The notes under the pieces are model-generated. The model was not told the origin of the DNA, did no database searches, and worked only from the letters and a program-made list of their open reading frames with translations. Shown here in pieces: positions 1-64,000 of a DNA stretch of 64,000 bases (its first letter is position 1; every line of letters starts with the position of its first letter). This stretch comes from Sporosarcina sp. NCCP-2716 (lineage in GTDB: Bacteria > Bacillota > Bacilli > Bacillales_A > Planococcaceae). The stretch covers positions 131,351 to 195,350 of the forward strand of contig NZ_BRCF01000002.1 of assembly GCF_023707985.1 (NCBI RefSeq). Direction: 5' to 3'. Position numbers and translations under genes: made by a program.

Positions 1-106
1 CGAGCAGCCGGCAATCGGGATAACTGAAGATCGCTGTTGAGCCGTCCGCCATTGTGTCAGTGCCGCAAAAGTTCTTCAGCAGAAATTCAAGCACAGGTGT
101 TTTCAT
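1..106 (-). CDS. Partial CDS, unknown product (N-terminus only)
   Basis: An open frame reads leftward from ATG at 106 to the window edge with no stop (35 codons visible; protein begins MKTPVLEFLLKNF). Its ATG overlaps the TGA of the upstream amidohydrolase gene in an ATGA arrangement, typical of translationally coupled genes. A weak purine stretch (GGACGGA) lies just before the start. I do not recognise the product from this fragment. The coupling suggests co-transcription with the amidohydrolase; too little is visible to exclude a chance frame. Confidence 0.45.
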   Translation of the reverse strand, partial: MKTPVLEFLLKNFCGTDTMADGSTAIFSYPDCRLL

Positions 107-1680
107 TCCGTCCATTTGTACATGATCTCTCCTGCAACGACCGTCATGACCGTCTTCGCCGTCAGCATGTCTTCGCTGTCCACCGAAAGCAGGTCGCGGT
201 CGAGAATGGTGAAGTCGGCGTCGAAACCTGCGGCGATCTTGCCGCGGCTGTCGGCTTTGCCGATGGTTGCTGCGCTACCGGAGGTGAACAGGGCGACGGA
301 CTCGTAACGGCTCAGTCTTTCTTCCGGCAAATAGCCGTCATGCGTTTCACCCGGTTTGCGGCGGTAGGCGGCTGCGTAGATGCCGAGCAGCGGGTCGACT
401 TCCTCGACTGGCGCATCTGACCCGCCGCCGCAGATGAAGCCGCGGTCGAGAAGCCGTTTCCAGGCGTACGCCCAGTCCATCCGGTCTTCGCCGAGCCGGT
501 CTTTTGCCCAAGGAAAGTCGGACGGTACGAAGACGGGCTGGATGTCGAGGATGACAGGCAGTTGTGCGAGCCGGTCGACGAGATCATCGCGCAGAACGTT
601 GACGTGGATGATGCGGTCGCGCTTGCCCGGTGCCGGCGGGTCCGCTTCGATGGCATCGAGCACTTTCTCGACCGCTTTGTCGCCGATCGTATGGACCGCG
701 ACCGCTTCGTCGTACTTACGGGCGAGTGTGACAAGGTTGCGGATTTCATCGTCTGTCAAGACCGCCATGCCGGAATTTCCAGGGTCATCCGCATACGGTT
801 CACTGAGGAGTGCCGTACGGCCGCCGAGCGCCCCGTCGATGAAGAACTTCATCTCCCCGCCATGGATCCACGGTTCGTCGTACGCCGCCCCGTCTTCCAT
901 GAGCTGTTCAAATACGGTTGCGCGACGCAGCAGATGCGCCCGGAACTTCAGTTTTTCCGATCCGATCACGTTGCGGAACGCCTGCAGCGGATTTCGGTAA
1001 TCGGCGTAGTAGCCGAGGTCGTCGGTGACGGCCCCCGTGATGCCGCGGGCGAGCAGATCTTCGACGGAAGCCTGTAGTGCACGTGTAAGCGCCGCTTCGT
1101 CCGGCACGGGGATGACGGCTTCGACGAGATCCGCCGCCCCTTCGAGCAGGAGTCCTGTCGCATTGCCGCTGCTGTCGCGGACGATCGTGCCATTGCCGGG
1201 ATCAGGGGTTTCATCTGTAATGCCTGCAAGTTCCAGTGCCTTCGAGTTCGCGAGCGCTGCGTGGCGGCATGTCCGTTTCATCAGCATCGGTGCTCCGCAG
1301 ACGGCGTCGAGTTCCTCTTTCGTGACGATCCGGCGGTCAGCGAAATTGTTTTCATTCCACCCGTCCGCTGTGAACCATTCGTCTGCCGGATGGTCTTTTG
1401 CCGCCACGGCAAGCTTGCGCAGCATGTCGTCTGCCGACTCTGCGTAGGACAGGTCGAGCTGGAGCGTGCGGGCGCCGTGTCCGATCATGTGCATATGGCT
1501 GTCGATGAAGCCCGGGTACATGACTGCGCCATCGAGGTCGACTTCCTGATCCGCCTGCACTTTCAAGCTTTCCGCGTCTCCTGCTGCGATCACTTTTCCG
1601 TCTTCGGTCAAGACAGCTCCGACCATTTCCCCTTCGTTTTCCATCGTATAGATCGTGCCATTATGCCAGACTGTCTTCAT
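103..1680 (-). CDS. YtcJ-like metal-dependent amidohydrolase
   Basis: About 525-residue protein of the amidohydrolase superfamily, YtcJ/exoenzyme-regulatory type (Amidohydro_3). Visible are the N-terminal beta-sandwich start (HNGTIYTM), the metal-binding HMHMIGHG motif near residue 65, the later HTIGDKA segment, and the C-terminal GGGSDAPVEEVDPL with the conserved Asp. Family members hydrolyse amide bonds of small substrates; the substrate here cannot be told. Start: a GTG at 1689 lies only 3 nt from the AAAGGAG sequence, so ATG at 1680 (spacing 12) is preferred, though neither is ideal. Divergent from ytoQ, with the next gene overlapping its stop. Confidence 0.85.
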   Translation of the reverse strand: MKTVWHNGTIYTMENEGEMVGAVLTEDGKVIAAGDAESLKVQADQEVDLDGAVMYPGFIDSHMHMIGHGARTLQLDLSYAESADDMLRKLAVAAKDHPADEWFTADGWNENNFADRRIVTKEELDAVCGAPMLMKRTCRHAALANSKALELAGITDETPDPGNGTIVRDSSGNATGLLLEGAADLVEAVIPVPDEAALTRALQASVEDLLARGITGAVTDDLGYYADYRNPLQAFRNVIGSEKLKFRAHLLRRATVFEQLMEDGAAYDEPWIHGGEMKFFIDGALGGRTALLSEPYADDPGNSGMAVLTDDEIRNLVTLARKYDEAVAVHTIGDKAVEKVLDAIEADPPAPGKRDRIIHVNVLRDDLVDRLAQLPVILDIQPVFVPSDFPWAKDRLGEDRMDWAYAWKRLLDRGFICGGGSDAPVEEVDPLLGIYAAAYRRKPGETHDGYLPEERLSRYESVALFTSGSAATIGKADSRGKIAAGFDADFTILDRDLLSVDSEDMLTAKTVMTVVAGEIMYKWTE

Positions 1681-1780
1681 GTCCCCCACCGACTCCTTTT
1701 TCTTCTCAGTGTACTCTTTCCGAGAAGTTGAAGCAATATTCTGCTACACTTGGAATACTAGAGTGAAGGAGGAGATCGGA

Positions 1781-2221
1781 TTGGAATTGGCGGTTTACTT
1801 GGCAGGAGAGATCCACAGCTCATGGCGGGAGGAGATCAAACAGAAAGCACAGGCGCTCCGGCTGCCCGTCGTCTTCTACGGGCCGATGGAAGACCATGAT
1901 CGTTCGGATAATATCGGGGAGGAGATCCTCGGCAAACAGCATGACGCTGTCGCGAAGGACGCAGCCGCTTCAAGCTTCAACAACTTGCGGACGGAGCTGC
2001 TTCTTGCGAAGAGTGACTTGGTCATTGCGCTGTTCGGGGAGAAATACAAGCAGTGGAACACCGCGATGGATGCGAGCGCAGCGGTCGCAACAGGCAAGCC
2101 TCTCATCCTGATCCGTCCGCACGAACACCACCATGCGCTGAAGGAGCTATCACGCAAAGCACAAGTGACGGTCGAAACACCCGATCAGGCGCTGAAAGCA
2201 TTGAAGTATATATTTGAATGA
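1781..2221 (+). CDS. ytoQ: YtoQ family protein
   Basis: 146-residue protein matching the YtoQ family of Bacillales (about 148 aa in B. subtilis), which has a nucleoside 2-deoxyribosyltransferase-like fold; its biochemical role is not established. Recognisable segments are LAVYLAGEIHSSWR at the N-terminus, the FYGPMEDHDRSDNIGE block and the SDLVIALFGEKYKQWN block. Start chosen as TTG at 1781 because AAGGAGGAG sits 6 nt upstream; a longer frame back to 1655 has no ribosome binding site and runs into the divergent gene. Single-gene unit followed by a strong terminator. Confidence 0.85.
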   Translation: MELAVYLAGEIHSSWREEIKQKAQALRLPVVFYGPMEDHDRSDNIGEEILGKQHDAVAKDAAASSFNNLRTELLLAKSDLVIALFGEKYKQWNTAMDASAAVATGKPLILIRPHEHHHALKELSRKAQVTVETPDQALKALKYIFE

Positions 2222-2239
2222 GATGGCTCATCCACCTGT

Positions 2240-2268
2240 CTTTCCCGTCACGCGCGGGAAAGTTTTTT
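2240..2268 (+). terminator. Rho-independent terminator after ytoQ
   Basis: CTTTCCCG pairs with CGGGAAAG around a 7-nt loop, followed by six T residues. Confidence 0.9.
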
Positions 2269-2362
2269 CATGCAGGGGGCTTTACGGGGTTTGCACAGAT
2301 GCCGATATAATGGGTATCTATTGAAACGTCTCTCAACAACTATTTCAGGATGAGGTGCACGC

Positions 2363-5176
2363 GTGCGCAAACAAGGGATTCGGAATTCTTTCATTAAAAT
2401 CATCACACTTCTTTTCGCTGTCATGATGGTGCTGCTCGGCTGTGCGTACTTCTACAGTACGTCGGCCATCCAGAAGAACGAGGCAGCGCTGAAGCAGCAG
2501 ACGGAAAAGGCAGAAGTGATCGGGGATCTGTCGGACAGCATCTCCAATCTGTTCTTCCGGGCGCGCGGGTTCTATGCGTTCAAAATGGAGAGCGAACTGG
2601 ATATGGCGTACGAAACCCTCGGTCATATCCGGGAGGAGAACGAGCGCCTGCTGGAGCTGCCGCTGACCGATAAGGAGAAACAGTTCGCACAGGAGATCAT
2701 GGTGTTCATCGACCATTACGAGTCGGCCGTGCTGCCGGCAGCCGTCCAGCTGGTTGAAGATGATAACTATGAAGGGCTGCGCGAACTGTCCAGCAGCGGT
2801 GCCAACTTGTCCGTCAACCAATTCATCAAGTATGCGGATCGGTATGGCAAACAAGCGGATGATGCCAGGGATGAGTTCTACAAACAGTCCGAGCAGCAGC
2901 TGAATCTGCTGTACATCACCATGGCAGCGATCGGCGTAGGCGGCCTGCTGTTCCTCATCCTGCTCAGCTGGCGTGTTGTCCGCCGTCTCATTACCCCCAT
3001 CGAACTGATGACCGCTGCGACCGAGCGGTACGTGGAGGACCAAGACGTCAATTATACGCCGGACAACCGTCAGGATGAGATCGGTTCCCTGTCCCGTTCG
3101 TTTGCCGGCATGATGGGGACCATCCAGGTCAAGGAACAGGAACTCGTCGCCCAGAATGAGGAACTGCTGTCACAGCAGGACGAACTCCTTTCCCAGCAGG
3201 ATGAGCTGTTCAGCCATCAGCGTCAGCTGGAGGATGCGCTGTCGGAAGCCCGCTATGCAAAAATCCGGATGGAGCGCTACAACGGGCTGAGCCATGAGAT
3301 CTCGTTCTCCGACAATATCCGGGAAATTGCAGAAGCGACATTGCGCTACTTGGATACGCTGTTCGTCATCGACAAAGGGATCGTCTACGTGCCGGCGAAC
3401 GACCTGCATGTGCTGCATGGCATCTCCGAGGAGGCGTATGGTGCATACGATGAAGGCCGGTCGCTCGAAGCGATGGATCGGCTGACGACGGAACCGTACT
3501 TCCAGCTGGAACGGACTCTTGACGATGGGACGGCCGTCTACGATCTGTTCGCCGGGCCTGCGGTGGAAGGCGGTTCGTACAATGCCCTGTTCGTGCTCAC
3601 CCGCCGCCACCGGCCGTTCTCCGAAGACGATCAGGAGGATTTGTACAGTTTGACGAAGCGTGTGGCCCTCGCCATCGACCGGGCCGATCAGTACAATACG
3701 ATCCGGCGGGAACGCCAGCTGAACCAGACGATCCTCGACAACCTCGCGGAAGGGGTGCAGTTCATCTCCCAGGAGGAGGCTCCCGTCCAAGTGAACCATG
3801 CGCTGGCGAACTTGCTGCAGCTGCCGGCAGAGGAACTTGCGATGCCGGACTGGGCGGAGCGGCTAGCGGCCCTTACGGAAGAGCCGGACAGCTTGCTGCA
3901 GTTCACCCGCCAGGCGCTCGACGGACAGGCGGACGGATTGGCGGAAACGGTCTATACACTTGCCGGTGATTCCCCGAAAGTGATCGCTCTTTACCGGTCG
4001 GCTGTCCATTACGGCGGCGACCGGATCGGCACGTTGTTCGTACACCGCGACATTACGCAGGCGTTCGAAGTCGATAAGATGAAAACCGAACTCGTCTCCA
4101 CTGTCAGCCACGAACTGCGGACCCCTTTGTCGAGCATCCTCGGCTTCACTGAGCTGCTGATCGGCAAGGTGATGGACCGCGACCGGCAGTCCCGCTATCT
4201 GGACGCCATCTATAAGGAAGCGAAGCGGCTCACGTCGCTCATCAATGATTTCCTCGATGTGCAGCGTATGGAATCGGGCAATCAGGAGTATATGATGCAA
4301 GAAGTGGACGTGGCGGCAATTGCGGATCAGACAATCCAGACGCTGGCTGTCCAGCATTCCCATGATATCCGGCTCGTGCGTCTCACCGGCCGGACGCAAT
4401 GCCTGGCCGACGGGGACCGGCTGATCCAAGTATTCACCAATCTGCTCAGTAATGCGGTCAAGTTCTCTCCGGACGGCGGAACCGTCACGGTGACGCTCGA
4501 AGCCCAAGGGAACGACCTGAAAGTGACCGTGCAGGATGAAGGGATCGGGATTCCGGCCGATCAGCTGAAGCACATGTTCGAGAAGTTCTACCGATTCGAT
4601 AACACCTACCGGCGGAAGATCGGCGGGACCGGACTCGGGCTCGCCATCTGCCGGAAGATCATCGAAAAGCACGGCGGGGAGATTTCCGTCACTTCCGAGG
4701 AGAATGTCGGCACGGCCGTCAGCTTCACGCTGCCGCTATTGCCGCTGCAGGCACAACCCGCGGAGCATACCGGCCTCCCGGTGATCGCGGTCGTCGAAGA
4801 TGATGCGAGCATCGCACTCCTGCTGGAGGAGGAGCTGAAGAACCAGCAGTATGAAGTGATCCGCTTCCAGGATGTCGCCCACTCGCTCGCTTACGCTAAA
4901 GAGCATGTGCCGGACTGCATGGTGATCGATCTGCTGCTTCCTGAGGAGCGGACCGGCTGGGATCTGATTCGCCTGCTGAAGGAAGATCCCGTTACCAGCC
5001 GTATCCCGATCATCATTTCTTCTGCGCTGGAGCGTGAGGAGCAGCTGACCCGCAAGTTCTCGATCGACCATTACATGACGAAGCCGTATCCGCTGCGGAC
5101 ATTATCCGAGACTGTCGCCCAGGCATTGCATGCCGATGATGGACGGATTTTGTATCCGCTGCAGGAAGAGGAGTAA
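2363..5176 (+). CDS. Membrane-bound hybrid sensor histidine kinase
   Basis: 937-residue sensor kinase. Order: transmembrane helix about 11-33, extracytoplasmic alpha-helical sensor about 35-180, second helix about 181-203, HAMP about 204-256, coiled coil rich in Gln/Glu 255-300, GAF-like 305-445, PAS-like 450-565, HisKA with phospho-acceptor His583 (SHELRTPL), HATPase with N box (FTNLLSNAVKFSPDGG), G1 (DEGIGIP) and G2 (GGTGLGL), and a C-terminal receiver with acceptor Asp856. Start is GTG at 2363 behind GGATGAGGTG; a TATAAT lies at 2306-2311 but no convincing -35. The attached receiver and the two convergent response-regulator genes suggest a multistep phosphorelay; the stimulus is unknown. 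Confidence 0.93.
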   Translation: MRKQGIRNSFIKIITLLFAVMMVLLGCAYFYSTSAIQKNEAALKQQTEKAEVIGDLSDSISNLFFRARGFYAFKMESELDMAYETLGHIREENERLLELPLTDKEKQFAQEIMVFIDHYESAVLPAAVQLVEDDNYEGLRELSSSGANLSVNQFIKYADRYGKQADDARDEFYKQSEQQLNLLYITMAAIGVGGLLFLILLSWRVVRRLITPIELMTAATERYVEDQDVNYTPDNRQDEIGSLSRSFAGMMGTIQVKEQELVAQNEELLSQQDELLSQQDELFSHQRQLEDALSEARYAKIRMERYNGLSHEISFSDNIREIAEATLRYLDTLFVIDKGIVYVPANDLHVLHGISEEAYGAYDEGRSLEAMDRLTTEPYFQLERTLDDGTAVYDLFAGPAVEGGSYNALFVLTRRHRPFSEDDQEDLYSLTKRVALAIDRADQYNTIRRERQLNQTILDNLAEGVQFISQEEAPVQVNHALANLLQLPAEELAMPDWAERLAALTEEPDSLLQFTRQALDGQADGLAETVYTLAGDSPKVIALYRSAVHYGGDRIGTLFVHRDITQAFEVDKMKTELVSTVSHELRTPLSSILGFTELLIGKVMDRDRQSRYLDAIYKEAKRLTSLINDFLDVQRMESGNQEYMMQEVDVAAIADQTIQTLAVQHSHDIRLVRLTGRTQCLADGDRLIQVFTNLLSNAVKFSPDGGTVTVTLEAQGNDLKVTVQDEGIGIPADQLKHMFEKFYRFDNTYRRKIGGTGLGLAICRKIIEKHGGEISVTSEENVGTAVSFTLPLLPLQAQPAEHTGLPVIAVVEDDASIALLLEEELKNQQYEVIRFQDVAHSLAYAKEHVPDCMVIDLLLPEERTGWDLIRLLKEDPVTSRIPIIISSALEREEQLTRKFSIDHYMTKPYPLRTLSETVAQALHADDGRILYPLQEEE

Positions 5177-5185
5177 TAGTAATAC

Positions 5186-5211
5186 GCCCGGGTGGATGCC
5201 CGGGCTTTTTT
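5186..5211 (+). terminator. Terminator after hybrid kinase gene
   Basis: GCCCGGG/CCCGGGC stem (7 bp) with a 6-nt loop and a run of six T residues. Confidence 0.92.
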
Positions 5212-5220
5212 GTTTTGGTG

Positions 5221-5400
5221 CTTGAGCGTTTCCCGTTGTTGCTTGAGCGTTTCCTCCTGCTGCTTGAGCGTTTCCTCCTGCTGCTTGAGCGTTTCCTCTG
5301 GCGCTTGAGCGTTCCCCGCTGCTGCTTGAGCGCTTCTCCTGTTGCTTGAGCGTTCCACGCGGGTGCTTGAGCGTTTCTCCTGTCACTTGAGCGTTCCCCC
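5221..5400 (+). repeat. Family A repeat array, 9 units, 20-21 bp period
   Basis: The word CTTGAGCG occurs at 5221, 5242, 5263, 5284, 5304, 5325, 5345, 5366 and 5386, so steps are 21,21,21,20,21,20,21,20. Eight or nine bases are constant in each unit; the rest is pyrimidine-rich and variable. The array lies in the gap between two convergent terminators. The step is not a multiple of three, and the open frames across it on the minus strand have no start site or database-like features, so coding is unlikely. A related array is at 43133-43330. Confidence 0.9.
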
Positions 5401-5411
5401 ACAAATTGAAC

Positions 5412-5452
5412 AAAAAAATGCCGCACTCCCTGTCTAGGCAGTACGGCATTTC
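5412..5452 (-). terminator. Terminator after single-domain response regulator
   Basis: AAATGCCG and CGGCATTT arms with inner ACT/AGT pairing form a long hairpin; read leftward it ends in seven T residues (plus-strand A run at 5412-5418). Confidence 0.85.
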
Positions 5453-5453
5453 T

Positions 5454-5834
5454 TCATTGTCTGATCGGGTCTTCGAGCACTTGCTGCACGAGTGCAACCA
5501 GTTCAGCCGGACTGAACGGTTTCGGCATGAAATAATCGGCCCCCAGACGCTGCGCCAGCTCCCGGTCGGATGCCTGGGCTTTGGCCGTCAGCATGATGAC
5601 CGGTATCCCGAGCTGGAGCGGTGCCAGCTGTTCGAGCACTTCGGGGCCGGTCAGTTTCGGCATCATGTAATCGAGAAGGATCGCATCGTACCCGCCGGCA
5701 GCCGCCTTGTCGAACCCTTCCTGGCCGTCCGCCGCCTCTTCCACTTCATATCCTTCGAATGACAGCGTATCCGCGATCAGCATCCTCAGGATTTCTTCAT
5801 CATCCACCACTAAGATCCGTTTGCCTTCGCTCAT
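5454..5834 (-). CDS. Single-domain response regulator (receiver only)
   Basis: 126-residue CheY-like protein consisting of one receiver domain: acidic pair D11-D12, phospho-acceptor D55 (ILLDYMMP), T83 and K105 are all present. No output domain follows, so it probably acts as a phosphate shuttle or by protein-protein contact. AAGGGGGAG precedes the ATG at 5834. It lies 20 nt downstream of the HPt-REC-GGDEF-REC gene in the same orientation and ends in its own terminator, so the two are very likely one operon, facing the hybrid kinase gene tail to tail. Confidence 0.92.
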   Translation of the reverse strand: MSEGKRILVVDDEEILRMLIADTLSFEGYEVEEAADGQEGFDKAAAGGYDAILLDYMMPKLTGPEVLEQLAPLQLGIPVIMLTAKAQASDRELAQRLGADYFMPKPFSPAELVALVQQVLEDPIRQ

Positions 5835-5854
5835 GCCAGGCTCCCCCTTGTCCG

Positions 5855-7456
5855 TTAAAACATTCTCGATGCTAAGTTCTGGATGCGTGCCAGCACATCC
5901 TCTTTTTGGAAAGGTTTCATCAGATAATCATCTGCGCCGAGACGGAGGGCCGACTTGATGTCTTCGTCGCTCGTGCGGGCGGTCATCATCGACACGAGGA
6001 TGTTGTTGGCATCCTTCCGACGTTTGAGCCGCTCCAACACTTCCAAGCCGTCCATGCCCGGCATGATGCCGTCGAGCAGGACGATGAAACTCGTTTCGGA
6101 ATCGTACCAGTCCGCTGCCAGGAAAGACACCCCGTCTTCGAACAGGCGAACGGACAGATCGACGCCCGGCAGCGTCCAGCCCGCCAGCTCTTCTTCCAGC
6201 ATCGTGCGGATGAGCAGGTCATCGTCGACGATGATCACCTGCAGTCTCCGCTTCATCTCCGCCATCGCTTTTTCGTAGACCGCCGTCCGGTCGCGTCCGG
6301 ACCGCTTCGCCTGATACAGTGCCTGGTCGGCTTCTACGAGCAGTTCATCGGTGTTATGGGCATATTCCGCGATACCTGCGGAGAATGTCACGGAGAATGT
6401 GCGGCCGCCTGCCTGGAACTCCTGCTCATTGAACGCGCTGTGCAGCCGTTCCGTCAAGGTGAACGCCTTTTCTTCCCCTCCCGAAATGACGAGGACAAAC
6501 TCCTCGCCGCCGAACCGGAAGATCCCGTCCGTCTCGCGCTTCACTTGGAGGGCGATGCTGCTGAACCGCTTCAGCACTTCGTCCCCCGTATGGTGGCCGT
6601 ATGTATCGTTCACCGATTTGAAGTGATCCAGATCGATCATGACGACCGAGAACGGCTCACCGGCACGGATTGCCATCTTCTCGAAGTATTCCAGCACTTC
6701 GCTCAGCCGTTTCCGGTTCCCGATCCCTGTCAGCCCGTCGGTTGTGATCGACTGGCCGATCGTTTTCCGCAGCGTCTCCCGGTTGAACAGATAGGGCAGG
6801 AACAGCCGGAGGTCGAGCGGTTTCCGGATACAGTCCATCATGCCTGCTTCGTATGTTTGGATGATGACGTCATCGGTACGGCTGCTGCTCATCAGCATCG
6901 AGATCACATGGCGGTCGCTCGCGGTCTCCTGGATTTTCCTGTAGACGTCGATGCCCGTCATATCGGGCAGTTCCAAGTCGATCATCAGGAGATTCGGCTT
7001 CATGTCATAGAATTGCTGGATGCCGCGGGCGCCATTCAGGGCGACCAGCACCTGTGCCCCCAGCTGTTCCAGCAAGTCCTTCACAAACGAGATGAATTCC
7101 AGGTCATTGTCGATGACGAGGACGAATGTATTCTGGTCGAACCGTTGTGAATAGACGTCCGGCACCAGATTGCCCCGATCCTTCTTCTCGCTGCCGTTGA
7201 CGAGCATCCGGATGTTCTTCTTGAAGTTTTTCAGGGAAGACACCGGTATGCCTGCCTCGTCTTCCGGCGACAGGATGTCCAGGTGGGCACTGCAGAATTC
7301 GGCGAGATCGGTGAGCCCGATCGTCCCCGACGTCCCTTTCAGCGTATGCAGGAATGTATATAATTCCGATTCCGTCACTGTCTTCTGCTGGCTCCACTGG
7401 ACGAAAGACGTCTCCACCTTTTCGGAGAGCAGTCTCTGATATTTCGCGTAATCCAC
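5855..7456 (-). CDS. HPt-REC-GGDEF-REC diguanylate cyclase
   Basis: 533-residue signalling protein. N-terminal HPt domain with His37 in HTLKGTSG; first receiver with acceptor D160 and K212; GGDEF domain about 235-400 with active-site GGEEF at 316-320 and an RETD inhibitory-site motif at 307-310 at the canonical 5-residue spacing; second receiver with D411-D413, acceptor D462, T492 and K514. All catalytic residues are intact, so it should make c-di-GMP and be product-inhibited. The HPt can accept phosphate from the neighbouring kinase's receiver (inference). This domain order is uncommon. Last codons are followed by the receiver-only gene. Confidence 0.92.
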   Translation of the reverse strand: MDYAKYQRLLSEKVETSFVQWSQQKTVTESELYTFLHTLKGTSGTIGLTDLAEFCSAHLDILSPEDEAGIPVSSLKNFKKNIRMLVNGSEKKDRGNLVPDVYSQRFDQNTFVLVIDNDLEFISFVKDLLEQLGAQVLVALNGARGIQQFYDMKPNLLMIDLELPDMTGIDVYRKIQETASDRHVISMLMSSSRTDDVIIQTYEAGMMDCIRKPLDLRLFLPYLFNRETLRKTIGQSITTDGLTGIGNRKRLSEVLEYFEKMAIRAGEPFSVVMIDLDHFKSVNDTYGHHTGDEVLKRFSSIALQVKRETDGIFRFGGEEFVLVISGGEEKAFTLTERLHSAFNEQEFQAGGRTFSVTFSAGIAEYAHNTDELLVEADQALYQAKRSGRDRTAVYEKAMAEMKRRLQVIIVDDDLLIRTMLEEELAGWTLPGVDLSVRLFEDGVSFLAADWYDSETSFIVLLDGIMPGMDGLEVLERLKRRKDANNILVSMMTARTSDEDIKSALRLGADDYLMKPFQKEDVLARIQNLASRMF

Positions 7457-7504
7457 TTCAACACCTCCTCATTCCCATTCCCCAGGCTGTCCCCGCAGCC
7501 TTTT

Positions 7505-7549
7505 TGAAAAAGAACTGAAGCCCCGTATTACCGGATAACTTCAGTTCTT
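7505..7549 (-). terminator. Terminator after glmM
   Basis: Perfect 11-bp stem AAGAACTGAAG/CTTCAGTTCTT around an 18-nt loop; read leftward it continues TTTTTC. Confidence 0.9.
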
Positions 7550-7560
7550 GAATTGTATGA

Positions 7561-8910
7561 TTACTCGATACCCATTTCTTTCTGTACAGTGTCCACGATC
7601 CGTGAGCTGTACCGTTCGCATGCCTCTTCGGTCGGCGCTTCCACCATGACCCGTACGAGCGGCTCCGTGCCGGACGGGCGGACGAGGACGCGACCTTCGC
7701 CGGACATTTCCTGCTCCACTTCGCTGATGACTGCGGCGACTGATGCGTTATCCGTCACCTTATGCTTATCACTCACCCGCACGTTGACGAGTTTTTGCGG
7801 ATAGATCGTCATTCCCTGTGTCAGCTCGGACAGTTTCTTGCCCGTGCGCTTCATGATGTTGACGAGCTGCAGCCCGGTGATCAGGCCGTCACCTGTCGTA
7901 TTGTAGTCGAGCAGGACGATATGGCCCGACTGTTCACCGCCGAAGTTGTAGTTGTTCTTCCGCATCTCCTCCACGACATACCGGTCCCCGACTGCTGTCT
8001 GGGCGCTGTGCATGCCGTGTTCTTCGAGTGCTTTGTAGAAGCCGAGGTTGCTCATCACCGTTGAGACGACCGTATCCGAATGGAGCGCCCCTTTCGAGTT
8101 CAGGTAGCTGCCGATCACATACATGATCTGGTCGCCATCCACGATTGCGCCTGTTTCGTCGACTGCGATGACGCGGTCCCCGTCCCCGTCGAACGCCAGA
8201 CCGATCTGCGCATTCTTCTCCACGACTAGCTTTGCGAGCTCTTCAGGATGGGTCGAGCCGACACCGTCATTGATATTCAGTCCGTTCGGCGACGCGCCCA
8301 TTGTTGTAAGGTCCGCTTCCAGGTCGGCAAATACGTGTGTCGCGATCGTGGAAGTTGCTCCATGTGCACAGTCGAGGGCGATCTGCATGCCTTCGAAGTC
8401 CCCGTCGATCGTCTGTTTCAAGTATTGGATATATTTTTGGCAGCCTTCGAAGTACTCCGTGATCGTCCCGACATTTCCGCCGACCGGACGCGGCAGTGTA
8501 TCTTCTTCAGCGTTCAGCAGTTCTTCGATTTCCGCTTCGAGTGCATCGGACAGTTTGAACCCGTCCGCCCCGAAGAATTTGATGCCGTTGTCAGCGACAG
8601 GATTGTGGGATGCGGAAATCATGACACCCGCCTGTGCGTTCATCGCCCGTGTCAGGTACGCGACGCCCGGCGTGCTGATGACACCGAGTGTCATGACTTC
8701 CACACCTGTCGACAGCAAGCCTGCAATCAGTGCGCTCTCGAGCATCTGACCGGAGATCCGCGTGTCTTTCCCTACGAGGACACGTGCCCCTTCCACTGAG
8801 TGCTGGGTGAGGACATGACCGCCGAAACGGCCAAGTCTGAACGCCAGCTCCGGAGTCAGCTCCGTGTTTGCAACGCCACGTACCCCATCGGTACCAAAAT
8901 ACTTAGTCAT
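7561..8910 (-). CDS. glmM: Phosphoglucosamine mutase GlmM
   Basis: 449-residue enzyme converting glucosamine-6-phosphate to glucosamine-1-phosphate for UDP-GlcNAc and peptidoglycan synthesis. Visible: N-terminal YFGTDGVRG, phosphoserine loop with Ser101 (ISASHNP), magnesium loop DGDGDR, sugar-binding GGEQSGH and C-terminal phosphate-binding RPSGTEP. Two in-frame ATGs exist; the second (8910) is chosen because AAAGGGAG lies 7 nt upstream, while the first (8916) is almost on top of it. Third gene of cdaA-cdaR-glmM. Unlike B. subtilis, no glmS or glmS ribozyme follows; a terminator does. Confidence 0.96.
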
Positions 8911-8949
8911 TTTCATTCTCCCTTTCGATCCTATCGGTTGTGCGTTCTG

Positions 8950-10308
8950 TTATGCCATTTCAATCATCACTGTGACATCTTTCAAATTCACCTCGTACTG
9001 TATACCCTCTGGTACTTGTACGCTAACACCAATAGTATGTTCACCAGCACTGGCAATCGAACCGGCATCCGCCGTCACGCTGACATCGGCGGCTGTCAAT
9101 GCATCGACAGCCTGGGCCTCGCCTGTCACGGTCAAGGTCGCCGTCCCGTCAGCAGGTCTCGTGATCTTGCCGCTGAATTGGGGATCCAGCCCTCTCAGGC
9201 CGATCGGGATACCGGTGAATTTTTTCGTTTTTTTTTGTGCAGCCGGCGGTTCAGGCGTATTGTCTGTATCGGTGCCCGCCGCAAGATCCGAGTTGTCGCC
9301 GTCCGTTTCAGGAACTTGCGCTTCGTCACCTGCAGCTTCGCCGTCCGGGTCGTCATCCGCTGCTTCGGATGATACTTTCACGTCCACGTTGACATTGACT
9401 TTGTCGGCAGACATCTTCGTGACGCCTTTCGGTTTCGCGATGTCCACCGACTGCTTGCCGTTCCCTGAAATCCCGCTGACATCGACAGTGGCGGTCACTT
9501 GTTCCACCGCATCGATGGTCTTACGGGGACCATACAAGGTGACGGTCTTCTCATCCGCCACGAGTGAATTCACAGTGACCCCGTCCTTCGGCTTGCCCGT
9601 CGGTTTCACGACAACGGGGACTTCTTTGTGATACGCTTCGACTTCCACTTTGACCGTCACTTCTTCCGGCTCGATCGCTACATTCAATTTGTTGAGATCC
9701 CGGTCGAGCACTCGTACGCGGCCCTTCTGTTCGAAGGATTTGCTGATCTCCTCTTCCCCTGTCACGGAGACTTTGACAAAACTGATCTCATCCACGACAC
9801 TTTTGGCGCCAGTCACTTCGATGACCGATGGATCCACTTCCATCTTGACGAGCGTGTAGTCTTCCGCCAGCATCTTATCGTTCATTTCCGCATCGACGCG
9901 GAAGGATTTCGTTACTTTTTCTTCGATGTTCACTTCGATGGTCGCTGGATCGAGCTTGACGTTGAGCTTATCGGAGATATTCTCGTGCTGGATCTGCACG
10001 GTATGTCTGCCCATCGGCATGCTCCGCAGATCGACTTTCAGTGCAAAGTCTTTCATGAGCTTCGTAGACTGGACGAGGTTCGAAGGTCCTTTGATGGACA
10101 TGTTGACGGTCTCCGGCACGCCTGTCACTACATAGTTCTCGTTGTCATAATACACTTCGACCGGCACGTCCATGATCGTATCGGCCGTGTCACCGGCATT
10201 TGCGCGCGATGTCTTTTCCAGATCAGCACGGACGGAAAAGAACAGGAACAGCGCAAGTGCCAGGGCTGTCATCCGTAAAAACCAGGGACTGTCCATGAAT
10301 TTATCCAT
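8950..10308 (-). CDS. cdaR: CdaR (YbbR), regulator of c-di-AMP cyclase
   Basis: 452-residue membrane-anchored extracytoplasmic protein. One transmembrane helix at about 10-27 follows a short cytoplasmic start; the rest is a series of YbbR repeats (recognisable starts such as VPVEVYYDNENY, KSFRVDAEMNDK, KEVPVVVKPTGK and FTGIPIGLRGL). The last repeat is separated from the others by an unusually acidic, Asp/Glu/Ala-rich linker at about 312-365. CdaR binds the membrane diadenylate cyclase CdaA and modulates it. The ATG overlaps the end of cdaA by 8 nt, indicating translational coupling. 39 nt separate it from glmM. Confidence 0.93.
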   Translation of the reverse strand: MDKFMDSPWFLRMTALALALFLFFSVRADLEKTSRANAGDTADTIMDVPVEVYYDNENYVVTGVPETVNMSIKGPSNLVQSTKLMKDFALKVDLRSMPMGRHTVQIQHENISDKLNVKLDPATIEVNIEEKVTKSFRVDAEMNDKMLAEDYTLVKMEVDPSVIEVTGAKSVVDEISFVKVSVTGEEEISKSFEQKGRVRVLDRDLNKLNVAIEPEEVTVKVEVEAYHKEVPVVVKPTGKPKDGVTVNSLVADEKTVTLYGPRKTIDAVEQVTATVDVSGISGNGKQSVDIAKPKGVTKMSADKVNVNVDVKVSSEAADDDPDGEAAGDEAQVPETDGDNSDLAAGTDTDNTPEPPAAQKKTKKFTGIPIGLRGLDPQFSGKITRPADGTATLTVTGEAQAVDALTAADVSVTADAGSIASAGEHTIGVSVQVPEGIQYEVNLKDVTVMIEMA

Positions 10309-11140
10309 TTTTCCGCTTCCCCCATTTCCAAATGGAGTTTACTGCACTGACAGCTGCCGTATCACCGAACCATGCCTGGCGGACGATGCGTTCGAATTCT
10401 TCCATCGATACGTTCCGGTTGATGTCCCCGTCGATGGTGACACTGACCGCGCCAGTCTCTTCGGAAACGACGATCGTGAAGGCATCTGTCACTTCACTGA
10501 TACCGAGCGCCGCCCTGTGCCGGGTCCCGAGTTCTTTGGAAATGAACGGGCTTTCCGACAGCGGCAAGTAGCAGGCGGCGGCCGCAATCTTGTTTTTCTG
10601 TACGATCACCGCTCCGTCATGCAGCGGTGTATTCGGGATGAAGATGTTGATCAGCAGTTCCGAGGATATGTACGAATTCATCGCAATCCCGGTCTCGATG
10701 TATTCACTGAGCCCCGTCTCTTTCTCCACGGTGATCAGTGCGCCGATCCGCCGTTTCGCCATGTAGCTCACCGACTTCGTGAAGGCCTCGATCAGCCGGT
10801 CACGCTCTTCTTCTTCCTGCATCTGCGTCCGGGCGAACAGGCGGCCCCGGCCCAGCTGTTCCAGTGCGCGGCGCAGTTCCGGCTGGAAGATGATGATGAT
10901 GGCGAGGAATCCCCACGTGAGCACCTGCTCCACCATCCACTTGAGCGTATCGAGACCGAGCAGATCCGTCAGAATCCGGACAATCAGGATTACGAAGATC
11001 CCTTTCAGCAGCTGGACTGCTTTTGTTCCTTTGATAATTGTTATGAGCTTGTAGACCACAAACCAGACGAGAAGCACATCCAAAATGGATTTCAATACTT
11101 CCACCGCGTTCATATTCGTAATCATTCCCCAATCCGGCAT
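10301..11140 (-). CDS. cdaA: Diadenylate cyclase CdaA (c-di-AMP synthase)
   Basis: 279-residue membrane enzyme that makes c-di-AMP from two ATP. Three hydrophobic helices fill about residues 12-88, a short coiled linker follows, and the DAC domain carries the DGA motif at 175-177 and RHR at 207-209, both intact. AGGGGAAGC precedes the ATG at 11140. First gene of the conserved cdaA-cdaR-glmM set that links c-di-AMP (potassium and osmotic control) to cell-wall precursor synthesis. A separate upstream terminator and an extended -10 sequence suggest its own transcript. Confidence 0.96.
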   Translation of the reverse strand: MPDWGMITNMNAVEVLKSILDVLLVWFVVYKLITIIKGTKAVQLLKGIFVILIVRILTDLLGLDTLKWMVEQVLTWGFLAIIIIFQPELRRALEQLGRGRLFARTQMQEEEERDRLIEAFTKSVSYMAKRRIGALITVEKETGLSEYIETGIAMNSYISSELLINIFIPNTPLHDGAVIVQKNKIAAAACYLPLSESPFISKELGTRHRAALGISEVTDAFTIVVSEETGAVSVTIDGDINRNVSMEEFERIVRQAWFGDTAAVSAVNSIWKWGKRKNG

Positions 11141-11182
11141 GCGCTTCCCCTACCTTTACAGACAAATTTCCAGTGTACCTTC

Positions 11183-11191
11183 AGTATACCA
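11183..11191 (-). promoter_or_regulatory. Candidate extended -10 promoter of cdaA
   Basis: Read leftward, TGGTATACT is an extended -10 element between the rsiW terminator and cdaA; no good -35 hexamer is visible. Confidence 0.45.
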
Positions 11192-11248
11192 TACAGCACT
11201 GGCCGTACAGTATTCAGACGGTGTGCGCGGCCGGGAAGTTGCGGATAC

Positions 11249-11274
11249 GAAAAGAGACGGGCTCGGCCCGTCTC
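11249..11274 (-). terminator. Terminator after rsiW
   Basis: GAGACGGGC/GCCCGTCTC 9-bp stem with a 3-nt loop, then TTTTC; its upstream arm overlaps the rsiW stop codon. Confidence 0.85.
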
Positions 11275-11911
11275 ATTCATCGATAGGTGGTTCCGTCTTC
11301 TCCGGTTTCAGGCCTTTGAAGGCGGTCTTGATCTTATACCAGAGCCAGTCGAACAGCTCATCGATCTCTTCGATATTGCCCGTGACGACCGCGGTGGACG
11401 CCATGTACTTCTCTCCGCGTATCACGGTGACATTCCCGTCGACTTCGCCTTCGATCCGCAAGTCGCCGTTTTTGACGACAAGGTCGCCCTTGACGACTTC
11501 ACCCGCCGGCACGACGACCGTATCCCCTTCGATGACGAGGTTCGGCTGCATCGTGACGGAGAATTGCTCGTTTGTATTATAGCTGGAGAAGAGGGCTGCG
11601 CTCATTAAAACGAGGAATAGCGCGGCTGCCGACAGCATCGGGTGCTGGCGCAGCCAGCGTTTCGCCCCTGTTTTCTTCCTGCGGCCCGTTTTCGGCAGGC
11701 TCGCCATGACACCGGCAGCGAACCCTTCCGGTGCTTCGAGCGGCTGTGCCAGGTTCAAGAAAGTGACCGTGCCGTTCAGCTCGTCGAAAAGCTGCCTGCA
11801 GTCCCCGCATGTCTTCAGATGATCCTGCAGCTCGCGCTCGTATTCCGGCGCAATCTCTCCATCCAGGTACTCGTGCATATACTGGACAACTTCAATCGGA
11901 CATTTAGTCAT
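11273..11911 (-). CDS. rsiW: Anti-sigma-W factor RsiW
   Basis: 212-residue single-pass membrane anti-sigma factor. The N-terminal zinc anti-sigma domain has H31, C35 and C38 (HLKTCGDC); a transmembrane helix lies at about 90-110; the extracytoplasmic part contains a short beta-rich stretch resembling a polymer-forming/bactofilin-like pattern (VIEGDTVVVPAGEVVKG). In B. subtilis RsiW is destroyed by PrsW and RasP proteolysis to free SigW under envelope stress. GGAGGGATTAGG precedes the ATG, 11 nt behind sigW, so the pair is one operon closed by a terminator. Confidence 0.92.
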   Translation of the reverse strand: MTKCPIEVVQYMHEYLDGEIAPEYERELQDHLKTCGDCRQLFDELNGTVTFLNLAQPLEAPEGFAAGVMASLPKTGRRKKTGAKRWLRQHPMLSAAALFLVLMSAALFSSYNTNEQFSVTMQPNLVIEGDTVVVPAGEVVKGDLVVKNGDLRIEGEVDGNVTVIRGEKYMASTAVVTGNIEEIDELFDWLWYKIKTAFKGLKPEKTEPPIDE

Positions 11912-11922
11912 CCTAATCCCTC

Positions 11923-12486
11923 CTACATTGTACCTATCTGTTTTCGTAAAGCGTCCCGCCCCCGGTGCACCCTCGTCTTGACAGTGCCGAGCGGCAGATC
12001 CAAGATATCCGCAATCTCCTGCAGCGGGAGTTCCTCCATGTAACGGAGCGTGATGACCGACCTGTATTTCTCCGGCAGCCGGCCGATTTCGTACTGGACC
12101 CGTTCCTGGGTCTCCATCCGTTCCACTTCGTCTTCCGGCAGTTCATCCGCCGCGGCGATCTGCGAATACATATCGAGCCCCTCTGTACCCGGGACTTGCG
12201 CATCCAGCGAGTAATCCGGTTTCTTCTTCCGGATCCTATCGATACAGAGATTCGTCGCAATCCGGAAAATCCACGTGGAGAACTTGCGTTTCTGATCGAA
12301 TGTGTGAAGGTTGGAATACGCACGGACAAATGCTTCCTGGGCAATGTCCTGTGCTTCTTCCCGGCTGCCGAGCATCCGATAGCAGACGTGGTACAAGCGA
12401 TGCTGAAACAGGAGTACAATCTCTTCAAAGGCGTCCTGGTTGCCTTGCAAAACTTCATTTATCCGTTTATTGATCAATTCATCCAA
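11923..12486 (-). CDS. sigW: ECF RNA polymerase sigma factor SigW
   Basis: 187-residue ECF sigma factor. Region 2 (DAFEEIVLLFQHRLYHVCYR and DIAQEAFVRAY) and region 4 (LPLQEIADILDLPLGTVKTR helix-turn-helix) are clear, joined by an acidic linker. The N-terminus aligns with B. subtilis SigW, supporting ATG 12486 even though the GGAGG upstream is rather far (14 nt). Directs genes for envelope stress and antimicrobial resistance. A sigma-W-type promoter lies just upstream, consistent with the known autoregulation. Partner rsiW is immediately downstream. Confidence 0.95.
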   Translation of the reverse strand: MDELINKRINEVLQGNQDAFEEIVLLFQHRLYHVCYRMLGSREEAQDIAQEAFVRAYSNLHTFDQKRKFSTWIFRIATNLCIDRIRKKKPDYSLDAQVPGTEGLDMYSQIAAADELPEDEVERMETQERVQYEIGRLPEKYRSVITLRYMEELPLQEIADILDLPLGTVKTRVHRGRDALRKQIGTM

Positions 12487-12527
12487 CGACTCTCATCCTC
12501 CGCTTCCACTGCGGCTGTCCCTTCCTC

Positions 12528-12554
12528 TACGGATGAAGGGGTCTACAGGTTTCA
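12528..12554 (-). promoter_or_regulatory. Sigma-W-type autoregulatory promoter of sigW
   Basis: Read leftward: TGAAAC at 12554-12549, 17-nt spacer, CGTA at 12531-12528. This fits the SigW consensus (TGAAAC, 16-17 nt, CGTA) and leaves a leader of about 35 nt before sigW. Confidence 0.85.
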
Positions 12555-12625
12555 TTCATTCCACATTTTATTTTACCAAATTCCCGGATATTTTTCTCTG
12601 TTTTTTCTAAAGCTTGACAACACAT

Positions 12626-12671
12626 AAAAAAGCTGCCCGTATGCGTCACTCTCGTGAAGCGTACGGGCAGC
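12626..12671 (-). terminator. Terminator after rocF
   Basis: GCTGCCCGTA/TACGGGCAGC 10-bp stem with a 20-nt loop; read leftward it ends in six T residues. Confidence 0.88.
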
Positions 12672-12697
12672 CGGTTATTCAGTTGTCCTGCAGCGGT

Positions 12698-13606
12698 TTA
12701 CAGCAGTTTTTCGCCGAACAGCGAACCGATCAGGCCGACTGCTACATCCGCAGTGGCATTTTTGTCGTCGAGGATCGGGTTGACTTCCACGAATTCAGCA
12801 GATGTCAGGAGACCTGTATCCTGGAGCATCTCCATTGCGAGATGACTTTCCCGGTAGCTGATTCCGCCTGGTACCGGCGTTCCAACGCCTGGTGTGTACA
12901 GCGGGTCAAGGCCGTCCAAGTCGAGTGACAGGTGAAGTCCGTCAATATTGCGTGATTTCAAATAGCTGATCGCTTCGTTCATGACAGCCGTCATGCCGTC
13001 ACGGTCGATTTCGTGCATGGTGAACACACGGATGCCCAATTCCTTGATCATTTCCCGTTCGCCCGGGTCCACGGACCGCGCGCCGATAATGACGACGTTT
13101 TCAGGCTTGATCTTCTGGCCATCTTTGTACAGGTTGACGAGACGCTCATGGCCGATTCCGAGGCTTGCAGCAAGCGGCATGCCGTGGATATTGCCGGATG
13201 GCGACGTGTCTCCTGTATTGATATCCGCGTGGGCATCATACCAGATGACACCGAGGTTGCTGTAATGGTCGGCAAGACCGGCAAGTGTGCCGATCGCCAT
13301 GCTGTGGTCGCCTCCGAACACAAGCGGGAACCGATCGGATTTCACGATTTCAGACACACGCTCTGCAAGTTCCGTGCAGGCTGCTGTCACTTCCTCCAAG
13401 TTCTTCAAACCGCTTGTCTCCTGTCCGACGCGCTCCCCTGCCGGAATGTTGACATCACCTGTATCCGTAACGCTGTGCCCGATCGCTTCCAGACGCTCCT
13501 TCGCTCCTGCATAACGGATGGCGCTCGGCCCCATATCTACGCCTCTGCGGCTTTGTCCGTAGTCCAGCGGTACACCAAGAAGTGAAATATTCATTTGTTC
13601 GTTCAT
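12698..13606 (-). CDS. rocF: Arginase
   Basis: 302-residue manganese enzyme hydrolysing arginine to ornithine and urea. All metal motifs are present: GGDHS, DAHADINT and SLDLDGLDP, with the active-site SGNIHGMPLA segment between. AGGGGGAACG precedes the ATG at 13606. It stands alone with its own promoter and terminator, between the sigW operon and the tRNA cluster, so it is monocistronic. An agmatinase is less likely given the arginase-type N-terminus (LLGVPLDYGQSRRGVDMGP). Confidence 0.95.
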   Translation of the reverse strand: MNEQMNISLLGVPLDYGQSRRGVDMGPSAIRYAGAKERLEAIGHSVTDTGDVNIPAGERVGQETSGLKNLEEVTAACTELAERVSEIVKSDRFPLVFGGDHSMAIGTLAGLADHYSNLGVIWYDAHADINTGDTSPSGNIHGMPLAASLGIGHERLVNLYKDGQKIKPENVVIIGARSVDPGEREMIKELGIRVFTMHEIDRDGMTAVMNEAISYLKSRNIDGLHLSLDLDGLDPLYTPGVGTPVPGGISYRESHLAMEMLQDTGLLTSAEFVEVNPILDDKNATADVAVGLIGSLFGEKLL

Positions 13607-13645
13607 TAATCGTTCCCCCTGAAGTTTACTTTGTGTGTCGTTTTT

Positions 13646-13674
13646 ATTGTAGCCGCTTCAGGCAAATGGCTCAA
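13646..13674 (-). promoter_or_regulatory. Sigma-A promoter of rocF
   Basis: Read leftward: TTGAGC, 17-nt spacer, TACAAT, located about 40 nt before the rocF start. Confidence 0.7.
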
Positions 13675-13714
13675 CCGCGCATTTTTTAGAATATTTATTC
13701 AGTGGAAGAAGTCA

Positions 13715-13747
13715 CAAAAAAACCCTTCCACGATCAGTGGAAAGGTT
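13715..13747 (-). terminator. Terminator of the tRNA operon
   Basis: AACC(T/C)TTCCAC pairs with GTGGAAGGGTT around GATCA; read leftward it ends in seven T residues directly after tRNA-Gln. Confidence 0.92.
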
Positions 13748-13759
13748 CACAAAGATTAG

Positions 13760-13831
13760 CTGGGGTAGCTGGATTCGAACCAACGAGTGACGGAGTCAAA
13801 GTCCGTTGCCTTACCGCTTGGCTATACCCCA
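13760..13831 (-). tRNA. tRNA-Gln (TTG anticodon)
   Basis: 72-nt cloverleaf: acceptor TGGGGTA/TACCCCA with G discriminator, T-arm GGTTCGAATCC and anticodon loop CTTTGAC giving TTG. CCA is not encoded (CTA follows), unlike the four upstream tRNAs. Last tRNA before the terminator. Confidence 0.95.
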
Positions 13832-13914
13832 ATAATGAAAAAAATCGGCTCATCACTGCGCCGTGTGGGTTCTCTTACAGAATACCCTGTTTCATCAAAG
13901 TTATTCAATTGAAA

Positions 13915-13999
13915 TGGTGGTGGGGGACGGATTCGAACCGCCGAACCCGGAGGGAGCGGATTTACAGTCCGCCGCGTTTAGCCACTTCGCTACCCCACC
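13915..13999 (-). tRNA. tRNA-Tyr (GTA anticodon)
   Basis: 85 nt including an encoded CCA. Acceptor GGTGGGG/CCCCACC with A discriminator; long variable arm as expected for tRNA-Tyr; anticodon loop CTGTAAA gives GTA. Confidence 0.95.
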
Positions 14000-14060
14000 A
14001 AAGAAAATCAGATAAGTGTGCATGGCAACAGCACTTATCAGTATGAAACTGGAACAAACA

Positions 14061-14135
14061 TGGTGACCCCTACGGGATTCGAACCCGTGTTACCGCCGTG
14101 AAAGGGCGGTGTCTTAACCGCTTGACCAAGGGGCC
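14061..14135 (-). tRNA. tRNA-Glu (TTC anticodon)
   Basis: 75 nt with encoded CCA. Acceptor GGCCCCT/AGGGGTC (one G-T pair), anticodon loop CTTTCAC giving TTC, T-arm GGGTTCGAATCCC. Confidence 0.95.
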
Positions 14136-14165
14136 GTCATTCTATGTATGACGGAAATCGAAAAC

Positions 14166-14241
14166 TGGAGCTTCCAACCGGATTCGAACCGGTGACCTCT
14201 TCCTTACCATGGAAGCACTCTACCTGCTGAGCTATGGAAGC
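14166..14241 (-). tRNA. tRNA-Thr (GGT anticodon)
   Basis: 76 nt with encoded CCA. Acceptor GCTTCCA/TGGAAGC with T discriminator as usual for Thr; anticodon loop ATGGTAA between CTTCC/GGAAG gives GGT. Confidence 0.95.
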
Positions 14242-14254
14242 AAGGACATGGAAA

Positions 14255-14329
14255 TGGCTCCGCAGGTAGGACTCGAACCTACGACCGATCGGTTAACAGC
14301 CGATTGCTCTACCACTGAGCTACTGCGGA
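14255..14329 (-). tRNA. tRNA-Asn (GTT anticodon)
   Basis: 75 nt with encoded CCA. Acceptor TCCGCAG/CTGCGGA with G discriminator; anticodon loop CTGTTAA gives GTT. First tRNA of the five-gene operon. Confidence 0.95.
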
Positions 14330-14361
14330 ATAGTGTTATATGATTTTCAAGGACAAGAAAA

Positions 14362-14389
14362 ATTATATCATATCCTTCTCGGAAAGCAA
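14362..14389 (-). promoter_or_regulatory. Promoter of the tRNA operon
   Basis: Read leftward: TTGCTT, 16-nt spacer, TATAAT preceded by TG (extended -10), about 30 nt upstream of tRNA-Asn. Confidence 0.75.
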
Positions 14390-14507
14390 GCATCTATTGA
14401 AAAACCTGCTGCCCGGCTGAGGACTTTTACATAATAGCACGGCGCCGCATAATGGTCAAGACCTTCTCATAAAGTACAGTAGTATCTCCAGATGAAAGGG
14501 GCCCGCC

Positions 14508-15170
14508 GTGCTGAAGAAAGTAATTTTCACCCTAGCGCTTTGCGCGCTGCTGTTCGCTCTATTGCCCGCCACTATTACCGCGCCGAAGATTCTTCAGGTG
14601 TTCCACGTCGTGAAGGAACCGGACGTCATCACAAGGGGGACCCAAGGATCCGCACTGACCATTGACCTGTCGTTCGGGGATGAACCCGTCGAAGAATGGC
14701 TCGCCCGTCTGGAGGCCCCCTACCCGCTGCTGATGATCGATCCGTCATGGGCGGAACGGTTCCCGGACTCGGCCCGTCTCATCGTAAAGAAAAACATCCC
14801 TGTCGCCCTCCTCGGAAGTGCCGGCGCCTCCTATGAAGAAGACCCTGCGCTTCTCGGCCGCGAAATTGCGGAATTTGCTGCGCTGTTCGATAAGAAGCCG
14901 CTCTGGTTCCGCACGAAGGACGAGCACTTCCCGGACTCACTCTGCAGCTCCTTGTGGAAGGAAGAGGTCAATGCCCTCGGATCCACCGTCCGCTGGAAGG
15001 GCGGCAAGCTCCCCGCACAGCAGAAAGGGGAGATCGTAGCCGTCCCGCTCGACGACAGCCAGCACGTATCGGTCAAGGAATTGGATGAGCTGCTGGCAAG
15101 CCGTACTTTCCAATCCGTCGAAGACGTCCTATTCGCCACGACAGTCAAAACGAGAAAGATCCCCGAATAG
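14508..15170 (+). CDS. Degenerate PdaB-like (NodB-fold) protein, probably inactive
   Basis: 220-residue protein with an N-terminal membrane/signal helix (about 4-24). It occupies the place of pdaB (ybaN) next to kbaA and keeps family echoes: SALTIDLSFGD for the catalytic (A)LTFDxSWGD strand and PSWAERFPDSARLIVKKN for the WAERHPDVVKKIVDEG helix. The metal-binding HxxxH that should follow is replaced (ALLGSAGAS), and the RPP active-site motif is also gone (LWFRTKDE). It therefore looks like a catalytically dead polysaccharide-deacetylase relative, perhaps structural or decaying. GTG start with AAAGGGG 6 nt upstream; frame intact. Assignment rests on synteny and these motifs. Confidence 0.7.
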   Translation: MLKKVIFTLALCALLFALLPATITAPKILQVFHVVKEPDVITRGTQGSALTIDLSFGDEPVEEWLARLEAPYPLLMIDPSWAERFPDSARLIVKKNIPVALLGSAGASYEEDPALLGREIAEFAALFDKKPLWFRTKDEHFPDSLCSSLWKEEVNALGSTVRWKGGKLPAQQKGEIVAVPLDDSQHVSVKELDELLASRTFQSVEDVLFATTVKTRKIPE

Positions 15171-15171
15171 G

Positions 15172-15207
15172 AAAAACGCACAGCCGGCTTCCGGCATGTG
15201 CGCTTTT
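15172..15207. terminator. Bidirectional terminator between pdaB-like gene and kbaA
   Basis: AAAA-CGCACA ... TGTGCG-C-TTTT with inner GCCGG/CCGGC: the hairpin has A and T runs on either side, so it can serve the two convergent genes. Confidence 0.85.
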
Positions 15208-15209
15208 CG

Positions 15210-15887
15210 TCATTTCACGTTTGCGGCTTTCTGTTTTCTCCGTTCCGCTTTCCGTGCGTCGAGTCTCGCTTTGTCCTCATCGGATTTGCGGTTGTACTTC
15301 GGCAGCGCCAAAAGCTGATAGGCGTTCACGGCGATGAGCGGGAACAGCATGATCGTCACCCACGTATCGACTTCGCCGCTGCGGACCATCAGTGCCGGCA
15401 GCCACTCGAGTGTCGTAATGACAATCATGAAGAACAGGGCGGAGATCAGAATGTGCTTCTTCGTCCATTGTGCCTTGAACCAGGCAGTGACAGCAGCGGT
15501 CCCGACCAGTATGGCAAGCAGCACCATATACAGGACAGTCCGGCCGGTATCGCCTGAAGTGAGGCGGAAGCGGAAGAAGACCAGGTCAAAAAGGACGACA
15601 ACGATCAGCAGCACCTGCACCCAGTTCCACAGCGTCAGCGTCCTGAACAGGTTCACACCGAACTGGTGGATCGTCAAATATGCGAAGAACCCCATCTGGG
15701 CGATAACACTCATCGTGAAGCCTAAAAAGATCATCCACAGCAGCGCGCCGATGAATTGAAAAATCTCACCTGAGGACAAGTAGGAAGAAAAGAACTCCCA
15801 GCGGACGATCAGCCCGACAAGCCCTGTGATCCCGCCGCCGAGCAGCAAAGCACGTATAAAGAATTTCATCCAATTTCGTATAGTCAC
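15210..15887 (-). CDS. kbaA: KbaA, KinB signalling pathway activation protein
   Basis: 225-residue integral membrane protein with about six hydrophobic helices between residues 10 and 195 and a basic cytoplasmic tail (ARLDARKAERRKQKAANVK). Sequence and position next to gerD, salA and cwlD match KbaA, which in B. subtilis promotes KinB-dependent entry into the sporulation phosphorelay. GTG start at 15887, with CGGAGGAACG upstream. Monocistronic and convergent with the pdaB-like gene; divergent from gerD. Confidence 0.88.
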   Translation of the reverse strand: MTIRNWMKFFIRALLLGGGITGLVGLIVRWEFFSSYLSSGEIFQFIGALLWMIFLGFTMSVIAQMGFFAYLTIHQFGVNLFRTLTLWNWVQVLLIVVVLFDLVFFRFRLTSGDTGRTVLYMVLLAILVGTAAVTAWFKAQWTKKHILISALFFMIVITTLEWLPALMVRSGEVDTWVTIMLFPLIAVNAYQLLALPKYNRKSDEDKARLDARKAERRKQKAANVK

Positions 15888-16026
15888 AACAGCGTTCCTC
15901 CGTTTTTCTTACTGCTTCCAGTGTAACAGCGATGTGCGGAAAAATCCATGTCATGTGACCGTCTTTGCATAATCCCGCGAAAGATGTGAACAATAATCGA
16001 AAAGCCTGCGGAGGGATACTGAACCT

Positions 16027-16626
16027 ATGAAAAAGTTTGCGCCGCTCCTGATCCTGTCCCTGCTCTTCCTGTCAGCCTGCACGAGCCCGGCGAGCACTTC
16101 CCCCTCTTATGACGACACAAAAAAAATGATGACGGACGCCATCCAGACCGAAGAAGGGAAAAAGGCGATCCGCCAGCTGCTGTCGGAAGAGGAATTCAGG
16201 AAACAGCTGGTGCTCGAACAGCCGGAGATCACATCCGCCATCGAGTCCACCCTGCTGTCGAAAGAAGGGGAAGAGTTCTGGAAAGATACATTCAACGATC
16301 CGAAATTCCAGAAGACGATCGCCAAAAGCATGAAAGACCAGCAGCAGGAAATCATGAAGTCACTCATGAACGACGCCTCCTTCCAGAAAGAGATGGAAGA
16401 GTTCTTCGGGACGCCGGACATGCAGAAACAGCTGGAGAACATCCTGCACTCCGGCTCATTGAAAAAGGAATTCCAGAAAGCGATCGAAGAGACGATCAGC
16501 AGCCCGCTCCTCCAGGCAAAATGGCAGGAGCTGATCCTCCAGGCCGGGGAAGTGAAGCCGGTGGAGAAAAAAGACAAGGAGAAAGAGAAGAAGAAGGAAG
16601 ACAAAGGGGAAAGCGGAGGGGAATGA
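16027..16626 (+). CDS. gerD: Spore germination lipoprotein GerD
   Basis: 199-residue lipoprotein. Signal peptide with lipobox LSAC and modified Cys18, then a helical domain (about 30-160) typical of GerD, ending in a highly charged Lys/Glu tail. GerD sits in the spore inner membrane and organises nutrient germinant receptors. CGGAGGGATACTGAACCT precedes the ATG. Expected sigma-G control is not clearly visible: GCATA and CAATAAT-like boxes at about 15967-15998 match only partly. Ends in a strong terminator facing salA. Confidence 0.92.
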   Translation: MKKFAPLLILSLLFLSACTSPASTSPSYDDTKKMMTDAIQTEEGKKAIRQLLSEEEFRKQLVLEQPEITSAIESTLLSKEGEEFWKDTFNDPKFQKTIAKSMKDQQQEIMKSLMNDASFQKEMEEFFGTPDMQKQLENILHSGSLKKEFQKAIEETISSPLLQAKWQELILQAGEVKPVEKKDKEKEKKKEDKGESGGE

Positions 16627-16643
16627 TTCCCCTCCGCTTTTTG
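16610..16643 (+). terminator. Terminator after gerD
   Basis: AAGCGGAGGGG/CCCCTCCGCTT stem with AATGATT loop and TTTTT tail; the A-rich other side may also serve salA. Confidence 0.85.
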
Positions 16644-17702
16644 TCATTTATTCGTTTCGTCGATCACTCTGCGGGCAATCTCCAGATAGATACTGCCGAT
16701 CGGGTGGTCTTCCGCATAGACGGAAGGTGCGAAATCCGCTTCGTCCCAGTCAGGCTGACCGAGCGGGATCTGCCCGAGCAATTCGGTGCGCAGTTCTTCC
16801 GCCAGCCGCTTGCCGCCGCCTGTGCCGAAGACATACTCTTTCTCACCCGTCACTTTCGACTCGAACCAGGACATATTCTCGATCACGCCGAGCAGCGCAT
16901 GTTCTGTCTGAAGCGCCATCGCTCCCGCCCGGGCTGCAACGAAGGCAGCGGTCGGATGCGGCGTCGTAACGACAATCTCTTTCGATGCGGGAATCATCTG
17001 GTGGATATCGAGCGCGACATCCCCGGTGCCCGGCGGCAAGTCGAGGATCATGTAGTCCAGATCGCCCCACTCCACGTCACGGAAAAACTGATCGAGCACT
17101 TTCCCGAGCATCGGCCCCCGCCAGACGACAGGTGCGTTGTCTTCGACGAAGAAGCCCATCGAGATCATCTTCACGCCTTTGCGGTCGACTGGAATGATCC
17201 GGTCGCCTCGGATGACCGGTGATTCGGTCACGCCCATCATATCCGGCACGCTGAAGCCATAGATATCCGCATCGATCAGGCCGACCTTCTTGCCGAGACG
17301 GGCAAGCGCCACTGCCAAGTTGACCGAGACGGTCGATTTCCCGACGCCGCCTTTTCCGGAAGCGATGGAGATGAACGTCACATCATTCAGCGGTGACAGC
17401 AGATCCTGCGCTTCTGCAGCATCCGCAGTCCCCCGGAACTTTTCGAGCGTCTCCTGCGGCAATTCTTCAAATCGGATTCCGACCGAGTCGGCACCTGCCG
17501 CTTTCAGCACTTCGACAACTTTTGACTGCAAGGCCATCTGTTCAGCGGTGTTGATCTTCGCAATCGCCAATTTTACACTCACATGTTTTTTCTCAGGCTT
17601 CAGGGTCACACTGACGACGCCCCCTGTTTCCTTCAACGGTTTATGTAAAAAAGGATCGCTCAGTTTGCCAACTACTTCACGCATGTTTTCTTCCTTCATC
17701 AT
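16644..17702 (-). CDS. salA: SalA, Mrp/NBP35-type P-loop ATPase
   Basis: 352-residue protein: N-terminal DUF59/MIP18-like domain (about 7-90) and a ParA/MinD-like ATPase with deviant Walker A SGKGGVGKST at 115-124, GLIDADIYG and LPPGTGD. The CxxC iron-sulphur pair of other Mrp proteins is absent (FESKVTGEKEYVFG), as in Bacillus SalA, which represses scoC and thereby raises exoprotease genes. A role in Fe-S delivery is therefore less likely. AAGGAGTG precedes ATG 17702. Confidence 0.9.
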   Translation of the reverse strand: MMKEENMREVVGKLSDPFLHKPLKETGGVVSVTLKPEKKHVSVKLAIAKINTAEQMALQSKVVEVLKAAGADSVGIRFEELPQETLEKFRGTADAAEAQDLLSPLNDVTFISIASGKGGVGKSTVSVNLAVALARLGKKVGLIDADIYGFSVPDMMGVTESPVIRGDRIIPVDRKGVKMISMGFFVEDNAPVVWRGPMLGKVLDQFFRDVEWGDLDYMILDLPPGTGDVALDIHQMIPASKEIVVTTPHPTAAFVAARAGAMALQTEHALLGVIENMSWFESKVTGEKEYVFGTGGGKRLAEELRTELLGQIPLGQPDWDEADFAPSVYAEDHPIGSIYLEIARRVIDETNK

Positions 17703-17741
17703 AACGAAACACTCCTTAGAGGTTTAGTACATCCACCCCCA

Positions 17742-17769
17742 AGTATAGCACAACCAAATGCCCGCGTAA
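17742..17769 (-). promoter_or_regulatory. Candidate sigma-A promoter of salA
   Basis: Read leftward: TTACGC, 16-nt spacer, TATACT, about 40 nt before salA. The -35 match is weak. Confidence 0.45.
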
Positions 17770-17782
17770 GGCGTTTCGCTCC

Positions 17783-18496
17783 TTAGTTCATCTGCAGCTG
17801 CTGGTGCCGGACAATCCCCTCCACAATGGCGTCCGCGACCTTTTTCCGGTAGGCCGGATCCGCCAGCAGCTTATGCTCTTCCGGATTGGAGATGAACCCC
17901 GTCTCGACGATGACCGACGGCACTTGGATGTTTTTCAGCAAGTAGACGCCTTTGATCTTCATCGCTTCCCGGTCGGTGTTCTTCAGGCCGTCCTTGAACG
18001 CACTCTGGATGGACTTGGCGAGCGCCTCTCCGCCTTCATGCCCTTCCGGATGATAAAAGACCTGGGCGCCCCGCCACTGGGTCTGCGGGATCGCATTGAC
18101 GTGGATGCTGACAGCGATATCCGGCTCTTCCGTTTCCGCGAGTTTCACGCGCATCTTCAAGTCTTCGAACTTCCGGTCGCGCATCGACTTGAATTCCTGG
18201 TCAGGCGCGTGTTCCGCGATCGCATCCCCCGGCTTCGTCCGCGTCATGACGACTGTCGCGCCCTTCTGCTTCAGCCGTTTCTCGACTTCGTGCGAAATGG
18301 ACAGCGTAATGTCACTCTCGATGAGCGCCTCGGTGGACGCTCCTCCGTCTTCGCCGCCGTGCCCCGCATCGACCATCACCTTCACCCCTGCAAGCTCTGC
18401 AGGCATGAAGAACGCCCGGTCGGAAGCGCCGACCCCCATCCAGACCACTCCAAGCGAACATACTAACAATAAACAAATGATTACAGCACGTTTCAT
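17783..18496 (-). CDS. cwlD: CwlD, spore cortex N-acetylmuramoyl-L-alanine amidase
   Basis: 237-residue Amidase_3 enzyme with an N-terminal membrane anchor (about 3-22). Zinc ligands H46 (VDAGHGGEDGG), E60 and the SIHVN histidine are present, plus catalytic Glu in IVETGFISN. CwlD cleaves peptide side chains from muramic acid, the first step to the muramic-delta-lactam of spore cortex; the deacetylase PdaA completes it. AAGGCGGTG precedes the ATG. Neighbourhood (salA, gerD, kbaA) is the standard sporulation/germination block. Confidence 0.92.
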   Translation of the reverse strand: MKRAVIICLLLVCSLGVVWMGVGASDRAFFMPAELAGVKVMVDAGHGGEDGGASTEALIESDITLSISHEVEKRLKQKGATVVMTRTKPGDAIAEHAPDQEFKSMRDRKFEDLKMRVKLAETEEPDIAVSIHVNAIPQTQWRGAQVFYHPEGHEGGEALAKSIQSAFKDGLKNTDREAMKIKGVYLLKNIQVPSVIVETGFISNPEEHKLLADPAYRKKVADAIVEGIVRHQQLQMN

Positions 18497-18552
18497 AGGA
18501 CACCGCCTTTTTCACCCACTATACGCAAGGGACGTCCCCATTATGACGGCAT

Positions 18553-18588
18553 GGAAAAGGCGTTCCCCTTGAATAGGAGAACGCCTTT
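18553..18588 (-). terminator. Terminator after rhodanese gene
   Basis: AAAGGCGTTC/GAACGCCTTT 10-bp stem with a 13-nt loop, read leftward ending TTTTCC. Confidence 0.8.
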
Positions 18589-18597
18589 ACTGCACCA

Positions 18598-18894
18598 TTA
18601 TTCGATCGGACCCTGCCAGCTCAGCATGCCGCCTGTCATGTTCGTTATATCGAAGCCTTCCGACTCGAGAAATTCAGCGGCCCGCCCGCTGCGGCCGCCG
18701 GAACGGCAGATCAGCGTATACGGCTTCGTCTTGTCGAGTTCGTCGAGCCGTGCAGGAATCTCGCCGAGCGGGATATGGACAGCACCGATGACCTTGCCTG
18801 TCGCAATCTCATCGGCCTCGCGGACGTCGATCATGTTGACGTGCTCGCCCTCTTCCAATTTCTTCTCGAGTTCACTTGCTGTAATCTCTTTCAT
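18598..18894 (-). CDS. Single-domain rhodanese-like protein
   Basis: 98-residue rhodanese domain: MIDVREADE strand near 21-29 and active-site loop CRSGGRSGRA with Cys63. Such small proteins transfer sulphane sulphur or act in thiol metabolism; the partner is unknown. Start set at ATG 18894 with AGGAGG 10 nt upstream; the frame extends back to 18936 without support. Flanked by its own terminator and a possible promoter, so it is likely monocistronic. Confidence 0.88.
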   Translation of the reverse strand: MKEITASELEKKLEEGEHVNMIDVREADEIATGKVIGAVHIPLGEIPARLDELDKTKPYTLICRSGGRSGRAAEFLESEGFDITNMTGGMLSWQGPIE

Positions 18895-18927
18895 CTGCTG
18901 AACGCCTCCTGTACTTTCGCTACACGT

Positions 18928-18957
18928 ATCATACACACCTGCAGGCCGATCCGTCCA
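18928..18957 (-). promoter_or_regulatory. Candidate promoter of the rhodanese gene
   Basis: Read leftward: TGGACG, 18-nt spacer, TATGAT. Confidence 0.4.
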
Positions 18958-18992
18958 TGCATCCGCTTCTCCCTCAGACGCGCTTCCAGCGA

Positions 18993-19805
18993 TCAGGACG
19001 GTTTGATGCCCGCCTGGTCGAATGCTTCCTTGACTGCCTTCAGGAGGTCCCGCTCACATGCCCACTGCAGGCCGTTCTCCACCTGTCCGATAACCCGCAG
19101 GACGACATCAGATCCGTCGATGGACTGGACACCGATCGTGTTCGGCCCGTCCTTGAAGCGGCTGTCCTGCTGGAACTCGCCGCACACTTGCTTCAGGACG
19201 CCGATCGCCTGGTCGATATCCGTCTCATAGTTCACCGTCACGTCAATGAGCGCCCGCATATTGCCCCTCGTATGGTTCGCGACACTCTGGATCACCCGGT
19301 TCGGTAAATAGTACAGCGTCCCGTCAAAGCCGCGCACTTTCGTCGTGCGCAGCCCGATTTCCTCAACGACCCCGTCGATGCTTGAAACCGTGACATAGTC
19401 ATCGACTTCCATCTGCTGCTCCAGCAGAATGAAAAATCCGGTGACGACATCGCTCACGAGCCCCTGCGCCCCGAATCCGATCGCGAGACCGACCACGCCG
19501 GCCCCTGCGATGAGCGGGCCGATGTTGATGTGGAACAGCGACAGGACGGATGCGATGAAGAGGAAGATGATCACATAGGAATAGATGTTGAGCAACAGCC
19601 TGTCCAGTGTCTTCGCGCGGCTCGGCTTCGTCCGTTTCGACAGCGAAGTTTTGTGGATCGCCGTGCTGATCATCTTCTTGCCCAGCGGAAGGACGATCGA
19701 GAACACCACAATCAGGAGGATGAGGCGGACGGCCAGCTCCAATAGCTTCCCCAGGTCGATCGTTTTATTAAAATCGAATAGCGTATGCCAGTCAAATAAA
19801 TCCAT
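18993..19805 (-). CDS. MscS-family small-conductance mechanosensitive channel
   Basis: 270-residue channel protein. Two hydrophobic helices (about 20-45 and 72-92) precede the pore helix AGAGVVGLAIGFGAQGLVSD, the glycine/alanine-patterned signature of MscS, followed by the beta domain (EVDDYVTVSSIDGVVEEIGLR, YLPNRVI) and C-terminal alpha/beta part. Releases solutes on hypo-osmotic shock. AAAGGAGGAG precedes the ATG, 18 nt after the second channel gene, so the two probably form an operon. Resembles the YkuT/YggB group. Confidence 0.92.
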   Translation of the reverse strand: MDLFDWHTLFDFNKTIDLGKLLELAVRLILLIVVFSIVLPLGKKMISTAIHKTSLSKRTKPSRAKTLDRLLLNIYSYVIIFLFIASVLSLFHINIGPLIAGAGVVGLAIGFGAQGLVSDVVTGFFILLEQQMEVDDYVTVSSIDGVVEEIGLRTTKVRGFDGTLYYLPNRVIQSVANHTRGNMRALIDVTVNYETDIDQAIGVLKQVCGEFQQDSRFKDGPNTIGVQSIDGSDVVLRVIGQVENGLQWACERDLLKAVKEAFDQAGIKPS

Positions 19806-19823
19806 TCCCTTGAAACTCCTCCT

Positions 19824-21074
19824 TTATTCTTTCTGTTCCAACGCGCTGCTTTTCAGCCATCTAACATCGTTGCCGGCCGGACTCTGGAAGATGCGCAGCC
19901 CGAAGTCTTCGACAACAGCGAACAGATGATCGAAGATATCCGCCTGGATCGTTTCATAGACGGCGAACTGCGTCGTCTTCGCAAACGCATAGATCTGCAG
20001 CGGCAGCCCGTCCTTATCCGAAGCGAGCTGGCGGGCGATGAGCGCCGCATCCTGGTCGATCTGCGGATGATTCCTCAAGTATTGGGTGATATACATCCGG
20101 AATACGCCGATATTCGTCAGGGCGCGGCCGTTAATGCCCTTCCCTTCCACGATGCCGTGCGCTTCGTTGTAGGAGGCGATCTCCTTTTCCCGGCTGCCGA
20201 TGTAGGCTGCCAGAAGGTCGATCTGTTTGAAACGTTCGATCATCTCCGGCGTGCAGAACCGGATGCTCGTCATGTCGATGGTCAGCGAACGCATGAGCCG
20301 GCGGCCGCCGGATTCCTGCATACCCCGCCAGTTTTTGAACGAACTGGAGATCAGTGCATAGCTCGGGATCATCGTTACGGTGCGGTCGAAGTTCTGCACC
20401 ATCACCGTATTCAGCGAAATGTCGATCACTTCCCCGTCCGCCTCGTAATTCGGCATCTCGATCCAGTCGCCGACCCGTACCATGTCGTTCGCCGACAGCT
20501 GGATCCCCGCAACGAGACCGAGCAGCGAATCTTTGAACACGAGCAGGAAGACAGCCGACAGCGCACCGATTCCGCTTAGCAGGATGGCCGGACTCTCGCC
20601 CACCCATCTTGCAATGACGATGATGACACCGACAATGATGACGACCAGCTTGATCACCTGGATATAGCCTTTGATCGGCTTCGTTTTTGAAATGTCATAC
20701 GTCTGATAAATATCATTCAGCACACTCAGCAGCCGGCTGATCGCTACAAGCATCACGACGACCAAATACGTCAGTGCCGCCGTCTCGATCGCATGCTGAT
20801 ACGCTGGAAACGCTGGAGCCGATGAATAGATGATCAGCGCCGGCACGAAGTGGGACATCACACGGAACACATTCCGCTTCAGCAAGTATTCATCCCACCG
20901 GAAGCGGTGTTTCTTCAGAAAATGCGTAATCAGGCGGATCAGCACTTTTTTCGTTATCAGGTTGGCAATCAGGCAGAGGAGCGCAATCCCCGCGATGAGG
21001 ATTATGTATGATAATGCATTCGCCATCACTACGCTCATCCCATAGCCCAACAGCCAGTGGCGAATCAGACTCAC
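19824..21074 (-). CDS. MscS/YbdG-type mechanosensitive channel
   Basis: About 416-residue channel with five hydrophobic segments between residues 10 and 175, a pore region (LLSGIGALSAVFLLVFKDSL) and MscS beta domain (DWIEMPNYEADGEVIDISL, MIPSYAL). The insertion after the beta domain and the long C-terminal part place it with the YbdG/MscM group, which in E. coli gives miniconductance. Start is GTG at 21074 because GGAGGG lies 7 nt upstream; a TTG at 21092 lacks a site. First gene of a two-channel operon; repeats start about 150 nt upstream of it. Confidence 0.9.
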   Translation of the reverse strand: MSLIRHWLLGYGMSVVMANALSYIILIAGIALLCLIANLITKKVLIRLITHFLKKHRFRWDEYLLKRNVFRVMSHFVPALIIYSSAPAFPAYQHAIETAALTYLVVVMLVAISRLLSVLNDIYQTYDISKTKPIKGYIQVIKLVVIIVGVIIVIARWVGESPAILLSGIGALSAVFLLVFKDSLLGLVAGIQLSANDMVRVGDWIEMPNYEADGEVIDISLNTVMVQNFDRTVTMIPSYALISSSFKNWRGMQESGGRRLMRSLTIDMTSIRFCTPEMIERFKQIDLLAAYIGSREKEIASYNEAHGIVEGKGINGRALTNIGVFRMYITQYLRNHPQIDQDAALIARQLASDKDGLPLQIYAFAKTTQFAVYETIQADIFDHLFAVVEDFGLRIFQSPAGNDVRWLKSSALEQKE

Positions 21075-21220
21075 AGCTTTCCCTCCAGACAATCCGGTTC
21101 TCCGGCCGCACGGCGGCGGCCTGCACTTGACGTTATGGTTTCTTAGTATAACAGAAATCGGACGCCGCTTCTTTCATTCCGCATTCGCGGCGGGCGTGGT
21201 GAGGCGAGGTGTGGCGGCTC

Positions 21221-21636
21221 TTGTGACCGGACGTGCGCGTTTTGGGTATCGACGGGCATTAGGGAGCCGCCTTTGTGACCGGACGTGTGCGTTTTGGATG
21301 TCGACGGTCTATAGAGAGCCGGCCTTGTGACCGGACGTGTGCATTTCAGGTGTCGCCGGGCAATAGAGAGCGGCCCTAGTGACCGGACGTGTGCATTTCG
21401 GGTGTCTGCGGGCAATAGAGAGCCGGCCTTGTGACCGGACGTGGGCATTTGGGGTGTTGGCGGGCACTAGGAAGCCGGCCTTGTGACCGGGCATGCGCGT
21501 TTCGGGTGTCATCGGGCAATAGGGAGCCGGCCTTGTGACCGGGCATGTGCATTTTAGATGTCGACGGGCATTAGGGAGCCGGCCTTGTGACCGGGCACGG
21601 GCATGATGCAGGTCGTCGGTAACAAGGAAAGTGCCT
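21221..21636 (+). repeat. Family B array 1, 8 units, exact 52-bp period
   Basis: Units begin (T)TGTGACCG at 21221, 21273, 21325, 21377, 21429, 21481, 21533 and 21585, each step exactly 52 bp. In most units a second conserved word, GGGCAATAG or GGGCATTAG, begins 33 bp after the first. The two words are near reverse complements, so each unit is a quasi-palindrome; between them is GGACGTGTGCATTTC-like sequence. 52 is not divisible by 3, so tandem coding is excluded. Confidence 0.92.
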
Positions 21637-21773
21637 TACTGTCCGATACCCCGAGCGGATCATACGCCCGGTCAAAAGGCGGAGCCCACCATTCAATCTC
21701 GGTTTTGAATTGCTGAAGTGCACATTTATCGCGAACTTATTATCTTTGGAGCATATAACATCTTGCCGCGGGA
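21631..21773 (+). repeat. Approx. 145-bp element, copy 1 (forward)
   Basis: Matches the reverse complement of 23509-23654. Identical blocks in the same order: CCGATAC, GTCAAAAGGCGGAG, CCCACCATTCAA, TTGCTGAA, TCGCGA and a CGCGGGA end. Copy 1 lacks a 10-bp duplication of the GCGGAGC region seen in copy 2 and has about 12 extra bases (TCTCGGTTTTGA region). Confidence 0.85.
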
Positions 21774-21840
21774 CAAAACTGCTCCGGCAACTGACTGAAT
21801 GCGACGGAACAAGCGCCGTCTGGGCAGAAGAAGTTTGCTT

Positions 21841-22048
21841 TAGTGACCAGGTGCGTACATTTCACAGGACGTTGGGCAATAGGAAGCAACTCTAGTGACC
21901 GCAAGTGTATACTCTGCGCGTTATCGGATAATAGAGAGCAGCCCTTGTGACCGTCCCTGTGCATTCAGACAGCGGACAGGCAATAAGGAGCGTCCATAGC
22001 GACCGGGCGTATACAATCTGCGTGTTGATGGGCATTAGACGCACTCCT
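21841..22048 (+). repeat. Family B array 2, 4 units, 52-bp period
   Basis: Units start TAGTGACC at 21841 and 21893, TTGTGACC at 21945 and TAGCGACC at 21997, steps of exactly 52 bp, each with a (G)GGCAATAG-like word 33 bp later. More diverged than array 1 and out of phase with it (256 bp from the last unit). Confidence 0.85.
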
Positions 22049-22080
22049 TTCTCGGCGCAAGCGACAGCAGAAATATGAAA

Positions 22081-22119
22081 ATAAAAAAGCATTCACCAGA
22101 CAAATGTCCAGTGAATGCT
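22081..22119 (-). terminator. Terminator after NERD gene
   Basis: AGCATTCAC/GTGAATGCT stem with further inner pairing; read leftward it ends TTTTTTAT. Confidence 0.88.
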
Positions 22120-22129
22120 CGTCCGCCAA

Positions 22130-23059
22130 TCAGCGGTTTTTCTCAACTATATAGTATCGATATCTGCGTCCGCCACTTGCTTTATAATGGCGGCTCAGCA
22201 CGCGGCGGATCGACTTGCGAGAATCGATAATACGGCACCAATCTTGTATGAGGCCTGTTGTAATCCGCTTATCCGGAAACAATCGCACAAATTCGCCAAC
22301 ACTCCGAAGGACACTATGTTCCGCTGATTCTGCGGTTTCACATGTTGCACATGTCACCAACTGAGCGCCCTTCCGTTCCATGAATGACCGGCAGTCTCGG
22401 CACAAAATGCCCTTCCGCAGTTGAATATACTCATACTTCGGAAGCCGTTCATTTGGCGGATTCGGCAAATGCCTTTCGCGCAAACGTTCCGCGATCTTCC
22501 CGTGCCTGCTGTCCAGAATGGAAGGTGTTCGATCAATGTGTGCCATGAATCGCTTCAATTGAGATGGCAGAAGGATCAGACCCTCCGCAGGCGCCTGATA
22601 CAGCGTGAATTGGTCGTTTACAAACGCGAGATATCCCTGTATCGGTATCTGGAATCCTAAGGAATTCAGCAGAGACCGCAACAGGGTGACACTGCGATTG
22701 AGCTGATGCAGGGGATTGAGGATCTCTTGTCCGCTCGCAAGAACCCGGAATTCCCCGTTTTCAAACACGTACTCTCCCTCATAATTCTTCACTTCAAACA
22801 AGTAGATCTTTTTCTCGGAAATCATCAGTGTATCAATCTGAAAAATGGAATGCTGATACTCCAGGCAAAGATCACGCAGCAGCAAGACTCCATTTTGAAT
22901 TGTCTCCGTCAGTGAATCGAACCGCTTTTCTCCTTCAATACCTTTTTTCAAGTTCTGGAACCTTCGACTCTCTGCCTCCGGTATCGCCATCCGGCTATCC
23001 AGCAGCTGCATCAAACTAAGTTCCCTGCCGTCCAATCTGTCTTTATATATGATCGTAAT
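22130..23059 (-). CDS. NERD-domain (nuclease-related) protein with zinc ribbon
   Basis: About 309 residues. A NERD domain (roughly 40-150) carries the PD-(D/E)xK core: Asp in IFQIDTLMIS and FEVKNYEGEY with E-x-K. A CRDC...CATC zinc ribbon (about 225-250) and a basic C-terminal domain (SIRRVLSRHYKASGG) follow, the layout of Bacillales NERD proteins. Such proteins are predicted endonucleases of unknown role. Start: TTG at 23035 has no ribosome site, whereas ATT at 23059 has GGAGAGG 6 nt upstream and adds MTIIYKDR, like the N-termini of relatives; ATT is therefore preferred. The gene looks more AT-rich than its neighbours and is enclosed by repeats. Confidence 0.85.
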   Translation of the reverse strand: MTIIYKDRLDGRELSLMQLLDSRMAIPEAESRRFQNLKKGIEGEKRFDSLTETIQNGVLLLRDLCLEYQHSIFQIDTLMISEKKIYLFEVKNYEGEYVFENGEFRVLASGQEILNPLHQLNRSVTLLRSLLNSLGFQIPIQGYLAFVNDQFTLYQAPAEGLILLPSQLKRFMAHIDRTPSILDSRHGKIAERLRERHLPNPPNERLPKYEYIQLRKGILCRDCRSFMERKGAQLVTCATCETAESAEHSVLRSVGEFVRLFPDKRITTGLIQDWCRIIDSRKSIRRVLSRHYKASGGRRYRYYIVEKNR

Positions 23060-23245
23060 GTCCGTCCTCTCCCCTCATCTCATTTTGCTATCTCAGGAAG
23101 GAGACACTCTTCGGCATGAACCGCTGAGTTGGGGGGAGTCTCGTGTCTTTCTCTATTCTCCATGCAGATTGTAAAACCCTTCTTTTTCGTTAAAATAATC
23201 TGAATTACTATACGGACGCAAATTTCAGATGGAAAGCAGAAGCTT

Positions 23246-23406
23246 ACTGCCCGAAATATCCCGAAATACATTACCGGGCAATCAAACCGGTCCTTTCAGA
23301 CTGTAGACTGCCTGTATTTACTTCAGCAGGCGCTTGAGCCGTCTCCTACTGCCCACCAGCGCTCAAAATACTTGTGTCTGGTCACTAAGATTGCTTCCTA
23401 GTGACC
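23246..23406. repeat. Scattered family B palindromes
   Basis: TACTGCCCG and CGGGCAATC face each other at 23246-23286; GGTCACTA/TAGTGACC form a perfect 8-bp palindrome with an 11-nt loop at 23380-23406. A family A-like GCTTGAGC and its inverse GCGCTCAA occur between them (23332-23365). The rest of 23060-23330 shows no gene or structure. Confidence 0.6.
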
Positions 23407-23508
23407 GAGAACCTCAACATCACATGCGATCGGGGACAACAGCCGCCCCCTATTGCCCAGCCGACATCCCATCTTTCCTTTTCGGTAAGTTCGCATATCC
23501 AACCCTGC

Positions 23509-23654
23509 TCCCGCGACACGCCGCTCCATGCATCGGCGGCAGAATGCTCGCGACATATCCGCCTTTCAGCAATTTCTTGAATGGTGGGCTCCGCTCTGCT
23601 CCGCCTTTTGACTAGGCGTCGTATTCGCACGAAGTATCGGGCAGTAGGGCGCAC
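23509..23654 (-). repeat. Approx. 145-bp element, copy 2 (reverse)
   Basis: Inverted partner of 21631-21773. Read leftward it starts GTGCGCCCTACTGCCCG, which also carries a family B word, and ends CGCGGGA. Core blocks of 14 and 12 bp are identical to copy 1. Confidence 0.85.
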
Positions 23655-23710
23655 TCTTTCTTACCGACGACCTATCGACTTGACGACCCCGGTCACAAAG
23701 AACGCTCCCA

Positions 23711-23968
23711 AGTGACCGAAAACTCCCGATTCACACACGACCGGCACTAGAGCATCCCCCTAGTGACCGATAGCCCCCGATTCACACACGACCGGGCACT
23801 AGAGCATCCCCATGTGACCGAGAACTCCCGATTCGCACACGACCAGGCACTAGAGCATCTCCCTAGTGACCGATAGCCCCCGATTCACACACGACCGGGC
23901 ACTAGCGCCCACCCTTAGTGACCGATGATCCCCAATTCGCCCTCAACCGGGCACTAGACCCGCCTACC
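23711..23968 (-). repeat. Family B array 3 (inverted), 5 units, 51-52 bp period
   Basis: AGTGACCG-type words at 23711, 23762, 23813, 23865 and 23917 (steps 51,51,52,52), with GGGCACTAG about 33 bp into most units. Read on the minus strand each unit is CTAGTGCCCGG then TCGTGTGTGAATC, which aligns with array 1 (CTTGTGACCGG then ACGTGTGCATTTC), so the array is inverted relative to arrays 1 and 2. Confidence 0.85.
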
Positions 23969-23989
23969 ACAGCGTATCCGAGCGCACGT

Positions 23990-24024
23990 AAAAAGCCCCT
24001 TTCCGAGAAACTCGGAAAGAGGCT
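23990..24024 (-). terminator. Terminator after rpsI
   Basis: AGCC(T/C)CTTTCCGAG pairs with CTCGGAAAG(G/A)GGCT around a 3-nt loop; read leftward it ends TTTTTAC. Confidence 0.9.
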
Positions 24025-24037
24025 GGGGATGCAAAGA

Positions 24038-24430
24038 TTATCGCTTCGAGAACTGTGGTGCACGACGTGCGCCTTTGAGACCGTATTTCTTACGTTCCTT
24101 CATACGTGGGTCACGTGTCAGGAGACCAGCTGATTTAAGAGCTGGACGGAAGTCAGGGTCTACAGTGAGCAATGCACGAGCTACGCCGTGACGGATTGCG
24201 CCGGCTTGGCCAGTGTATCCGCCGCCGCTTACGTTGACGTGGATATCGTAGCTGCCGAGTGTACCAGTTGTAACAAGCGGCTGCTTGATGATCTCGCGAA
24301 GTGTTTCGAATGGTACGTAGTCTTCCGCGTCGCGTTTGTTGATGGTGATCTTGCCTTCACCAGGAACTAAACGTACACGTGCTGTTGAACTTTTACGTCG
24401 GCCAGTGCCGATATATTGTACTTGTGCCAA
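24038..24430 (-). CDS. rpsI: 30S ribosomal protein S9
   Basis: 130-residue uS9, full length, ending in the invariant basic tail PQFSKR that reaches the P-site tRNA. Signature [15 protein letters not shown] is present. Lies 20 nt downstream of rplM with its own ribosome site (GAGGAGG); the rplM-rpsI pair is conserved throughout bacteria and is closed here by a terminator. Confidence 0.98.
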
Positions 24431-24450
24431 AAGTGTTTCCTCCTCTTTAA

Positions 24451-24888
24451 TTACCCGCGAAGCTCGTATGCTTCTGGTTTTTGTGCTGCATGTGTATGCT
24501 CAGATCCAGCGAATACATGAAGTTTCTTAGCAGTCTGACGGCCAAGCGGTCCTTTTGGAAGCATGCCTTTGATAGCCAATTCAAGCATTTTCACCGGATA
24601 GTTTGTGCGCATTTCAAGTGCTGTACGTGACTTGATGCTGCCAGTGTATCCAGAGTGACGGTAGTATTTCTTGTCTTTCAGTTTGTTACCAGTCAAGTGG
24701 ATTTTTTCAGCATTGATGATGATGACGTGGTCGCCAGTGTCAACGTGTGGTGTGAATGTCGGTTTATGTTTACCGCGAAGCAGTGAAGCGACTTCTGAAG
24801 ACAGACGTCCAAGCGTTTGTCCTTCAGCGTCGACAACGAGCCATTTCCGCTCTACTTCGTGGCCTTTTGCCATGAATGTTGTACGCAT
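24451..24888 (-). CDS. rplM: 50S ribosomal protein L13
   Basis: 145-residue uL13 of usual length ([16 protein letters not shown] start). AGGAGG lies 10 nt before the ATG. Conserved [11 protein letters not shown] and MLPKGPLGR blocks are present. The gene has its own promoter (24998-25026) and an untranslated leader of about 100 nt, the place where Bacillales carry the autoregulatory L13 leader RNA; I cannot confirm that fold from sequence alone. Confidence 0.98.
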
Positions 24889-24997
24889 AGTTTCAGTTCC
24901 TCCTAAAATGAGTTTCAGTCTGTTCCGTTTTCTCTATCCCTTAAACACAAAGAAAGTTTCGGGGCTTTTTTGTGGGGTTATTGAAATACCATTGATA

Positions 24998-25026
24998 ATC
25001 TTACCGGGATTCCCCTGTAAAGTCAA
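24998..25026 (-). promoter_or_regulatory. Sigma-A promoter of rplM-rpsI
   Basis: Read leftward: TTGACT, 17-nt spacer, TAAGAT, just after the truA stop; predicted leader about 100 nt. Confidence 0.8.
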
Positions 25027-25058
25027 GCGAATTTAGTTAAAACACCTGGAAAAGTTGC

Positions 25059-25805
25059 TTACTCCCCGTATGTCACTTCCATCAGGTACAATCCGTGTGC
25101 GGGCGCGGTTTTACCGGCCCGTTTCCGGTCGCGCGCCTCAAGGATTTCCGTGACGTGAGCCGGTTCGTCCCAGCCGATGCCGACAGCGTACAGGACTCCG
25201 GCGATTGTGCGCACCATATTGTACAAAAAGCCGTCGCCTTCGATCGTCATGATCAGCTGATCGCCGTGCTCCTCGAACTCCAGCTTGCGGATTGTCCGCA
25301 CTTTGGAGGATGTGGCTGTTTTCGATGAACAGAAGCTCGTGAAATCGTGCGTGCCGAGCAGACGGACCGCCCCTTCCCGCATCCGTCCGATATCCGGATC
25401 CCATCTCCCGAGATGCACGGCGTAGTTCCGCTCGAACGGACTTTGGATCGGGCTGCGGCTCCAGCGGTACTGATACGTTTTCCCGGCCGCCGAATAGCGG
25501 GCATGGAATGCTTCGCTCACCTGCGCTGCGTCGAGGATGCGGATATCTTTCGGCAGCAGCACATTCAGCGCCGTCACCCACTTGTCCACTGTGAGCGACA
25601 GCGGGGTATCGAAGTGGATCACCTGGCCGTACGCGTGGACACCGGCATCCGTGCGCCCGCTCGCCACGCTGAAGACCGAGTCGTCCTTATGGAGCTTGCG
25701 CAAGACTCTGTCGATGTCAGATTGGACGGTCCGCATCCCCGGCTGGGATTGGTACCCTGAGAAATGCGTCCCGTCGTATGCAACGGTTGCTTTAATACGG
25801 TTCAT
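25059..25805 (-). CDS. truA: tRNA pseudouridine(38-40) synthase TruA
   Basis: 248-residue TruA. Catalytic Asp53 sits in ASGRTDAGVHAYGQ; FHARYSAAGKTYQYR and FLYNMVRTIAGVL are family signatures. Start is ATG 25805 with AAGGAGG upstream; the frame reaches back to 25847 inside ecfT but without support. Its 12-nt spacing from ecfT makes it the fourth gene of the ecfA1-ecfA2-ecfT-truA unit, as in B. subtilis. Confidence 0.96.
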   Translation of the reverse strand: MNRIKATVAYDGTHFSGYQSQPGMRTVQSDIDRVLRKLHKDDSVFSVASGRTDAGVHAYGQVIHFDTPLSLTVDKWVTALNVLLPKDIRILDAAQVSEAFHARYSAAGKTYQYRWSRSPIQSPFERNYAVHLGRWDPDIGRMREGAVRLLGTHDFTSFCSSKTATSSKVRTIRKLEFEEHGDQLIMTIEGDGFLYNMVRTIAGVLYAVGIGWDEPAHVTEILEARDRKRAGKTAPAHGLYLMEVTYGE

Positions 25806-25816
25806 GCCTTTCCTCC

Positions 25817-26614
25817 TTACGCTCTCAAATACAGCAGCACCGCGCACAGTACGCCGAAGATGATCATGACGGCGGTATCCCCCGCCTGCCAGTTCAGCTT
25901 GCGGAATCGTGTGCGTCCTTCTCCGCCGCGATAGCCTTTCACTTCCATGGCGACCGCCAAGTCCTCCGCCCGTTTGAAGGCGCTGACGAACAGCGGGACG
26001 AGCAGCGGAATGACCGCTTTGACCCGCTGCTGCACACTGCCGGAACTGATGTCCGAGCCGCGTGCGAGCTGTGCTTTCAAGATTTTATCCGTCTCGTCCA
26101 TCAATGTCGGGATGAACCGCAGGGCGATCGACATCATCATCGCCAGCTCATGGACAGGCAGCTTCAGCCGCTTCAGCGGGTTCAGCAGTGTCTCCACACC
26201 GTCCGTGATCGAAATCGGGGAAGTCGTCAGCGTCAGCACCGTCGTCATCAGGACAAGGATGAAGAACCGCAGCGAGATGTAGATCCCCTGACGAAGTCCC
26301 TCTTCGTAGATCGTGATGAACTTCCAGTGGAACAGCACCGGACCTTCCCGTGTCAGGAACAGATGCATCAGCAGCGTAAAGACGACGAGGAAGAGGATCG
26401 GCTTCAGTCCACCGAGCAGAAACGAAAAGCGGATCCTCGAGATGATGATCACAAACAGGGTGAAGCCGAGCAGGATCGCATACGTCACCGTGTTATTCGC
26501 CAGGAAGACCGCAAAGATGAACAGGAAGATGAACAAAAGTTTCGAACGGGGATCGAGCCTGTGGGTGAATGAATCCCCCGGCAGATATCGTCCGAATATC
26601 ATTTTTTCCATCAT
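25817..26614 (-). CDS. ecfT: Energy-coupling factor transporter transmembrane protein EcfT
   Basis: 265-residue T component with about five hydrophobic helices and the two cytoplasmic coupling-helix motifs, ARGSD near 180 and KGYRGGEGR near 230, that engage the ATPases. It forms the common module shared by many vitamin-specific S components. The ATG overlaps the ecfA2 stop (ATGA), so translation is coupled. Confidence 0.95.
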   Translation of the reverse strand: MMEKMIFGRYLPGDSFTHRLDPRSKLLFIFLFIFAVFLANNTVTYAILLGFTLFVIIISRIRFSFLLGGLKPILFLVVFTLLMHLFLTREGPVLFHWKFITIYEEGLRQGIYISLRFFILVLMTTVLTLTTSPISITDGVETLLNPLKRLKLPVHELAMMMSIALRFIPTLMDETDKILKAQLARGSDISSGSVQQRVKAVIPLLVPLFVSAFKRAEDLAVAMEVKGYRGGEGRTRFRKLNWQAGDTAVMIIFGVLCAVLLYLRA

Positions 26615-27483
26615 CGGCCGTCACCTTGCTCTCCCGCACGCTGCGCAATCAGGGCAGCGAGTTTCTCTTCGGTCAGCGCCCGTTCTGCAAGGGGTCCGCC
26701 GATCAGCCGCTCGATGTCTCGCTGGAAGCGGACGGTGCGCGGCAGTTCGAGACGGTACTGTTCCAGCCGCGTGCCGTCCGTCAGCACGTCTTCCGGCGGG
26801 CCCGCAAGCACCGCATGGCCTTCATGCATGACGATGACGTGATCTGCATAGCGCGCTGCATCTTCCATGCTGTGGGTGACGAGGATCGTTGTCAGCCCTT
26901 CCTCCCGGTGGAACCGTTCGAACAGTTCCATGATCTCCCGGCGCCCTTGCGGATCGAGTCCGGCAGTCGGTTCATCGAGGATGAGGACGGACGGCTTGAA
27001 TGCCAGCACCCCGGCGATTGCTACGCGGCGCATCTGGCCGCCCGACAATTCGAACGGCGACTTGTCCGCGACGTCCGCCGGCAGGCCGAGCAGCTCGATC
27101 AGTTCAAGCGCCAGCGCTTTTGCCTCCTCTTCCGGTATGCCGAAGTTGAGCGGACCGAACATGATATCTTTCAGCACCGTCTCTTCGAACAGCTGGTGCT
27201 CGGGGAACTGGAAGACGATGCCGACATTCCGCCGGACCGTGCGCAGCGCCTTCCCTTTCGTCTCTGAGGTGATCAGCGTATCACCTACGCGCACCGTCCC
27301 TTCCGTCGGCTTCAGCAGGCCGTTCAGATGCAGCAGCAGTGTCGACTTGCCGGAGCCTGTGTGGCCGATCACTGCGGTATACGAGCCGCTCGGCACCGCT
27401 TCATTTATGTCAAATAATGCTTTCTTTTCAAACGGCGTGCCCGGTGCATAGGCGAAGCTCACTTGCTGAAATACAATGTCCAT
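26611..27483 (-). CDS. ecfA2: Energy-coupling factor ATPase EcfA2
   Basis: 290-residue ABC ATPase: Walker A GHTGSGKST near 40-48, Q-loop VFQFPEHQ, signature ELSGGQMRRVAIAG, Walker B VLILDEPTAGLDP and switch VTHSMED. The AYAPGTPFEKKALFDIN N-terminus and FQFPEHQLF segment mark it as the A2 (EcfA') subunit. Starts inside the end of ecfA1 (25-nt overlap) and overlaps ecfT. Confidence 0.95.
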   Translation of the reverse strand: MDIVFQQVSFAYAPGTPFEKKALFDINEAVPSGSYTAVIGHTGSGKSTLLLHLNGLLKPTEGTVRVGDTLITSETKGKALRTVRRNVGIVFQFPEHQLFEETVLKDIMFGPLNFGIPEEEAKALALELIELLGLPADVADKSPFELSGGQMRRVAIAGVLAFKPSVLILDEPTAGLDPQGRREIMELFERFHREEGLTTILVTHSMEDAARYADHVIVMHEGHAVLAGPPEDVLTDGTRLEQYRLELPRTVRFQRDIERLIGGPLAERALTEEKLAALIAQRAGEQGDGR

Positions 27484-28304
27484 AGCTCATTCACCAACTC
27501 TTCTTCTGACATATGATCACCGGTCAGCGGCAGGCCGGCCTCCCGCAGCAGTTCGGACATCCGCAATGCAAACGGCAGATCGAGCCCGTGCTCCTGAAGC
27601 CGGCTGCCCTGTTCGAAGATCGACTCCGGCGTCCCGCTGTCGACTAGACGCCCCTGGTTCATCACAAGCACACGGTCCGCCAGCAGCACTTCCTCCAAGT
27701 CATGCGTAATCGATATGACCGTCAGACCCGTCGTCCGCCGCAGTTCCGTGATCAGGTCGATGACTTCCCCCCGGCCTTGGGGATCCAGCATGGACGTCGC
27801 TTCATCCAGAATGAGGATGTCAGGGTCCATCGCAAGCGCACCGGCAATCGCCACGCGCTGTTTCTGGCCGCCCGACAAGTGATGCGGCTCGTGCAGGGCG
27901 TACGCCGACATGCCGACCTGGGCAAGCGCTTCTTTCACACGGACCTGCATCGTTTCGTACGGTACACCGTTGTTCTCCAGTGCGAACGCCACGTCATCCT
28001 GGACGGTGGCACCGACGAATTGGTTATCAGGATTCTGGAAGACGACGCCAAGTTTAGAACGGATATCCCACAGGTTGTCCTCGGTCAGCGGCTCCAGGAA
28101 CACATGGACCGTGCCGCCAGCAGGGAACAGCAGGCCGATCATCAGTTTGGCGAGCGTCGATTTGCCGGAACCGTTATGCCCGACAATCGAGACCCACTCA
28201 CCTTCCCGGATCGTGAAAGACACATCCGCAACCGCCTGGACGAACACATCCTCATCCGTCTCATAGGCAAATGACACCGTATCCATGGATAACACTTCGC
28301 GCAT
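27459..28304 (-). CDS. ecfA1: Energy-coupling factor ATPase EcfA1
   Basis: 281-residue ABC ATPase: Walker A GHNGSGKST near 42-50, Q-loop VFQNPDNQFVGATV, signature HLSGGQKQRVAIAG, Walker B ILILDEATSMLDP, switch ITHDLEE. FQNPDNQ is the A1 hallmark. It pairs with EcfA2 to power vitamin uptake. Only a modest GAGGCGGG site precedes ATG 28304. A long structured hairpin with a T run lies 75 nt upstream (28376-28460), so expression may depend on read-through or attenuation. Confidence 0.95.
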   Translation of the reverse strand: MREVLSMDTVSFAYETDEDVFVQAVADVSFTIREGEWVSIVGHNGSGKSTLAKLMIGLLFPAGGTVHVFLEPLTEDNLWDIRSKLGVVFQNPDNQFVGATVQDDVAFALENNGVPYETMQVRVKEALAQVGMSAYALHEPHHLSGGQKQRVAIAGALAMDPDILILDEATSMLDPQGRGEVIDLITELRRTTGLTVISITHDLEEVLLADRVLVMNQGRLVDSGTPESIFEQGSRLQEHGLDLPFALRMSELLREAGLPLTGDHMSEEELVNELWTLYFSK

Positions 28305-28375
28305 GCCGACCCGCCTCTTTTCTTTGTTAAGTATGTAGTGGATACCGAAAATTCCGAGAATGGATTCCGGTAAAT

Positions 28376-28493
28376 AAAAAAAGCGCGCATCTCATCCGAA
28401 GAATGCGCAGCAAAATGGTTCGATGCCGGGTGCTCACGCCGACATCGCGGATGAGATGCGTAGAGCTAGACCGAACAGGAGAACCTGTCGATC
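28376..28493 (-). ncRNA. Structured intergenic RNA/terminator between rplQ and ecfA1
   Basis: Read leftward: a hairpin of 10 bp with one bulge and TTCT loop (28493-28469), then 13-bp perfect arms CGCATCTCATCCG/CGGATGAGATGCG 49 nt apart (28460-28386), enclosing an 8-bp GATGTCGG/CCGGCATC hairpin, then a run of seven T. The 3' arm can also pair as GCGCAT/ATGCGC to form a shorter terminator. Could be an elaborate terminator of the alpha operon, or an attenuator of ecfA1. Confidence 0.5.
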
Positions 28494-28534
28494 GTAACAC
28501 TCAGCTTTTCATATTGTCGTATAAATCAGTATGT

Positions 28535-28568
28535 GGAAAGAGGGTGTGGCTGTCGTATAGTCACACCC
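28535..28568 (-). terminator. Candidate terminator after rplQ
   Basis: GGGTGTG/CACACCC 7-bp stem with 13-nt loop, followed leftward by TCTTTCC; the T run is poor. Confidence 0.5.
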
Positions 28569-28577
28569 CCAAGTTTG

Positions 28578-28958
28578 TTACACGAGTTCGATTACTACAA
28601 CAGGTGCTCCGTCTCCGCGGCGCGGTCCCATTTTCATGATGCGTGTATAGCCGCCTTGGCGTTCTGCATAACGCGGTGCTACATCATCAAACAATTTCTG
28701 GATCGCAAACGTCTTTGTTTCCTTGCCTTCTTCGTCTTCCCCAAGAATTACTTCCCGGCGGATGAATTCAGCAACCTGACGGCGTGCGTGCAAGTCTCCC
28801 CGCTTACCAAGTGTAATCATTTTTTCAACAACTGAACGAAGCTCTTTCGCACGTGCTTCTGTTGTCTGGATGCGTTCATGGATGATCAGGTCTGTTGCCA
28901 GGTCCCGGAGCATCGCTTTACGCTGTGAACTTGTGCGTCCAAGTTTTCTGTAACCCAT
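28578..28958 (-). CDS. rplQ: 50S ribosomal protein L17
   Basis: 126-residue bL17 of the short bacterial type ([20 protein letters not shown]). Last gene of the S10-spc-alpha superoperon, 32 nt after rpoA with AAGGAGGGAATC upstream. Lines the exit tunnel of the large subunit. Confidence 0.98.
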
Positions 28959-28990
28959 AGAAGATTCCCTCCTTCAATCTGATTCTGCCA

Positions 28991-29935
28991 TCAATCTTCC
29001 GAGCGTAAACCGAGATTCAGCTCATCCAACTTCAGCTTTACTTCTTCGAGTGATTTGCGGCCGAGATTACGCACTTTCATCATTTCGTCTTCGGACTTGT
29101 TTGCAAGCTCCATGACGGTATTGATCCCTGCACGCTTCAGGCAGTTATAAGAACGAACAGACAGGTCGAGTTCTTCAATCGTCATTTCCAGAACTTTTTC
29201 CTTTTGATCTTCTTCTTTTTCCACCATGATTTCAGCAGTCTGTGCTTCGTCTGTCATGCCGACAAAAATATTTAAATGTTCCGTGAGGATTTTCGCCCCG
29301 AGCGAAACAGATTCTTTCGGTCCGATACTGCCGTCTGTCCAAACGTCCAATGTCAGCTTATCGAAGTTCGTACTTTGTCCGACACGTGTGTTCTCCACTT
29401 GGAAGTTGACACGGGACACCGGTGTGTAGATCGAGTCGATCGGGATAACGCCGATCGCCAGGTCATCACGTTTGTTTTGGTCAGAAGGTACATAGCCTCT
29501 GCCCCGCACAGCGTACATACGCATACGAAGGTGGCCATTTTTGCCAAGTGTTGCAATATGAAGATCCGGGTTCAAAACTTCCACATCACTGTCGTGCGTG
29601 ATATCGGCAGCAGTGACCGCACCTTCACCTTTCACATCTATCTCGATCACTTTCTCATCGTCAGAATAGATCTTAAGGGCAAGTTGCTTCACATTGAGAA
29701 TAATAGTGGCTACATCCTCGACAATGCCTTCAACAGTTGAGAACTCATGAAGAACACCATCGATCTGAATCGATGTTACGGCTGCTCCAGGCAAAGAAGA
29801 TAACAGGACGCGGCGTAAAGAATTACCCAGGGTATTCCCGTATCCCCGTTCCAGCGGTTCAATAACGAACTTACCAAACCGTGAATCTTCTGCGACCATA
29901 ACGGTTTCAATCTTCGGTTTCTCAATCTCGATCAT
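28991..29935 (-). CDS. rpoA: DNA-directed RNA polymerase subunit alpha
   Basis: 314-residue alpha subunit: N-terminal dimerisation domain ([20 protein letters not shown]), linker rich in Glu/Lys at about 230-245, and C-terminal domain ([28 protein letters not shown]) contacting UP elements and regulators. AAGGAGGGTAC precedes the ATG. The 130-nt gap to rpsK contains promoter-like pairs (TTGTGC-17 nt-TATTAA and TTGATT-18 nt-TAAGAA) that may boost rpoA-rplQ; neither is strong. Confidence 0.98.
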
Positions 29936-30065
29936 TCATGTACCCTCCTTCAAAACGTCTGTGTGGGCCGTTCCTTATTGAAATCGATTAATAGACGGCA
30001 AAATGCAATCGCACAATTCATTCTTACCAAAAATTGTGTTTCTCAATCAATTGGAAAGGAAACTA

Positions 30066-30476
<411 letters not shown>

Positions 30477-30479
30477 CTA

Positions 30480-30845
30480 TTATTTCTTTTTGTTAGCGAC
30501 TGTCCGCTTAGGACCTTTGCGTGTACGTGCATTGTTCTTCGTGTTCTGTCCGCGTACAGGCAGTCCGCGACGGTGACGGATTCCACGGAAGCTTCCGATT
30601 TCCATCAGGCGTTTGATGTTAAGTGAAGTTTCACGGCGAAGATCCCCTTCTACTTTCAACGCATCCAGCTGTTCACGGATTTTGTCGAGTTCTGCATCAG
30701 TCAGGTCGCGAACGCGGGTATCTTCTGATACGCCAGCAGCTGCAAGAACCTTTTGTGCAGTTGTGTTTCCAACTCCGTAGATGTAAGTCAATGAAATTAC
30801 AACGCGCTTATCGCGCGGTACGTCTACACCAGCAATACGTGCCAT
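30480..30845 (-). CDS. rpsM: 30S ribosomal protein S13
   Basis: 121-residue uS13 with the [17 protein letters not shown] start, [20 protein letters not shown] block and basic C-terminus. Located in the head of the 30S subunit, contacting the 50S. Start ATG 30845 with AAAGGAGG upstream, 23 nt after rpmJ. Confidence 0.98.
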
Positions 30846-30868
30846 ATAAGTTGCGCACCTCCTTTAAA

Positions 30869-30997
<129 letters not shown>

Positions 30998-31022
30998 TCA
31001 TTAGTCCGGAGTTGCAAAAGTG

Positions 31023-31241
31023 TTATTTGAAACGGTATGTGATACGGCCGCGTGTCAGATCATAAGGCGACAATTCGATTGTCACTCTATCACCTGGCAG
31101 AATACGGATGAAGTGCATACGGATTTTACCGGATACATGTGCAAGCACAGTATGTCCGTTTTCCAGTTCCACTTTGAACATCGCATTCGGCAGCGTGTCG
31201 ATTACAGTACCTTCAATTTCAATTACGTCATCTTTCGCCAT
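31023..31241 (-). CDS. infA: Translation initiation factor IF-1
   Basis: 72-residue OB-fold protein [13 protein letters not shown]...TYRFK, the exact length usual in Firmicutes. Start set at the MAKDD methionine (31241), with AAGGGAG 9 nt upstream; the longer frame is unsupported. Blocks the A site during initiation. In B. subtilis map and a small KOW gene lie just upstream; here 418 bases without a gene separate it from adk. Confidence 0.97.
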
Positions 31242-31659
31242 CAGCTCAGTCTCCCTTCTATGTCCTATAAAGGTCAGCACCTTTAAGCGCCATCAGCCGC
31301 TTTGCAAGCTCCCTCAACATATGTCCGGTATGCGCGAGTGATGTTCGAAAAGACGCGAATCACAATTCATGCCGATTAGCCGATCCCGAAATCGTGACTG
31401 GAACTTCAAATCGGTTCGCACATGACCACAGTCTGGCATCCGGACCGCTGGTTTACACAAGCGTATCCGCACACCACAACACATTATACTCGAAAAAGCA
31501 AGGAAATGCATGTATGGAGTATTGAGCGTTCAACTGCCGACTGATCCCGATTTCCAGCTGAGCATCAACTGCTTTTGCAGCCCACTCTGATCAAATGATC
31601 TTTCCGTACAGCAGAACGCTGCCGGACGAGATGCCCTGACGTCTGCATGCTTAGGATAC
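31242..31659 (-). other. 418-nt gene-free gap between adk and infA
   Basis: No convincing reading frame on either strand (the best is 65 codons with no family resemblance). A TATAAT box read leftward at 31488-31483 lacks a good -35; if used it gives infA a leader of about 235 nt. B. subtilis carries map here. Confidence 0.5.
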
Positions 31660-33654
<1,995 letters not shown>

Positions 33655-33655
<1 letters not shown>

Positions 33656-34095
33656 TATACCACCTCGACTTGCCCGCCCGCTTTCTCAATCGCTTCTTTC
33701 GCAGAAGCAGAGAATTTATGAGCTTTGACAGTAATCTTCTTCTCAAGAGTCCCATTACCAAGAATCTTAATTCCAGATTTTTCATTGCTCACGATTCCTG
33801 TTTCAATTAACAGTTCCGGTGTTACTTCTGTGCCTTCCTCGAAACGGTTAAGCGTTTCAAGGTTAACGATGGCATACTCTTTACGGTTGATGTTCGTGAA
33901 TCCGCGTTTCGGCAAACGCTGGAAGAGTGGAAGCTGTCCACCTTCGAATCCAAGACGCACACCGCCGCCCGAACGGGAGTTTTGACCGTTATGACCTCTG
34001 CCTGATGTTTTACCATTCCCAGATGCCATACCACGACCAACGCGGTTGCGCTTTTTACGAGAGCCTTCTGCAGGTTTCATTTCGTGTAATTTCAT
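33655..34095 (-). CDS. rplO: 50S ribosomal protein L15
   Basis: 146-residue uL15: [20 protein letters not shown] start and [17 protein letters not shown] block. GGAGGTGC before ATG 34095 decides the start over an upstream in-frame ATG (34116). Assembly protein of the large subunit; followed directly by secY. Confidence 0.98.
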
Positions 34096-34126
34096 CTTCG
34101 GCACCTCCTTATTCAAGAATAACTGA

Positions 34127-34309
34127 TTATTGTTCGCTGACAGTTACCAAATGGCTGACTTTGTTGATCATGCCGCGGATTGCGACATTATCCTGGTGTT
34201 CAACGGTTTGGTGAAGTTTGCGAAGTCCAAGAGCTTCTACTGTTTTACGTTGTGCTGGCTTAGCGCCAATCACGCTTTTTGTAAGGGTGATTTCAAGTTT
34301 GTTCGCCAT
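34127..34309 (-). CDS. rpmD: 50S ribosomal protein L30
   Basis: 60-residue uL30 ([20 protein letters not shown]...VRGMI-type core [15 protein letters not shown]), usual bacterial length. Sits between rpsE and rplO, 13 nt after rpsE, in the conserved spc order. Confidence 0.97.
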
Positions 34310-34322
34310 TGTGTTTCCCCCC

Positions 34323-34823
34323 TTAACCTAACAGTTCTTCTACGGATTTACCACGCAGCTGAGCTACATCTTCAGCACGCTTCAAGTTCGTCAATCCTTC
34401 GATCGTAGCACGCACCATGTTGATCGGTGTGTTAGAACCAAGAGATTTAGAAAGGATATCCGTGATTCCTGCAAGTTCAAGTACCGCACGGACTGGTCCG
34501 CCGGCGATTACTCCTGTACCAGGTGCAGCCGGTTTGATGAGAATCTGGCCTGCACCGAAGCGTCCGATGATCTCGTGAGGCGTTGTGCCTTTGACCATTG
34601 GTACTTCGATAAGGTTCTTCTTCGCATCTTCGATTGCTTTACGGATCGCATCTGGAACTTCTTGTGCTTTCCCAGTACCGAAACCAACACGGCCGTTTTT
34701 ATCACCAACGACGACTAGAGCGGTAAAACGGAAACGACGTCCGCCTTTTACGACTTTAGCTACGCGGTTGATGGTTACGACGCGCTCTTCGAATTCACTT
34801 TTGTTTTGTTCATTACGACGCAT
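34323..34823 (-). CDS. rpsE: 30S ribosomal protein S5
   Basis: 166-residue uS5 with the double-stranded-RNA-binding N-terminal part ([20 protein letters not shown]) and [15 protein letters not shown] loop. Involved in decoding fidelity. Loop residues near VKGGRRF, where spectinomycin-resistance changes arise, look wild type. AAGGAGGGACATATTCC precedes the ATG. Confidence 0.98.
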
Positions 34824-34845
34824 GGAATATGTCCCTCCTTCTTAA

Positions 34846-35208
34846 TTAAAATTCAAGTCCATTTTCGCGAGCAGCGTCAGCAAGTGCTTTTACGCGGCCG
34901 TGGTAAAGATAGCCTCCGCGGTCGAATACGACTGCTTTCAGGTTCTTCTCCAGACCTTTTTTCGCGATCAGTTCGCCGACTTTGCTTGCAGCATCTGCGT
35001 TGGAAGAAGAATCCGCTGAGAATTCTTTGTCCATTGTAGAAGCGCTGGCAAGAGTTACACCATTCATGTCATCGACCAGCTGTGCGTAGATGTGCTTGTT
35101 TGAGCGGTATACGTTCAAGCGAGGACGCTCTGCAGTACCGTTGATCTTTGTACGAACACGTGCATGCCGTTTTTTACGGACAACGTTCTTATCCTGTTTT
35201 GTGATCAA
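34846..35208 (-). CDS. rplR: 50S ribosomal protein L18
   Basis: 120-residue uL18 binding 5S rRNA ([30 protein letters not shown]). Start is TTG at 35208 with GGAGTG 7 nt upstream; the encoded MITKQDKN matches relatives. Central protuberance component with L5 and L25. Confidence 0.97.
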
Positions 35209-35241
35209 TCGAGGTCACTCCTTCCGAATGCCTATGCGGCA

Positions 35242-35781
35242 TTATTTACCTGTTTTACCTTCTTTGCGGCGTACAACTTCGCCTTCGTACTTAATCCCTT
35301 TGCCTTTGTACGGCTCTGGCGGACGTACTTTACGTATGTTGGAAGCAAGTGCACCAACGTGCTCCTTGTTGATTCCGCGGACGATGATTTTCGTGTTCGC
35401 CGGAACTTCCACTTCGATTCCTTCGATAGGCTCGAACTCAACGGGCTGTGAATAGCCGACGTTCAAGATGAGTTTCTTACCTTGCATCTGAGCACGGTAA
35501 CCAACACCGACCAGTTCAAGCGAACGCTCGAAACCAGCAGATACACCAGTGATCATGTTCGCAAGAAGCGAACGTGTCGTACCGTGCATCGAACGGTGTT
35601 CTTTCGATTCGGACGGGCGTGTCAATGTGATCACGTTGCCTTCCTGCTCGATTTTCATATCTGTGTTTAAGTGATTTGTAAGTTCGCCTTTTGGTCCTTT
35701 GACAGTAACGAAGTTATCGTCAGCAATTGTGACTGTTACGTTTTCAGGCACCTCAATCGGACGTTTACCAATACGTGACAT
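35242..35781 (-). CDS. rplF: 50S ribosomal protein L6
   Basis: 179-residue uL6 with two homologous domains; signature [22 protein letters not shown] at the C-terminus and [15 protein letters not shown] at the N-terminus. Near the factor-binding site. GGAGGTGCACATAA precedes the ATG; 31 nt from rpsH. Confidence 0.98.
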
Positions 35782-35811
35782 TTATGTGCACCTCCATTCT
35801 TTTGTTACAGA

Positions 35812-36210
35812 TTACCAAACGTAAGCGACGACTTCTCCGCCTACTTGTTTAGCGCGTGCTTCTTTGTCAGTCAATACGCCGTTAGAAGTTGAAACGAGGG
35901 CGATGCCCAATCCGTTCAACACGCGCGGCACTTCGTTCGACTTTGCGTATACGCGGAGACCCGGCTTTGAAATACGCTTGAGTCCAGTGATGACGCGCTC
36001 GTCGTTTTTACCGTATTTAAGGAAAATGCGGATGATACCTTGTTTGCTGTCTTCCACATATTCTACATCGCGGATGAAACCTTCACGTTTGAGGATTTCT
36101 GCGATCTCTTTTTTAAGGTTTGAAGCAGGTACTTCAAGCTTCTCGTGGCGAACCATGTTCGCGTTACGGATGCGAGTAAGCATATCTGCGATCGGATCAC
36201 TCATTGTCAT
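35812..36210 (-). CDS. rpsH: 30S ribosomal protein S8
   Basis: 132-residue uS8 starting [25 protein letters not shown] ahead of ATG 36210 sets the start; an in-frame extension to 36345 runs through the rpsN coding region and is rejected. Binds central-domain 16S rRNA and, in E. coli, represses the spc operon. Confidence 0.98.
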
Positions 36211-36238
36211 TACATTAACCTCCTTCCCAAAATGGGGA

Positions 36239-36983
<745 letters not shown>

Positions 36984-37009
36984 TCAGAAGAACCTCCCTT
37001 CTTAGAGAG

Positions 37010-37369
37010 TTATTTTTTCAATTCTTTTTTGCTTAGCTGGTCGATCACTTCTCCGGACTTCTTCGCAACACGGTACTTGTAGCGGTATGTTTTGCCGCCT
37101 TCGGTTTTTTCTTCGTACTTATAACCGATACGTGTAGGTTCGCCGGATTTAGGGTCTACGAGCATTACGTTCGATACGTGGATTGCCGCTTCCTGGCTTA
37201 CAATTCCGCCTTGTGGATTCACTTGGTTCGGTTTTGTATGCTTTTTAACGATGTTCACGCCTTCAACGAGGATTCGCTCTTTGTTCGGGAACACAGTAAG
37301 GATGACGCCTGTCTTCCCTTTGTCTTTCCCGGAGATCACTTTTACTTTATCGCCTTTTTTAATGTGCAT
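37010..37369 (-). CDS. rplX: 50S ribosomal protein L24
   Basis: 119-residue uL24 with KOW core ([20 protein letters not shown]). It is about 16 residues longer than the B. subtilis protein (103 aa): a [12 protein letters not shown] insertion before VAKKSGEV and a KKELKK tail. Assembly initiator at the tunnel exit. GGAGGTGCGACAGA precedes the ATG. Confidence 0.97.
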
Positions 37370-37404
37370 TCTGTCGCACCTCCTTGATTGGCAATGCTCT
37401 ATTA

Positions 37405-37773
37405 TTAAAGTACTTCTGGAGCAAGGGAAATGATTTTCATGAAGTTGTTGTCGCGGAGTTCACGAGCAACTGGTCCGAAAATACGAGTTCCGCGAGGGCT
37501 CTTGTCATCACGGATGATGACACATGCGTTTTCGTCGAATGTGATGTATGTTCCGTCTTTACGGCGCATACCGCTCTTAGTACGAACGATAACCGCTTTA
37601 ACGACTTCACCTTTCTTGACAACGCCACCTGGTGTTGCTTTCTTAACGGTAACAACGACGATGTCGCCGATGTTGGCAGTCTTACGGCCTGAACCGCCAA
37701 GGACTTTGATTGTCAGCACTTCACGTGCGCCAGAGTTATCTGCGACTTTCATGCGGGATTCCTGTTGAATCAA
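37405..37773 (-). CDS. rplN: 50S ribosomal protein L14
   Basis: 122-residue uL14, usual length: [19 protein letters not shown] start and [18 protein letters not shown] end. At the subunit interface, binding 23S helix 95 region and bS-type partners. GAGGGGAGGTAACC precedes the ATG. Confidence 0.98.
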
Positions 37774-37812
37774 TTTGGTTACCTCCCCTCGGATGCTAAG
37801 TTCCGAACGTTA

Positions 37813-38076
37813 TTAGATGATGACCGCTTTCTCGATGATGTCAACGAGGCGGAAACGTTTTGTAGCAGACAGCGGACGAGTTTCCATAATGCGGACTACG
37901 TCGCCAATTTTAGCTTCATTCAGTTCGTCATGCGCTTTGTACTTTTTCGAGTACTTTACGCGCTTGCCGTACAGTGAATGCTTCTTGTGTGTTTCTACCA
38001 TTACCGTTACTGTCTTATCCATTTTGTCGGATACGACGCGGCCTGTATACACTTTGCGCTGGTTACGCTCAGTCAT
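37813..38076 (-). CDS. rpsQ: 30S ribosomal protein S17
   Basis: 87-residue uS17 OB-fold protein ([19 protein letters not shown]). Start is ATG 38076, preceded by GGAGG at 8 nt; the upstream in-frame ATG (38094) overlaps the rpmC stop and has no site. Binds 5' domain 16S rRNA. Confidence 0.97.
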
Positions 38077-38093
38077 GGGTGCAACCTCCTTCA

Positions 38094-38718
<625 letters not shown>

Positions 38719-38720
38719 GA

Positions 38721-39377
38721 TTAGTTGCCTCCTTCCCCAGAGTTCTTCTTAACTGGAAGGACTTCTCCCCGATAGATCCATACTTTAACGCCGAGCTTAC
38801 CGTATGTTGTATCAGCTTCAGCATGTGCATAGTCGATATCTGCACGAAGTGTATGAAGCGGGACAGTTCCTTCGCTATAGTGTTCTGATCGCGCGATGTC
38901 AGCTCCGCCAAGACGTCCGGAAACTTGAGTTTTGATACCTTTAGCTCCTGAACGGATTGTGCGCTGGATTGCCTGCTTCTGTGCGCGTCGGAATGATACA
39001 CGACCTTCGAGTTGACGTGCGATTGATTCTGCAACCAATTTCGCGTCAAGGTCAGCACGCTTGATCTCTACGATGTTGATGTGTACACGCTTGCCGGAGA
39101 TTTCGTTCAGCTGCTTACGGAGTGCTTCGACTTCCGTACCACCTTTACCGATAACCATACCAGGCTTAGCTGTGTGGATTGTGATGTTGACGCGTTTAGC
39201 AGCACGTTCGATTTCCACTTTGGAAACAGAAGCGTCCACTAGGCGTTTTTCGATGTATTTGCGGATTTTCAGGTCTTCGTGCAAGAGAGTCGCATAGTCT
39301 TTTTCTGCGTACCATTTCGAATCCCAGTCACGAATAATTCCGACCCGCAGACCATTAGGATGTACTTTTTGACCCAC
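38721..39377 (-). CDS. rpsC: 30S ribosomal protein S3
   Basis: 218-residue uS3: KH domain with [18 protein letters not shown] and C-terminal domain ending in [14 protein letters not shown]. Lines the mRNA entry tunnel. Three bases separate it from rplV. Confidence 0.98.
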
Positions 39378-39380
39378 GAA

Positions 39381-39725
39381 TTATCCCTCCTTCTTTTCAG
39401 ATACCACTACTGTGATGTGGCTGGTGCGTTTGTTGATTGCGCTCGCACGGCCTTGTGCACGCGGACGGAAACGTTTCATTGTCGGACCTTCGTCAACGAA
39501 TACTTCACTGACAATCAGGTTCTCAAGATCCATTTCGAAGTTGTGCTCAGCGTTAGCGATAGCAGAGTTCAATACTTTTTCTACGACTGGAGATGCCGCT
39601 TTAGGCGTCAAGCGCAGAATGGCGACCGCTTCACCGATTTTCTTGCCCCGGATAAGATCAACGACTAATCGTACTTTACGAGGAGCAATGCGGACTGTGC
39701 GGACAGATGCTTTAGCTTGTTGCAT
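39381..39725 (-). CDS. rplV: 50S ribosomal protein L22
   Basis: 114-residue uL22 whose beta hairpin ([20 protein letters not shown]) lines the exit tunnel; the hairpin tip looks wild type with respect to macrolide-resistance deletions. GAGAGGAGGAAATTCTG precedes the ATG. Confidence 0.98.
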
Positions 39726-39744
39726 CAGAATTTCCTCCTCTCAA

Positions 39745-40023
39745 TTAGCGTTTCGTTTTCTTGTCGTCAGCACCGTGACCTTTATATGTGCGGGTAGGTG
39801 CGAATTCACCCAATTTGTGGCCGACCATGTCTTCAGTGATGTAGACAGGTACGTGTTTACGTCCGTCATATACAGCGATTGTCAATCCGATGAAGGAAGG
39901 GAATACTGTAGAACGGCGTGACCAAGTCTTGATGACTTGTTTCTTTTGTGCATCTTTTTGAGCATCGACCTTCTTGAGCAGATGATCGTCTGCAAAAGGT
40001 CCTTTTTTCAAGCTGCGGCCCAT
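39745..40023 (-). CDS. rpsS: 30S ribosomal protein S19
   Basis: 92-residue uS19, [19 protein letters not shown] start and [15 protein letters not shown] motif. Head of the small subunit, near A-site tRNA. 19 nt before rplV. Confidence 0.98.
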
Positions 40024-40083
40024 TTTGTTACCTCCCTTTGTGTTTGTACTACGGTCCAGTCATTGAACCGCAGCGCAATCACA

Positions 40084-40914
40084 TTATTTTTTGCGGCGAC
40101 GAACGATAAGTTTGTCGGATTTAGCACGCTTCGAGCGCGTTTTGTAACCGAGAGTCGGTTTACCCCAAGGTGTAACTGGGCTTGGACGGCCGATTGGTGT
40201 ACGTCCTTCACCACCACCGTGCGGGTGATCGTTCGGGTTCATGACAGATCCGCGGACAGTTGGGCGTTTGCCCATCCAGCGTGAACGTCCTGCTTTACCG
40301 ATGTTGATGAGTTCGTGCTGTTCGTTGCCGACTTGGCCGATTGTAGCACGGCAAGCTGCAAGGATCATACGTACTTCACCAGATTGCAGACGGATGATGA
40401 CATATTTGCCTTCACGTCCGAGCAATTGTGCGGATGTACCAGCTGAACGGACCAGCTGGCCGCCTTTTCCTGGTTTCATCTCGATGTTATGGATTGTCGA
40501 ACCCATTGGGATGTTTTCCAATGGAAGTGCGTTCCCGACGCGGATATCCGCTTCTGGTCCTGACATGATAGTCATGTCCACTTTCAATCCTTTTGGAGCT
40601 AGGATGTAACGTTTTTCTCCATCTGCATAGTTGATCAATGCGATGTTTGCTGAACGGTTCGGATCGTATTCGATCGTAGCAACGCGTCCTGGTATGCCAT
40701 CTTTCCGGCGCTGGAAGTCGATGACACGGTATTGGCGCTTGTGGCCTCCACCCTGGTGACGAACTGTAATCCTACCTTGGTTGTTCCGTCCGCCTTTGCG
40801 CTTGATCGGTTCAAGCAATGATTTTTCCGGTTTGCTTGCTGTGATTTCAGCGAAGTCCGAAGTTGTCATGTTACGACGGCCGTTGGAGGTAGGTTTGTAT
40901 TTCTTAATCGCCAT
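40084..40914 (-). CDS. rplB: 50S ribosomal protein L2
   Basis: 276-residue uL2 with the RNA-binding [20 protein letters not shown] region containing the universally conserved His near the peptidyl transferase centre. N-terminal [14 protein letters not shown] and [16 protein letters not shown] end confirm full length. Confidence 0.98.
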
Positions 40915-40941
40915 TGGTGTTCCCTCCTTTGTTTAATGTGA

Positions 40942-41226
40942 TCAGATATCGAACAGTTCGATGTCTTTTGAGTCAGCAGTCAATGTAACAATCGCTTTAC
41001 GGCGTTTGTTTGTATAGCCTGCGTGTTTACCCATACGCTTGAATTTGCCTTTATAGTTCTGGACGTTCACTTTTTCCACTTTGACTCCGAAGATTTCTTC
41101 GACAGCTTGTTTGATGTGCGTTTTGTTGGCACGAGTGTCGACTTCGAATGTGTACTTGTTGAATTCCATCGCTTCAGAAGATCGCTCGGTAATGACCGGA
41201 CGCTTCAATACATCACGTGCTTCCAT
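40942..41226 (-). CDS. rplW: 50S ribosomal protein L23
   Basis: 94-residue uL23, binding site for trigger factor and SRP at the tunnel exit ([20 protein letters not shown]). ATG overlaps the rplD stop by one base (TAATG), indicating coupling. Confidence 0.98.
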
Positions 41227-41849
41227 TAACCAAGCACCTCCTCGATTTTTTTGACAGCATCTTTTGTGATGAACAGCTTGTCATGAGCGACAAGGTCAAG
41301 CACGCTGATGCCGTTTGCAGTTACGACGCTGATTCCAGGGATGTTGCGTGCAGACAATGCAACGTTCTCATCGAGGTCAGCTGTAACGAATAATGCTTTT
41401 TTGCTGATTGAAAGATCAGCCAGCACTTTTTTGAAGTCTTTTGTCTTTGGTGCATCGAAAGTCAATCCTTCCAATACAACCAGTTCCTCTTCACGCACTT
41501 TGCTGGACAAAGCCGAGCGAAGAGCAAGACGACGGACTTTTTTCGGTAATTTGTAGCTGTAGCTGCGTGGTGTAGGTCCGAAGACGATACCGCCTCCGCG
41601 CCATTGCGGGGATCGGATGGAACCTTGACGCGCACGTCCTGTTCCTTTTTGACGCCATGGCTTACGGCCACCGCCGGCTACTTCTCCACGTGATTTCACT
41701 TTGTGGTTCCCTTGGCGCATTGCTGCACGCTGCTGAACCAATGCTTCGAAAAGGACTGCTTCGTTCGGCTCAATTCCGAATACGAGGTCGTTCAATTCGA
41801 TTTCGCCTGCTGCAGATCCTGTTTGATTCAATACGGATACTTTTGGCAT
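41226..41849 (-). CDS. rplD: 50S ribosomal protein L4
   Basis: 207-residue uL4; the extended loop reaching into the tunnel ([20 protein letters not shown]) is intact. In E. coli L4 also regulates the S10 operon, but that control is absent from Bacillus. GAAGGAGGAAACACT precedes the ATG; 25 nt after rplC. Confidence 0.98.
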
Positions 41850-41874
41850 TAGTGTTTCCTCCTTCCTTCGTTAA

Positions 41875-42504
41875 TTAGTTCCCTTTGATAGCGCTTTTCA
41901 CGATAACGAGTGATTTCTTAGCGCCTGGAACGTTACCTTTTACGAGCAGCAAGTTGCGTTCTGTATCAACCCGCACGACTTCAAGGTTTTGGATAGTGAT
42001 TGTTTTGCCGCCTGTACGACCCGGCATTTTCTTCCCTTTGAACACACGCTGCGCGTCAACCGAACCGATTGAACCCGGTGCACGGTGATGGCGGGAACCG
42101 TGAGTCATTGGTCCGCGTGAGAAACCATGGCGTTTGATAACACCTTGGAACCCTTTACCTTTTGATACTCCTGTAATGTCGATAACGTCGCCTTCTGCGA
42201 ATGTATCAACTTTGACTTCCTGACCAACTTCGTACTCTGCTGCGTCGATTCCGCGAATTTCGCGAATGAAGCGCTTAGGTGCCGTTTCAGCTTTTGCAAC
42301 GTGTCCCATCGCTGGTTTGTTGGAAAGCTTTTCACGTTTGTCCTCGAATCCGAGCTGGATCGCTTCGTAGCCGTCTGTTTCGTTTGTCTTCTTCTGAAGA
42401 ACAACATTAGGAGCAGCTGCGATGACTGTAACTGGGATCAAGTCGCCGTTTTCAGCAAATACTTGCGTCATGCCGACTTTTCTTCCTAAGATTCCTTTGG
42501 TCAT
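41875..42504 (-). CDS. rplC: 50S ribosomal protein L3
   Basis: 209-residue uL3 ([16 protein letters not shown]) with the GMAGRMGG-equivalent [16 protein letters not shown] loop near the peptidyl transferase centre. CAGGAGGTGTGAC precedes the ATG; 45 nt after rpsJ. Confidence 0.98.
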
Positions 42505-42549
42505 TTGTCACACCTCCTGATTGTTTTTAAGTAGTTTTATTGTTTGCCA

Positions 42550-42981
<432 letters not shown>

Positions 42982-42987
42982 CTAACC

Positions 42988-43016
42988 ATTATACACATAA
43001 AAAAAGAATGTCGCAA
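42988..43016 (-). promoter_or_regulatory. Main sigma-A promoter of the S10 superoperon
   Basis: Read leftward: TTGCGA, 17-nt spacer containing a T run, consensus TATAAT. Its -35 lies inside the 3' arm of the hairpin at 43003-43036. Confidence 0.85.
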
Positions 43017-43036
43017 TAGGTTTAGCGATATTCTTT
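42998..43036 (-). terminator. Terminator-like hairpin overlapping the S10 promoter
   Basis: AAAGAAT-A-TCGC pairs with GCGA-C-ATTCTTT (11 pairs, one mismatch) around a 10-nt loop, continuing leftward as further T residues. It would stop read-through from tuf just where rpsJ transcription begins. Confidence 0.7.
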
Positions 43037-43132
43037 AACAACTTTCTAAGTATAAAACGAAATGGTGCAAGATGCAACTATTATGTAGAGTTTGTGTGGA
43101 GTTTTATGAAGGTGTTTTTGCCGGTACAAAAG

Positions 43133-43330
43133 CTTGAGCGGTTGACAGGGAGGTATGGACGGTTCTTACATACCATGAGCGCTTCGTCACATGCCTCGAG
43201 CGGTTCTCGTGATGCTTGAGCGCTGCGTCATAATGCTTGAGCGTTCGGAGCGGCGCTAGAGCGGTTCTCCCCTTCCCTTGAGCGGCTGCCGGGCATCATG
43301 AGCGCTTCCCGGCTCTGCTTGAGCGTTCAT
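43133..43330 (+). repeat. Family A repeat array, 10 units, alternating 20/21-bp steps
   Basis: Words of type C(T/A)(T/C/A)GAGCG start at 43133, 43174, 43195, 43215, 43236, 43256, 43277, 43297 and 43318, with a degenerate copy (TATGGACGG) at 43154. Steps alternate 21/20 along nearly the whole array. It fills the tuf-rpsJ gap between the tuf terminator and the S10 hairpin; nothing else is visible in this 500-nt gap. Confidence 0.9.
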
Positions 43331-43352
43331 GAAAGGCTGCTGAAAGTGTGCA

Positions 43353-43380
43353 TAAAAAAACCCGCCACGAGGGCGGGTTT
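43353..43380 (-). terminator. Terminator after tuf
   Basis: AACCCGCC/GGGCGGGTT stem with ACGA-type loop, read leftward ending in seven T residues. Confidence 0.93.
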
Positions 43381-43388
43381 TAAATGGA

Positions 43389-44576
43389 TTACTTTACGAT
43401 AGAAGCTACAACGCCAGCGCCAACTGTACGTCCGCCTTCACGGATTGAGAATTTAGTTCCTTCTTCAATCGCGATTGGGGAGATCAGTTCAATTGTCATT
43501 TCAACGTTGTCGCCAGGCATAACCATTTCTACGCCTTCTGGAAGAGAGATGATTCCAGTTACGTCAGTTGTACGGAAGTAGAACTGCGGGCGGTAGTTTG
43601 AGAAGAATGGAGTGTGACGTCCGCCTTCTTCTTTTGACAAAACGTAAACTTCAGATTTGAAGTTTGTGTGCGGAGTGATTGTACCTGGCTTTGCAAGTAC
43701 TTGTCCGCGTTCGATGTCTTCACGAGCTACCCCACGAAGAAGTGCACCGATGTTGTCTCCAGCTTCTGCATAGTCAAGAAGTTTACGGAACATTTCCACA
43801 CCAGTTACAGTTGTAGATTTAGGCTCTTCAGACAAACCGATAATGTCAACAGTGTCGCCGACTTTAACTTGTCCACGCTCAACACGGCCAGTAGCAACTG
43901 TTCCGCGTCCAGTGATCGAGAATACGTCCTCGACTGGCATCATGAATGGTTTTTCAGTGTCACGCTCTGGAGTTGGGATATACTCGTCAACTGCGTTCAT
44001 GAGCTCAACGATTTTCTCTTCCCACTCTTCTTCGCCTTCGAGCGCTTTAAGAGCAGAACCTTTGATAACTGGAAGGTCATCGCCAGGGAAGTCGTATTCA
44101 GAAAGAAGATCACGGATCTCCATTTCTACGAGTTCAAGAAGTTCTTCGTCGTCCACCATGTCACATTTGTTCATGAACACTACCAAGTAAGGTACGCCTA
44201 CTTGACGTGAAAGAAGGATGTGCTCACGAGTTTGTGGCATTGGGCCGTCAGCTGCAGATACAACCAAGATTCCGCCGTCCATTTGAGCAGCGCCTGTGAT
44301 CATGTTTTTAACATAGTCGGCGTGTCCTGGGCAGTCTACGTGTGCGTAGTGACGAGTTTCAGTTTCATACTCGATGTGTGAAGTATTGATTGTGATACCG
44401 CGCTCTTTTTCTTCAGGAGCGTTGTCAACGTCAGCGTAAGAACGTGCTTCCCCGCCGCCGCGCTTTGCAAGTACTGTTGCGATTGCAGCAGTCAAAGTTG
44501 TTTTACCATGGTCAACGTGGCCGATTGTACCGACGTTAGCATGCGTTTTGGACCGATCGAATTTTTCTTTAGCCAT
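43389..44576 (-). CDS. tuf: Elongation factor Tu
   Basis: 395-residue GTPase delivering aminoacyl-tRNA: G1 GHVDHGKT, effector region [21 protein letters not shown] and SAL boxes, then the two beta barrels. Codon use is strongly biased, as expected for a very abundant protein. Last gene of the str operon with its own terminator. A GC-rich hairpin lies in the 119-nt gap to fusA. Confidence 0.99.
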
Positions 44577-44624
44577 TTTGGAGTTCCTCCTCTAAATTGA
44601 GTGTGATTTTAGTTTTATAGATAC

Positions 44625-44651
44625 GGACCGGAGCCGCGCGACTCCGGGTCC
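44625..44651 (-). other. GC-rich hairpin in fusA-tuf gap
   Basis: GGACC(C)GGAG and CTCCGG(G)TCC arms with a short GC-rich loop, no T run. May protect the tuf mRNA 5' end or attenuate; function unknown. Confidence 0.5.
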
Positions 44652-44695
44652 ATAACTTATAAAGTAGTTATACTTCAAACAAAGCCGAATTTCAA

Positions 44696-46774
<2,079 letters not shown>

Positions 46775-46825
46775 TTTGTATTGCTCCTTCCATATCGGAA
46801 TAACGATTTAATGAACGAGTGGATC

Positions 46826-47296
46826 TTACCAGCGGTAGTGGGCGAATGCTTTGTTAGCTTCTGCCATCTTGTGCATTTCTTCACGGCGTTTCACAGAAGC
46901 GCCTGTGTTGTTGGATGCGTCAAGAATTTCGTTCGCAAGACGTTCTTCCATCGTCTTTTCACCGCGAGTACGTGAATAGTTCACGAGGTAGCGGAGACCG
47001 AGAGTCGTACGGCGCTCAGGGCGGACTTCAACCGGTACTTGGTAGTTCGCTCCGCCGACACGGCGTGCGCGGACTTCAAGAACTGGCATTACGTTATTGA
47101 GAGCTGCTTCGAACACTTCGATCGGATCGTTGCCTGAACGTTCCTTCACAAGTTCGAATGCACCGTATAAAATTTTCTGAGAAGTACCTTTTTTACCGTC
47201 TACCATCATTTTGTTGATAAGACGTGTAACTAGCTTCGAGTTATAAATCGGATCTGGCAAAACGTCACGTTTTGCGACTGGACCTTTACGAGGCAT
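46826..47296 (-). CDS. rpsG: 30S ribosomal protein S7
   Basis: 156-residue uS7 ([20 protein letters not shown]), assembly initiator of the 30S head; ends [10 protein letters not shown] as usual. AAAGGAGGAACACAAC precedes the ATG. Confidence 0.98.
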
Positions 47297-47331
47297 GTTG
47301 TGTTCCTCCTTTCAAAATAGTTGCTGCTTTA

Positions 47332-47751
47332 TTATTTTTTCTCTTTTGGCTTTTTCGCACCGTAGTGTGAACGGCTCTGCATACGGCCGGTAACACCAGC
47401 TGTATCAAGCGCACCACGGACGATGTGGTAACGGACACCCGGTAAGTCTTTTACGCGTCCTCCGCGGATAAGAACAACACTGTGTTCTTGAAGGTTGTGA
47501 CCTTCACCAGGGATATAAGCGTTGACTTCCAAAGTGTTCGTCAAACGTACACGAGCATATTTACGAAGGGCCGAGTTCGGCTTCTTCGGTGTCATTGTGC
47601 CCACACGTGTGCAGACACCTCGTTTTTGTGGCGAGTTGACGTTAGTCATCGACTTTTTGAAACTGTTGTACGTTTTTCCAAGTGCCGGAGCTTTTGAACC
47701 GCTTGTATTCGATTTACGAGGTTTGCGGACCAATTGGTTAATTGTAGGCAT
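47332..47751 (-). CDS. rpsL: 30S ribosomal protein S12
   Basis: 139-residue uS12. Streptomycin-relevant [15 protein letters not shown] and [17 protein letters not shown] loops are wild type. Start ATG 47751 ([13 protein letters not shown]) with GGAAGGAGGAAAAATACCG upstream; the frame to 47793 is not supported. Confidence 0.98.
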
Positions 47752-47823
47752 CGGTATTTTTCCTCCTTCCAACTTCTTTTTAAGACCACACATCCAGGTG
47801 GTTCATTTTTGGGTAAAAACAAA

Positions 47824-47851
47824 GGTTTTGCACGGTAATCGCGCAAAAACC
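47824..47851 (-). terminator. Hairpin after the L7Ae-like gene (possible partial terminator)
   Basis: GGTTTTTGC/GCAAAACC arms with an 11-nt loop, followed leftward by TTTGTTTTTACC. It lies immediately after the stop codon, within the str transcript, so would have to be leaky. Confidence 0.4.
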
Positions 47852-47852
47852 G

Positions 47853-48101
47853 TTAATCAGTGATGACGACCACTGATGCAGCTACTTGAATGCCGCATGC
47901 TTTTCCAAGTTTCTCCCGCGAATCGACGATTGTCAGCGGAATATCCTGTCGGGCAGCCTCTTCAATGACCGGGCTCGTCACCCGTTCTTCTGCATCTTGT
48001 GCAATGAAGACTTCATGCGCCTTATTCCGGCGAATCGCTTTCACTGCTTGCTTTGTACCGATGATCAGCTTTTCTGCCTGTGAGACTTTATCATAAGACA
48101 T
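47853..48101 (-). CDS. rplGB: L7Ae-family ribosome-associated protein (YbxF-like)
   Basis: 82-residue protein of the L7Ae/L30e family (MSYDKVSQAEKLIIGTKQ, NKAHEVFIAQDAEERV, KACGIQVAASVV). In B. subtilis YbxF binds K-turn RNA and associates with ribosomes. ATG 48101 with TTTGGAGG upstream. First gene of the str operon, just below the promoter at 48147-48175. Confidence 0.93.
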   Translation of the reverse strand: MSYDKVSQAEKLIIGTKQAVKAIRRNKAHEVFIAQDAEERVTSPVIEEAARQDIPLTIVDSREKLGKACGIQVAASVVVITD

Positions 48102-48146
48102 GATGATATCCTCCAAAGTACAGACATTCAACTATCAACCTTTTGT

Positions 48147-48175
48147 ATAGTACCATTTCCAAGAAGTCGTGTCAA
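48147..48175 (-). promoter_or_regulatory. Sigma-A promoter of the str operon
   Basis: Read leftward: consensus TTGACA, 17-nt spacer, TACTAT, about 45 nt before the L7Ae-like gene. Confidence 0.82.
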
Positions 48176-48177
48176 CA

Positions 48178-48212
48178 ATAAAAATGGTACGGGAGGAGAG
48201 GGCCCCTCCCGT
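48178..48212 (-). terminator. Terminator after rpoC
   Basis: ACGGGAGG/CCTCCCGT 8-bp stem with an 8-nt GC-rich loop, then ACCATTTTTATT leftward; T run starts 4 nt after the stem. Confidence 0.6.
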
Positions 48213-48223
48213 TTTGCTGAGGA

Positions 48224-51200
48224 TTATTCAGCAGTCACTGCGTCTTCTTCAAGTTCTCCGCCATGCTCGAGCTCGATGCCGCGGTAGCGCTGCATGCCAG
48301 TACCGGCCGGAACGAGTTTCCCGATGATGACGTTCTCTTTCAAGCCGAGCAGTTCGTCCGTCTTCCCTTTGATGGCTGCGTCTGTAAGGACACGGGTCGT
48401 CTCCTGGAACGAAGCGGCCGAAAGGAATGATTCCGTTTCGAGGGACGCTTTCGTGATTCCGAGGATGACCGGCCGTGCCGTCGCAGGAAGTTTGCCTGCT
48501 TTCAGCACTGCTGTATTGGCATCCGCGAACTGGTGGATGTCGAGCAGTGAGCCCGGGAGCAGATCCGTGTCACCCGCTTCGATGACCCGCACTTTGCGCA
48601 TCATCTGGCGGACCATGACCTCGACGTGCTTGTCGCCGATTTCAACGCCCTGCATCCGGTATACTTTCTGAACTTCTTTCAGCAAGTACTCCTGGACAGT
48701 GGAAACGTCTTTGACGACGATCAGCTCTTTCGGGTCGATGGATCCTTCTGTCAGAGCCTGGCCGCGGGTAATCGTGTCTTCGACAGCGACTTTCAGACGG
48801 CCGTTGTAAGGCGCAAGGTATTTACGTGTTTCCACGTCGCCTTTGATGGTGATTTCTTTTTGTCCTTCACGGATTTCGTCGATGTCGGTTACAACACCTG
48901 TGATTTCCGAAATGACTGCCTGACCTTTCGGGTTCCGGGATTCGAAAATCTCCTGGATCCGCGGAAGACCTGACGTGATGTCGTCCCCTGCAACGCCGCC
49001 TGTGTGGAATGTACGCATCGTCAGCTGGGTTCCCGGTTCACCGATCGACTGGGCAGCGATGATACCGACCGCTTCGCCCACTTCGACCGTTTCGCCAGTC
49101 GCCAGGTTGATGCCGTAGCATTTCTTACAGACGCCGTGCTTCGTGTTACATGTGAACGCCGAACGGATGGACATCGTAGTGATTCCTGCATTGATGATCG
49201 TTTGCGCGACTTCAGCCGTGATGAGCTGGTCTTTTTCCGCCAGCACTTCACCCGTTTCAGGATGGAGCACCCGCTTCTTCGCATGACGGCCTTCAATCCG
49301 CTCTTCCAGTGATTCGATCAGTTCCACGCCTTCTGTGAGCGCCGAGATTTCCAAACCGCGGTCGGTGCCGCAGTCGTCTTCCCGGACGATGACGTCTTGT
49401 GCAACATCGACGAGACGGCGTGTCAGATAACCGGAGTCCGCTGTCTTCAGCGCAGTATCGGCAAGACCTTTACGGGCACCGTGCGTGGAGATGAAGTACT
49501 CGAGTACTGTCAGACCTTCACGGAACGATGACTTGATCGGCAATTCGATGATCCGTCCTGCCGGGTTCGCCATCAGTCCGCGCATTCCGGCGAGCTGGGT
49601 GAAGTTGGATGCGTTACCCCGTGCTCCCGAGTCACTCATCATGAAGATCGGGTTTGTGTTTTCAAGGGAGCCCATCAGTTTGTCCTGGATGGTATCCTTC
49701 GCGTGGCTCCAGTAGGAGATAACACGGTCATAACGCTCTTCTTCAGTGATGAGACCACGTCGGAATTGCTGTGTCACCTTGTCCACTTTCGCCTGGGCAT
49801 CCTGCAGAATTTCATGTTTGTCAGGGAGTACGACGATGTCGGAGATACCGACAGTGATCCCTGCACGTGTTGAATATTTGAATCCGAGGTTCTTCATGCG
49901 GTCGAGCATTTTCGACGTTTCCGTGATATGGAAGCGGCGGAAGATCTCCGCGATGATGTTACCAAGATATTTTTTAATGAATGGTGAAACGATTTCCGCA
50001 TTTTTGATATGCTCGCGGACGTCAGTTGTGCCGGGCACAAAATACTTGGCCGGTGTTTCGACTTGAAGGTTGTGCTGGGTCGGCTCATTGATATACGGGA
50101 ATGATGCCGGCAGGATCTCGTTGAAGATCACCTTACCAACCGTTGTGATCAGCAGCTGACTATTTTGTTCTTCCGTAAATGTCGGGTTGTTCAGCGAGCT
50201 GGCTTTGATGGCAATACGGGAATGCAGATGGACGTGTCCATTCTGGTAAGCGATCAGCGCTTCGTTGGCGTTGCTAAACGTTTTCCCTTCACCGACTACC
50301 CCGCTTCGCTCTAGTGTGAGGTAATAGTTACCCAACACCATATCCTGGGACGGTGTAACAACCGGTTTCCCGTCTTTCGGGTTCAGGATGTTCTGCGCTG
50401 CGAGCATGAGCAGGCGCGCTTCTGCCTGAGCTTCTGCCGAAAGCGGTACGTGGACGGCCATCTGGTCACCATCGAAGTCAGCGTTGTAAGCTGTACAGAC
50501 GAGCGGGTGGAGCTGTATCGCCCGGCCTTCGACGAGCATCGGTTCGAACGCCTGGATACCGAGACGGTGAAGCGTAGGGGCCCGGTTCAAGAGAACAGGA
50601 TGCTCCTTGATGACGTCTTCGAGAACGTCCCATACTTCGGAGTGAAGGCGCTCGATCTTGCGTTTCGCACTCTTGATGTTATGTGCTAATCCGCGTTCCA
50701 CGAGTTCTTTCATGACGAACGGCTTGAACAGTTCGATCGCCATCTCTTTCGGCAGACCGCACTGGTACATCTTAAGGTTCGGACCGACGACGATAACGGA
50801 ACGGCCTGAGTAGTCGACACGCTTACCGAGCAGGTTCTGACGGAAACGCCCCTGTTTCCCTTTAAGCATGTGGGAAAGGGATTTCAACGGCCGGTTGCCC
50901 GGTCCTGTTACCGGACGTCCGCGGCGGCCGTTATCGACCAATGCATCGACAGCTTCCTGAAGCATCCGCTTTTCGTTCTGCACGATGATCCCAGGAGCCC
51001 CTAGGTCAAGCAGTCGTTTCAGACGGTTATTCCGGTTGATGACGCGGCGGTACAGGTCGTTCAAGTCGGACGTTGCGAAACGTCCGCCGTCGAGCTGCAC
51101 CATCGGACGGAGTTCCGGCGGGATGACAGGGAGGACTTCAAGCACCATCCATTCCGGGTGGTTGCCCGAGTTACGGAATGATTCCACAACTTCCAGACGG

Positions 51201-51823
51201 CGGATTGCGCGTGTTCGGCGCTGCCCCTGGACCGTTTTCAGTTCTTCCTTCAGGCTCTCCGTCTCCTTGTCGAGGTCGATTGCAGACAATAGCTGTTCAA
51301 TCGCCTCTGCTCCCATGAGGGCGGAGAATTTCTTGCCATACTTTTCACGGTACAGACGGTACTCTTTTTCAGAGAGCAGCTGTTTCCGCTCAAGCGGGGT
51401 ATCTGCAGGATCGACGACGACGTATGACGCGAAGTAAATGACCTCTTCGAGTGCACGCGGTGTCATGTCCAGGATCAGACCCATCCGGCTCGGAATCCCT
51501 TTGAAATACCAAATATGTGTGACAGGTGCTGCCAGTTCAATGTGCCCCATCCGTTCACGGCGCACTTTCTGACGTGTCACTTCGACGCCGCAGCGGTCAC
51601 AGACGACACCTTTGTAACGAACCCGTTTGTACTTTCCGCAGTGGCATTCCCAGTCTTTTGTCGGTCCGAAAATACGCTCGCAGAACAATCCATCTTTTTC
51701 AGGCTTCAATGTGCGGTAATTGATCGTTTCCGGCTTTTTGACTTCCCCATAAGACCAAGAACGGATCTTGTCCGGTGAAGCCAGCCCGATTTTCATATAC
51801 TCAAAGTTATTAACATCTACCAA
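48224..51823 (-). CDS. rpoC: DNA-directed RNA polymerase subunit beta'
   Basis: 1199-residue beta' subunit. Zinc-binding [20 protein letters not shown] near residue 60, catalytic [12 protein letters not shown], trigger loop region ([20 protein letters not shown]) and second zinc cluster CGTDRG...CKKCYG are present. Start is TTG at 51823 ([16 protein letters not shown]) with GGAGG 8 nt upstream. Separated from rpoB by 102 nt holding a terminator-like hairpin. Confidence 0.99.
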
Positions 51824-51877
51824 GGAGCCTACCTCCCTCTAGTCTAGTCGCTGCCTTGCTGGCCCTGTGTTCATCAC

Positions 51878-51898
51878 AAAAAGGGGGACTGTGCCCCC
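51878..51898 (-). terminator. Terminator-like hairpin between rpoB and rpoC
   Basis: GGGGG/CCCCC 5-bp stem, loop CACAGT, then TTTTTG read leftward, 55 nt before rpoC. Stem is short, so likely a pause or partial terminator. Confidence 0.5.
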
Positions 51899-51925
51899 GT
51901 TTTAAATTGGTTGTGCCTTATCGGA

Positions 51926-54900
51926 TCAGACTGGCTGGTCCTCTTTCATAAGGTTTAGTGCGTCCGTTGGCTGCATATCATCGTCTTCTTCCAGATCACG
52001 CAGTTCGATTTCCTGGAAGTCCTCCGAAAGCATCTTGACGTCCAATCCAAGGCTCTGAAGCTCTTTGATCAGTACTTTGAAGGATTCCGGAACGCCCGGC
52101 TGCGGTACGCTGTCGCCTTTGACGATCGCTTCATACGTTTTGACACGTCCGACCACGTCATCCGACTTCACGGTCAGGATTTCCTGGAGTGTATAAGCGG
52201 CCCCATAAGCTTCAAGTGCCCAAACTTCCATCTCCCCGAAACGCTGTCCGCCGAATTGGGCTTTCCCGCCGAGCGGCTGCTGGGTGACGAGTGAGTAAGG
52301 ACCTGTCGAGCGGGCGTGCAGTTTGTCATCGACCATGTGCGCAAGTTTGATCATGTACATGATTCCGACAGACACACGGTTATCGAATGCTTCTCCGGAA
52401 CGGCCGTCATACAGCACGGTCTTTCCGTCTCGGTCCATCCCTGCTTCTTCCATCGTATTCCAGACGTCTTCCTCGTTCGCGCCATCGAATACCGGCGAAG
52501 CCATGTGCACGCCAAGCGAGCGGCTCGCCATACCCAAGTGCATCTCCAATACCTGTCCGATGTTCATACGGGATGGTACGCCGAGCGGGTTAAGCATGAC
52601 GTCTACCGGTGTTCCGTCCGGCATGAACGGCATGTCGGATTCCGGTAGGATGCGGGAGATGACCCCTTTGTTCCCGTGACGTCCGGCCATCTTATCCCCG
52701 ACGGAGATTTTACGTTTCTGGACGATGTAGACACGCACGAGCTGGTTGACACCCGGTGCGAGTTCGTCGCCGTCTTCACGGTTGAACACTTTCACGTCGA
52801 GGACGATGCCGCCAGCGCCGTGAGGTACTCGCAGTGACGTATCGCGCACTTCACGCGCCTTCTCACCGAAGATCGCGTGGAGCAGCCGTTCTTCCGCTGT
52901 CAGTTCCGTCACCCCTTTAGGCGTGACTTTCCCGACGAGGATATCACCGTCATGGACTTCCGCCCCGATCCGGATGATTCCGCGGTCGTCCAAGTTGCGG
53001 AGCGCGTCTTCCCCGATGTTCGGGATGTCCCGTGTGATCTCTTCAGGTCCGAGTTTCGTATCGCGGGCATCTGATTCGTATTCTTCGATATGGACGGATG
53101 TGAACACGTCGTCCTTCACGAGACGCTCACTCATGATGATGGCATCCTCATAGTTGTAGCCATCCCATGTCATGAAGGCGATCAGGATGTTCTGGCCGAG
53201 TGCCATTTCTCCGTTTTCCATCGACGGTCCGTCTGCGAGGATGTCCTTCTCCGCAACACGGTCGCCGACGCGGACGATCGGACGCTGGTTGTAGCATGTC
53301 CCCTGATTCGAACGGATGAAGTTCGAGAGGCGGTATACGTCGAGATCCCCTTTGACTTCTTTCCCTTCGACTACGTTGATGCGTCGGACGCGGATTTCTT
53401 TCGCTTCCACGTGTTCGACGATCCCTTCATAGCGGGAAACGACAGCTGCACCTGAGTCACGTGCTGACACGTGCTCCATCCCTGTGCCGACGAACGGCGC
53501 TTTCGGATTCAGAAGAGGCACCGCCTGCCGCTGCATGTTCGCTCCCATGAGGGCACGGTTCGAGTCATCGTTCTCGAGGAACGGGATACATGCCGTCGCT
53601 GCCGAAACGACTTGTTTCGGTGAAACGTCCATGTAGTCGATCTGTTCGCGTTTGAAGACAGTGTTGTCCCCTTGGAAACGACCGACAACTTCTTCATTCG
53701 TGAATGTACCATCTTCATTCAGCGGTGCGTTCGCCTGGGCGACGACATAGTTGTCCTCCAGATCCGCTGTCAGGTAATCGATACGCTCTGTGACACGACC
53801 GGTATCCGGGTCGACTTTCCGGTAAGGTGTTTCGATGAAACCGAACTTGTTCACTTTCGCAAACGTGGAAAGTGAGTTGATCAGCCCGATGTTCGGACCT
53901 TCCGGTGTCTCGATCGGACACATACGGCCATAGTGGGAGTAATGGACGTCACGTACTTCCATGCCGGCACGTTCACGCGTCAGTCCGCCCGGTCCGAGTG
54001 CTGAGAGCCGGCGTTTGTGCGTGAGTTCGGCCAGAGGGTTCGTCTGGTCCATGAACTGGGACAGCTGGGAGCTGCCGAAGAACTCTTTGATGGACGCGAT
54101 GACCGGCCGGATGTTGATGAGCTGCTGAGGGACGATCGATTGTGTGTCGTTGATCGACATACGCTCTTTCACGACACGTTCCATCCGGGACAGACCGATC
54201 CGGAACTGGTTCTGCAGCAATTCACCGACCGAACGGAGACGGCGGTTTCCGAGGTGGTCGATATCATCGGTTGTACCGACGCCATGCAGCAAGTTGAAGA
54301 AGAAGCTGACAGACGCAATGATGTCCGACGGTGTGATGTGCTTGATGGCGTCATCGATGATCCCATTGGAGATGACATTGATGATCTGGCCTTCTTCACC
54401 TTTAGGCGCATAGATCTTGACGGACTGGATCCGGATATCCTCATCCAGGACGCCGCCTGTTTGGCTCAGATCCTCGGTGCTGAGACCGTTTTCGAAGTAT
54501 GGCAGCAGCTTATCGAGCATACGGCGGTCGATCAGCTGGCCTTTTTCGATCAGGATCTCCCCTGTTTCAGGATCAGCCAGTGTTTCTGCGATCGTCTGGT
54601 TGAACAGACGGTTCTGCAGGTGGAGTTTTTTGTTCATCTTATAGCGGCCGACATTCGCCAAGTCGTAACGCTTCGCATCGAAGAAGCGCGAGAACAGCAG
54701 GTTCTTTGCGCTTTCCAGCGTCGGCGGCTCGCCCGGGCGCAGACGCTCGTAAATTTCGAGCAGTGCTTTTTCGGAGTTTTCCGTGTTATCTTTTTCAAGA
54801 GAGTTTCGGAGGTATTCGTTGTCGCCGAGCAGATCGATGATTTCCTGGTCGCTCGAGAAGCCAAGCGCTCTGAGAAGGACTGTGATCGGCAATTTACGAG

Positions 54901-55459
54901 TGCGGTCGATCCGTACGTGGACAACGTCTTTTGCGTCCGTTTCGTATTCGAGCCATGCACCGCGGTTCGGGATGACCGTGGCACCAAAGCCGCGTTTCCC
55001 GTTCTTATCGGTCTTGTCATTGAAATAGACACTTGGTGACCGGACCAGCTGGGAAACGATGACCCGTTCCGCACCGTTGATGACGAATGTGCCATTTTCG
55101 GTCATGAGCGGGAAATCACCCATGAAGACGTCCTGTTCTTTTACGTCTTCGGTTTCTTTATTGTGCAAACGGACTTTCACTCGAAGCGGTGCGGCGAAAG
55201 TCACGTCCCGCTCCTTCGATTCGTCCACAGGATATTTAGGTTCGCCGAGCTGATAATCGACAAATTCCAATGAAAGATTTCCGGTGAAGTCCTGGATCGG
55301 AGAGATGTCGTGAAACATTTCCCGCAGACCTTCTTCTAAAAACCACTCATAAGATGCCGTCTGGATTTCAATCAAATTCGGCAGATCGAGTACTTCGCTG
55401 ATTCTCGCGAAACTTCTGCGCTGACGGTGTTGACCATACTGAACTAAATGACCTGTCAA
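51926..55459 (-). CDS. rpoB: DNA-directed RNA polymerase subunit beta
   Basis: 1177-residue beta subunit. The rifampicin region reads [20 protein letters not shown] with wild-type residues (D, H, S positions conserved); RVGDRV and DGYNYEDAI catalytic-region blocks are present. Start is TTG at 55459 ([17 protein letters not shown]), as in B. subtilis, with GAGGGGTG 6 nt upstream; the GTG at 55468 lies within that site. Leader of about 280 nt. Confidence 0.99.
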
Positions 55460-55771
55460 CTCTTTCACCCCTCATAAGACAATAATAGAGCGCGTTTGGC
55501 ATGCACGATCCTTCCGAGCCGGCACAAAATTCACGCCATGCTGACCAAACCACCCATAATAAGTCTTTCCGAAATCAAAAAAATAGTGTATGATATCGAA
55601 AAAACAAAAAGAAAACGAGTTCCGGCTAGAGCTCATTTTCGATTTACCCATCTTTTATCCAACGTCAGTATACCTAAGATTGCTAACACTTATGCAAGTG
55701 TATAAATAGGCATACGAATGCAGTATATTTATTGTTGCATTTTATAATGCTATCACACAGTCCATCTCGCG
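55460..55771 (-). other. AT-rich leader region upstream of rpoB
   Basis: About 310 nt without a gene, markedly more AT-rich than the flanks. Holds the promoter at 55747-55775 and a second weak pair read leftward (TTGCAT, 19 nt, TATACT). No known riboswitch or leader fold recognised. Confidence 0.6.
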
Positions 55772-55775
55772 TCAA
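55747..55775 (-). promoter_or_regulatory. Candidate sigma-A promoter of rpoBC
   Basis: Read leftward: TTGACG, 17-nt spacer, TAGCAT; the -35 overlaps the end of rsmC. Confidence 0.6.
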
Positions 55776-56374
55776 TGTTTTTTTGACTTGAAGATGTAAT
55801 ACCCCTTGCTTTTTTCCACGATGTCTGCATTCCCGAACAACTCGTTCAGTTTCGCCTCTGTAGACGGAGCCCCCTGTTTCTTCTGGATGACCACCCACAA
55901 CTCTCCTCCTTCCGCCAGCCGGCTGCACGCTTCTTTGTAGATTTTGAATACGGTTTCCTTGCCTGCCCGGATCGGCGGGTTCGTGAGGATGGCCGCGAAC
56001 TCTTCGGTGTCCACGGACTCGAGTGCATCACTCGGGTACACTTTCACATTCTGTATCCCATTTTTGGCAGCATTCGATTCGGCGAGCTTGATGGCGCGTT
56101 CGTTGACGTCAACCATCTGGATAATCCTTTCCGGAAGCAGGGATGCAACCGCGAGACCGACCGGCCCGTAGCCGCAGCCGACATCGAGTATATCGCCTTC
56201 TATGCCAGGTTCCGTGAATGAGTCGATAAGCAGCCGCGAGCCGAAATCGACTTCCCCTTTGCTGAACACGCCGGCATCCGTCGTGAAAGCGAAATTCCGG
56301 CCGCGCAGAACGGTCGTCCATTGCTGCGGCTCGCTTTTTGTATGCGGGTTTTTCGTATAGTAATGATCCGACAT
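55772..56374 (-). CDS. Class I SAM-dependent methyltransferase, RsmC-like (YbxB)
   Basis: 200-residue methyltransferase: SAM motif VLDVGCGYGPVGLA near 62, acidic end of strand 2 VDVNERA, and catalytic NPPIRAG characteristic of N-methylation of guanine/adenine by the RsmC/RlmG group. Corresponds in position to B. subtilis ybxB between rplL and rpoB. ATG 56374 with CGGAGGG upstream. rRNA target is inferred from family only. Confidence 0.9.
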   Translation of the reverse strand: MSDHYYTKNPHTKSEPQQWTTVLRGRNFAFTTDAGVFSKGEVDFGSRLLIDSFTEPGIEGDILDVGCGYGPVGLAVASLLPERIIQMVDVNERAIKLAESNAAKNGIQNVKVYPSDALESVDTEEFAAILTNPPIRAGKETVFKIYKEACSRLAEGGELWVVIQKKQGAPSTEAKLNELFGNADIVEKSKGYYIFKSKKH

Positions 56375-56410
56375 AATATCCCTCCGCTCTTCCCGCTGTA
56401 AAAGCGGGTA

Positions 56411-56459
56411 TAAAAAAAACGGAGAAAAACCCGTCAGCAAAGACGAGCTTTTCTCCGTG
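56411..56459 (-). terminator. Terminator after rplL
   Basis: ACGGAGAAAA/TTTTCTCCGT arms with an inner GCTCGTC/GACGGGT pairing; read leftward ends in eight T residues. Confidence 0.85.
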
Positions 56460-56469
56460 ATTCCAGCTA

Positions 56470-56835
56470 TTACTTAACTTCTACAGAAGCACCGACTTCT
56501 TCAAGTTTACCTTTGATTTCGTCAGCTTCTGCTTGGTCAACGCCTTCTTTGATTGCTTTAGGAGCGTTATCAACAACTTCTTTCGCTTCTTTCAAGCCGA
56601 GACCTGTGATTTCGCGAACGACTTTGATGACTTTGATCTTCTGGTCTCCAGCGCCAGCAAGAATTACGTCGAATTCAGTTTGCTCAGCAGCTGCTTCTCC
56701 AGCACCAGCGCCTGCGCCAGCAGCTACAGGAGCTGCAGCAGTTACGCCGAATTCTTCTTCGATTGCTTTTACGAGGTCGTTAAGTTCAAGAACAGACATT
56801 TCTTTGATAGCGCCTAAGATTTGTTCGTTAGTCAT
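56470..56835 (-). CDS. rplL: 50S ribosomal protein L7/L12
   Basis: 121-residue bL12: N-terminal dimerisation helices, Ala/Gly hinge ([17 protein letters not shown]) and C-terminal factor-binding domain ([19 protein letters not shown]). Forms the stalk with L10. 61 nt after rplJ; AGGAGGAACTATA precedes the ATG. Confidence 0.98.
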
Positions 56836-56896
56836 TATAGTTCCTCCTAGTGGATGTGGTTTACGGGTGATCCCGCAGTTTGGTCAAGATGCGATA

Positions 56897-57397
56897 TTAC
56901 GCGCCTTGTTCTTCTTTCGATTCTGCGACTGCTTTGGTAACCAATGCGAAGTTGCGCATAGGAGCCTGCAGCACGCTGAGGAGCATGGAGAGAAGTCCTT
57001 CGCGTGAAGGAAGAGTCGCCAATGCTTTCACTTCTTCAACAGAAGCGATCGCGCCTTCGATGACACCTGCTTTGATCTCAAGTGCTTCGTTATCTTTCGC
57101 GAAGTTGTTGAGAACGCGTGCCGGTGCAATGACGTCTTCAGTCGAGAACGCAATTGCGTTCGGTCCTGTAAGATGTTCGTTCAGGCCTTCAAGACCTGAT
57201 GCTTCCGCTGCGCGGCGGGCCATCGAGTTTTTGTAGACTTTGAATTCAACGCCTGCTTCGCGAAGTTGCTTACGCAGTTCAGTTGCTTGTGCAACGTTCA
57301 GTCCGCGGTAGTCAACGACGACCATGGAAGCAGATGCTTTCATCTTGTCCGCGATTTCAGTTACAACCGCTTTTTTTGCTTCTAATACTGTGCTCAT
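56897..57397 (-). CDS. rplJ: 50S ribosomal protein L10
   Basis: 166-residue uL10 ([25 protein letters not shown]), base of the L12 stalk. Its mRNA leader (57430-57585) carries the L10(L12)4 autoregulatory element and an attenuator. CAGGAGGTGTCAAG precedes the ATG. Confidence 0.98.
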
Positions 57398-57429
57398 CTT
57401 GACACCTCCTGTTTAGTATAGGGGCATTC

Positions 57430-57585
57430 ATACCATATGCATAAAAAGCCCTCCGATCTGTGAAACAGACGGAGGGCTGGAAAGTCGTCATCTTTTCGCT
57501 TCGAAAAAGAGCGTCTTGTCCCTCGGCAGGATGATTAAGCGCATGCGCCCCTGCTGTCTGCGGTACAAATCGTATTGTTCAACAA
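57430..57585 (-). ncRNA. Ribosomal protein L10 leader (autoregulatory)
   Basis: Between promoter and rplJ the transcript contains the block CTTAATCATCCTGCCGAGG typical of L10 leaders, flanked by pairing arms, and ends in the attenuator hairpin. In Bacillales, excess L10(L12)4 binds this leader and lowers expression. Confidence 0.8.
57443..57478 (-). terminator. Attenuator hairpin in the L10 leader
   Basis: AGCCCTCCG-TCTGT/ACAGA-T-CGGAGGGCT with a 3-nt loop, then TTTTTAT read leftward, 45 nt before rplJ. Confidence 0.88.
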
Positions 57586-57590
57586 ACGTT

Positions 57591-57619
57591 ATCCTACCAG
57601 AGAGCAGGAAGTCTGTCAA
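57591..57619 (-). promoter_or_regulatory. Sigma-A promoter of rplJ-rplL
   Basis: Read leftward: consensus TTGACA, 17-nt spacer, TAGGAT, directly after rplA. Confidence 0.82.
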
Positions 57620-57623
57620 CAGA

Positions 57624-58322
57624 TTATTTTACAGTTACTGAAGAAGTGTTGATCTTTACAGCAGGTCCCATAGTCGTTGTTACAACAACAGACTTCATGT
57701 AAGTACCTTTTGCTGCAGCCGGCTTCGCCTTCTGGATCACTTCAAAGACAGCGTTAAAGTTTTCTGCAAGTTTGTCGTCACCGAACGAAACTTTACCGAT
57801 TGGCGCGTGGATGATCCCCGCTTTGTCTGCACGGTATTCTACTTTACCTGCTTTGATCTCTTCAACGGCTTTCGTTACATCGAATGTAACTGTGCCTGTT
57901 TTCGGGTTCGGCATGAGACCTTTTGGTCCGAGCACGCGTCCGATTTTACCAACTTCACCCATCATGTCAGGTGTTGCAACGATAACATCGAAGTCAAACC
58001 ATCCCTGTTGGATTTTAGCGATATATTCAGCGTCGCCGACATAGTCAGCGCCAGCTGCTTCCGCTTCTTTCACTTTTTCGCCTTTAGCGAAAACGAGTAC
58101 GCGCTGTGTCTTACCAGTACCGTTCGGCAGTACGACTGCTCCGCGGATCTGCTGGTCGTTTTTACGTGTATCGATTCCGAGACGGAAAGCGACTTCGACA
58201 GTTGCATCAAAGTTGGTCGTGCTTGTTTTTTTAGCGAGTTCAATCGCTTCAGTAAGATCGTAAGCTGCTGTGCGGTCTACAAGCTTCGCAGCTTCTACGA
58301 ACTTTTTACCTCTTTTAGTCAT
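57624..58322 (-). CDS. rplA: 50S ribosomal protein L1
   Basis: 232-residue uL1 ([36 protein letters not shown]). L1-stalk protein that moves deacylated tRNA and, in many bacteria, represses the L11 operon. A stable hairpin in the 117-nt gap after rplK could be its mRNA site. CGAGGAGGAACTATC precedes the ATG. Confidence 0.98.
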
Positions 58323-58375
58323 CTGATAGTTCCTCCTCGATTGTGGTTTTAGCGGAATGAACCTCCCACGTTTAA

Positions 58376-58407
58376 GGGTTGCGTGTTCTTTCGAACGACC
58401 GCAACCC
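58376..58407 (-). other. Stable hairpin in rplK-rplA gap
   Basis: GGGTTGCG/CGCAACCC outer stem of 8 bp and inner GTTC-GAAA-GAAC with a GAAA tetraloop, separated by small internal loops. No T run, so not a terminator. Candidate L1-binding or processing site. Confidence 0.6.
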
Positions 58408-58439
58408 CCGTATCAATGTCCAATGGATTGAAATGACAA

Positions 58440-58865
58440 TCAGTCTTCGATCGTGATTCCCATACTGCGAGCAGTACCTTCAACCATTGCCATCGCCGCT
58501 TCAACAGATGCAGCATTCAAATCCTGCATTTTCTGTTCAGCAATTTCTTTAACTTGATCACGCTTCACGACAGCAACTTTCGTTTTGTTCGGTTCGCCTG
58601 ATCCTTTTTGGATTTTAGCTGCAACCTTCAGCAAAACCGCTGCTGGCGGAGTTTTTGTGATGAATGTAAATGAACGGTCTTCGAATACAGTGATTTCAAC
58701 AGGGATGATTAGTCCTGCCTGATCAGATGTACGCGCATTGAATTCTTTACAGAATCCCATGATGTTCACACCCGCTTGACCGAGCGCCGGTCCAACTGGC
58801 GGTGCTGGGTTTGCTTTTCCTGCCGGAATTTGCAATTTCACAAGTTTGATTACTTTTTTAGCCAC
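58440..58865 (-). CDS. rplK: 50S ribosomal protein L11
   Basis: 141-residue uL11 ([37 protein letters not shown]). GTG start at 58865 with AAGGAGG upstream. Part of the GTPase-associated centre, needed for RelA activation. Own promoter at 58992-59020 and a leader of about 120 nt with a small GCCGG/CCGGC hairpin (58929-58944). Confidence 0.98.
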
Positions 58866-58991
58866 GAGACACACCTCCTTAAGTCCGTGATGTGGTATTT
58901 GGGTTGCCCCTCCCACTCAATATGTGCCTGCCGGCTTCCGCCGGTAGAATTTTGTTAAGACGTCCAGACTAATCGATGTCTGACCTTTGAA

Positions 58992-59020
58992 ATAATACCA
59001 TTATTCCGCTCGGTTTGCAA
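58992..59020 (-). promoter_or_regulatory. Sigma-A promoter of rplK-rplA
   Basis: Read leftward: TTGCAA, 17-nt spacer, TATTAT, just after nusG. Confidence 0.8.
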
Positions 59021-59040
59021 GAGGGAACGCACTATTTTTT

Positions 59041-59583
59041 TCAATCGGTGCGTTCGACCTGAGCAAAGTCCAGTTCCATATTCGTTTCGCGGCCGAACAT
59101 ATCGACGGACACTTTGACTTTCCCTTTGTCCAGCTCGATTTCTTCGACTTTCCCCTGGAAGCCCGCGAACGGCCCCTCCAGCACTTCCACCATTTCGCCG
59201 ATTTCGAAATCGACATCGAGTTTGCGGTCTTTCACGCCCATCTGTTTCAGGATGAACTCGACTTCCTCCGGCAGCAGCGGTGTCGGTTTGGCACCGCCGC
59301 CTGACGAACCGATGAATCCTGTGACGCCCGGTGTATTCCGGACGACATACCAGGAGTCATCCGTCATGATGACCTCGACCAGCACGTAACCCGGGAAGGT
59401 TTTGCGCATGACCGTCCTCTTCTTGCCTTCTTTGAAATCCGTTTCTTCTTCTTCAGGGACGATGACCCGGAAGATCTTATCCTGCATGCCCATCGTTTCG
59501 ACACGCTTCTCGAGGTTCTCTTTCACCTTGTTTTCGTACCCAGAGTACGTGTGGACGACGTACCAATTTTTCTCCATTTCCAT
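59041..59583 (-). CDS. nusG: Transcription termination/antitermination protein NusG
   Basis: 180-residue NusG: NGN domain (KNWYVVHTYSGYENKVKENL, FPGYVLVE) and C-terminal KOW domain (VEVLEGPFAGFQGKVEEIEL). Modulates pausing and couples RNA polymerase to other factors. ATG 59583 with AAGGAGGG upstream; rpmG-secE-nusG order conserved. Confidence 0.98.
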   Translation of the reverse strand: MEMEKNWYVVHTYSGYENKVKENLEKRVETMGMQDKIFRVIVPEEEETDFKEGKKRTVMRKTFPGYVLVEVIMTDDSWYVVRNTPGVTGFIGSSGGGAKPTPLLPEEVEFILKQMGVKDRKLDVDFEIGEMVEVLEGPFAGFQGKVEEIELDKGKVKVSVDMFGRETNMELDFAQVERTD

Positions 59584-59685
59584 AGCGCTGAGGACTGTGC
59601 GTCCGTCCCTCCTTTTTGTTCAAATGAAAAAACCCGTTCTTTCAGTCAGACGGGATATTTTCAAAATGCTATTCAACATGCTCTA

Positions 59686-59871
59686 TTATAACGCAACATA
59701 CCATTCCATGACCCGCGATAAGCCGAGATCCACGAGACCGAAATAGACAGCCATGAAAACGACGGTGCTGATGACGACGATCGTATAGCGTGTCAGATCC
59801 TTCCGTTTCGGCCAGCTGACTTTCCGCATTTCCGTGACAACATTTTTAAAGAAACTTGTTATCTTGCCCAT
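59686..59871 (-). CDS. secE: Protein translocase subunit SecE
   Basis: 61-residue SecE of the short Gram-positive type: amphipathic KNVVTEMRKVSWPKRKDL followed by a single transmembrane helix. Clamps SecY. GGAGGTTTG lies about 8 nt before ATG 59871. Confidence 0.96.
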   Translation of the reverse strand: MGKITSFFKNVVTEMRKVSWPKRKDLTRYTIVVISTVVFMAVYFGLVDLGLSRVMEWYVAL

Positions 59872-59925
59872 TCTTTTACAAACCTCCGAATAGTAGATAT
59901 GACGGCCTTCAGTCCAGCCAGACCC

Positions 59926-60075
59926 TCACGCTGTTTGTCTGTGTACTGTATGCTCATTGCAATGGCTGCAGTATTTTTTCAATGTAAGCCGTTCTGCGGT
60001 ACTGCCGCTTGCCGCCGGCATCGAATAATTTCTGGAGCCGCATTTTTCACAGCTAACTACAATTTTTTTTGACAT
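59926..60075 (-). CDS. rpmG: 50S ribosomal protein L33
   Basis: 49-residue bL33 with a complete Cys4 zinc site (CEKCGSRNY...YCSHCNEH), i.e. the zinc-dependent form. ATG 60075 opens MSKKIVVSCEKCG; the longer frame to 60141 lies in the promoter region. First gene of rpmG-secE-nusG. Confidence 0.95.
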   Translation of the reverse strand: MSKKIVVSCEKCGSRNYSMPAASGSTAERLTLKKYCSHCNEHTVHRQTA

Positions 60076-60112
60076 CTCTGTTGAACACCTAGTCTTTCCA
60101 TAGTCTTGATAA

Positions 60113-60141
60113 AGAGTACCACCTAACCTATTCTCTGTCAA
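60113..60141 (-). promoter_or_regulatory. Candidate promoter of rpmG-secE-nusG
   Basis: Read leftward: consensus TTGACA, 17-nt spacer, TACTCT (poor -10). Confidence 0.6.
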
Positions 60142-60171
60142 CGCATGCTTAGTCAGAAAATTGACGATGTT

Positions 60172-60822
60172 TCACATGACCGGGCCGGCTTCCACGAATC
60201 TCTCGAGTTTCCGTTTGATGCGCTGCAGGGCATTATCGACGGATTTCACTTGACGGTTCAGCTCATGGGAGATCTCCTGATAGGATTGCCCGTCCAGATA
60301 GAGGCCGAGTACTTCCTTCTCCAGACTGCTTAGCACTTTGTTCATCTCGACTTCCATCTGGACAAAATCCTCCTTGTAGATCATCAGGTCTTCCGGGTCG
60401 TCGTTTTCGGCGTTCGTCAGTACGTCCAGCAGCGTGCCGTCGGACTCTTCGTCGAACACCGGACGGTCCAGCGAGACGGAGGAATTGAGCGGGATGTGCT
60501 TCTGGCGCGTCGCGGTTTTGATGGCGGTGATGATCTGCCGTTTGATGCACAATTCGGCGAATCCTTTGAACGAGCTGAGCCGGTCAGGCCGGAAATCGCG
60601 GATCGCTTTGTACAGGCCGATCATCCCTTCCTGGATGATGTCTTCCTTGTCGCCGCCCATCATGAAGTAGGAGCGCGCTTTCATGCGTACGAATGACTGG
60701 TATTTCGTAATGAGAAAGTCGAGTGCATCTGTGTTGCCTTCTTGGATGATCCCGATCAGCTGTTCATCGGAAAAAGTGCTGAAGTCTGCTGCTCTAGGTG
60801 CAAGAACTGTCTTTTCGGCCAT
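60172..60822 (-). CDS. sigH: RNA polymerase sporulation sigma factor SigH
   Basis: 216-residue sigma-H: region 2 (DALDFLITKYQSFVRMKARS, EDIIQEGMIGLYKAIRDF) and region 4 HTH (LDGQSYQEISHELNRQVKSV). Directs early-sporulation and stationary-phase genes. ATG 60822 is chosen because GGAG lies 8 nt upstream; GTG 60831 and ATG 60828 overlap that site. Own sigma-A promoter immediately upstream, as in B. subtilis, where AbrB represses it. Confidence 0.96.
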   Translation of the reverse strand: MAEKTVLAPRAADFSTFSDEQLIGIIQEGNTDALDFLITKYQSFVRMKARSYFMMGGDKEDIIQEGMIGLYKAIRDFRPDRLSSFKGFAELCIKRQIITAIKTATRQKHIPLNSSVSLDRPVFDEESDGTLLDVLTNAENDDPEDLMIYKEDFVQMEVEMNKVLSSLEKEVLGLYLDGQSYQEISHELNRQVKSVDNALQRIKRKLERFVEAGPVM

Positions 60823-60856
60823 TCCCATCACTCCGGTCTGTCATACTATTGAGTCA

Positions 60857-60886
60857 ATTATAGCCCACTCATTTTTTTAGCGTCAA
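60857..60886 (-). promoter_or_regulatory. Sigma-A promoter of sigH
   Basis: Read leftward: TTGACG, 18-nt A-rich spacer, consensus TATAAT, 35 nt before sigH. Confidence 0.8.
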
Positions 60887-60890
60887 CCGC

Positions 60891-61406
60891 TCACCTGTTC
60901 CCCCGCCGCCACTTTTCGAAGATCTCCGTCACTTCCTGCGACAGCTGGATCTTGGAAATCGGCCGGTCCTCCTGGATCTTCTTCACTTTTTCCGTGATGA
61001 TCCGATCGATTTCCTGCAGTTCGATTTCCAGTTCGCGCGCGGAGATCCGGAGTGCCCCCTGACCGAAAATCAGCCACTGTTCCGTCCGGTCGGAAGTTGC
61101 GACATGCACCTGGACTCTCCGTCCCGACAGCTCCGTGACCAGCTTTTCGATCCGTTCATCCGCCGTTTCGTTCTCTCTGGTGAAGATCACTTCGACGTTC
61201 GAATTCCGCTGCTTGTGCTCGATGCCGGGGACCAGGTAAGCATCGAAGACGACGATGACCCGCCATCCTTTGAACGCCCGATACTCCGCCATCTGCTCGA
61301 TCAGCCTGTCCCTTGCCTCAGCCAGTTTCAGCCGTTTCAGTTCCCGCAATTCCGCCCATGCACCGATGATGTTATACCCATCGACGAGCAGAATGTCCTT
61401 TTTCAC
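60891..61406 (-). CDS. rae1: Rae1/YacP, NYN-domain ribosome-dependent endoribonuclease
   Basis: 171-residue NYN (PIN-like) protein: DILLVDGYNIIGAW with catalytic Asp, VVFDAYLVPG, FTRENETADERIEKLV and VATSDRTEQWLIFGQGA acidic clusters. In B. subtilis Rae1 cleaves mRNA in the ribosomal A site. ATG overlaps the rlmB stop (ATGA), continuing the cysS-mrnC-rlmB-rae1 coupled chain. Confidence 0.93.
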   Translation of the reverse strand: MKKDILLVDGYNIIGAWAELRELKRLKLAEARDRLIEQMAEYRAFKGWRVIVVFDAYLVPGIEHKQRNSNVEVIFTRENETADERIEKLVTELSGRRVQVHVATSDRTEQWLIFGQGALRISARELEIELQEIDRIITEKVKKIQEDRPISKIQLSQEVTEIFEKWRRGNR

Positions 61407-62164
61407 GGCTTTTCAGGGAGCGGCAGCCGTTTGCGCATCACTTCGTACATGAGGAGCGAAGCAGCGACGGATGCATTCAGCGATGTGACATGCCCGCGCA
61501 TCGGCAGATGATACAGGAAATCGCACTTCTCTTTCAGCAGGCGGGACATCCCCTTCCCCTCGCTGCCGATGATGACAGCCAGTGGGAGGGTCGCATCCAT
61601 CGACCGATAGTCGGCAGACCCTTTTGCGTCGGTTCCAGCTATCCATACACCGCGCTTCTTCAAGTCATCGACGGTCTGTGCAAGATTGACGACCCGTACG
61701 ACAGGGATGTGCTCGATCGCCCCTGTGGACGCTTTCGCGACGACGCCTGTCAGCCCGACGGACCGGCGTTTCGGGATGATGATACCGTGTACGCCGGCTG
61801 CATCCGCTGTTCTCAGGATCGAGCCGAGGTTATGCGGATCCTCCAGCTCGTCCAGCAGCAGGATGAACGGGTCTTCCCCCCGCTGTTCCGCAATGGCGAA
61901 CACGTCATCGAGCTCTGCATATTCGTACGCGGCCACGGACGCGATGACCCCCTGATGGTTCACATCGAGCAGCTGGTCGAGCTTCTTCTTCGGGACCGCC
62001 TGGACGACGACGCCCGCCTTCTTTGCGAGCGTGGTGATTTCCCCGATACTCTGCTTATTCAGCCCTTCTGCAACCCAGATCTTATTCAGCTCACGGCCTG
62101 ACCGCAGCGCCTCCGCGACAGGGTTTTTGCCGCCGATCAGTTCAGCACCTTCAATTTCCGGCAT
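61403..62164 (-). CDS. rlmB: 23S rRNA (guanosine-2'-O-)-methyltransferase RlmB
   Basis: 253-residue SpoU-family enzyme: N-terminal substrate-binding domain ([20 protein letters not shown]) and knotted SPOUT domain with [32 protein letters not shown] and [17 protein letters not shown] 62164 with AAGGAGG upstream; starts 14 nt inside mrnC. The frame to 62254 is unsupported. Confidence 0.96.
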
Positions 62165-62579
62165 TGTGTACGCCTCCTTCTGCAAGTTCAATGGCCTTGC
62201 GGATGAATTCTTCGGTTCTGTCCCGTTCCCCAAGCAGATAAAGGAAGCCGACAACCGCTTCGAAAGCGGAACTGTGGTTGTATGTCAGGACATCCGTGTT
62301 TTTCGGGACGGAACCTGACTTTGCGTTCCGCCCCCGTTTCATGACTGCGAGTTCCTCTTCTGTCAGGAACCCTTCTTCCACCATCGTCTTCAAAATCGCC
62401 GCTTGCGCTTTCGCGGAAACGAATTTCGTCGCTTCCTTGTGAAGGATGTTCGGCTTGACCCTGCCCGATCTCAATAGATGCTCGCGGACCGCCTGTTCAT
62501 ATACGGCGTCGCCCATGTAGGCGAGGGACAGGGCTTTCAGCTGACGCACGTCCTGCACGCGCAGCGTATAGTCACTCAT
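62151..62579 (-). CDS. mrnC: Mini-ribonuclease III (MrnC)
   Basis: 142-residue RNase III catalytic domain without an RNA-binding domain: AYMGDAVYE with catalytic acidic residues and [13 protein letters not shown]. Matures 23S rRNA ends in Bacillus. ATG 62579 overlaps the cysS stop (ATGA). AAACGG/GGTGG provide a weak ribosome site, consistent with coupling. Confidence 0.95.
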
Positions 62580-63976
62580 GACCGTTTCCACCGGACACCT
62601 TGTGCCGTGTCTTCCAGCAGGATCCCCTGCTCTTTCAGTTCGTCACGGATTTCGTCGGCCCGTGCGAAGTCCCGGTTTTTCCGCGCTTCCTGGCGCTCTT
62701 CGATCAGCCGGTCGATCGCTTCATCGTGCAGTTCTTCCTTCTCGCCGAACGGCAGTCCGAGGACGCCCATCAGCTTGCGGAACGTCTCCAGGAATGCTTC
62801 CAGCACGACCGTTTCCGTATTGGTCTCCCGCAGATAGACGTTTGCAAGGCTCGCAAGCTCGAAGATCGCCGCGACGGCATTCGCTGTATTAAAATCATCG
62901 TCCATCGCCTCTTCGAACGCCTTCTGCTGTTCCCGGATCTTTTCGAGCCAGATATCGTGCTGGTCGCCGTTGTCAGCAGAAACAGCCAGGCGGTGCCCGA
63001 TGTTCTCATAGGCGGTGCGGATCCGGCCTAGACCGTTTGCAGCGCTTTCCACGAGTTCCTGCGAGAAGTTGACAGGGGACCGGTAGTGCACAGCGAGCAT
63101 GAAGAAACGGAGCACTTGCGGGTCGATCTGCTGGATGATGTCATGCACGAGCACGAAGTTCCCGAGCGACTTCGACATTTTTTCATTGTCGATGTTGATG
63201 TAGCCGTTATGCATCCAGTAGCGGGCGAACGGTTCGCCTGTCAATGCTTCCGACTGGGCGATTTCGTTTTCGTGGTGCGGGAATGTCAAGTCCTGACCGC
63301 CTGCATGGATGTCGATCGTATTCCCGAGCAGCTGACGGGCCATGACCGAGCACTCGATGTGCCAGCCGGGACGCCCTTCTCCCCACGGGCTGCTCCAGGA
63401 AATCTCCCCTTCTTTCGCCGCTTTCCATAATACGAAGTCGAGTGCGTCGTCTTTCCGTTCGCTCGCTTCGATGCGCGCTCCGACTTTCAGTTCGTCGATC
63501 GATTGGTGCGACAGTTTCCCATAGCCATCGAACTTCCGCGTCCGGAAATACACATCGCCTTCCGACTCGTAGGCATAACCTTTTTCAATCAGCACGGAGA
63601 TGAAATCGATGACGTCCTGGATATGCTCCGTGACGCGCGGATGGACATCCGCCTTCTGGCAGCCGAGCGCGCCGACATCTTCGAAATAGGCCTGGATGAA
63701 GCGCTCCGTCAGCTCAGGCACCTCTTCGCCGAGCTCGTTTGCCGCTTTGATGATCTTATCGTCGACGTCTGTGAAGTTCGAGACGAACTTCACATCGTAG
63801 CCGCGGTATTCCAAATAGCGGCGGACCGTATCGAAGACGATGACAGGCCGTGCGTTGCCGATGTGGATGTAGTTGTAGACGGTCGGTCCGCACACATACA
63901 TCTTCACTTTCCCTTCTTCGAGCGGCACGAACGCCTCTTTCTTACGCGTCAGCGTGTTATAGATCTGAATGGTCAT
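62576..63976 (-). CDS. cysS: Cysteinyl-tRNA synthetase
   Basis: 466-residue class I synthetase: zinc Cys in [19 protein letters not shown] (HIGH box HIGN), second zinc ligands in WHIECSVMA and [13 protein letters not shown], and KMSKS box ([10 protein letters not shown]). Charges tRNA-Cys. Start ATG 63976 is the first after an in-frame stop; AGGAGAAAAGG is upstream. Heads the coupled cysS-mrnC-rlmB-rae1 run in this window; cysE would be expected beyond the right edge. Confidence 0.98.
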
Positions 63977-64000
63977 CGGTCATCATCCTTTTCTCCTGTA

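What the first reader, a model, noticed from the sequence alone, without database searches (positions are those of the whole stretch)
21221..23968. Mirror-image repeat island centred on a NERD nuclease gene
Seen: 52-bp arrays and a pair of about 145-bp elements occur on both sides of one gene in opposite orientation, giving array > element > array > NERD gene < palindromes < element < array. No transposase is present. Known: REP palindromes can be flanked around and maintained by RAYT transposases. Inference: a NERD-type nuclease could play a comparable role for its own quasi-palindromic repeats, or the island could be a nucleic-acid defence or silencing cassette. I know of no described system of this form.
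Basis: partly seen in the sequence, partly recalled or inferred. Interest (0 to 1): 0.8.

Follow-up and report, generated by a model that had tools for sequence, protein, structure and literature searches.

The report
Nuclease genes with matching phased repeats
A little-studied kind of bacterial nuclease gene is usually bordered by its own evenly spaced DNA repeats, whose spacing and sequence follow the protein's family tree, which points to an undescribed nuclease-and-repeat partnership.

Summary
The island is a NERD gene (22130-23035, minus strand) between 52-bp arrays of quasi-palindromes, with an inverted pair of a second element. The repeats are not confined to it: by my clustering 16 other sites in this genome carry 52-bp arrays. 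Yet NERD genes of this architecture (NERD domain, zinc ribbon, winged-helix-like tail) have a tandem array of about 21 or 52 bp period within 1.5 kb in 86 of 90 distinct loci (68 of 90 at a stricter score), against 5 of 80 random 3-kb windows (4 of 80). Periods are about two or five helical turns, and the NERD tree splits by class (one branch, 100/100). Among 21-bp arrays, motif similarity rises with protein identity (Mantel rho 0.35, 0 of 2000 permutations as high). This genome has four such NERDs, each beside its own repeat family. I infer a sequence-specific nuclease that binds its cognate phased array and drives its in-place growth and rare spread: REPIN-RAYT-like in logic, not homologous. 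Coupling is well supported; binding, cleavage, spread, silencing and defence are untested. One genome (G049) has 52-bp arrays but no close NERD.

The parts
22130..23035 (-). NERD nuclease gene (301 aa): NERD domain, CxxC...CxxC zinc ribbon, C-terminal winged-helix-like tail
   Evidence: Pfam NERD E 2.5e-17; D68, E81, K83, C212, C215, C229, C232 invariant in 30 aligned homologues. The winged-helix reading is inferred from the sequence pattern, no tool confirmed it.
21215..21645 (+). left outer 52-bp array, eight 29-bp palindromes at 21253 to 21617
   Evidence: TRF, palindrome scan
21610..21820 (+). left copy of the second ('hub') element; core about 21660-21760; outer limits approximate
   Evidence: inverted repeat I1; aligned with 11 other copies, the right window copy included
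21821..22005 (+). left inner 52-bp array, palindromes at 21821, 21873, 21925, 21977
   Evidence: palindrome scan
23275..23459 (.). degenerate 52-bp palindromes on the 5' side of the NERD gene (23275, 23327, 23379, 23431)
   Evidence: palindrome scan, scores 15.5-30.3
23480..23673 (-). right copy of the hub element, inverted; outer limits approximate
   Evidence: inverted repeat I1
23638..23958 (.). right outer 52-bp array
   Evidence: TRF 23707-23958; palindromes at 23638, 23690, 23741, 23844, 23896
5216..5399 (+). 21-bp array of the CTTGAGCG family, the family that flanks another NERD of this genome (C4:240363)
   Evidence: TRF; sequence; cognate locus L146
43130..43330 (+). degenerate 21-bp array of the TTGAGCG/ATGAGCG type
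   Evidence: TRF 43176-43247; sequence; limits by eye

Best explanation
Shown: NERD-zinc-ribbon-tail genes of Bacilli are coupled to tandem arrays whose period is close to a whole number of DNA helical turns. Unit length follows the protein clade, and within the 21-bp class the repeated motif drifts with the protein. One genome can hold several such pairs, and at least two of the four families here are also dispersed at many other sites. Inferred: the tail and zinc ribbon read the repeat, protomers line up on one face of the DNA, and the NERD domain (PD-(D/E)XK type, recalled) nicks or cuts there. Repair of those breaks grows, shrinks and homogenises the array in place and occasionally seeds it elsewhere, so nuclease and repeats persist together as a REPIN-RAYT-like pair built from unrelated parts. 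I put the coupling itself at about 0.9; the number below is for the coupling plus this mechanism.
For: Array within 1.5 kb at 86 of 90 distinct NERD loci (85 of 90 with the flanks read on the other strand, 68 of 90 at TRF score 100 or more) against 5 of 80 random 3-kb windows (4 of 80 at score 100); Fisher for 86/90 v 5/80 is 1.7e-36. The 52-bp class is one branch of the 90-protein tree, 100/100, 0 of 500 shuffles as low. Motif-protein covariation: rho 0.35, 0 of 2000 permutations; mean motif similarity 0.29 at 20-25% identity, 0.86 above 80%. Spacing fixed while sequence varies: 62 of 75 exactly 52; 1098 of 1243 at 19-22, mean 20.7. Four NERDs in this genome beside four repeat families. Whole-unit copy-number changes at shared sites between two close species. 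Asp, Glu and Lys of the nuclease motif invariant.
Against: No binding or cleavage was measured. G049 has 52-bp arrays and TTGAGCGG arrays but no close cognate NERD, and the four L146-type relatives with 56-61% identity (G010, G020, G045, G450) have none of the TTGAGCG pattern. In the closest pair compared, all 9 sites have matching flanks in both genomes, so spread to new sites was not seen. Relatedness among genomes inflates the co-occurrence and Mantel figures. L203 and L275 have a NERD and no array within 1.5 kb. Arrays lie on both sides of the gene in only 42 of 90.
Confidence: 0.5

Rival explanations
1. The arrays are architectural or regulatory sites: the NERD protein binds phased repeats as a cooperative, perhaps bridging, DNA-binding protein (autoregulation at its own gene, chromosome folding or insulation elsewhere), and nuclease activity is secondary or lost.
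For: Near-helical spacing of both classes; arrays next to the gene itself; dispersed arrays mostly between genes, 12 convergent, 11 tandem, 2 divergent of 25 classed.
Against: Asp, Glu and Lys of the nuclease motif are invariant in all 30 aligned, which a pure binder would not need. Few divergent (promoter) sites.
Confidence: 0.28
2. A defence or interference cassette: arrays mark self DNA or hold the nuclease in check, and foreign DNA is attacked.
For: NERD domains occur in PglW and MAD6 defence proteins; weak matches here.
Against: Those matches cover the NERD part only, and both NCBIfam scores (19.4 and 14.7 bits) are far below their cut-offs (460 and 990). The window's NERD has no match in 50,697 phage records and one weak archaeal match in 72,556 plasmids (E 1e-5); a one-pattern scan of viral contigs with the family alignment found none. 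Several chromosomal copies per genome with dispersed arrays is unlike a defence island (my judgement).
Confidence: 0.12
3. The arrays are ordinary satellites generated by replication slippage, and NERD genes merely sit in repeat-rich intergenic regions.
For: Copy number changes by whole units; random windows of other genera sometimes hold arrays (5 of 40).
Against: 86 of 90 against 5 of 80; unit length follows the protein clade; motif follows the protein.
Confidence: 0.05

Closest known systems
REPIN-RAYT (REPtron) systems
   Same: Short, often palindromic intergenic repeats dispersed over the genome, with copies beside the gene of a cognate nuclease; protein and repeat held to co-evolve (passages of PMC3116915; PMC8266576).
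   Different: The enzyme there is a Y1/HuH transposase; here a NERD domain. REPs occur mostly as singlets or doublets with some tandem clusters; here as long tandem arrays with fixed spacing, and the 21-bp motifs are mostly not palindromic.
CRISPR arrays
   Same: Regular repeats of about 29 bp with 23-bp spacers beside a nuclease gene.
   Different: Spacers are related within arrays; no cas gene found; the 21-bp class has no separate spacer.
NERD-domain proteins (Pfam PF08378), e.g. SmdA, PglW
   Same: Same nuclease-related domain.
   Different: No repeat partner is mentioned in the passages I saw. SmdA is a membrane protein, and its authors say that the role of NERD in bacteria had to their knowledge never been studied (passages of PMC9040797).
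Iterons and other phased operator arrays
   Same: Direct repeats at about two helical turns bound by one protein (recalled, no call).
   Different: Those sit at origins or promoters; these are at many intergenic sites and beside a nuclease gene.

Membership tests
NERD domain family (PF08378) | Match above the curated cut-off | tested here: met
   63.8 bits against a cut-off of 22.1
REPIN-RAYT | Y1/HuH (IS200/IS605-type) transposase encoded beside the repeats | tested here: not met
   Pfam gives NERD for the long gene (other hits below cut-off) and nothing for six small island ORFs; neighbours are MscS, rpsI, rplM
REPIN-RAYT | 20-50 nt extragenic palindromes dispersed over the genome | tested here: met
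   52-bp class only: 29-bp quasi-palindromes at 17 sites of this genome by my clustering
REPIN-RAYT | Repeats flank the nuclease gene in different genomes | tested here: met
   86 of 90 NERD loci have an array within 1.5 kb on at least one side, 42 of 90 on both
REPIN-RAYT | Conserved tetranucleotide (most often GTAG) before the palindrome | not tested
   No systematic search was made
CRISPR-Cas | cas genes next to the array | tested here: not met
   No PADLOC match at E 0.01 for ten ORFs of and around the island; the NERD ORF matches only PglW weakly
CRISPR-Cas | Unique spacers of foreign origin | tested here: inconclusive
   Spacers of one array resemble each other, and alternate in another; spacers were not searched against phages
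BREX/PglW or MADS defence | Full-length match to the defence protein | tested here: not met
   15.8 bits to PglW (PADLOC); 19.4 bits to MAD6 and 14.7 to PglW (NCBIfam cut-offs 460 and 990), over the NERD part only
Known RNA families | Rfam match in the island | tested here: not met
   0 matches up to E 1 over 20900-24200

The most novel reading that the evidence does not exclude
A widespread, undescribed class of chromosomal nuclease-repeat systems in Bacilli: each NERD-zinc-ribbon-tail protein has its own DNA address, written as an array at about two or five helical turns beside its gene and, in many cases, scattered through the genome. Several independent pairs coexist in one chromosome, and protein and address evolve together.
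Probability: 0.82. Interest if true: 0.9.

Novelty: categorically new. Interest (0 to 1): 0.86.

Why it matters
NERD proteins have been known mainly as a domain family whose role in bacteria was called unstudied (passages of PMC9040797). A matched DNA partner makes the activity directly testable. It would also be a second, unrelated solution to the repeat-plus-nuclease partnership seen in REPIN-RAYT, with a physical rule (near-whole helical turns). Repeat sequence and protein tail could be compared to read the recognition code.

Tried and rejected
Known RNA: no Rfam match. CRISPR: no cas gene found, spacers alike. Coding repeats: 52 is not a multiple of three. Island-only repeats: rejected by dispersed copies. 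Structure: the single-sequence AlphaFold2 model is unusable (pLDDT 36.2), so no fold search was made; the winged-helix and PD-(D/E)XK readings rest on sequence pattern and recall. Solved structures: one weak match, E 0.2, to an RNA polymerase subunit M chain at profile positions 219-252, the zinc-ribbon part. Literature: nine searches of the open-access library; no title or abstract start in their listings deals with NERD genes and repeat arrays. Of single papers I saw passages only. Subscription papers and most preprints are not covered.

Choices that affect counts: L134 was put in the 52-bp class by orthology (its array side is a contig end), and L160, L203 and L275 in the 21-bp class without an array within 1.5 kb (L160 has one about 1.5 kb away). 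The script labelled L220 and L226 '21' because shorter rows coexist; I put them in the 52-bp class because their 52-bp rows score higher. Some arrays counted are short (2.4-2.7 copies, TRF score 50-80), hence the stricter count. TRF is strand-sensitive: 86 of 90, 85 of 90. The motif finder was seeded on 7-mers recurring at 19-22 bp or multiples, which biases the spacing count. Motifs: 68 loci gave one, 62 were used. Control hits: 0 of 40 windows in the window's genus, 5 of 40 in other genera. Inverted repeats in 52-bp consensus units exceed all 40 shuffles in 6 of 13 NERD-side arrays only. In one search only five candidates per genome were scored, 150 of 579, and 46 per genome under stricter filters, so counts there are lower bounds.

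Full report
What is in the window. The NERD gene at 22130-23035 (minus strand; Pfam NERD E 2.5e-17) lies between 52-bp arrays at 21215-21594 and 23707-23958, with an inner array and degenerate palindromes nearer the gene. A second element of roughly 145-200 bp occurs once on each side in opposite orientation (76-nt arms, 79% complementary). The 52-bp unit is a 29-bp odd quasi-palindrome (consensus CGGTCACTAGGGA...TCCCTAGTGACCG when both strands are pooled) plus a 23-bp spacer. In 17 sources scanned, 85 palindromes turned up in 10, and 62 of 75 successive spacings are exactly 52, although the spacer carries only about 0.1-0.7 bit per position. Nothing in Rfam matches, and neither Pfam nor PADLOC finds a transposase or cas gene among the ORFs tested.

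The repeats are genome-wide. BLAST with the left array and with the element finds further copies on several contigs. A covariance model of two palindromes one unit apart gives 135 matches in this genome (150 of 579 candidates scored), which I cluster by eye into 17 sites, the window included. Of 34 stretches of this genome with dispersed arrays or element copies, none holds a NERD gene; one weak 14.4-bit hit in L026 was not pursued. The second element also sits beside a different array type of 20-21 bp period, CTTGAGCG or TTATGAGCG. A pattern for two TTGAGCG units matches 89 times in this genome and 0 times read backwards; 10 of 68 genus members have any match.

The link to NERD. Over 101 genomes the 52-bp model rings in five (G000, G004, G008, G028, G049). 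Close relatives of the window's NERD (over 200 bits) also occur in five: G000, G004, G008, G028 and G092; the next best match scores 75.2 bits. Fisher for that table is 6e-6, relatedness not corrected. Next to the close NERD, a period-52 array is present in G028, G008 and, with an unrelated repeat sequence in another family, G092; in G004 the contig ends 157 bases beyond the gene. A second NERD-like copy in G092 (C9, one stop inside) has only a two-copy 51-bp repeat nearby. G049 is the exception, with arrays and no close NERD. Within the genus the NERD of G008, G028 and G453 sits downstream of rpsI as here, so these are one inherited locus, not independent cases; G092 is at another locus.

The generalisation. 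More distant NERD proteins of the same architecture are flanked by arrays too, mostly of 20-21 bp. This genome has four NERD matches: the window's, and three others beside a GCGCGTATTC-type (one side), a CTTGAGCG and a TTATGAGCG array (both sides). A 30-protein profile finds the family in 82 of 398 genomes of the class, 41 of 145 genera. All 20 loci I picked from that list across families had an array by the criterion used, some of them short. Pooled, 102 loci give 90 distinct proteins, and 86 of 90 have an array of these periods within 1.5 kb. Misses: L134 (contig end), L160 (array about 1.5 kb away), L203, L275. At TRF score 100 or more it is 68 of 90; both sides, 42 of 90. Random regions from genomes of the same set: 5 of 80 3-kb windows, 4 of 80 at score 100. 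The loci were chosen by protein, not by repeats. In 20 rpsI loci of genus members, the one with a NERD downstream (G453) has a 52-bp array and the other 19 have neither within 1.5 kb.

Two classes, one split in the tree. Period-52 arrays belong to 13 loci; they lie on the 3' side of the gene in all 13 and on the 5' side as well only in the window's genome (with L220 and L226 reassigned by score). On a maximum-likelihood tree of the 90 proteins the 52-bp class (with L134 added by orthology) is one side of a single branch, support 100/100, in all 200 bootstrap trees, against 13.2 changes expected by shuffling. The tree program warns that L129 may join that group by long branches.

Motif follows protein. 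For 62 arrays of the 21-bp class, motif similarity correlates with protein identity (Mantel rho 0.349; highest of 2000 permutations 0.165). Mean similarity climbs from 0.29 at 20-25% identity to 0.43 at 40-50%, 0.67 at 60-80% and 0.86 above 80%. Shared descent of gene and neighbouring DNA can explain the top bins; at 30-60% identity the mean is still above all 5000 permutations (0.389 against a grand mean of 0.346).

Spacing. In the 21-bp class 1098 of 1243 successive distances up to 70 are 19-22 bp, 108 are 40-43, mean single spacing 20.70 (the seed biases this). 20.7/2 and 52/5 both give about 10.4 bp, near the pitch of B-DNA (recalled). Different lineages with unrelated unit sequences keep the same unit length (51 or 52 in all 13), so length rather than sequence looks selected.

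Turnover and place. Between G453 and G008 nine element-bearing or NERD loci were compared: the flanks align at all nine (main alignments 93-99% identical in eight, 80-90% in L317/L318), TRF calls an array in both genomes at eight (not in L322), and lengths differ by whole units: the rpsI-locus array has 5.6 and 4.6 copies, a 52-bp length difference. A 52-bp array also lies at one orthologous site in G049 and G028 (flanks 77-81% identical) with different repeat sequence. Arrays thus change in place; movement was not seen. The rpsI locus lacks the island in 19 of 20 other genus members looked at; in G058 rpsI is followed within 73 bases by the rhodanese, cwlD and mrp genes. Of 25 dispersed arrays of this genome that could be classed, 12 lie between convergent genes, 11 between tandem and 2 between divergent ones (ORF-based, approximate, a few arrays overlap a long ORF; 8 further sites could not be classed).

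The second element. It occurs in 10 of 68 genus members, and these are the same 10 that have a NERD of the L146 type at 300 bits or more (Fisher 3.4e-12; relatedness not corrected, cut chosen after seeing the gap). Copies lie beside NERD genes in several of them. Its role is unknown; it may be a spacer or core of the array in this subgroup.

How it probably works. Shown: coupling, class split, motif covariation, fixed spacing, unit turnover, invariant Asp, Glu and Lys with four Cys. Inferred: sequence recognition by the tail and zinc ribbon, alignment of protomers on one DNA face, cleavage in the array, growth and spread by repair. The logic matches REPIN-RAYT, where a REP was found beside every RAYT examined (passages of PMC3116915), but the defining Y1/HuH transposase was not found, so it is not a member.

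Weak points. No experiment. G049 has two repeat families without close NERDs, one of them carrying IS3-like insertions. Four genomes with the nearest L146-type NERDs (56-61% identity) lack the TTGAGCG pattern; their own arrays read GCTCAAG or GATCAAG, so either the motif has shifted or the strict pattern missed them. No defence evidence: the window's NERD has no phage-record match and one weak archaeal plasmid match, and the viral-contig scan found no relative.

Noticed in passing
L330 1935-2855 and L331 1963-2883 (G049): An ORF of 306 aa with the same start, IS3-transposase-like by recall, interrupts two separate TTGAGCGG arrays, as if these arrays were insertion targets.
   Followed up: partly
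L109 about 2351-3100 (G049): A 52-bp array is closely followed by 21-bp GAGTCGGTGGTAAA units, the family that flanks a NERD of that genome (L149).
   Followed up: no
L109 (G049) and L113 (G028): 52-bp arrays lie at the same orthologous site in two species (flanks 77-81% identical) but with different repeat sequences, suggesting old sites with changing units.
   Followed up: partly
window 21610-21820 and 23480-23673; L042-L048: The hub element is shared by 52-bp and 21-bp arrays and found in exactly the 10 of 68 genus members with one NERD subtype.
   Followed up: partly
L246 2573-2693 (G311, random control region): A chance-sampled region holds a 2.3-copy 52-bp repeat with a different palindrome (AAATGTC...GACATTT).
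   Followed up: no
L225, L228, L028: Higher-order repeats (176 bp, 103/309 bp, alternating 104-bp pairs) inside arrays, a sign of block duplication.
   Followed up: no
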